Virus record (IMG/VR): IMGVR_UViG_3300025137_000192
Location: 1-28,762 of that record
Direction: 5' to 3' (one strand)
DNA from: a virus
Length of the DNA: 28,762 bases
Under the pieces are notes generated by a model. That model saw nothing but the letters and a program-made list of their open reading frames with translations, had not been told where the DNA came from and made no database searches. The translations under genes and the position numbers were made by a program. Every line of letters starts with the position of its first letter. Position 1 is the stretch's first letter. Below, in pieces: positions 1 through 28,762 of this stretch.

Positions 1-137
1 CTAATAGCTGTTCCATATTGATTAAGGTATTTATAATAAAACCTTGGAACACCACCAATTATCCATTCTTCACTATCTTGTGACGGAGAGATAGAATTTA
101 AATATTCTTCGTACTGTTTTTTTGTTGGCTTTTTCAT
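1..137 (-). CDS. Hypothetical phage protein, C-terminus beyond the left edge
   Basis: A reading frame starts with ATG at 137 and runs leftward off the window after about 45 codons. The visible N-terminus begins MKKPTKKQYEEYLNS and continues with a charged, aromatic-rich stretch (EEWIIGGVPRFYYKYLNQYG). The ATG overlaps the stop of the upstream gene as ATGA, which indicates translational coupling and supports the start. No family is recognised. It is the last visible member of a leftward pair of small early-type genes. Confidence 0.6.
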   Translation of the reverse strand, partial: MKKPTKKQYEEYLNSISPSQDSEEWIIGGVPRFYYKYLNQYGTAI

Positions 138-532
138 ATTCCTGTTGCATTTAAATGTTTTTTGTAATCTCTGTGTTCTTGTTCTTCGATTAACGTATTA
201 ATTGCATCACGACAAATATGATAGCCTTTCTTTTCAAAATAACGAACATAATCAAGTAATCTTTCTTGTAAAATATCTATTGCTTGTTCATAACGCTTTT
301 GAGAACGTCTTTTACAAGGTAATAAAGTTGTTCCAAAGCCTGTAAAAGCTGTAAAGCTTTCTACCATACCATCGGCAGACCTTTCAACTGGAACTCCCGT
401 AACTCGGTATCCAGTTTCTCTATTTTCGCTATTAGCCCAATTCCAAGATTCGCTAGGTTTCAAGTAACTAATACTAAATTTGATTTTTACAGACGGTTTG
501 TCTGTATCAATGTACATTTTGTAATTCTCCAT
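134..532 (-). CDS. Hypothetical early-type phage protein (132 aa)
   Basis: A 132-residue leftward gene. The first half is rich in beta-type and aromatic residues (ESWNWAN near residue 30). The second half is helical and basic (CKRRSQKRYEQAIDILQERLL around 73-93), ending in a charged helix with EEQEHRDYKKH. There is no signal peptide or membrane span. The ATG at 532 follows the conserved hairpin element at 542-601, as for most genes in this block. Its stop overlaps the next gene by 4 bases. Function unknown. Confidence 0.75.
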   Translation of the reverse strand: MENYKMYIDTDKPSVKIKFSISYLKPSESWNWANSENRETGYRVTGVPVERSADGMVESFTAFTGFGTTLLPCKRRSQKRYEQAIDILQERLLDYVRYFEKKGYHICRDAINTLIEEQEHRDYKKHLNATGI

Positions 533-541
533 AATTTATTT

Positions 542-601
542 TTTAAAGTTAAACATCAAGGCACAACGGGTAATCCCATCGTGCCTTAACTGAACTTTAA
601 A
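542..601 (-). promoter_or_regulatory. Early-gene hairpin element, copy 1 (nested palindrome)
   Basis: Leftward reading gives CCCGTTGTGCCTTGATG and then AACTTTAAA shortly before the ATG at 532. The arms 558-570 and 575-587 pair over 13 positions; the two imperfect pairs are G·U in leftward RNA but A·C in the opposite strand. Unusually, AACTTTAAA also occurs at 593-601 as the mirror of TTTAAAGTT at 542-550, making a roughly 60-base nested inverted repeat. Confidence 0.75.
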
Positions 602-628
602 AAATCACTATGTCTGAATAGTAATATT

Positions 629-796
629 TTAATTTTTTAAAACTTTAAATTCTGTAGATATATGATCTGAAGAATCTAAAATTATTTCTTCATCATGATA
701 TCTTTGACTTAAGATAACATTAGCTTCGGCTTCACTATTAGCTTCTACTTCAATAATTTTAGATAATGTTTCAATTATTTCTACACTAAACTTCAT
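629..796 (-). CDS. DpnD/PcfM-like small protein (55 aa)
   Basis: Fifty-five residues starting MKFSVEIIETLSKIIEVEA and ending STEFKVLKN. The pattern of a beta strand with an ETLS motif, a VEAxSExEA helix start, and a late EEIILDSSDHISTEF segment matches my memory of the DpnD/PcfM-like family, which is found on mobile elements and phages and has no established biochemical role. The ATG at 796 lies inside the end of the upstream gene (11-base overlap), suggesting coupled translation. Confidence 0.7.
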   Translation of the reverse strand: MKFSVEIIETLSKIIEVEANSEAEANVILSQRYHDEEIILDSSDHISTEFKVLKN

Positions 797-1127
797 TTAA
801 CAAATCTGTTTGATAAAATTTATTAACTAACGCTTTCACTTTTTGAGATTGCATTTTTTTAAGATAAGCACCTCTAAGTATAGTTACAAGTAATTTTTCA
901 AGATTTTGTTTTCTGTCATCACCTGTATGAAAAGATATCCATTTGTTTCCAGTATCAAATTCTTCATAGTTACTAATACATTCTTGAACAATTATGTGTT
1001 CATTAACTTCATAAGTATTTATACCAAGAGCCATATCTAATTCACGAATAAATTCATCTACAATATTATCGATTTGTTTTTTACATCGATCTAAAATTGC
1101 TTTTTCTAAATCTTTTACGTTATTCAT
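786..1127 (-). CDS. Hypothetical phage protein (113 aa)
   Basis: Start chosen at the ATG at 1127 (MNNVKDLEKAIL); a longer form from 1145 would begin inside the upstream gene. It is predicted to be mostly helical: charged N-terminal helix (residues 5-38), a central VNEHIIVQECISNYEEF segment, and a basic C-terminal helix rich in Lys and Gln. It begins 5 bases after the stop of the gene at 1133-1339 and overlaps the DpnD/PcfM-like gene, so these three appear to be one operon. No recognised domain. Confidence 0.7.
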   Translation of the reverse strand: MNNVKDLEKAILDRCKKQIDNIVDEFIRELDMALGINTYEVNEHIIVQECISNYEEFDTGNKWISFHTGDDRKQNLEKLLVTILRGAYLKKMQSQKVKALVNKFYQTDLLNEV

Positions 1128-1132
1128 AATTA

Positions 1133-1339
1133 TTAATTTATGCAAATTTCATCAGCTTCATCTAAATCATAAGATGTACTTCTTGAATGACCAATTTTAG
1201 TTATCATAGTTGGACTACTAATAGTGTAGTGCCAATTATTACCTTCAGGGTCACTAGCGTACACTACAGGTAGTTCTTTAGCTTTTGGATTAGCTTTTAT
1301 AAAGTCGTTCAAACCTTCTACGTATTCTTCTAAATTCAT
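1133..1339 (-). CDS. Small conserved-type phage protein with VYASDPEGN motif (68 aa)
   Basis: Sixty-eight residues: an N-terminal helix (MNLEEYVEGLNDFIKANP), then a PVVYASDPEGNNWHY segment and an acidic tail ending ADEICIN. The 'VYxSDxEGN ... (A/E)xCIN' arrangement resembles a small protein family common in tailed phages and of unknown function; this is recall, not a search result. It is the first gene of a three-gene leftward operon and is preceded by early element copy 2. Confidence 0.7.
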   Translation of the reverse strand: MNLEEYVEGLNDFIKANPKAKELPVVYASDPEGNNWHYTISSPTMITKIGHSRSTSYDLDEADEICIN

Positions 1340-1348
1340 AATAAATAG

Positions 1349-1372
1349 TTTTATAATTCAAAAAACAACGGG
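1349..1372 (-). promoter_or_regulatory. Early-gene element, copy 2 (no clear hairpin)
   Basis: Leftward: CCCGTTGTTTTTTGA followed by an AT-rich ATTATAAAAC block, 10 bases before the ATG at 1339. The core is conserved, but I see no good pairing arm on its upstream side. The preceding gene here has its own separate terminator (1401-1441), which may explain the loss. Confidence 0.55.
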
Positions 1373-1400
1373 AAAATGCTGTCTTAAACGAGTGTTATGA

Positions 1401-1441
1401 TAAAAAATAGAGGGCAATAAGCATATCTGCCTATTACCCTC
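1401..1441 (-). terminator. Rho-independent terminator after the 1469-1753 gene
   Basis: Arms 1410-1422 and 1429-1441 form a 13-pair stem with a 6-base loop. Both imperfect pairs are G·U in leftward RNA. The stem is followed leftward by TATTTTTTAT. It sits 28 bases beyond the stop of the membrane-protein gene. Confidence 0.8.
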
Positions 1442-1468
1442 CGTTCTATCTACTATGGTTGATTTACA

Positions 1469-1753
1469 TTATTTGTATTTTTCTAAATACATTTTATAAG
1501 CTTTATTTCCGTAGACATAAAACCAATATTCATATTCAGAACGTAACTTAAACTCGCTATAACTTAGCTTGCCAGTTAAATATTTATAATCCCTAATCAT
1601 TATAAATAAAAAAACAAGTAATATTAATGATAGCAATCCAAATAATAAATAAATTTTATCATTGTCTATAAACGATGTAATAAAACATATGTTTAAAACA
1701 ATAAATACAATTACATTTATTATTACGTTTGCTATTATCTTTTTCTTACTCAT
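1469..1753 (-). CDS. Small two-span membrane protein (94 aa)
   Basis: Start chosen at the ATG at 1753 (MSKKKIIANVII), which overlaps the upstream gene's stop by 8 bases; an upstream in-frame start would lie deep inside that gene. Two hydrophobic segments, about residues 6-27 and 34-53, are separated by a short FIDNDK loop. They are followed by a basic/aromatic soluble tail (EYEYWFYVYGNKAYKMYLEKYK). Positive residues at the N-terminus and after span 2 suggest both termini are cytosolic. A membrane-targeted early protein is a reasonable guess; function unknown. Confidence 0.7.
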   Translation of the reverse strand: MSKKKIIANVIINVIVFIVLNICFITSFIDNDKIYLLFGLLSLILLVFLFIMIRDYKYLTGKLSYSEFKLRSEYEYWFYVYGNKAYKMYLEKYK

Positions 1754-2045
1754 TATCTTTATTAATAGAAGGAATGTAAATATCCATATCAAAAGCTTGT
1801 TTTCCAAACTTATTGCAAGTACACATTAATTTATCGTGTTTTATAAATATTTTGTGCTTTAAAGGAGTTTTGGTTTTTACATCAATTATATAAAATCCAG
1901 TTATCTTTCCTTTATCACTAAAAATTAACGACATTTTGTGTTTGTGGTACTCTGTAAGTAGTCTTTTAAACAAAATACCTGCACGTTTTCTATCAAAAGG
2001 CATCTTAATACCTTTTAGTTCTTTGAAATCTTTTAATTTTTCCAT
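1746..2045 (-). CDS. Hypothetical basic phage protein (99 aa)
   Basis: Ninety-nine residues beginning MEKLKDFKELKG. It is rich in Lys/Arg with a central beta-rich portion (KMSLIFSDKGKITGFYIIDV) and a CTC pair near residue 75. No known domain is recognised. The end overlaps the start of the membrane-protein gene by 8 bases (ATGAGTAA), so the two are probably co-translated. The ATG at 2045 is preceded by an AT-rich leader without the early element, which suggests co-transcription from 2382 rightward-lying promoter sequences. Confidence 0.7.
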   Translation of the reverse strand: MEKLKDFKELKGIKMPFDRKRAGILFKRLLTEYHKHKMSLIFSDKGKITGFYIIDVKTKTPLKHKIFIKHDKLMCTCNKFGKQAFDMDIYIPSINKDNE

Positions 2046-2094
2046 AGTAAATTAAATTAAATCTTTAAATAAACAATTAACCAAAATTTTGTAT

Positions 2095-2382
2095 CTAGAA
2101 ATTATCCTCATCAAATTTTTCTTTGATTATATGAATAAACTCTTTCATTTCTATCGCATTGTCAATGTTTTCAGCATGTTTGAAAATAAATTTCAACAAA
2201 TCTGTTCTAAAATTGTGTACACTTAAATCATTAGTGTAAAACTGTTTTAAATATTCCGCATTAACAATACAGTCAATTCGTAACTTATTAAGTTCTGAAT
2301 TGATTTCTTCATTTTCATTCTGGCATTCGACTCTGTTTAGAAAGTCTATAAGTTCAAAATAATGTTTAATAAATAACCTCAT
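2095..2382 (-). CDS. Hypothetical helical phage protein (95 aa)
   Basis: Start chosen at the ATG at 2382 (MRLFIKHYFELID), which has the usual spacing to the early element; a TTG-type extension to 2403 would run into that element. The protein is predicted to be almost all helix, mixed charge, with a central YLKQFYTNDLSVHNFRTDLLKF segment and an acidic end (KFDEDNF). No family recognised. First gene of a leftward unit with the 1746-2045 and 1469-1753 genes. Confidence 0.7.
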   Translation of the reverse strand: MRLFIKHYFELIDFLNRVECQNENEEINSELNKLRIDCIVNAEYLKQFYTNDLSVHNFRTDLLKFIFKHAENIDNAIEMKEFIHIIKEKFDEDNF

Positions 2383-2390
2383 AGTAAATA

Positions 2391-2437
2391 GTTTAACAAT
2401 CAAAGCACAAAGGGAAAAAAACCCTATGCACTTTGAT
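2391..2437 (-). promoter_or_regulatory. Early-gene hairpin element, copy 3
   Basis: Leftward: CCCTTTGTGCTTTGATT then GTTAAAC, 8 bases before the ATG at 2382. Arms 2399-2414 and 2422-2437 form a 16-position stem around a T7 loop (leftward). Of three imperfect pairs, two are G·U in leftward RNA and one is a true mismatch. It also lies just beyond the stop of the ATPase gene and could double as its terminator. Confidence 0.75.
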
Positions 2438-2456
2438 TTACTTATGAAAAAACAAT

Positions 2457-3734
2457 TTAAATGTTGTAGCTATTCATTTTCTTAGCATAATTAATTAGTA
2501 AGTTTATGGCTTCTAATTGAAATTCTGCAGTACAATCTCTTACATCATACTTTAAATGAATATGCTCTTCTAGAATAGTGTTTACAACGTCATGCACGCC
2601 TCTTTCTAAGCCTTTGTCAGATAAAACTATGTAGTCTTCATTATGGTCTGCATAGCCTAATATCCTAGGATTAGAAAATTTAGCTACTACAATGTCATAC
2701 TCACAAGGCAATTTACATTCTGCTAAAAAGTTTTCTGCCGAATGAACAGTATTCATTTGTAACTGAGTTGGCTTTTTAACAATTCTGTATTGAATACCTC
2801 TAGTTTTATCAAACCTAAGATCATTTAACTCTTTATTACTAATTAGCTTAGAAGATATATGAGAATAAAGTATCTCTGGCAAGAAAGTGTATCCGGAAAC
2901 TTCATTAGCATTTAACAAAGATATTAATCCTGCAGGCTGTACATTGATTTCATCACAAACCTCAATAAACTCTTTTGAAATGTCAATTCCATAAGAAGAT
3001 TCAAATTCAAATTCTATATTGTTTCCTATAAGATTTGTTAAGATATTCTTAATTATAACCTTATTAGTACAAGTAAGTATTATCTTCCATATCTCTTTGT
3101 TTACTTCCCAAGAGTATTTAGCTACCCTAGATTCGTTTATCTCTACGTTTGGTATGTCATAGCTATAAAGAGAGTTTTTGTTCGTCTCAAAGCATTTAAT
3201 ACCCTTTCTGTAGATTACAGTACTACCGTTTTTTTCATAAATTTTACCATGCTCATTTTCATAAATAAATTGACTTTCATCAGCAAAGTATAAGTGAAAA
3301 TCTTTTGTAGCCATATCAATAAGCTCGTCTGTTAAGCTAATATATATGTGAGTTTTATTTTTAATACCTTCGATTTTAGTAGTGCAATTTAATTCTGCAT
3401 TACCTTCGTCTAAAGCATTAGAATAAAACTCTCTAATAGCTTGCCATAGCTTCCATTCTTTACCCATCTTAGTAGTTATAGAAGTAGCTTCGTTATTAAT
3501 ATGAATTACATTAAAGATTTGGTCACTAAAAGTTTCTTCTTTAGTTGATACAGGTATTTCTGTTTCGCCTGAAAAGATTCTTACTTTGTAATTGTTTCTT
3601 AATAAATACGCTAACGCATACTTATTACCCGTTCCAAACTGTCCGATAGTTTGATCGCCAGTCTTTGTAGATGCTCCTACTAAGGTAAATGCCTTGTAGT
3701 TAATCTCGTTGTCATTAGAAATTCTTAAATACAT
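2457..3734 (-). CDS. GHKL-type ATPase with motifs in permuted order and a degenerate HExxH-like C-terminus (425 aa)
   Basis: Residues 30-46 read IGQFGTGNKYALAYLLR, very like the G2 glycine motif of Hsp90-type ATPases (IGQFGxGxxxA). Residues 100-111 read IREFYSNALDEG, matching the N-box (E-x-x-x-N-A-x-D). In Hsp90, MutL, gyrase and histidine kinases the N-box comes first; here the Gly motif precedes it, so the Bergerat ATP-binding fold looks circularly permuted. The remaining ~300 residues are not recognised until residues 389-393, EEHIH. These fall where I recall related phage ATP-binding proteins having a metalloprotease-like helix; the first zinc-ligand His is replaced by Glu. It is the largest gene in the early block. 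Its role is unknown; ATP-dependent remodelling of a host factor is only a guess. Confidence 0.65.
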   Translation of the reverse strand: MYLRISNDNEINYKAFTLVGASTKTGDQTIGQFGTGNKYALAYLLRNNYKVRIFSGETEIPVSTKEETFSDQIFNVIHINNEATSITTKMGKEWKLWQAIREFYSNALDEGNAELNCTTKIEGIKNKTHIYISLTDELIDMATKDFHLYFADESQFIYENEHGKIYEKNGSTVIYRKGIKCFETNKNSLYSYDIPNVEINESRVAKYSWEVNKEIWKIILTCTNKVIIKNILTNLIGNNIEFEFESSYGIDISKEFIEVCDEINVQPAGLISLLNANEVSGYTFLPEILYSHISSKLISNKELNDLRFDKTRGIQYRIVKKPTQLQMNTVHSAENFLAECKLPCEYDIVVAKFSNPRILGYADHNEDYIVLSDKGLERGVHDVVNTILEEHIHLKYDVRDCTAEFQLEAINLLINYAKKMNSYNI

Positions 3735-3745
3735 AATAAATAAAA

Positions 3746-3786
3746 TTTAAAGTTCAAAACACAAAGGGAAAACAAAAGACTTTGTT
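3746..3786 (-). promoter_or_regulatory. Early-gene hairpin element, copy 4
   Basis: Leftward: CCCTTTGTGTTTTGA then ACTTTAAA, 11 bases before the ATG at 3734. The upstream arm is short (ACAAAG at 3761-3766 pairs with 3780-3785 across a T-rich loop). The sequence AAAGTCTTTTGTTTT just before the core resembles the AAAGCCTTTNTTTT terminator tails seen at two other copies. Confidence 0.65.
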
Positions 3787-3865
3787 ATAAAACATTGAAA
3801 AAATGCTGTCCATACTGTGTAAGGTGATAAGGAATGTCAAGGCATATTTTAAAAAAAAATACCAT
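3785..3865 (-). CDS. Possible 26-aa peptide (weak)
   Basis: An ATG at 3865 opens a 26-codon frame (MVFFFKICLDIPYHLTQYGQ and six more residues) ending at 3785. In favour: it sits 6 bases after early element copy 5, the spacing seen for real genes, and explains why this gap holds two elements. Against: it is short and the sequence is low-complexity. It could equally be leader RNA of the ATPase gene. Confidence 0.22.
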   Translation of the reverse strand: MVFFFKICLDIPYHLTQYGQHFFNVL

Positions 3866-3870
3866 ATGTG

Positions 3871-3911
3871 TTAAGTATCAAAGCACAAAGGGTTTAATCT
3901 TTGTGCTTTAA
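3871..3911 (-). promoter_or_regulatory. Early-gene hairpin element, copy 5
   Basis: Leftward: CCCTTTGTGCTTTGA then TACTTAAC. Arms 3878-3890 and 3899-3911 pair over 13 positions, the one imperfect pair being G·U in leftward RNA. It begins 4 bases after the stop of the gene at 3915-4136 and lies about 140 bases upstream of the ATPase gene. Confidence 0.7.
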
Positions 3912-3914
3912 TTT

Positions 3915-4136
3915 TTAGTAACTCATGTGTTGATACCAACGTTCTTCTGCTTCTTCATTGTCGAACTTTATTTGTTCTTCTAAGAAGTTGTGTTCTATGT
4001 TTCCAAATCTTTTCTTTTGTTTTTGATTAGGAATGTTAGCATACTTAGCGAGATATTTAATTATTTCTATCAGTTGCTCACGAGAACAAGCGTTTAAATC
4101 TACACGTTTACCATTTAATTCTAAAATTGTCTTCAT
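3915..4136 (-). CDS. Hypothetical phage protein (73 aa)
   Basis: Seventy-three residues. A short strand (MKTILELNGKRVDL) is followed by CSREQLIEIIKYLAKYA, which resembles a SAP-like or simple helix-turn motif but is too short to assign. A basic linker (NQKQKKRFG) and an acidic helix with EERWYQHMSY complete it. The ATG at 4136 follows early element copy 6 at the usual distance, and it appears to be a single-gene unit between two elements. Function unknown. Confidence 0.7.
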   Translation of the reverse strand: MKTILELNGKRVDLNACSREQLIEIIKYLAKYANIPNQKQKKRFGNIEHNFLEEQIKFDNEEAEERWYQHMSY

Positions 4137-4146
4137 GACTATATAA

Positions 4147-4181
4147 TTTAAAGTTCATAGCACATTGGGTGTGCTATAAAC
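4147..4181 (-). promoter_or_regulatory. Early-gene hairpin element, copy 6
   Basis: Leftward: CCCAATGTGCTATGA then ACTTTAAA, 10 bases before the ATG at 4136. Arms 4153-4164 and 4170-4181 pair over 12 positions; the single imperfect pair is G·U in leftward RNA. The variable triplet here is CTA rather than CTT, and the opposite arm carries the matching change. Confidence 0.8.
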
Positions 4182-4187
4182 TTAATA

Positions 4188-4478
4188 TTACTTTAACTTT
4201 TCTTTAGTTAGTTCCCATGAGTTAAATAATACAAATAATGGTATAGTTCTTTTTAAGATTAATATTTCATCATCTGTTGGCTTGTTAGATTTATCTATAT
4301 TGCCGTCATTACCTAATGGAGAATAATAGAATTTAATTACTCTTTTGTTGATAATTGCAATACCGAAAAAGTGAGGTATTTTATAGATTTTATTATGAAG
4401 ATGTTTATCAAGAATAAACATTTCACAACCGTCTGCTTTGATTTCTAACTTTTGCGTTTTGTAAATTTCAATTTGCAT
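4188..4478 (-). CDS. Hypothetical phage protein (96 aa)
   Basis: Start chosen at the ATG at 4478 (MQIEIYKTQKLEIK). The in-frame TTG at 4502 lies inside the conserved early element and is unlikely to be used. The protein is beta-rich in its first half (EIKADGCEMFILDKHLH) with a hydrophobic FFGIAIINKRVIKFYY stretch, probably a core strand rather than a membrane span, and ends in a basic helix. No family recognised. It is flanked by elements on both sides. Confidence 0.7.
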   Translation of the reverse strand: MQIEIYKTQKLEIKADGCEMFILDKHLHNKIYKIPHFFGIAIINKRVIKFYYSPLGNDGNIDKSNKPTDDEILILKRTIPLFVLFNSWELTKEKLK

Positions 4479-4490
4479 AATATTATATGA

Positions 4491-4527
4491 TTTAAAGTTC
4501 AAAGCACAACGGGTGTTGTGCCTTGAA
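4491..4527 (-). promoter_or_regulatory. Early-gene hairpin element, copy 7
   Basis: Leftward: CCCGTTGTGCTTTGA then ACTTTAAA, 12 bases before the ATG at 4478. Arms 4498-4510 and 4515-4527 form a 13-position stem with loop ACCC (leftward). The one imperfect pair is G·U in leftward RNA. This is a good reference copy. Confidence 0.8.
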
Positions 4528-4535
4528 TACTTTAG

Positions 4536-5222
4536 TTAATCAATAGATTCTATGATTGCTGAATAACCACTTCTAGTTCTAGCTGATAGTGTCATTGGTA
4601 TAGTTTTATGTTCTACACCTTTTGCACTAATGTATGCTACAAAGTCATTTATAACGCTTTGCATAGCATTACGCTTGTCCATAGTCCATACTAGCTTTTT
4701 AGTTATTTTATTACCGTAGGTGTCTTTAAAATCTCTCTCAAAGATTAAACCTTTTTGGTCAACATAATCATCTGCTACCATATAGGTTTCATACGCTATG
4801 CCAAATAACTGTGTAAGCCTTTCGTCATAAAATCTACTAACATCACGTAAGATGTTAATAAGTCTTTTACAACTACCGTATGAACTAGAAGGATTTGATT
4901 TACCTCCTACAAACGCACCTAAATTATCAGGTAGTCTTACATACGTAGAACTTTCATAGACTTCAAACATAATTTGGTTGTTACCATTAACGTCTGCAAT
5001 TCCTTTGTAAACTGTGTTTACTTTAGAACCGTCTTCGTGTGGTACAAACCAATCTACTGTAGTTCTAGGCGCTACATTAGACTCTTCTATTAATTTACTG
5101 TGCTTTGCAAGCATAGCATCAATAGCTGAAACAGTTTGATTCTTTTTTGTTTTAGCAGTTGATTTCTGCTCGATAACAGTTGCTCCTTGAGCATCTGCAT
5201 CATTTTTATCTAAAAATGTCAT
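4536..5222 (-). CDS. Hypothetical early-type phage protein (228 aa)
   Basis: Start chosen at the ATG at 5222 (MTFLDKNDADAQG); the alternative upstream start is a TTG and lies beyond a conserved hairpin. The first ~45 residues look disordered (many Lys, Gln, Thr). A folded part follows with TTVDWFVPHEDGS near 55 and a small Gly/Ser-rich turn (GGKSNPSSSYGSCKRLINIL near 105-124). The C-terminal half is helical and ends SARTRSGYSAIIESID. No catalytic motif is apparent and I do not recognise the family. It is the second-largest gene of the early block. Confidence 0.7.
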   Translation of the reverse strand: MTFLDKNDADAQGATVIEQKSTAKTKKNQTVSAIDAMLAKHSKLIEESNVAPRTTVDWFVPHEDGSKVNTVYKGIADVNGNNQIMFEVYESSTYVRLPDNLGAFVGGKSNPSSSYGSCKRLINILRDVSRFYDERLTQLFGIAYETYMVADDYVDQKGLIFERDFKDTYGNKITKKLVWTMDKRNAMQSVINDFVAYISAKGVEHKTIPMTLSARTRSGYSAIIESID

Positions 5223-5251
5223 ATCAAGGCACAATGGGTTGTACCTTGATA
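5222..5251 (-). promoter_or_regulatory. Early-gene hairpin element, copy 8 (abuts the start codon)
   Basis: Leftward: CCCATTGTGCCTTGA directly followed by TATG, so the 13-pair stem (5222-5234 with 5239-5251, one G·U) reaches the A of the start codon at 5222. The ACTTTAAA spacer present in other copies is missing. In RNA this hairpin would crowd the ribosome entry site, so this copy may act at translation. Confidence 0.7.
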
Positions 5252-5254
5252 AAG

Positions 5255-5287
5255 CAAAAATAACTGTATCGAAAAACAAAGGGCAAA
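5255..5287 (-). promoter_or_regulatory. Candidate Bacteroidetes-type promoter for the 228-aa gene
   Basis: Leftward reading shows TTTG (5284-5287), a 21-base spacer and TATTTTTG (5255-5262), fitting the TTTG / TAnnTTTG pattern of Bacteroidetes vegetative promoters. The predicted start of transcription would fall just before the hairpin at 5222-5251, putting that hairpin in the leader. AT-rich sequence makes chance matches common. Confidence 0.35.
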
Positions 5288-5302
5288 ATAAAGGCTTTAG
5301 CC
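5284..5302 (-). terminator. Short terminator-like hairpin overlapping the stop of the 28-aa gene
   Basis: Leftward: GGCTAAAGCC followed by TTTATTTTG. The stem is only 4-5 pairs, but the same GGCTaAAGCCTTyhTTTTcCC module recurs at 5999-6017 and, with TGA instead of TAA, at 7095-7115. The TAA of the stop codon forms part of the loop. Confidence 0.5.
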
Positions 5303-5383
5303 GACAAGACTAACATACATACTAAATGCTAATAAGATGGCTGTTAGTACAATGATTAATGCAAATCTGTAAATGTTATACAT
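5297..5383 (-). CDS. 28-aa single-span membrane peptide
   Basis: The frame runs from ATG at 5383 to TAA at 5297. It encodes MYNIYRFALIIVLTAILLAF followed by SMYVSLVG: one clear hydrophobic span (about residues 7-26) after a short N-terminus with one Arg. Support for a real gene: it lies alone between two early elements, with copy 9 at the standard distance upstream, and a terminator-like hairpin overlaps its stop. Phages often make such tiny membrane peptides (holin-like, superinfection exclusion, host-enzyme inhibitors); nothing in the sequence chooses among these. Confidence 0.6.
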   Translation of the reverse strand: MYNIYRFALIIVLTAILLAFSMYVSLVG

Positions 5384-5393
5384 AATATAGAGT

Positions 5394-5434
5394 TTATAAA
5401 GTTCAAAGCACAAAGGGTTAACTCTGTGCTTTGA
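5394..5434 (-). promoter_or_regulatory. Early-gene hairpin element, copy 9
   Basis: Leftward: CCCTTTGTGCTTTGA then ACTTTATAAA, 10 bases before the ATG at 5383. Arms 5403-5415 and 5422-5434 pair over 13 positions, with one G·U in leftward RNA. It starts right after the stop of the gene at 5440-5703. Confidence 0.75.
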
Positions 5435-5439
5435 TTACA

Positions 5440-5703
5440 TTAACGGTGTCCTCTGCTATATAGCAAAGCACCTACTTTTTTATGGAATAATTTAAGTCTT
5501 TTATTATCTGAATCTAATTCTAAGAATTTATTTGATAAATCATTACTTATTCTAAATAGATAATGGCTTGCACCGTTATCATAATAATCATAAAATTTTC
5601 TAGATTTAAGATATTCTTCATAATTTGTGAAGTCTTGAAGTTCAACTCGTTCATCAGCATTTTCATATTGATTGTCTGTACTGAATAAAATTGCATGTAT
5701 CAT
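5440..5703 (-). CDS. Hypothetical phage protein (87 aa)
   Basis: Start chosen at the ATG at 5703 (MIHAILFSTDNQYE); an in-frame TTG further upstream lies within the early element. An acidic, aromatic first half (FTNYEEYLKSRKFYDYYDNG) is followed by a basic C-terminal part ending LYSRGHR. Opening with a beta strand followed by a charged helix suggests a compact alpha/beta fold. No family recognised; single-gene unit between two elements. Confidence 0.7.
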   Translation of the reverse strand: MIHAILFSTDNQYENADERVELQDFTNYEEYLKSRKFYDYYDNGASHYLFRISNDLSNKFLELDSDNKRLKLFHKKVGALLYSRGHR

Positions 5704-5712
5704 AATTATATA

Positions 5713-5743
5713 TTTAAAGTTCAAGATACAATGGGTATCTTGA
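5713..5743 (-). promoter_or_regulatory. Early-gene hairpin element, copy 10 (compensated arm change)
   Basis: Leftward: CCCATTGTATCTTGA then ACTTTAAA. Arms 5721-5729 and 5735-5743 pair perfectly over 9 bases. The usual GTGCTT arm is replaced by GTATCT and the opposite arm has changed to match, direct evidence that pairing is being kept. Confidence 0.8.
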
Positions 5744-5766
5744 TACTTTTAGTTAGAAAGTTAAAA

Positions 5767-5967
5767 TTAAGACAATAGATTTTCTATTTTATTATGTGTA
5801 AGCGGTCTAAGAAATTCTTCTATGTTCCAATTTGTTTTTCCTAGTTTAAAATCTGATTTATAATCATAATAAGCAAGCCACAATGTTGCATGATACATTT
5901 TTTTATCTTTGCAATTTTTGTATATTTCTTTGCTAAATTTTTTGTTAAATTCTTTAACATTTATCAT
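5767..5967 (-). CDS. Hypothetical small basic protein (66 aa)
   Basis: Sixty-six residues, MINVKEFNKKFSKEIYKNCK at the start, basic overall, with an aromatic centre (ATLWLAYYDYKSDFKLGKTNW) and the end HNKIENLLS. Probably helical. No known motif. The ATG at 5967 follows early element copy 11 at the standard distance. Function unknown. Confidence 0.65.
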   Translation of the reverse strand: MINVKEFNKKFSKEIYKNCKDKKMYHATLWLAYYDYKSDFKLGKTNWNIEEFLRPLTHNKIENLLS

Positions 5968-5976
5968 AATATATAA

Positions 5977-6030
5977 TTTAAAGTTCAGAACACAACGGGA
6001 AAAGAAAGGCTTTAGCCGTTATGTTCTAAA
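5977..6030 (-). promoter_or_regulatory. Early-gene hairpin element, copy 11 (with inner terminator hairpin)
   Basis: Leftward: CCCGTTGTGTTCTGA then ACTTTAAA. Arms 5984-5998 and 6016-6030 pair over 15 positions; both imperfect pairs are G·U in leftward RNA. The loop contains the GGCTAAAGCC / TTTCTTTT module (5999-6017), which shares bases with the outer stem, so two alternative folds are possible. Confidence 0.75.
5999..6017 (-). terminator. Short terminator-like hairpin inside element copy 11
   Basis: Leftward: GGCTAAAGCC then TTTCTTTTCCC. Same module as at 5284-5302. Its stem competes with the outer 15-pair stem for CGG bases at 6016-6018, an arrangement that resembles mutually exclusive terminator/antiterminator folds, though this is not shown. 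Confidence 0.4.
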
Positions 6031-6034
6031 CTAT

Positions 6035-6211
6035 TTACTTTGATGAAGCTAATTGAGTGAACGCCAGTTCACGATCGCACTGCTCTTCAAATTTAGCAAT
6101 AGCCAATTGTTCAAGTTCTTTATGCAAACTTGTTTTGCATTGGTTACAACCAAAGTTAGGTAAGTACTTATCTTCGTCAGGAAGATAGTTTGCTATTTTA
6201 CAATCACACAT
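6035..6211 (-). CDS. Cys-rich small protein, possible zinc-binding (58 aa)
   Basis: The frame runs from ATG at 6211 to TAA at 6035. The protein begins MCDCKIANYLPDEDKYLP and continues with FGCNQCK; Cys2, Cys4, Cys22 and Cys25 are spaced like a minimal C-x-C / C-x-x-C zinc site. The rest is a helical tail (LHKELEQLAIAKFEEQCDRE) ending ASSK. Early element copy 12 lies upstream at the standard distance. Small zinc-ribbon-like proteins in phage early regions often bind host transcription or replication proteins; that is analogy only. Confidence 0.65.
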   Translation of the reverse strand: MCDCKIANYLPDEDKYLPNFGCNQCKTSLHKELEQLAIAKFEEQCDRELAFTQLASSK

Positions 6212-6221
6212 GATAAATAGT

Positions 6222-6249
6222 TTTAAAGTTCAAGCCACAAAGGGCTTGA
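6222..6249 (-). promoter_or_regulatory. Early-gene hairpin element, copy 12 (compensated arm change)
   Basis: Leftward: CCCTTTGTGGCTTGA then ACTTTAAA, 10 bases before the ATG at 6211. Arms 6230-6236 and 6243-6249 pair perfectly over 7 bases. The variable triplet is GCT and the opposite arm carries AGC to match. Confidence 0.8.
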
Positions 6250-6254
6250 TACTT

Positions 6255-6422
6255 TTAGAATGGTAAATCTTCATCATCAATTTCAATTTCATCAATTGTA
6301 AGATTGTTATAATCAGAGTTAGATTCATTCCATACTTCAGGTGGTCCATATTGCACAAGACCGTCTGAGTCTAAATAAGGAGTCCATTCTAAATTGATAA
6401 TCATTTCTTCTTTTTTAGTCAT
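6255..6422 (-). CDS. Small acidic protein with an SSB-like C-terminal tip (55 aa)
   Basis: The frame runs from ATG at 6422 to TAA at 6255. The protein starts MTKKEEMIINLEWTPYLDSD, has a short aromatic/Pro segment (QYGPPEVW), and ends in an acidic tail, IDEIEIDDEDLPF. The last residues DEDLPF closely match the acidic tip of bacterial single-stranded DNA-binding proteins (DDDxPF), which docks onto partners such as PriA, RecQ, RecO and exonuclease I. There is no OB fold: the protein is too short. It may be a decoy or recruiter for the SSB-interacting network (inference). Flanked by elements on both sides. Confidence 0.65.
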   Translation of the reverse strand: MTKKEEMIINLEWTPYLDSDGLVQYGPPEVWNESNSDYNNLTIDEIEIDDEDLPF

Positions 6423-6432
6423 AACATAAAGT

Positions 6433-6463
6433 TTTAAAGTTCAATGCACATTGGGTGCATTGA
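6433..6463 (-). promoter_or_regulatory. Early-gene hairpin element, copy 13 (compensated arm change)
   Basis: Leftward: CCCAATGTGCATTGA then ACTTTAAA, 10 bases before the ATG at 6422. Arms 6441-6449 and 6455-6463 pair perfectly over 9 bases; the CAT triplet is matched by ATG in the other arm. Confidence 0.8.
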
Positions 6464-6470
6464 TACTTTA

Positions 6471-6860
6471 TTACCAACAGTATTTTCTTTCATATTCAAG
6501 TTGTATGTCGCTAGCTACTTTAGGACATAACATGAATAAGTCAAGAATATCATTACCCTCTTGTTTTTGTAAATCCCAAGGTTCAGTAATGTCCACGTAG
6601 TGGAGATTACCTTTATTATCAAGAAATACTGCGATAGGAGTAGGCTCGTTTGCACAAGAACAAGCACAAAGCTTGTTGTTCATTACTGCCTTACGAACTA
6701 TATCAATATGTTGTTTAGACATATTGATATTACCTTTTTTTACACAAGGGATATGAATTGTTGAGTAATCTGTTTCCCAATCAAGGAAGTCATAGATTTG
6801 CTCAACAAATACTGAATAATCCAATTCCAACGTCATGTTGGAAATACATAATGTAATCAT
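6471..6860 (-). CDS. Hypothetical phage protein (129 aa)
   Basis: The protein starts MITLCISNMTLELDYSVFVE. It has a helical segment with an aromatic/acidic patch (YDFLDWETDYSTIH, about 23-36), a basic region, then a Cys cluster LCACSCANE near residue 65, a beta segment (IAVFLDNKGNLHYVDI) and a C-terminal YERKYCW. Six or more Cys could bind metal, but the spacing fits no finger I know. The ATG at 6860 lies downstream of element copy 14. It is the right-most clear gene of the early block. Confidence 0.7.
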   Translation of the reverse strand: MITLCISNMTLELDYSVFVEQIYDFLDWETDYSTIHIPCVKKGNINMSKQHIDIVRKAVMNNKLCACSCANEPTPIAVFLDNKGNLHYVDITEPWDLQKQEGNDILDLFMLCPKVASDIQLEYERKYCW

Positions 6861-6871
6861 AATTAATAAAG

Positions 6872-6916
6872 TTTAAAGTTAATATCAAAGCACATTGGGT
6901 AAACACTTGACAATGT
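6872..6916 (-). promoter_or_regulatory. Early-gene element, copy 14 (weak hairpin)
   Basis: Leftward: CCCAATGTGCTTTGATATT then AACTTTAAA, 12 bases before the ATG at 6860. Only a short upstream arm is seen (6892-6897 with 6911-6916). It is the right-most good copy; none is found in 7354-28762. A degenerate relative may lie at 7085-7099 (CCCAATGTAGTATGA). Confidence 0.65.
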
Positions 6917-6928
6917 CAGAAAAAAACA

Positions 6929-7045
6929 CTAACTTCGTATCTCTACAACGTAATTAAACGTTTTTTCTGTAAATATATTCTGCAACCAAACGACTTCGAT
7001 AACATACAAGAAGTATGAGATAATCTGCTTCGGCTGAGAAGACAT
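6929..7045 (-). CDS. Possible 38-aa protein (weak)
   Basis: An ATG at 7045 opens a 38-codon leftward frame, MSSQPKQIISYFLYVIEVVW and onward, ending FNYVVEIRS at 6929. It has a hydrophobic central part that could be a strand pair or short span. A degenerate early element lies 40-54 bases upstream, further than usual, and nothing else supports it. It could be a remnant. Confidence 0.3.
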   Translation of the reverse strand: MSSQPKQIISYFLYVIEVVWLQNIFTEKTFNYVVEIRS

Positions 7046-7324
7046 ACTGACGACAATAAACGACAATGTAGTTAAATAACTATCATACTACATTGGGAAA
7101 AGGAAGGCTTCAGCCGAACGAGGAGGGTACGACGAGATTAACAAGCCCTATGGGGGTTTTAATTATAGAGACTTCCCGCTTAGCTCACGCATTAATAAAC
7201 AATGGGGGCTATTGATTACAAAGTAGATGACTATACGGGTATGTTGTGTGTAATAAAATTTATTATCTTAGTTCTTTTTCATGATATACTAGACCTAATA
7301 AGGGGGTTTTGATTAGGTGGTAAG

Positions 7325-7356
7325 GGGTTTACATTGTGTAAGCCCTTTATTTTTTA
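7325..7356 (+). terminator. Rightward intrinsic terminator
   Basis: Arms GGGTTTAC (7325-7332) and GTAAGCCC (7338-7345) close a 5-base loop and are followed by TTTATTTTTT. The one imperfect pair is G·U in rightward RNA, and the T tract is on this strand only, so it works rightward. It faces the 3' end of the leftward nitrogen operon and overlaps its last stop codon region. Confidence 0.65.
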
Positions 7357-7710
7357 GTTATTGTTGGTGTATGAGTCTATTGTTGAGAAGCAGTATTGTG
7401 TAATAAATGCTTCTGTCTCTTCGTCTGGTTGTTTGATGCCTGCTATTCTCATGACTGATTTGCTAGTGTGTACGGCTTCGTGTACGAGTATGGGTATGTT
7501 AGTGTGTTCGCTTAGTAGTATGACTATGTATGATCCTTCTTCTTCTGAAGATACTTGTATTGTTTTTGCTAGTTCCATTGGGTGTAAGACTTTTTCTTTG
7601 TCCATTCCGGTAGCGTGGTTAAATAGATTAGTAAGGTTTTCTCTGTAATCTTTAATGACTTTAATAACTACGTTGTATATAGGTACTGTAAATTGGAATC
7701 TATCATTCAT
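7354..7710 (-). CDS. Small phage protein with HExxH zinc-peptidase-like motif (118 aa)
   Basis: Residues 76-84 read VHEAVHTSK, an HExxH motif in a predicted helix preceded by a hydrophobic strand (YIVILLSEHTNIPILV). An acidic patch PDEETEAF (95-102) could provide a third zinc ligand. I recall short phage proteins with a comparable 'VHExxH ... E' core, of unknown function, so a metallopeptidase-like fold is plausible though activity is not shown. Its start overlaps the upstream gene by 4 bases (ATGA). It is the last gene of the leftward operon carrying the ammonium genes. Confidence 0.65.
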   Translation of the reverse strand: MNDRFQFTVPIYNVVIKVIKDYRENLTNLFNHATGMDKEKVLHPMELAKTIQVSSEEEGSYIVILLSEHTNIPILVHEAVHTSKSVMRIAGIKQPDEETEAFITQYCFSTIDSYTNNN

Positions 7711-7994
7711 TTTTCTATTTCTTTTACTATTGTTATTAATTCCTTAAGTAGTTGAGCTTGTGCTTTTTCGTAGTTACTACAATAAGGGGAGGGGGTGGGG
7801 GTATGTATTGGTCGATGGAATGACCCTCGGGCATATATTTTATATATAAATTGATTATTTACCTGCTCAATCCATGATGTGTATTTCCATTTCCTTCTAA
7901 ACCATTTAAACACATTGTAGAAAGTCGGGCAACCTTTGAAGCCCAACCTTCTAACTTGTGAAATGTATTTAACTGGTATTAAATCAGGTATCAT
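7707..7994 (-). CDS. Hypothetical phage protein (95 aa)
   Basis: The protein begins MIPDLIPVKYISQVRRLGFK and has a CPTFYNVFKWFRRKWKYTSWI segment, a layout (N-terminal 'xxGF', then a helix with WFRxK, then an aromatic strand) common in small phage proteins of unknown function. A Pro-rich stretch PIHTPTPSPY near residue 65 is encoded by a run of C (G4-A-G5-T-G5 on the + strand at 7787-7802). It starts 2 bases after the porin stop and is coupled to the HExxH gene, tying typical phage genes to the metabolic genes in one transcript. Confidence 0.65.
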   Translation of the reverse strand: MIPDLIPVKYISQVRRLGFKGCPTFYNVFKWFRRKWKYTSWIEQVNNQFIYKIYARGSFHRPIHTPTPSPYCSNYEKAQAQLLKELITIVKEIEK

Positions 7995-7996
7995 TT

Positions 7997-8962
7997 TTAA
8001 TTAAAAGAATATACTGCCGCAAGCAATATACTTGATAAATTATTTTTTTGTTCAAACATATTTGTATCTGACTTATCAAATCTATGCTCTAGCTTTAAAC
8101 TTAGGTTCTCTAATTGATAGCTAAGTGTTGTTGTTAAATTTAAAATATTTATTTCTTTATCACTAAAGTATTCTGCCCTAACACCAGTTGTTAATTTATT
8201 AAAAGTGTATTGTGGATATAATGCTACCCCGTAAAACCCTAAACTGTCTGTCTTACTACTAGTAGCGTTAAAGCCTAAATACATCTTATCAGATAAATCG
8301 TAACCGCTTGTTAGGTCAATTTGAAAAGTAGGCTTAGATATAGAATCTTGCTTACCATACAGAACGTTCAAATAAGACCCCTTATAACCTAACTGACCTC
8401 CTAACGTGTTTAAGTTAGTAGGATTGTATTCAGTAGCGTCTGTGGCGTTTAAAATAGCTAACATAGCTGTGAAGTCATCAGACAAATTAAAGTCGGCTTT
8501 TAAACCACTGTGAGAAAACGGTCCATAGGAAAACATATATGATGTTGAATAGTTAAAGTTTCCTGCAGGAGATATAACTTCATATCCTAGAAAGGTATTA
8601 AAGTTACCCATAGTCAGGGTAATGTTATCGTTAACATTCCAATAAGCATACATTTGATTAACTATACTTGAACTACCGGCAGAAAGAAAAACTGCATCTT
8701 CTCCCCGAGGACCAAACACTAAGTCGGCAACAAAGCCTGTGTTTTTAGTATCGTAAGAACTAATAAGATTAAACATTCCTAACGAGAATCCATTTAAGTT
8801 AGCAAAGGAAGTAGCCGGAGCTACTTCTGTATTTGCTGTACTAATGTTCCTTCTGTAGTAAACATCAACACTACCTTCTAAAGAAAGTTTTGATGTTAAG
8901 CTATCTTGACCATAAGATAAGATAGTGCCAATTATTAATAAAGTTGTAAATATTTTTTTCAT
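7997..8962 (-). CDS. Outer-membrane beta-barrel porin, BBP2 (OmpL-like) family (321 aa)
   Basis: Residues 1-18 (MKKIFTTLLIIGTILSYG) form a signal peptide. The mature part is a string of amphipathic strands, with GNFNTFLGYEVISPAGNFNY (about 138-157) followed by STSYMFSYGPFSHSGLKA, a stretch I recognise from putative beta-barrel porin-2 proteins of Bacteroidetes. It ends with Phe-Asn, and the last strand (LAAVYSFN) has the C-terminal aromatic pattern typical of outer-membrane proteins. It lies 11 bases after the Amt gene. In flavobacterial chromosomes a BBP2 protein commonly sits beside amt and glnB (recall), so a role in letting ammonium or small N compounds through the outer membrane is likely but inferred. 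Confidence 0.8.
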   Translation of the reverse strand: MKKIFTTLLIIGTILSYGQDSLTSKLSLEGSVDVYYRRNISTANTEVAPATSFANLNGFSLGMFNLISSYDTKNTGFVADLVFGPRGEDAVFLSAGSSSIVNQMYAYWNVNDNITLTMGNFNTFLGYEVISPAGNFNYSTSYMFSYGPFSHSGLKADFNLSDDFTAMLAILNATDATEYNPTNLNTLGGQLGYKGSYLNVLYGKQDSISKPTFQIDLTSGYDLSDKMYLGFNATSSKTDSLGFYGVALYPQYTFNKLTTGVRAEYFSDKEINILNLTTTLSYQLENLSLKLEHRFDKSDTNMFEQKNNLSSILLAAVYSFN

Positions 8963-8973
8963 TTTAAATAAGT

Positions 8974-10197
8974 TTAATTTTTAAAATCAGGATAAGCTGA
9001 CATACCATGTTCTGACTTGTCTAATCCATTGATCTCTTCTTCTTTTGATACTCTAAGCCCGATAGTCTTTTTAATGGTAAATAATATTAAGAAAGACGTT
9101 GTAAGACAAAATGCTGCTATTGTTATAACTCCAAAGAATTGTGATATAAACTGACTTACACTGGCTAATTCTCCGAAGATTCCTACTGCTAGTGTACCCC
9201 AAATTCCACACCCAAGGTGAACTGCAATAGCTCCAACGGGATCATCTAACTTGAGTTTGTCAAGTAATGTAACAACGTACACCACTACAACACCACCAAT
9301 TAATCCTATCACTATAGATTCATCAGGACTCATTTGGTCTGCTCCTGCTGTGATTGATACTAAACCTCCTAGGATACCGTTTAAGAACATGGTTAAATCA
9401 AATGTTTTGTCCTTAAATAAAGAAGTAATTGCAGATCCAATACCACCTGCAGCTGCTGCTAAACAAGTTGTAACAAGAACTAATGAGGTTAACTCTGGGT
9501 CTGCACTAAGTACCGAACCGCCATTAAAACCAAACCAACCTAGCCACAGTATCAACACTCCTGCTGTTGCAAAAGGTATGTTGTGACCGAATATTGGAAC
9601 GGACTTACCGTTCTTAAACTTTCCTAGTCTAGAGCCAAGCAACCATACAGCTACAAGTGCTGCCCATCCACCAACTGAATGAACAAGGGTAGAGCCAGCG
9701 AAGTCATAGAATCCTAAATCATCTAAGAACCCACCTCCCCATTTCCATGAGCCTACTATTGGATAAACTAAACCAACGTAGATAACACTAAAAATCATAA
9801 AGCTACTAAGCTTAATTCTTTCAGCTACTGCTCCTGATACAATAGTTGCAGCGGTTGCGGCAAACATACCTTGAAAAAGAAAGTCTGTCCACCAAGTATA
9901 TCCTCCACTAGCATAATCAGCAGTCATTCCATTCGCAGGGGCATCAATGCCAAAACCTGCAAACTTAAGAATACCTAAGTCTCCCTCTTCGAATCCAGGA
10001 TACATTAAATTAAAACCTCCAATGTAGTATACTAACAATCCCATACATATAATAAATATGTTTTTGAATAGTATATTAATTGTGTTCTTGCTTCTGGTTA
10101 GCCCAATCTCTAAGAAAGAAAAACCAAGGTGCATAAAGAAAACCAATCCTGTGCAGACCATCATCCACACGTTATTTGCAGTAAATAAACTTTCCAT
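8974..10197 (-). CDS. amtB: Ammonium transporter (Amt/MEP/Rh family, 407 aa)
   Basis: An inner-membrane channel for NH4+/NH3 with about 11 hydrophobic spans. The functional residues are present: the first pore His at 173 (DFAGSTLVHSVGG, with the conserved Asp165), the second pore His at 327 (DDPVGAIAVHLGCGIWG), the Phe-gate neighbourhoods FQGMFAA (108-114) and WFGFNGGS (221-228), and the KWGGG motif. The C-terminal tail GLRVSKEEEINGLDKSEHG (380-398) is the segment that docks PII. Length is normal, with no frameshift or lost residue, so it should be active. It starts 5 bases after the PII gene. Presence in a phage makes it an auxiliary metabolic gene; best overall likeness, from memory, is to flavobacterial Amt. 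Confidence 0.95.
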   Translation of the reverse strand: MESLFTANNVWMMVCTGLVFFMHLGFSFLEIGLTRSKNTINILFKNIFIICMGLLVYYIGGFNLMYPGFEEGDLGILKFAGFGIDAPANGMTADYASGGYTWWTDFLFQGMFAATAATIVSGAVAERIKLSSFMIFSVIYVGLVYPIVGSWKWGGGFLDDLGFYDFAGSTLVHSVGGWAALVAVWLLGSRLGKFKNGKSVPIFGHNIPFATAGVLILWLGWFGFNGGSVLSADPELTSLVLVTTCLAAAAGGIGSAITSLFKDKTFDLTMFLNGILGGLVSITAGADQMSPDESIVIGLIGGVVVVYVVTLLDKLKLDDPVGAIAVHLGCGIWGTLAVGIFGELASVSQFISQFFGVITIAAFCLTTSFLILFTIKKTIGLRVSKEEEINGLDKSEHGMSAYPDFKN

Positions 10198-10202
10198 TTT
10201 TT

Positions 10203-10541
10203 TTAATTTAAAGTTTGATTACCACGTTCACTTGTACGTATTCTATAAGCCTCTTCAATATTAGAGACAAATATCTTACCGTCACCAACTTGACCCGTAT
10301 TACCGGAATCTAATATGGCTTTTACAGTTCTATCTAAGAACTCATTAGAAACAACAATACTTAGATACACACGAGGTATCTTATTAGTATTGTAAGTTAC
10401 CCCACGATAGCTACTACCATGTTTTTCATTGCCTACTCCGGTTGCATCCCAGTAACTAAAGAAAGTTACCTTAATGTCCAAAAGTGCGGCTTCTACATCA
10501 GCGAAGGAAGACTTCCTGATGATACACTCTACTTTTTTCAT
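10203..10541 (-). CDS. glnK: PII nitrogen regulatory protein (GlnB/GlnK family, 112 aa)
   Basis: A full-length cytosolic PII, the trimeric sensor of ATP/ADP and 2-oxoglutarate that plugs Amt. The T-loop is about residues 35-52 (GVGNEKHGSSYRGVTY), with Tyr50 at the place of the uridylylated Tyr51 of E. coli and one residue fewer. The nucleotide site has GQVGDGKIFV (83-92) and Arg100/Arg102 (YRIRT). Compared with E. coli, Gln39 is Glu39 and Lys58 is Arg57; both positions contact Mg-ATP/2-oxoglutarate, and I recall the same substitutions in flavobacterial PII. The tight glnK-amtB order is the classic bacterial pair. A TAnnTTTG element lies 31 bases upstream. Confidence 0.93.
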   Translation of the reverse strand: MKKVECIIRKSSFADVEAALLDIKVTFFSYWDATGVGNEKHGSSYRGVTYNTNKIPRVYLSIVVSNEFLDRTVKAILDSGNTGQVGDGKIFVSNIEEAYRIRTSERGNQTLN

Positions 10542-10571
10542 AGTGATTATTTATTGGTTAAAAATTGATTA

Positions 10572-10579
10572 CAAATATA
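10572..10579 (-). promoter_or_regulatory. Bacteroidetes-type -7 element upstream of glnK
   Basis: Leftward TATATTTG, a full match to TAnnTTTG, 31 bases from the glnK ATG. A -33 TTG at the right spacing is not seen (nearest at 10606-10608, 26-base spacer). It is immediately followed leftward by TGTAATCAAT, a 10-mer that recurs at the other promoter of this operon and in the 7.2-kb gap. Confidence 0.5.
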
Positions 10580-10619
10580 AATTAATTCTAAAATTAAAAA
10601 TGAGACAATAACTACATAC

Positions 10620-10976
10620 TTATAGTAAAGGTCTTATTGCCCCATTTAAAGTGTAGGTCGCCTTGCTCTGAGAGTGTATATTAAGATTTCTAAGCAAGTA
10701 TATAAAGTCTTCGCTATAGCTAACACCTCTTCTTTTTAAAACACGCCTTACGTGGCTTCTTTTTAAATCTTCATTTACAAATTGACCTTCATCGTTAAGA
10801 AGTATCGACTCTTTAAACACATGAATTGATCTAACAAATTTAGATGCAAAATCTTTTTCTTTTTTAGTGCCTAACATTTTCTGCTTGTACTTAGCTGGAA
10901 AATATTTAATTGTGTAATCTGCAATACAAACGTTTGGTCTATAATCGTTTGCGTATTGTTTAACATTGTTACTCAT
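10620..10976 (-). CDS. Hypothetical basic protein leading the nitrogen operon (118 aa)
   Basis: The protein begins MSNNVKQYANDYRPNVCIAD. It is strongly basic in the middle (KYFPAKYKQKMLGTKKEKDF) and again at residues 77-85 (RRVLKRRGV), with a helical pattern and a C-terminal TYTLNGAIRPLL. The repeated basic patches would suit nucleic-acid binding, but no defined fold is recognised. It is the first gene downstream of the leftward promoter at 11084-11115 and lies 78 bases ahead of glnK, so it may share the transcript. Whether it regulates the ammonium genes is unknown. Confidence 0.65.
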   Translation of the reverse strand: MSNNVKQYANDYRPNVCIADYTIKYFPAKYKQKMLGTKKEKDFASKFVRSIHVFKESILLNDEGQFVNEDLKRSHVRRVLKRRGVSYSEDFIYLLRNLNIHSQSKATYTLNGAIRPLL

Positions 10977-11083
10977 TGTTTACATTGTAGTCTTAGCTTT
11001 CAACTAGTAGGATTTTCAAAGAAAATCAGTTTTGTTTAAGCTTGTTGTTAATGACGAACATTACCCCCCTATAATCCCCCCGT

Positions 11084-11115
11084 CAAAGTTACATATTGTA
11101 TATTGATTACACAAG
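11084..11115 (-). promoter_or_regulatory. Strong Bacteroidetes-type promoter, leftward, for the nitrogen operon
   Basis: Leftward reading: TTG (11112-11114), a 20-base spacer, then TAACTTTG (11084-11091), a perfect TAnnTTTG with correct spacing. Transcription should start near 11077, giving a leader of about 100 bases before the ATG at 10976. It resembles a host vegetative-sigma promoter and is unlike the early-block element. Confidence 0.65.
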
Positions 11116-11162
11116 TATAATTATCAATAATGTAATTATTTTTTACGTTGTTATTTTTTTTG

Positions 11163-11170
11163 TATCTTTA
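11163..11170 (+). promoter_or_regulatory. Candidate rightward -7 element for the MazG/terminase block
   Basis: TATCTTTA differs from TAnnTTTG by one base and follows a T8 run. A TTG lies at 11148-11150, but the 12-base spacer is too short, so the -33 box is unclear. The predicted leader to the ATG at 11215 would be about 38 bases. Confidence 0.35.
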
Positions 11171-11214
11171 ATTAAAGTATTGCAAACTATTACAAAACAA
11201 ATCAAACAAAAACA

Positions 11215-11583
11215 ATGGATTTAACAGTGTTTTCAGAAAAAATACACGAAAGCAGTAAGCTAAAAGGTTTTTATAATGGTGATAAAAAGCAATTAGGAAC
11301 AATGCTTATGTTGGTTGTTTCTGAACTAGGAGAAGCGTTAGAAGCTGACAGACACTCTTTAAAAGCTGATTTAAACTATTATGAAAATATATTAAACGCT
11401 CGACATGATTTTCAAATTGCATTTAAAGAAGCAATTAAAGATACTGTAGAAGATGAAATAGCTGATGCTATAATTAGGCTTCTTGACATGTGTGGATACC
11501 TACATATTGATATTCAAAGGCACATTGATTTAAAGTTAAAGTACAACAAAACCAGAGGTCATAGACATGGAAAGAACTATTGA
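11215..11583 (+). CDS. MazG-like nucleotide pyrophosphohydrolase (122 aa)
   Basis: An all-alpha NTP pyrophosphatase that would hydrolyse a nucleoside triphosphate to its monophosphate. The metal-binding acids are in place: Glu37/Glu40 in VSELGEALEADR and Glu81/Asp84 in VEDEIADAIIRLLD. The C-terminal part IDIQRHIDLKLKYNKTRGHRHGKNY matches the usual end of phage MazG-like proteins. Phage homologues are thought to shape nucleotide or (p)ppGpp pools during infection; the substrate here cannot be read from sequence. First gene of the rightward operon, overlapping the next by 17 bases. Confidence 0.88.
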   Translation: MDLTVFSEKIHESSKLKGFYNGDKKQLGTMLMLVVSELGEALEADRHSLKADLNYYENILNARHDFQIAFKEAIKDTVEDEIADAIIRLLDMCGYLHIDIQRHIDLKLKYNKTRGHRHGKNY

Positions 11584-11890
11584 AAAAACAAATAAAATTA
11601 TTTCACCGTATAAAAAGTCTAAAGTAGGATTAAGTTTTAGAGAGATTAACGCTATAATTTTAATGAAAGATAGTGGTAGGAGTTTATATTTATTTTTGTT
11701 AGAGAACAACAACAAGTACTTAGCTCACGACGGAACTGTATATATTAATCCAATTGAGTTAGTGTTTTATTTGAAAGTTACAAGAAAAACTATATACAAC
11801 GGTATTAGCTCAATGATTGACGCTGATATACTAAAAAGGTCAAAAATAGTTGGAGAGTACTATTATAACTTTAATTTTTTCCCGGAATGA
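11567..11890 (+). CDS. Winged-helix DNA-binding protein (107 aa)
   Basis: The C-terminal two thirds reads as a winged helix: VYINPIELVFYLKVTRKTIYN (about 62-82) is a helix-turn-helix with TRKTIYNGISSMIDADIL as recognition and wing-entry part, followed by a basic KRSKIVGEYYYNFNFFP wing. It resembles replication-initiator or regulator-type wHTH proteins of mobile elements. The N-terminus is basic (KTNKIISPYKKSK). It lies between MazG and the terminase region, so it could regulate the late operon or contribute to packaging-site recognition. Overlaps both neighbours (17 and 4 bases). Confidence 0.7.
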   Translation: MERTIEKTNKIISPYKKSKVGLSFREINAIILMKDSGRSLYLFLLENNNKYLAHDGTVYINPIELVFYLKVTRKTIYNGISSMIDADILKRSKIVGEYYYNFNFFPE

Positions 11891-12129
11891 CAGTAGTAAA
11901 AAGAATAACAGAAACCTCTGTATGCGTAAACGAAGAGTTGTTGTTTTTGCGTAGTGACGGACTATACGGTACGGAAGAGCAAAGACGAATGCCTGGTATT
12001 GTTAACGGGTTGCTTAAATTACTAATGGCAGAAGTAGCAACCAATGAGGGTCAATACGTAACTCAAATAAATAAAGTGTTGAAAGACGCAAAAATAATAG
12101 GCTCATTAGGTATATGTTTGGAACTTTAG
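11887..12129 (+). CDS. Hypothetical phage protein (80 aa)
   Basis: The protein begins MTVVKRITETSVCVNEELLF and has a helical core (MPGIVNGLLKLLMAEVATNE). Its ATG overlaps the previous stop (ATGA). It overlaps the next gene by 16 bases in another frame. Because both are unassigned and adjacent, a single frameshifted or programmed-frameshift gene cannot be excluded, but each has its own good ATG. Function unknown. Confidence 0.6.
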   Translation: MTVVKRITETSVCVNEELLFLRSDGLYGTEEQRRMPGIVNGLLKLLMAEVATNEGQYVTQINKVLKDAKIIGSLGICLEL

Positions 12130-12656
12130 TAGATATAGACACAGAAGGTAATATTTTAATAAAAGACAAGGGTGTAGCTTTATTGCCTAGCCTTTTTAAA
12201 GTTTATAAAAACAAATACCTAGGTTCTAAAGCGGTTAAGTGGATTGTAGCTATGCACGACTATCGCTCCCCTTATAGGTCTTTACCTAAACAGCAAAGAG
12301 AAACAATGATTAACAATATGCTGCTAGAAAAAGACAAATGCACTTTTAAAGACAAACCTTTAATAATTGATGCTGTAAAAGAATACAAAGCAATTAGCTA
12401 TGACCCTGATTACGAAGAGTATCGTTCTATGGTTGATAAGTCATCAGAAGTTATAAGAGTGTTTAAAGAACTAAAAGTTAACGCAGAAAACATTAGCACT
12501 ATAAATGATCTTCAAGTAGAAATGGGTAAAGCTGCTAAGTCCAGAAGAGAACTTAAAAACGCTATCATTACAGAAATAGAAAGCGGAAACAAAATGGCAG
12601 GAGTAAATGGTGATGATGATTTATCTATTTTTGAACAAGAAGAAATGTTTAAGTAA
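12114..12656 (+). CDS. Hypothetical protein just before TerL, candidate small terminase (180 aa)
   Basis: An N-terminal beta part (GTLVDIDTEGNILIKDKGVALLP) is followed by helices, a conserved-looking HDYRSPYRSLPKQQRE segment (about 48-63), and a charged C-terminal coil with repeated Lys/Glu ending SIFEQEEMFK. Its stop overlaps TerL's start (TAATG), so the two are coupled. Position directly ahead of TerL and the coiled-coil-like half suggest a packaging partner such as a small terminase, but no DNA-binding motif is evident; this is an inference from place. Confidence 0.6.
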   Translation: MFGTLVDIDTEGNILIKDKGVALLPSLFKVYKNKYLGSKAVKWIVAMHDYRSPYRSLPKQQRETMINNMLLEKDKCTFKDKPLIIDAVKEYKAISYDPDYEEYRSMVDKSSEVIRVFKELKVNAENISTINDLQVEMGKAAKSRRELKNAIITEIESGNKMAGVNGDDDLSIFEQEEMFK

Positions 12657-14590
12657 TGATTGAAGGGAACAAGTATAAGCCTGTTATATTCGACAAAAAT
12701 TTAAAAAACTACAAAAAGTTTACGCCCGGAACTTTAGAGTACGCTCATTTTTGGAAAGAGCAAAGAAAAAGAATTCTTAAGGGTTATAAACCTACTGGCG
12801 GTACATGGATACCCGGTAACTATTATTTTTATTTAAACTTTTCTAAAATACATGGACTTGCTCCTAACGCTAGACGTAAAGGAATGATTTCTCCGGTATA
12901 TCGTGACCAAGACCATGAATATTTTCAATCAGTACATGATGCTAAAGAAAACGGTTACGGGCTTATAGTTTTAAAAGCAAGACGAAAAGGATTTTCTTTT
13001 ATGAATGCAAATTTATTGTTACACGAATGGGTTTGTTATAGTCATAGTGAAAACGGTATAGGCTCACAAAAAGAAGACTACGTGCTTGACTTTAAAAAGA
13101 AAATGATGCTTTCGTACAACGAGCTACCTAAACAGCTTAGACCTAAAGTTCTTAGGGATAATGAAGATATATTAATGTCTGGCTATAAAGTAAAAGAAGA
13201 TGGTGTGTGGGTAGACAAAGGTATGAAGTCTATGGTTCATTTTAGAGTTATGGACAATCCCGGTGCGTTTCGTGGTACATCTTTAAACTACATGGTTTTT
13301 GAAGAGGCAGGAGAGTTTTTAAAACTTAAAAAAGGTTATCAAGCAAATGAAGAGTGTTTTAGAGATGGAGCTATTCAGTTTGGTACACCTATAATTGGTG
13401 GTACATCTAACCAAATGGAAATAGAGTCTGACGATTATATGGAAATGTTTTTAAATGCAGACAAGTATAATCTAAAGCCTTTATTTATACCCGCAGCTAA
13501 AGTGTATCCAGGTTATTTTGATATAAAATATGGTAAATCTGATGTAGACGGAGCTACAAAAGATATTGAAAGCAGAGCAGAGAAAAAAAGACAGTCAGGA
13601 GATATTTCAGATTTATACGCTTTTAGACAAGAAATGCCTTTGCAAATTGAACACGCCTTTCTTAGAACGGGTGGTTCTCCATTTAGACTTGACTTATTAA
13701 ACAAACAAATAGCGAACATAAAAACAAATAACAAGTTTGATATAGTAAGAAGAGGTAGGTTAGAATGGAAAAAAAATGAAAACGGCAAAGAAATATTTGG
13801 AAGCTATCCGGTATGGGTGGAAGATTTTGGAAATAAAAAAGATTACGATAACGACGATAATCCATTTCCTTTTGAAATTGTAGACATGCCTTTAACAGAT
13901 TTAAAAAATGTTGACATTGCCGCAGTAGATCCTTATCATATTGATGATGATTTAGAAGAGATAAAAAAGAACGGAAAAGCAAATAGCAGACGGTCTAAAG
14001 GTTGTATGTGTGTTTATAGAAGATTTGTAGGGGTAGAAACTCCCGGTGAATATCCAGTAGCTTTTTATACAGACAGACCTGAAAGCAAACAAGCCTTTTA
14101 TGAAAACTGTTTGAAATTAGCTATCTTTTACGACAGTAAGATATTAGTAGAGTATAACGATGATAACTTTTTTAAGTATTTTATAAATAATAAAGTTTTT
14201 AGGTTTTTAAAAGAAAGACCTAGAAGTGCTGATAGTCCATATAGTACTGTTACTAATAAATACGGGATACATATGAAAACACATCAGAAGAAAATGATAA
14301 CAGAATTTTTAGATGAATACGTTAAAGAGCATTGGGAAGATATTTACTTCTTACCTTTGCTAAATGAATTATGTGTTTACGGAACAGCCAATACAGATAG
14401 AGCAATGGCTTTTGGTATGGCTTTAATGCACGATGCTGATAATTTAAGAACAGTAAAAGCAAGAGAAAAAGACGATGAGGATAATAAACTGTTTATACCT
14501 CATTTTAAAAATGTAAATGGTAATATTGTATCAGTTAATGGTATTGAAGGTTCAAGCAAAGCACCAACCTACAATTATAAATTTGATTAA
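12656..14590 (+). CDS. terL: Terminase large subunit (644 aa)
   Basis: The ATP-driven DNA packaging motor. N-terminal ATPase: a Walker A-like VLKARRKGFSF at 105-115 and Walker B MVFEEAGE at 213-220, with the catalytic Glu pair. C-terminal RNase H-like nuclease: first acid Asp425 in VDIAAVDPY (419-427), second Glu499 in ILVEYNDD (496-503), and a late Asp in ALMHDADN. The GGTWIPGNYYFYLNFSKI segment (48-65) is typical of crAss-like TerL as I remember them. Full length, intact, followed 7 bases later by the portal gene. Confidence 0.92.
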   Translation: MIEGNKYKPVIFDKNLKNYKKFTPGTLEYAHFWKEQRKRILKGYKPTGGTWIPGNYYFYLNFSKIHGLAPNARRKGMISPVYRDQDHEYFQSVHDAKENGYGLIVLKARRKGFSFMNANLLLHEWVCYSHSENGIGSQKEDYVLDFKKKMMLSYNELPKQLRPKVLRDNEDILMSGYKVKEDGVWVDKGMKSMVHFRVMDNPGAFRGTSLNYMVFEEAGEFLKLKKGYQANEECFRDGAIQFGTPIIGGTSNQMEIESDDYMEMFLNADKYNLKPLFIPAAKVYPGYFDIKYGKSDVDGATKDIESRAEKKRQSGDISDLYAFRQEMPLQIEHAFLRTGGSPFRLDLLNKQIANIKTNNKFDIVRRGRLEWKKNENGKEIFGSYPVWVEDFGNKKDYDNDDNPFPFEIVDMPLTDLKNVDIAAVDPYHIDDDLEEIKKNGKANSRRSKGCMCVYRRFVGVETPGEYPVAFYTDRPESKQAFYENCLKLAIFYDSKILVEYNDDNFFKYFINNKVFRFLKERPRSADSPYSTVTNKYGIHMKTHQKKMITEFLDEYVKEHWEDIYFLPLLNELCVYGTANTDRAMAFGMALMHDADNLRTVKAREKDDEDNKLFIPHFKNVNGNIVSVNGIEGSSKAPTYNYKFD

Positions 14591-14597
14591 TAGATAG

Positions 14598-16802
14598 ATG
14601 AGATTTCCAAAACAAAACATTCCAGAAGATAAGAAAACGGAAGAGTGGCACAAAGAATGCCTAGACGCTGTACTTCAAAACAACAAGGGTTCTAATAAAT
14701 TTACCCAAGAAAAAATTAAGGATTACGAAAACTATTTGCTTGTTCATGGTCAGTTTGATACCAAACAGTTTAAATACGTTACTGACATGTATGGTATTAC
14801 TGCACCAGCAAGACTAGTTAATTATCCTATCATCATGCCTAAAATAGATTTACTAGTAGGTGAAGTTGTTTCTCAACCGTTAAGATGGAGTGTTAATGTT
14901 ATAAATAAAAACGCTATACGTAGAAAAAACGAGCAAAAAGTACAAATGGCTGCTGAGGTTTTACTTAGACCACACAGAAGAGAAATAGAAAAGGTTTTAG
15001 GTTCTGAAATATCTGACCAAGAAGTTGGAGCTGAGATACCGGAAGACATAGAGTCTTTTCAAAACATGAAGTTTCGTGATGCTGTTGAAGAGCAAGTAAA
15101 TGTTGGACTGCAATATATAGCTCAAAAACAAAAATTAAAATCTTTATTTAAAAGAGGTTTTTATGATTTAGCAATTACTGGTAAAGAATTTTATAGAGTA
15201 ATGGTTAAAAATAGAGACCCTTATGTAGAAAGAATAGACCCAAGGTCAGTTATTTACGATGTAGACAGTGACAAAGAAACTTTACAAGATTGTAAGTATG
15301 CAGGTTTAGACAACTGGTATACGGTAAACGAAATTGTAGATAGGTTTCAGTTAGAAGGCTCAATGGTTGATAAACTAGAAGAGTTAGAAAAAATGGATGC
15401 AGACCAAATTACTCAATTTAATTCTGCTTATGATGCTTACATGACTTCTGAAAGTAGAGCGTTAAAAGTTAGAGTAGTTGAAATAGAATGGAAGTCTTTA
15501 AAAACTATTAAATATAAAGTTTCACCTAATAAGTATGATGACGAGATAGACTATTACAAGATGGTCAAAGACGACTATATACCAAAAGAAGGTGAAAAAA
15601 TTGTTAAAAGAGTTATTAGTGATGTAAGATATTGCATACAAGTTGGACATAACATTATATTAAAATACGGTAGAAGACCAAATATTATTCGGCACGAAGA
15701 CAATTATGCAAACTGTAAACTAAGTTTTTTTGGTGTTATAAGAAATGCTTTTAATCAATCTACATTATCTATTGTAGATAGTTTAAAAAATATACAGTTG
15801 CTTTACAATATAGTAAATTATCACATAGAACTAGCATTAGCACGTTCAGGAGGTAAGGCATTAGTATATGATGTAGCTCAAAAACCAAAAGGAATGCAAT
15901 TAAATGATGTTCTTTATCATTTAAAAAACAGTGGGTTAGCCGTAATTAACACTAATGAAGAAGGAATGCAAACACGTTCTTTTAATCAGTTTCAGCAAGT
16001 AGATTTAACTTTATCTCAATCGGTAGGTCAGTTAATTAATTTAAAAGTTATGCTTGAACAGACTGCTGACCAACTTACTGGTATTACGGCAAGTAGAGCA
16101 GGTATAACTAAATCAAGTGACGCTGTTGGTGTTAATGAAAGAAGTGTAATGCAGTCAACATTAATTACTGCGCCTTTGTTTGACATACACTATGAGTTAG
16201 TTGGAGACACCCTAAACGCTTTATCAAACCTTTTTAGGTACTGTTGGGCTGACGAAGATAGAATGATAAACATATTTGGAGATATGGGCATAGAGGTCTT
16301 TAAATGGAAGAAGACTTCTGCGTTAGATGAGATTGGGTTATTTGTTGAAAATTCAGCTAAAGAGTTGTCTAAAAAACAATCCATGTATAGCATGATGGAC
16401 AGAATGGCTTCAACCGGAAGTCTTGATCCTTTATCTACAATGAAAGCTTTAAATGCTGAAAGTGCTGTTGAAGTAGAGAAAATTTTAACAGAGGGTATTA
16501 AGGTTATGCAAGAAAGAGAGCAAGCAAATCAGCAAACTATGCAACAGATTGAGTCTCAGAAAAACGAAATTGACGCACAGAAAATTCAAGTACCTATTGA
16601 AGTTGCTAAGATTAATTCAGAAACAGACATTAAAGTTGCTGAAATGAAAATTAATGCTGACCAAGGAAAATTAGACCAAACGCAAGAGTTTGATTCAGAT
16701 GGTCAAGACGTTCAACAACAAAATGAGCTAGATAAAATGATGTTACAAAATTCAAACAAAGAAGAAGAACTAATGCAGCAAAAAGATAAACCAGTACAAT
16801 AA
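14598..16802 (+). CDS. Portal protein (734 aa)
   Basis: The dodecameric vertex channel through which DNA enters and leaves the capsid. The N-terminal half shows the portal pattern: a PIIMPKIDLLVGEVVSQPLR clip/wing region (about 73-92), helix-rich linkers with GLQYIAQKQKLKSLFKRGFY, and YRVMVKNRDPYVERIDPRSV. The long Gln/Lys-rich C-terminal helices from about 620 on (repeated MQQ, EVAKIN, Q-rich tail) look like a barrel/crown extension and a flexible tail. Length and motifs agree with crAss-like portals; directly follows TerL as expected. Confidence 0.9.
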   Translation: MRFPKQNIPEDKKTEEWHKECLDAVLQNNKGSNKFTQEKIKDYENYLLVHGQFDTKQFKYVTDMYGITAPARLVNYPIIMPKIDLLVGEVVSQPLRWSVNVINKNAIRRKNEQKVQMAAEVLLRPHRREIEKVLGSEISDQEVGAEIPEDIESFQNMKFRDAVEEQVNVGLQYIAQKQKLKSLFKRGFYDLAITGKEFYRVMVKNRDPYVERIDPRSVIYDVDSDKETLQDCKYAGLDNWYTVNEIVDRFQLEGSMVDKLEELEKMDADQITQFNSAYDAYMTSESRALKVRVVEIEWKSLKTIKYKVSPNKYDDEIDYYKMVKDDYIPKEGEKIVKRVISDVRYCIQVGHNIILKYGRRPNIIRHEDNYANCKLSFFGVIRNAFNQSTLSIVDSLKNIQLLYNIVNYHIELALARSGGKALVYDVAQKPKGMQLNDVLYHLKNSGLAVINTNEEGMQTRSFNQFQQVDLTLSQSVGQLINLKVMLEQTADQLTGITASRAGITKSSDAVGVNERSVMQSTLITAPLFDIHYELVGDTLNALSNLFRYCWADEDRMINIFGDMGIEVFKWKKTSALDEIGLFVENSAKELSKKQSMYSMMDRMASTGSLDPLSTMKALNAESAVEVEKILTEGIKVMQEREQANQQTMQQIESQKNEIDAQKIQVPIEVAKINSETDIKVAEMKINADQGKLDQTQEFDSDGQDVQQQNELDKMMLQNSNKEEELMQQKDKPVQ

Positions 16803-16829
16803 TAATTTTTTTTTATAAATTTATAAGCA

Positions 16830-17906
16830 ATGAACGAAGAAGAAAACGTAAATGAAACGGAATCAGTGCAAGAAACTGCAACTGAAGAAAGAAATGCTGA
16901 AGTTAAAGAGCAAGAAACAGAAGAGTTAGATTTATCTTTTAATCCAAATGCTTTTTTTACAGAAGAGCCAAAAGAAGAAAAGAAAAATGAAGTCAATAAC
17001 AATATTGACGAGCCTAACGTAGAAAACAGTAAGGATGAAGACAACAAATCAGAAGAAGATTTTAGTTGGGATAAAGGTCTAGAGTATTTAAAAGAAAATA
17101 AACAAGAAGAAGAAAGTTCTAAAACTGAAGAAAATACTGATAACAATAACGATATAGCTGTTACAGAAAAAAACATACAGCCTAGTTATGAAGAGTTTTT
17201 TAAAGAGGTTGGACTAGAAGTAAAAACAAAAGAAGAATTTAAAGAAGTATATAAATCTTTACAAGAGGAAAACGAGCTTTTGAAAAAAAGCTATCCAGAA
17301 AAGAACGAAAAGATTGATAACTTACAAAATCTTATTAAATTAGAAGATAAAGAACTTGTAGAGCGAAGTTTAATCGCTGATGGATTTGAAGGAGTAGAAT
17401 TAGAAAACGCAATGGAAAGAATGTTGGATAACGACATGGTTGACATTGAAGCAAAGAAAGTCCGCAACACACTTAATAAGGCTATAGCTTCTGAAAAGGA
17501 AACTATTATAGATGACAAACGAACTGAAACTGCAAAGCAAGAAAAAGATCGTGAAGATTCTATTAAAAGCCTTAATGACTATTTAAATTCAACAGAAAAA
17601 ATGTTTGGGTTTAAAATAGCTAGTACTACTGAGAAGGCAAACGAAATTCGTAAAAGCCATCAAGAGTATATTGTTAGCGGAAAATTTTTACAAGATATTA
17701 CTCAAACAGAAAAATCACTTGCAGATTGCGCTTGGCTTTGGGCTAACAAAGATGTCATTTTAAAAGCGATGCAAACAAAAGGCTTTAACAGTGGTAGAAA
17801 AGATGTGTTAAATCAGATTGGAAACCCTGACGTTGATGCTAATTCTAGAACGTTTGCAGACCCTAAAGGTGACGGAGAGTTTAATGCTAACAAGTTTATG
17901 TCTTAA
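16830..17906 (+). CDS. Acidic, scaffold-like head protein (358 aa)
   Basis: The first ~110 residues are a low-complexity acidic stretch (MNEEENVNETESVQETATEE and similar) that is probably disordered. Residues about 115-250 form charged coiled-coil helices (EEFKEVYKSLQEENELLKKS). The last ~60 residues are less charged and look folded (DCAWLWANKDVILKAM ... GEFNANKFMS). This layout, between portal and capsid genes, is that of a phage scaffolding protein, whose C-terminal part binds the capsid subunit. No protease signature is seen. Confidence 0.75.
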   Translation: MNEEENVNETESVQETATEERNAEVKEQETEELDLSFNPNAFFTEEPKEEKKNEVNNNIDEPNVENSKDEDNKSEEDFSWDKGLEYLKENKQEEESSKTEENTDNNNDIAVTEKNIQPSYEEFFKEVGLEVKTKEEFKEVYKSLQEENELLKKSYPEKNEKIDNLQNLIKLEDKELVERSLIADGFEGVELENAMERMLDNDMVDIEAKKVRNTLNKAIASEKETIIDDKRTETAKQEKDREDSIKSLNDYLNSTEKMFGFKIASTTEKANEIRKSHQEYIVSGKFLQDITQTEKSLADCAWLWANKDVILKAMQTKGFNSGRKDVLNQIGNPDVDANSRTFADPKGDGEFNANKFMS

Positions 17907-17941
17907 ATAAAACAGAAATTTAAAATTTAAAAAATAGTCAA

Positions 17942-19312
17942 ATGAAATTTAACAAAGGTTCATACGGTAAAGAAACCGTACAGTCGAATGCTTTAGTAAC
18001 TAACTTGCTAAAGTATCCAGAAATTGCAACAACATTAATTAGACAATACCCACAGTATTCTTTGAATTACTTTGTAGATGGTACGTCTCGTTTTGCAAAA
18101 GAAGAGGTTATTGGAGATAACTCATTTAAGTGGGCAGTACTAGGTCGTACAAACAGACCTTCTACCCTTACAGGTACTTATGGGGGTAACGGTGCAGCAA
18201 ATGGTACATTTACTTTTGAAACAGAAGAAAACTTTTTAAATCCAAATGATATTGTAAGATTCCAAGATGGAACTTCTGCAATTCTTATTGGAGAGCCGGT
18301 TGTTAGTGTAGGGGGTTATACTTTTTCTGCAAAAATACAAACTAACGATGCAACTAAAACAATAGCTGCGGCAAACTTTACTGCAGGTAAAACTGTTAAC
18401 GCTGCAGGTTCTGCATTTACAGAAGGTTCTGAAAGAGGTTACGAAAACTCTGTTTACCCTGATTGGTATGTTAACTATACTAAGATTAGTAGAAAAGCAA
18501 AATCTATTACGGGTTCAGCTTTAACTGATATTACTTGGATAGAAAACAACGGAGAAAGACTTTGGTTCTTTACAGAACAAAAAATCATGGAAGAAGATTT
18601 CTTGTATGAAAGAGAAGTTTCTGATTGGTATTCTCAGTCAACTATGGATGTTAATGGAAACGCTAAAGTTTTTGATAACAACGGTAAGCCTATTATTAGT
18701 GGTGACGGAATACTTAAGCAAATTGATTCTGCAAACGTTGACACTTACAATGGTGTTCTAACTGAAGAAAGAATTACTGACTTTTTAGCTCAGCTATCTC
18801 TTAACACAGGAGAAATGAATTCTCATTGGATAGTTTATACTGGTACTGCCGGTAAAGTAGCTTTCCACAAAGCAATGAAAGATTTAGTTTACCCATCAGG
18901 TAACTTGGTGTATGATGCTAAAGTTGGTTCAGAAACTGAAATTGGAGTTAACTTTACAACTTACAATGCTCTTGGAAGTAGACTTACTCTTGCTCACTGT
19001 CCTATCTTTGATGATCCAAACTTACATACTGACATTGACCCTAAATCTGGTTACTTGAAAGAATCGTTTAGAATGGTATTCTTAAACTTTGGACAAACTG
19101 ACGGTGTTTCTAACATTGAAAGAAAAGTTAAAGGTGCAGGAGGTATTAATCGTTCAATGATTATTAAGTATTTGCCTGGAATGGTTGACCCGTTCAATCA
19201 AGCGCAAATGATGGCTGTATCTTCTAGAGATAGTTTTTCAATGGAAATACTTTCAGAATCAGGAATGATAGTTAGAAATCCACTATCATGTGGACAATTA
19301 ATTTTTGCTTAA
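17942..19312 (+). CDS. Major capsid protein, crAss-like HK97-fold type (456 aa)
   Basis: The N-terminus (MKFNKGSYGKETVQSNALVT) is followed by an N-arm-like helix, then YSLNYFVDGTSRFAKEEVIGDNSFKWAVLGR, which I recall from crAss-like capsid proteins. A glycine/threonine-rich insertion lies around 70-160. The C-terminal half contains WIVYTGTAGKVAFHKAMKDLV (about 299-319), a typical P-domain-like helix, and the end IIKYLPGMVDPF ... GQLIFA. The expected size is ~450-500 aa. Located right after the scaffold-like gene. HK97 fold is inferred from the family. Confidence 0.88.
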   Translation: MKFNKGSYGKETVQSNALVTNLLKYPEIATTLIRQYPQYSLNYFVDGTSRFAKEEVIGDNSFKWAVLGRTNRPSTLTGTYGGNGAANGTFTFETEENFLNPNDIVRFQDGTSAILIGEPVVSVGGYTFSAKIQTNDATKTIAAANFTAGKTVNAAGSAFTEGSERGYENSVYPDWYVNYTKISRKAKSITGSALTDITWIENNGERLWFFTEQKIMEEDFLYEREVSDWYSQSTMDVNGNAKVFDNNGKPIISGDGILKQIDSANVDTYNGVLTEERITDFLAQLSLNTGEMNSHWIVYTGTAGKVAFHKAMKDLVYPSGNLVYDAKVGSETEIGVNFTTYNALGSRLTLAHCPIFDDPNLHTDIDPKSGYLKESFRMVFLNFGQTDGVSNIERKVKGAGGINRSMIIKYLPGMVDPFNQAQMMAVSSRDSFSMEILSESGMIVRNPLSCGQLIFA

Positions 19313-19338
19313 AAATTAAAATATAAAAGAAAAGGAAA

Positions 19339-20064
19339 ATGGAAAAGTTAGCAAAAGCAGAGATAAAGAATTTGACAAAAGGATTACCTATATCAGGAAT
19401 AGTCGAGGTACGTTTAGTTGACCCTAAGCGTACCGGTACTATTACTGTAAGAAGTTGTAACATGATAGATGATTTTGGTAATCACACTTGGAGACCGTTT
19501 GTGGATTCAAACGGAGCAGAGAGAATAGAAAAGATTACTAGAAAAAGAACACTAAGGCTAGAGAGTGAAAACGACAGACTATTGTATGGTCAGTTAATAC
19601 ATCACCCTCATTATGTTAATAGTCCTAGTTCTATTATTAAGTTGGTTAATTTAGAAGAAGGTGCTGTTGATTTTATTAATAAACGTGAGTTTAAAAATAA
19701 AGCAGAAACAATTATTTCTAAATCTTCTGACAAAGAGTTAATTTCTTTGGTAAGGGTGTTAGGCGTAAACATAAAACCAAATAGCAGCTTTAATGTTGTT
19801 AAAAGAGAGTTGTATGAGTACATTGACAACTATGATAGTACAAAGCGTAAGAGTAACGCAGAACTGTTGTTAGAAGAGTACAATTCGCCTGATTATCCAA
19901 TGAAAGTCCTTGTAAGAAATGCAATAGCACAAAAAACTGTAATTGACTCATTGAATCGAATGATGTTTGGTTCTGTAAACATGGGTACTACATTTGATGG
20001 TGCTGTTACGTTTTTAAAAAACAACAAAGACATTGCAAACGAATTAGAAAAAGCAGTAGACTAA
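19339..20064 (+). CDS. Head-associated protein of unknown function (241 aa)
   Basis: N-terminal beta-rich domain (SGIVEVRLVDPKRTGTITVR, then DDFGNHTWRPF) up to about residue 90. A charged LRLESENDRLLYGQLIHHPHY segment and a mostly helical second half follow, including KAETIISKSSDKELISLVRVLGV, reminiscent of a three-helix bundle. Position directly after the capsid gene suggests a head completion, decoration or maturation factor. No catalytic motif recognised. Confidence 0.7.
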   Translation: MEKLAKAEIKNLTKGLPISGIVEVRLVDPKRTGTITVRSCNMIDDFGNHTWRPFVDSNGAERIEKITRKRTLRLESENDRLLYGQLIHHPHYVNSPSSIIKLVNLEEGAVDFINKREFKNKAETIISKSSDKELISLVRVLGVNIKPNSSFNVVKRELYEYIDNYDSTKRKSNAELLLEEYNSPDYPMKVLVRNAIAQKTVIDSLNRMMFGSVNMGTTFDGAVTFLKNNKDIANELEKAVD

Positions 20065-20718
20065 ATGGATATTATACAAATGCACAAACTAGCCGATTTG
20101 CTTATTGATAAAGCAGATGCTCCTTGGTTTACTTCTGAGGAAAAGGATATGTTTATAAACCTTGCCATGAAGCAAATTGTCGATGTTAATTATCGAGAGT
20201 TTGAAAAAAATGAAGAGGCTCGTGCAAAGTTAAATACATTAGTCCGCACTAAATCTGAAGGTACGGTTGCACAAGTTAACTTAACAACAATAACTGATTT
20301 TAGATACACGTTAGCCCTAAAAGGTACTACACCAGACAGTTGCGGTAATTTGATTACTAGAAAAATATCTCCCGTACAATGGGATGATGAAGCTGGAAAT
20401 CAAAACGACCCGTTTAACAAGAACAGTGATGCCAACTTAGGATATGTGCAAGAAAACATTGTTGGAACAGGTGACGTATTAAGAATACTAAGCGACACTA
20501 CTCCAACAAATGTTAGCTTGGTTTATTTAAAAACTCCGGTTGATGTAAGTAATAATCTTACAACTCCGGCTAGTAATGTAAATTGTGAGCTTCCAGAAAG
20601 CGTTCATGAAGAAGTTGTTAATTTAGCTGTAAGAAAAATGTTAGGTACTGTTGAAAGCCAAATTCAATATCAATTTCAAGCTAATGAAATTGCAAGTGAA
20701 AACGAAAATAAAAAATAA
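20065..20718 (+). CDS. Ring/adaptor-type structural protein (217 aa)
   Basis: A helical N-terminus (MDIIQMHKLADLLIDKADAPWFTSEE) is followed by a beta domain and the segment NCELPESVHEEVVNLAVRKMLG (about 177-198). The ELPExxHEEIVxLAVRKM pattern is one I associate with neck/ring proteins of crAss-like phages that stack under the portal. Starts on the base after the previous stop. Function by analogy: head-to-tail joining. Confidence 0.72.
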   Translation: MDIIQMHKLADLLIDKADAPWFTSEEKDMFINLAMKQIVDVNYREFEKNEEARAKLNTLVRTKSEGTVAQVNLTTITDFRYTLALKGTTPDSCGNLITRKISPVQWDDEAGNQNDPFNKNSDANLGYVQENIVGTGDVLRILSDTTPTNVSLVYLKTPVDVSNNLTTPASNVNCELPESVHEEVVNLAVRKMLGTVESQIQYQFQANEIASENENKK

Positions 20719-20722
20719 AAAT

Positions 20723-20977
20723 ATGGAAAAGTTTAAATCAAAAAAAGAAGCTCAAAAGGCGTTTGAACAAAATAACATTGAATACCCAAAGTTTATTAGC
20801 GGAGCTAATAAGGGAAAAATCAAAGGTTCTTTAGATTCTTTAACGAACATATACCATAGCGCAATAAAAAAACATAGTAAAAAACCTATTGCTGAAAAGA
20901 AAAAGGTTATAAAAAAAGTAGTCTTCCATAGAGGTAGACCATTAAAATTCAATTCATTTTTATTTAAAAAACAATAA
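20723..20977 (+). CDS. Small Lys-rich protein with AT-hook-like RGRP (84 aa)
   Basis: Start chosen at the ATG at 20723 (MEKFKSKKEAQKAFEQ); a longer frame would begin inside the previous gene. About a quarter of residues are Lys/Arg. The N-terminal helix and IYHSAIKKHSKKPIAEKKKV are followed by VVFHRGRPLKFNSF. RGRP is the core of AT-hook minor-groove binders, but flanking residues are not classic. A DNA-binding head protein is one possibility; it could also be a basic structural filler. Unknown family. Confidence 0.6.
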   Translation: MEKFKSKKEAQKAFEQNNIEYPKFISGANKGKIKGSLDSLTNIYHSAIKKHSKKPIAEKKKVIKKVVFHRGRPLKFNSFLFKKQ

Positions 20978-20992
20978 TTAAAATTTATTAAG

Positions 20993-21703
20993 ATGGCAAG
21001 ACAAAAAATTTCAATCGTATCAAATGCAGCATTATCTGTTGCACCGGTAAACACAAACGGAATGGTTACACTAGCTCCTGACTTTGTAGTTCCAGAAGCT
21101 TCATTACTTGGTGTGTCCGCAATTGATATTAGTGCGCAAGCAGGAACAGCAGGTTCTGTAGCAATAACTTTTGCAGGAACTTACGTAGCGGGTGATCAAG
21201 CTAAAGTGACATTTTCTTCTAACCTTACAGCAAGTCAAAAGTTTAGAAAAACTTACACTATAGATGTTGTAACGGGAGCAACTGGTACTACTGCAATAGC
21301 TGTTTCTTTGGTTTCAAAAATTCAAAGAGAAATAGATGCAGGGCTTATTGATTATCCATTTGCTTCAGTTTCTAACTCTGCTGGTGTTGTAACTGTTACT
21401 CAAGTTGGTGATGATTCTCATGGTTTAGAAGTATTTGTTTACACAGCTTCTACAAACGGAACAATAGCAAGCGTTATTACTGACACTGTTATTTCAGAAG
21501 GTCAACCTTCAGATTTAGTTGATGCTGGTATTCCTGCAGACAAAATAACAGAAGCGAGCTACAATACTGTGTGTTTACCTTACAATTCTCAAGTTGCACA
21601 ACCTTTTATAGATTCAAAAGGAGAAGTTGCTTATAACTTAAAGATTTATGCTAAGCATTCAGGTTATAAAGCTCAATTAGCAACTTTAATTGCTGCAATT
21701 TAA
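20993..21703 (+). CDS. Beta-rich virion protein, possible head fibre or decoration (236 aa)
   Basis: Mostly Ala, Val, Thr, Ser and Gly, with few charges: MARQKISIVSNAALSVAPVN, then repeated strands such as AGSVAITFAGTYVAGDQAKV and a KTYTIDVV segment. It ends YKAQLATLIAAI. The composition is that of a beta-sandwich structural protein such as a capsid decoration or head fibre. It is the last gene before the strong terminator, consistent with a highly expressed capsid-module product. No family assigned with confidence. Confidence 0.68.
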   Translation: MARQKISIVSNAALSVAPVNTNGMVTLAPDFVVPEASLLGVSAIDISAQAGTAGSVAITFAGTYVAGDQAKVTFSSNLTASQKFRKTYTIDVVTGATGTTAIAVSLVSKIQREIDAGLIDYPFASVSNSAGVVTVTQVGDDSHGLEVFVYTASTNGTIASVITDTVISEGQPSDLVDAGIPADKITEASYNTVCLPYNSQVAQPFIDSKGEVAYNLKIYAKHSGYKAQLATLIAAI

Positions 21704-21737
21704 AATTAATTTTTAAAGAGCAAATCAATAATAATTT

Positions 21738-21772
21738 AAAAAAAGCTCGCAGTTTATAGCGAGCTTTTTTTT
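21738..21772 (+). terminator. Strong rho-independent terminator after the capsid module
   Basis: A perfect 13-base stem (21738-21750 with 21759-21771) with an 8-base loop AGTTTATA. The core GCTCGC/GCGAGC is followed by T8. It lies 35 bases after the stop at 21703 and splits the structural block in two, so downstream ring/tail genes need read-through or another promoter. Confidence 0.93.
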
Positions 21773-21787
21773 ATTAAATTTGAAAGC

Positions 21788-22486
21788 ATGGCAACATTGA
21801 ATGAATTAGCATACAATATTAAAAATATAGCACGTAATGGTCAAGGTAATTCTGACGATGACTTGTTAACTATATCTCAAATTAAGTTTTGGATAGAATA
21901 TTATCGTGCAGAAGGAATACTACAAACTACTAATTACGGAAAAGACATACACCCGCAAATGGTGCAAGACTTAGGTATTGTTCCATTAGTAGAAGTAGAT
22001 GCTACTGACTCTAACTGTCCTACTGTTTCTTGGGGTTGCAAAATAAAAAAAGTAACAGTACCTAAATTTGTAGATTTCCCTAAAGACAGAGCCGTAGTTT
22101 TTGTTGGTAAAATTGACAAAAGAGAGCCTTTTATTTTAGGTAATGCAGATACAGATTATTTTAAATCTGCTACTCAATTTGGAAAAATGATGTCAAGAGT
22201 AACAATGATTGGCAATAATATGTATTTTGAATTAAATAATACTGACATAGGATTAGAGTATGTAAATATAAGAGGTGTTTTTGAAAATCCAACAAAAGTA
22301 GATCAATATGCAGTTGCAGGTTGTAAGCCTACGTGTTTTAATGACGCTACAAGTGAATATCCTCTTCCTCTTAATTTATACGTTTATGTATTAACAAATA
22401 TTTTACAAAAAGAATTACAGTTTACTGAATCGGCTGTAAATGATGAATTAAACAATGCAAGAAAAGACAATCAAAAGATTGGATAA
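21788..22486 (+). CDS. crAss-like structural protein, ring/tail adaptor type (232 aa)
   Basis: The N-terminal MATLNELAYNIKNIARNGQG and ISQIKFWIEYYRAEGI (about 30-45) are typical of a crAss-like neck/ring protein in my memory. A beta domain follows (CKIKKVTVPKFVDFPKDRAVVF), then the end PLPLNLYVYVLTNILQKELQF. The start follows the terminator by 15 bases; TAAATTTG at 21775-21782 is a TAnnTTTG match but so close to the ATG that a leaderless mRNA would result, so I do not count it as a promoter. Confidence 0.72.
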   Translation: MATLNELAYNIKNIARNGQGNSDDDLLTISQIKFWIEYYRAEGILQTTNYGKDIHPQMVQDLGIVPLVEVDATDSNCPTVSWGCKIKKVTVPKFVDFPKDRAVVFVGKIDKREPFILGNADTDYFKSATQFGKMMSRVTMIGNNMYFELNNTDIGLEYVNIRGVFENPTKVDQYAVAGCKPTCFNDATSEYPLPLNLYVYVLTNILQKELQFTESAVNDELNNARKDNQKIG

Positions 22487-22898
22487 AAATAATCGTGTAA
22501 CGCTAATTGGTGTTTATGAAGAAGCTATTAAAGAAATAGAAAGAGAACTTGCTAAAAGACCATACTTAAATAAACGCACAATTACATTTAGAGAGTTTAG
22601 AAATATAGTAAAACCTTATTTAAAATTTATATTAGATTACACAATAATAGGTTTTGAGTATAAACTACCTAATAAGTTTGGAGGTCTAAGAATTATAAAA
22701 AAAAGAAATAACAAAAAACAAAGATATTATAAACCAGATAATGTTGATGAGTTTTACACAAAAGGATATTGGCATGAATTGTATTGGTTTAGACCTGATA
22801 AGTGGAAAAATATAAACGTAAAGTTAAGCCCTACTCAAACTAAAAAAATGATGAAGCAAGTCAATAGAGGTTATGAGTATGCTGATTTTACAGAATAG
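22455..22898 (+). CDS. Basic structural-module protein (147 aa)
   Basis: Very basic and aromatic: MQEKTIKRLDKNNRVTLIGV, an IERELAKRPYLNKRTITFREF segment, LRIIKKRNNKKQRYYKP in the middle, and YWHELYWFRPDKWKN (about 106-120). The chosen ATG overlaps the previous gene by 32 bases in another frame. The family is likely crAss-specific; a role in the neck or in DNA contact is inferred from charge and position only. Confidence 0.65.
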   Translation: MQEKTIKRLDKNNRVTLIGVYEEAIKEIERELAKRPYLNKRTITFREFRNIVKPYLKFILDYTIIGFEYKLPNKFGGLRIIKKRNNKKQRYYKPDNVDEFYTKGYWHELYWFRPDKWKNINVKLSPTQTKKMMKQVNRGYEYADFTE

Positions 22899-22906
22899 AA
22901 AAAAAC

Positions 22907-23626
22907 ATGAATAGCGACAAAATTTCTATAAGAAGAATTATTGGTGATGTAGCCGGTAATTTAGGTTTAAAAAGTGTTAATCAGTATATAGATGATTTTG
23001 CAAGGTGGTCTGTTGAAGCTGAGAATTTAATTGGAACTGAAAATTCATATATACATAAAGAATGTTTAATACCGGTCAAAAACATGAAAGCTTGCTTGCC
23101 CGATGACTGCGTATCATTAGTTAGTTTAAAACATTACGATACAGAAATAGAGTTTAGTGATAAAAACTTCTCTATGTTTAATAAGAGCGAGTCTAACGGA
23201 GGTTCTGTGCACTTAGCAAGCATATCGTCCGCAAAACTAAATAACGCTAACACAAGGCAAGCAAATTCAGGTAGCACGTATAATTTAGTTTTTAGTTTAA
23301 AAAACAGATACATATACGTAAACAGTAAAGACATTAGTGAAATTGGGATTAGCTATCAAGGTGTTGCTATAGACAAAGAAGGATTTCCTTTAATTTCTAA
23401 AAGTCATGAGTTGGCTGTTTCTCAATATTTAATGTGGAGATGTAAATCTGTAGAGTACTACAACGGTAAAATACCTCATCATGTTTATAAAGAGTTAGAA
23501 TCAAGGTGGTATTACCTATGCGCTCAAGCAAGAGGTAATGACGAAATGCCTAGTCCTGCTAAATTAGAATATCTTGCAAACATGTTTAATCAACTATTAC
23601 CTTTACCTAACAAAAAATATTTTTAA
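22907..23626 (+). CDS. Ring/tail adaptor protein (239 aa)
   Basis: An N-terminal helical part MNSDKISIRRIIGDVAGNLG with INQYIDDFARWSVEAENLIG-like helices (about 26-45), a beta domain containing LPDDCVSLVSLKHYDTEIEF, and a C-terminal helical HELAVSQYLMWRCKSVEYYN (about 168-187). This alpha-beta-alpha layout resembles head-tail gatekeeper/ring proteins of short-tailed phages. Its stop overlaps the start of the giant tail protein (TAATG), suggesting assembly as neighbours. Confidence 0.7.
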   Translation: MNSDKISIRRIIGDVAGNLGLKSVNQYIDDFARWSVEAENLIGTENSYIHKECLIPVKNMKACLPDDCVSLVSLKHYDTEIEFSDKNFSMFNKSESNGGSVHLASISSAKLNNANTRQANSGSTYNLVFSLKNRYIYVNSKDISEIGISYQGVAIDKEGFPLISKSHELAVSQYLMWRCKSVEYYNGKIPHHVYKELESRWYYLCAQARGNDEMPSPAKLEYLANMFNQLLPLPNKKYF

Positions 23627-26600
23627 TGGGGCAGATTAGTAAAAACACATTTAGCAAAGGTTTAAATAGAGATTACGACCCAACTAATGTTAACTCGTCA
23701 TCTATGGTTGACAACATTAATGGTCGGTTAATGTTTAACAAAAGGGGAACACTTGATTGGGTAGAAGACAATGGTAATAAACTTACATTTACTTTAAATG
23801 GAAACAGCGGTAATGATACTGAAAGGTACGCTCCTATAGGTTATTGTGGTGATGGTAATATAAAAATTATATTTTCTGTTAAAGAAGATTTGTCTGCTTC
23901 TGAAATCGGAATACTTGGAACTGATAAAGATGGTCAAGGAACTTATAAAACTTTATTTAATGATACTCTTGATACAAATAAATTAAGTTTTAATCCAGAA
24001 AATGAAATATGCGCTAGATTTTTATATGAAAATAATGAAAAAATTAGAGTTTATTGGGTTGATGGGATAAAAAAAACAACTCCAAAATCTAATCCTCCAC
24101 GTGTTTATACTTTTAAATATGATGTAACAACTGGATTGTCAAAAAATAATGTAAACGCATACTCTACAGTAACTACATCTGTACACAATATAAATAGTCA
24201 ACCTGATTTTAATATTGGTATAGTAAAATTTGTAGAAAATATTGCTGGTAGTTTATTAACGGGTGTTTATCAATATGCTTATAGATTGCTAACAATTGAC
24301 GGATATGTAACTCCTTGGACAATTCCTACTAAAAAAATATTTGTTACTTCTGATGTTGTTGATGGAGACAATTCCCCTCGTTATGAAATGGAAGGCTCTG
24401 GTGAGTCTTCATCAAAAGGTATCAAAATAGAAATTAAAGGTATAGATGTAAATTACAAAAGAATAGAAATTGTTTATTTATACTCTAAAACAACCACAGT
24501 TGTAGACTCTTCAAATATTTTTTTAAGAACAGAAATAACTGGCTCTACAATGACTTTTGAACACACTTCTAATGATGGTGTACCTGTTGTAGCAGCAACT
24601 ATAGCTGAAAAGTTTCAAGCAGTTAGCTCGGCAAAGACATTAGATATTAAAGACAATGTTTTGTATTATGGAAACATTAACGAAAATAGATTGTCTATTA
24701 CAGACGAAGAAATAGAAGCGGTTTTAGTAGACTTAACAATTAGCCCTAAGTTTAGAGATATGCCTTCCGATAAGCATAAACCTAACAATCAAAATTATGA
24801 CTCAGTCGGAGCTCAACCACCTCTTGTTCGTGACCAAGACTGGACAGACGTAACTACAAACAAAAGATTAAATCAATCAAGTTTAGAAACTTATAGTATA
24901 AAAAATGATTACGCTAATTATAACGGAACACAAGTAGAGCATTTATTTACCGGTTATTTTCGTGGTGAAGTTTATAGATTTGGTATTGTTTTTTACGATA
25001 AAGTTGGAAATCCGTATTTTGCTTTTCATTTAGCTGATTTTTTATTTCCAGATCAATATAGTACATCTTATGAGTGGCGTAGATTAAAACAAGATGGCAC
25101 TATAAGACAAAGAAGTGCAATTTTAACACAGCCTGCTGTACCTACTAATGATTTTCATAACACAAATTTATTGTCCGACTATTTAATTAATAATACAAGT
25201 TATTATAATACAGGTTATTCAGACCTTAGAATAATGGGTATTGAAGTTGGAGGTTTAGATTTGTCAGGTATTGCAGATAGAATTAGCGGATTTTCTATTG
25301 TTAGAACAGATAGAAATAAATCAATACTACATCAAGGCTTGATATTGCCAAACACATTTGATCCTGATGATGGAAGAACAAGACCTTGGCCGGTAAGCCA
25401 TATGAGAATAGGGGCGGCAGGAAGTTATCCGGGTGAATTTGAACTGTTTGGCATAAAAGGAAGTAACGGTCAAAAATTTAGGATAAAACCTAATGATTGT
25501 ATTTTACACGCTCCTGATGTAGATTTTGATGTTGCAAATAATTTGCCAGTTGTTACTAATAGTGACAGATTAAAAATTGTTGGCTCTTGCTATAAACAGT
25601 GCAATGCCGGTGACAACTCATTTAATCGTCCAAATTATACATTTTTAGACCAAAACCCTAATGGTGATGATAATGCCGTAATGATTACTAAATGGTATAG
25701 AACTTTTAATAATTATCACAATAATGTATCTGGTACTTTTGCAGAAATTCGTCCTTCATACGGAATGACAGCTAAAATAACACATCAATATAATTTAAAT
25801 ATTAATCAATCTTTACCAAATTATAGAGGCTCTACTGACTTTGATAATGCAACACAATTTGAAACTGACAGTGCGCCTAATACCGAAGGCTATGGGAATA
25901 GCACAGAATTTGCAGGCGGTGGAAAACCAAATAGTATTTTATATAGGCATTTAGATTTTACCGGAGGTTTAACGTCTGATTCTCATTCTTGCGCTTTTAA
26001 CTATAATAGCGGCTCTACTCTAACTACTGGAACTCAATCAGGAGCTTTAATATGCAATTACACTAGAAATGGAGATAACATAGCAGAAACTGCTTATGGA
26101 GGTTTAACAGCTAGTAGTTTGTCTGAAACTATTTTTTATTCAACAGGTCATTTTCAACCAATAAATAATACCGCTTTTACAACTCCTTCTAGTAATATTT
26201 ATAATCAAATTGAAATTTTTGGCGGAGATTGTTATTTAAATTATTTTGGATTTGCTAGAATTTATCCTAGAATACGAAGTGGGGCAAGCGGTAATTCGGG
26301 AGTTGGATATGGAATTGTTTTTCCTTTAGAAAGTGAAAATAATTACAGCTTAAGACAATCAAATACAAACCCAGAAAGAATGTATACTGATGTTAGTATT
26401 AGACCTGGAGGTACTCCTAGTATTTGGACAAATGGTTTGTTTTATACGTCTTCAACTAATAATCGTTTAGAAATTTTTAATTATAATGACGTTATAAATT
26501 TTAGCGAATTAACAACTTTCTTTACTGGAAAACCTATAGATTTTGATAGTATTAATGAATTTCCTATTAGATGGAGGCATACAAAAACTAAATATTATGG

Positions 26601-27948
26601 CGACCCTATTGATACTTGGCGACAGTTTGAAGTAAATAAATTTCAAGATTTAAAAGGTGTATACGGTCCAATTACAAGCTCAAGTTTTTTGTTTAATCAA
26701 ATTTATTCTTTTCAAGAAACCGGATTTGGTAGGCTTAGAGCGTTTGATAGAGCAGCTTTAGAAAGTGAAACAACTCAATCCTTAACAACTGGTATAGGTC
26801 CGGCATTAGATGGTGTTGATTATGTATCAACTTCTGTTGGTAATCAAAACCAATGGTCTTTAGTAAACACAGGAAAAGCATTTTATTGGATAGATGTTTA
26901 TAATGGAAAAGCAATGCGTTTTGCTCAAGATGGATTAAGTTATCTTTCTGATTTAAGAGGCATGCATTATTTCTTTGCAAAAGAATCTTCTTTCTTTTTA
27001 AATAAAGACAACCCAATTAATAACAATGGAATACTAGGAGTTTGGAATTCTAAAGATAGAGAAGTCTTGTGGACTTTTAATAGAGACGAATATTTTAGTA
27101 TTAATTACGGAATTACTATTAACTCTGATTTAATTGACAATGAGTTTTATTACGGTAATAACGAAACAGTATTTATTAATTGGCAAGGCGTTTCAGGTGT
27201 TTTACAAGGAATAGCTTTGCCAGCGGGTAATAGTCAATTTGGAAACAATACTAATATTATACAATATATTTCTTTAAAAAGTACATCTAATGCAATGGGT
27301 GTTAAACAGTATATAGGTTCTGGTAGTAGCGGATTAGTTTTAATACAACCGGGTGAAAACTATATGTTTTACAGAGATTCAAGCACAGATGTTTGGTCAT
27401 ACACATTATTGACTGATAAAAGCAAAATAACGCCTTTTAGGGCAACAGTAGTTTATTCTGAATACATAGAGTCATTTAGTCAATTTCATTCTTTTAAACC
27501 TAACTTTTACATTTCTCATAATAAATTTTTAATTAGTGAGCAGGCTAGTCTTGAACCTAAAAAATATTATGTTCATGGCAAAAATGAATTACACGCTAAT
27601 TATTATGGTCAAAATTGGAAAACAAGTTTAAAAGTTACAGTTAGTGATCAAGGTGAATTTTCTAAATTGTTTGATAACGTAAGGGTAGCAGTTAATAAGC
27701 AAGGCGTTGATAAGATGAGTAAATTTATTTTCTCTACAGAACAACAAAAACATTTTTATGATGTTCAATCAGACACAAGAGTAAGGTTTTTAGAAGACAA
27801 CTTTAGAATGCCGATTAGAACTCAAAATCAATTAGACCGTATGAGAGGTAGGTGGCTATCTATGATTTTTGAATTTCAAAACAACACAAGCTATTCAATT
27901 AAAATTGATAACTTAATAAATCATTACAGACTTTCTAACAGAAAATAA
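23626..27948 (+). CDS. Very large tail protein, nozzle/muzzle type (1440 aa)
   Basis: The N-terminus MGQISKNTFSKGLNRDYDPT, then VDNINGRLMFNKRG, matches the opening of the large tail 'stabilization'/muzzle proteins of crAss-like phages, related in role to T7 gp12 and P22 gp10 tail tube/nozzle proteins. The body is almost entirely beta-rich, with many Asn, Ser, Thr and Tyr and few Cys. The C-terminal region contains FKPNFYISHNKFLISEQ and ends in NNTSYSIKIDNLINHYRLSN. It is expected to form the distal tail around the channel. Low-charge Asn/Gly-rich middle parts (about 700-1000) may be surface-exposed receptor-facing insertions (inference). Confidence 0.78.
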   Translation: MGQISKNTFSKGLNRDYDPTNVNSSSMVDNINGRLMFNKRGTLDWVEDNGNKLTFTLNGNSGNDTERYAPIGYCGDGNIKIIFSVKEDLSASEIGILGTDKDGQGTYKTLFNDTLDTNKLSFNPENEICARFLYENNEKIRVYWVDGIKKTTPKSNPPRVYTFKYDVTTGLSKNNVNAYSTVTTSVHNINSQPDFNIGIVKFVENIAGSLLTGVYQYAYRLLTIDGYVTPWTIPTKKIFVTSDVVDGDNSPRYEMEGSGESSSKGIKIEIKGIDVNYKRIEIVYLYSKTTTVVDSSNIFLRTEITGSTMTFEHTSNDGVPVVAATIAEKFQAVSSAKTLDIKDNVLYYGNINENRLSITDEEIEAVLVDLTISPKFRDMPSDKHKPNNQNYDSVGAQPPLVRDQDWTDVTTNKRLNQSSLETYSIKNDYANYNGTQVEHLFTGYFRGEVYRFGIVFYDKVGNPYFAFHLADFLFPDQYSTSYEWRRLKQDGTIRQRSAILTQPAVPTNDFHNTNLLSDYLINNTSYYNTGYSDLRIMGIEVGGLDLSGIADRISGFSIVRTDRNKSILHQGLILPNTFDPDDGRTRPWPVSHMRIGAAGSYPGEFELFGIKGSNGQKFRIKPNDCILHAPDVDFDVANNLPVVTNSDRLKIVGSCYKQCNAGDNSFNRPNYTFLDQNPNGDDNAVMITKWYRTFNNYHNNVSGTFAEIRPSYGMTAKITHQYNLNINQSLPNYRGSTDFDNATQFETDSAPNTEGYGNSTEFAGGGKPNSILYRHLDFTGGLTSDSHSCAFNYNSGSTLTTGTQSGALICNYTRNGDNIAETAYGGLTASSLSETIFYSTGHFQPINNTAFTTPSSNIYNQIEIFGGDCYLNYFGFARIYPRIRSGASGNSGVGYGIVFPLESENNYSLRQSNTNPERMYTDVSIRPGGTPSIWTNGLFYTSSTNNRLEIFNYNDVINFSELTTFFTGKPIDFDSINEFPIRWRHTKTKYYGDPIDTWRQFEVNKFQDLKGVYGPITSSSFLFNQIYSFQETGFGRLRAFDRAALESETTQSLTTGIGPALDGVDYVSTSVGNQNQWSLVNTGKAFYWIDVYNGKAMRFAQDGLSYLSDLRGMHYFFAKESSFFLNKDNPINNNGILGVWNSKDREVLWTFNRDEYFSINYGITINSDLIDNEFYYGNNETVFINWQGVSGVLQGIALPAGNSQFGNNTNIIQYISLKSTSNAMGVKQYIGSGSSGLVLIQPGENYMFYRDSSTDVWSYTLLTDKSKITPFRATVVYSEYIESFSQFHSFKPNFYISHNKFLISEQASLEPKKYYVHGKNELHANYYGQNWKTSLKVTVSDQGEFSKLFDNVRVAVNKQGVDKMSKFIFSTEQQKHFYDVQSDTRVRFLEDNFRMPIRTQNQLDRMRGRWLSMIFEFQNNTSYSIKIDNLINHYRLSNRK

Positions 27949-27950
27949 TC

Positions 27951-28762
27951 ATGGCTATATTTCAAGACACAAGAGAATTACCTAGACATTTAGAACCTGC
28001 GCCAGGCATGACAAAGGTTAAGGGTTGGAAAAAAAATGCTTTAGCTGTAATGGGCTATAAAGATACGGGAGAAAGAAACGCTTGGGGAAAAGCAAAAAGT
28101 TTTTTACCGAACATAGGAGTAGCGTCTAATTTAATTGGCAGAAATGTAGCTAAAAAATTAACAAAAGGTACTGACGCTAACACCGTTATGAAAGAAACGG
28201 ATGACGAATGGATGAGTGCAGGATTGTCAAAAGGTAAATTTTTATACGAAGTCGCTAAACTTGGATTAACATTAGGAGTTGGCGGTGGAATAGGTGCTGC
28301 AAAAAAAGCAGGGTCTAGCATGATTGAAGGTGGTGGAATAGGTGGAGGTAGAGATATAGCTACAAGTACAGCAGGTAGTAATTTAACAAAAATGCTAGAT
28401 TCAGAAGGTACAGATTTAGCCAAGCAAACTTTAGATTTAGGAGCTGATAATATACTAGGAAATAAAAGCAATTCAGAATTAATAAATTCTATTGGTAATG
28501 ATGAAAATGATGACGGAACTCTTAACATGGATAAATATAAAGAAAGAGGGTTTAGTTTTAATGAGCTTAATAATGAAGACAAAAAATTAATGAAAAAAGC
28601 AAAACGTCAAAAAAGATTAGGTCAAGCATCTAATTTATTAGACAAAATACCTTTAGCGGGCGGTGTTGCCAGTAGTGGTTTAGAGTTGGTCGCTGCTCAA
28701 AAAAATTATACACAAGCTGCTGAAGATGAAGTTGAAAAACTAGAAAATCAAAAACTTGCACA
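27951..28762 (+). CDS. Gly-rich virion protein, possible internal/ejection protein, cut by the right edge
   Basis: An ATG at 27951 opens a frame that is still open at 28762 (270 codons visible). It begins MAIFQDTRELPRHLEPAPGM. Residues about 103-140 include LGLTLGVGGGIGAAKKAG and a second Gly cluster GGGIGGGRD, forming glycine-zipper-like helices. Later parts are helical and basic (KKLMKKAKRQKRLGQ), followed by a second small hydrophobic patch and an acidic coiled coil. Amphipathic Gly-rich helices next to the tail gene are typical of proteins carried in the virion and ejected into the host. Inferred, no family certain. Confidence 0.65.
   Translation, partial: MAIFQDTRELPRHLEPAPGMTKVKGWKKNALAVMGYKDTGERNAWGKAKSFLPNIGVASNLIGRNVAKKLTKGTDANTVMKETDDEWMSAGLSKGKFLYEVAKLGLTLGVGGGIGAAKKAGSSMIEGGGIGGGRDIATSTAGSNLTKMLDSEGTDLAKQTLDLGADNILGNKSNSELINSIGNDENDDGTLNMDKYKERGFSFNELNNEDKKLMKKAKRQKRLGQASNLLDKIPLAGGVASSGLELVAAQKNYTQAAEDEVEKLENQKLA

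Follow-up and report, generated by a model that had tools for sequence, protein, structure and literature searches.

Why should a phage protein of 55 residues, shorter than the 104-position SSB model, end in IDDEDLPF? The C-terminal tip of SSB is an address label common to many bacterial enzymes of replication, repair and recombination, and E. coli cannot live without it (PMC10164576). The question is raised by a minus-strand gene in the window, the whole 28,762-nt stretch of viral DNA analysed here (IMG/VR record IMGVR_UViG_3300025137_000192, positions 1–28,762). A preliminary description had likened this C-terminus to the acidic tip of SSB and had proposed that the protein captures or blocks host partners such as RecQ, PriA, RecO or exonuclease I (ExoI).

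Results

Phage, host and genome context

The large terminase encoded in the window matches those of crAss-like phages (Crassvirales, Flavobacterium and Cellulophaga phages) at 25–29% identity. Marine Flavobacteriaceae are the likely hosts, since the phage AmtB is up to 77% identical to homologues from this family. A block of host-like nutrient genes (7997–10541, minus strand; Table 1) is also present in the relative G006 (contigs L023/L024) and did not appear among the genes listed for the relative G002. These two relatives, each of ~70 kb, were read. G002 encodes recognisable DnaB and Sak4, a homologue of Orf/NinB and a nuclease resembling exonuclease VIII, and sequence comparison shows these genes in unchanged order in G006; such recombination machinery works with SSB elsewhere. 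No polymerase or primase was recognised among the selected proteins scanned. A match to PRTRC system protein E (PF19556) and a ThiF-family protein are encoded at L021 15138–18430 (minus strand) and L024 956–5203 (plus strand), and further genes of these contigs stand in what we take to be a PRTRC-like order.

A search for the SSB family PF00436 found no match in 11 related records, which include the two of ~70 kb and may be fragments. Because no Pfam-SSB gene was found in either ~70-kb relative, we rejected the possibility, named in the preliminary description as a potential refutation, that the 55-aa ORF is a split fragment of a nearby phage SSB. The gene beside Sak4 encodes a protein of 218 aa ending -SDPFDSIM, which has no Pfam, PHROG or PDB match and whose model (pLDDT 40) is too poor to use.

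The small-gene cluster and its leaders

The 55-aa gene belongs to a minus-strand run of small genes flanked on one side by the terminase-side genes and on the other by a conserved gene of 425 aa (Table 1). Most small genes of this cluster are preceded by a leader whose stem sequence varies from copy to copy yet stays paired, followed by AACTTTAAA and the ATG; 36 such leaders were found, 27 of them distinct, and the hairpin had zero matches in Rfam. The repeated leader resembles an element for the regulation or processing of these genes. Within the window, copies lie on the minus strand at 5722–5742, at the two positions given in Table 1 and elsewhere, and others are found in L002, L004, L008, L010 and L169. 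CCC is frequent in the loop, and a few leaders retain the 3' arm and AACTTTAAA in the absence of a good stem. The more distant phage L141 (4887–7592) has its own type of leader hairpin before its small genes, AAGACACTC..GTGTCTTGATTATTAA, analogous to the window type in position and different in sequence.

Table 1. Coordinates of the tip gene, its cluster neighbours and the nutrient genes in the window
Feature	Position	Strand	Basis or remark
87-aa homologue of tip family E; ends RGHR, no tip	5440–5703	-	family comparison
58-aa Cys-rich neighbour; groups with tip family B, tip absent here	6035–6211	-	blastp
Leader hairpin of the 58-aa gene, CAAGCC-CTTTGT-GGCTTG; begins a few nt past the tip stop codon	6231–6248	-	leader scan
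CDS of the 55-aa tip protein (family A)	6255–6422	-	translation and homologues
Codons of the SSB-Ct-like tip IDDEDLPF	6258–6281	-	translation; matches host SSB tips
Codons of the invariant 16-residue tail NLTIDEIEIDDEDLPF	6258–6305	-	homologue alignment, codon comparison
Leader hairpin of the 55-aa gene, CAATGCAC-CCAAT-GTGCATTG, then AACTTTAAAAC..ATG	6442–6462	-	leader scan
129-aa cluster gene; adjoins the tip gene upstream	6471–6860	-	no family match except weak HNH (E 0.009)
BBP2 porin	7997–8962	-	
AmtB ammonium transporter	8974–10197	-	
P-II nitrogen regulator	10203–10541	-	

A conserved tail on a diverging head

Translation of the tip gene gives MTKKEEMIINLEWTPYLDSDGLVQYGPPEVWNESNSDYNNLTIDEIEIDDEDLPF followed by a stop codon. 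The ORF is a credible gene, because it has an ATG start, the cluster-standard leader hairpin ~20 nt upstream and homologues of 65 aa. Family A homologues occur in four IMG/VR contigs, of which L001 represents nearly the same phage and L002/L003 and L004 carry the 65-aa versions; none was found among 50,697 phage records. Annotation of the 55-aa protein yielded zero Pfam and zero PHROG matches, and its AlphaFold model is of low confidence (mean pLDDT 61) and too poor to use.

The last 16 residues are identical across the three distinct versions that make up the family A sample. Between the window and L002 this tail has accumulated two synonymous and no nonsynonymous codon changes, whereas the head (first 31 codons) shows no synonymous and 12 nonsynonymous changes; few codons are involved, yet a kept tail and a diverging head stand in clear contrast. 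The differences from L002 in the head (window 6330–6422, minus strand) are nonsynonymous only, which suggests, on small numbers, that it is under fast or diversifying change. Conservation of the last residues, the check that the preliminary description had proposed, was borne out in all family A homologues.

The tip recurs on unrelated small proteins

At least five unrelated families of small cluster proteins (55–106 aa) have -D(D)LPF-like ends, with 16 tip genes between them, although each family comprises few sequences that come mostly from contig fragments. Four neighbouring genes in L002/L003 end in -FDDLPF, -YNNPF, -EDLPF and -DDMPF, four genes in L004 end in -TDDLPF, -EDLPF, -YDDLPF and -DKLPF, and further tip genes are found in L010, L142/L169, L144 and L141. 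Pro-Phe closes all 16 proteins; Leu stands at position -3 in 13 of them, Asp at -4 in 10, and an acidic residue, Asp or Glu, at -5 in 14. The most telling case, judged from six sequences, is family B, which consists of a four-Cys head (YCPDDNVTYPCMECDxC) and a variable linker: head and D-x-LPF end are kept while the middle is freely shortened or changed. Family C is probably helical. Two of its tips, -YDYNNPF and -YDYNRPF, have one Asp only, further upstream, and with so little acid would be weaker than the canonical SSB-Ct. Family D is represented by one 92-aa protein. Family E includes an 89-aa tip protein together with homologues in the window and L008 that lack the tip, which is absent from two of its four members.

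Common ancestry of the heads was considered and rejected, the compared pairs (A with B, C with B, E with C) having no profile similarity beyond the tip. Among the 50,697 phage records, families C and E had no homologues and family B had only weak, unrelated matches. A DNA-pattern scan for more tip genes returned seven contigs, five already known and two chance matches. The close relative L008/G006 has a complete cluster in which no tip protein is present.

Host SSB and candidate partners

Chromosomal SSBs of flavobacteria end in -DDLPF in 10 of 10 cases examined, which the phage tip IDDEDLPF matches, so that the likeness to the SSB tip claimed in the preliminary description stands. SSB-interacting proteins no longer bind E. 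coli SSB that has lost its last Phe, a loss that is lethal, and a Pro-to-Ser change weakens binding; for RecG, the KD is >30 µM with SSB-deltaF and 23 µM with the P-to-S mutant SSB113 (PMC10164576). The residues that these E. coli proteins need, the terminal Phe and the Pro, are exactly those kept in the phage tips.

RecO was found in 12 of 13 flavobacterial genomes, and PriA and RecQ in 13 of 13. ExoI (PF08411) was found in none of the 13, while the E. coli positive control was detected, and its absence makes it an unlikely target. Of the partners first proposed, RecO, PriA and RecQ are present in flavobacteria of the likely host group, and ExoI was rejected.

Discussion

Proposed mechanism

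Our results suggest that these phages imitate the SSB docking tag. We lean slightly towards the view that the 55-aa product is a small accessory protein in which a variable head is joined to an acidic tail ending in a functional copy of the SSB-Ct, able to dock in SSB-Ct pockets and there to compete or recruit. The tail would dock in the pocket of host RecO, RecQ, PriA or RecG, or possibly of the phage's own Orf/NinB homologue, as we infer from the motif; binding by YbcN, a phage protein of the Orf family, requires the SSB tail (PMC4118853). Once docked, it would compete with host SSB for its partners, or bring those partners to the ligand of the head, and at least four other unrelated small proteins of the cluster would act likewise with different heads. 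Takeover of the host by capture of SSB partners is plausible, but a role as adaptor or recruiter would fit equally well. The combination of different heads with one tip suits an adaptor no less than a pure decoy, and it can be reasoned that a lone peptide would need a high concentration to compete with SSB-coated DNA. The function of the tip is accessory and dispensable, because the cluster of L008/G006 is complete with no tip and two of four family E members are tipless; nor can it be essential to takeover, given that so close a relative has no tip protein.

A wider proposal, which we hold only tentatively and consider somewhat less probable than its converse, is that the shuffled set of unrelated mini-proteins in these marine crAss-like phages forms a multi-head array of SSB-tip decoys or adaptors, which would divert the host SSB interactome or provide a tail-less ssDNA-binding protein of the phage with tips in trans.

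Alternative explanations

Short motifs are generally common in a large scan, and one gene alone would be unconvincing. However, the tip is present in five of 26 non-homologous families of one cluster (composition-based P between 2e-10 and 2e-9, or about 1e-9), and a -PF end closes 13 of 362 distinct ORF C-termini in the phage group against 0.47 expected by composition, all 13 of them in this same cluster. Such enrichment of families and C-termini effectively refutes chance resemblance in the 55-aa protein alone, which we find scarcely credible. Since the tip adjoins a hairpin, a repeat at the DNA level also had to be excluded. Gene ends and hairpins might recombine as cassettes and so spread -LPF-stop independently of any selected peptide function. 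This would account for the intergenic hairpin shortly after the end of every tip gene, for the repeated occurrence of TTACCATTC-stop in families A, B and C, and for the strong over-use of TTC, which encodes the terminal Phe in 14 of 16 tip genes (e.g. window 6258–6260) and accounts for 12% (288 of 2473) of the Phe codons of genes with ≥150 aa. Nevertheless, the codons at position -3 (TTA, CTT, ATG), Pro (CCA, CCG, CCT) and Phe (TTC, TTT), the stop codons (TAA, TAG, TGA) and the spacing from stop to hairpin all vary while Pro-Phe is constant. In addition, the distant phage L141 keeps the tip beside a different type of hairpin, the majority of cluster families are tipless and the family B tip outlasts the loss of most of the linker. 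Given this variation and the retention of the tip by L141 despite its other hairpins, we judge that the tip is not a DNA-repeat artefact and regard spread devoid of peptide function as quite improbable; cassette spread and peptide function are, moreover, not mutually exclusive. The excess of TTC and the shared TTACCATTC may reflect common descent of the tips through gene-end exchange, or a nucleotide constraint. The 3' end of host SSB was rejected as the DNA source, as host SSBs end mostly in TTT and the phage tips in TTC. Other Phe-ending genes use mostly TTT.

Alternatively, the small proteins may bind the presumed phage SSB, the tipless 218-aa protein beside Sak4, or its complex with ssDNA, and thereby supply docking tails in trans for phage recombination and replication instead of blocking the host. 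In line with this, the Sak4 of phage phi11 works with a cognate SSB (PMC5499656), the Sak4 neighbour in phi14:2 weakly resembles an SSB family (E 0.08), and that of the distant gut crAss phage cr125_1 ends in -YGLPF, where the 218-aa protein has -SDPFDSIM. Yet the 218-aa protein, with no family or structure match and a low-confidence model, is a candidate SSB only; it shares no sequence similarity with the cr125_1 neighbour, and G006 is devoid of tip proteins even though it retains Sak4, Orf and the 218-aa gene, so we consider docking in trans unlikely. We would assign a similarly low likelihood to an acidic -PF tail that binds something other than SSB-Ct pockets, such as a phage-specific protein or a protease adaptor: the two family C tips that lack an acid stretch point in that direction, but the tip consensus equals the flavobacterial SSB tip residue for residue.

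Implications and comparison with known systems

If docking in SSB-Ct pockets is correct, a label spread over several small unrelated phage proteins would be a simple and general way to redirect or jam the SSB hub. Natural SSB-Ct ligands would be gained, together with a motif-based route to the functions of uncharacterised small phage genes that scans C-termini and not domains.

Host-type tips are in use by other flavobacterial phages, as seen in Polaribacter phage P12002L, with a 104-aa protein ending -DDDGLPF, and in Flavobacterium phage Fpv20, whose one -PF protein, gp52 (362 aa, ending -EEPQVEDLPF; L156 18771–19859, minus strand), lies beside a ThiF gene and is possibly another user of the SSB tip. 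In phi14:2, none of 125 ORFs has a -PF end. The crAssphage cr125_1 protein gp006 (L170 4819–5454, plus strand), encoded directly after Sak4 and ending -YGLPF, is a candidate for an unrecognised SSB of crAss-like phages. Within a small sample of other phages, small non-SSB tip proteins were encountered as a set in the studied group only, and the openly licensed literature yielded no account of free-standing SSB-tip proteins from phages.

One close likeness is to the bacterial SSB-Ct itself (MDFDDDIPF in E. coli, -DDLPF in flavobacteria), in which acidic residues, fewer in two family C tips, and then hydrophobic-Pro-Phe stand at the extreme C-terminus after a variable tail. Unlike bacterial SSB, the tip proteins have no detected SSB domain, family A being as short as 55 aa, and their heads are unrelated between families. 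Phage SSBs with a host-like tip (P12002L; staphylococcal 80alpha and phi11 Ssb) likewise place a host-type tip on a phage protein; however, the P12002L protein has a weak PHROG match to SSB, and 80alpha and phi11 Ssb are SSB-like over their length (PMC5499656), whereas the tip proteins match no SSB family. Small phage proteins that act on host DNA-metabolism factors include the RecBCD inhibitors gp5.9 and Abc2 and an inhibitor of the S. aureus helicase loader DnaI (PMC9836394, PMC4887207). They resemble the tip proteins in being small and aimed at host DNA metabolism, and differ in that each binds one target by its own means. To our knowledge, none of them has an SSB-Ct tail.
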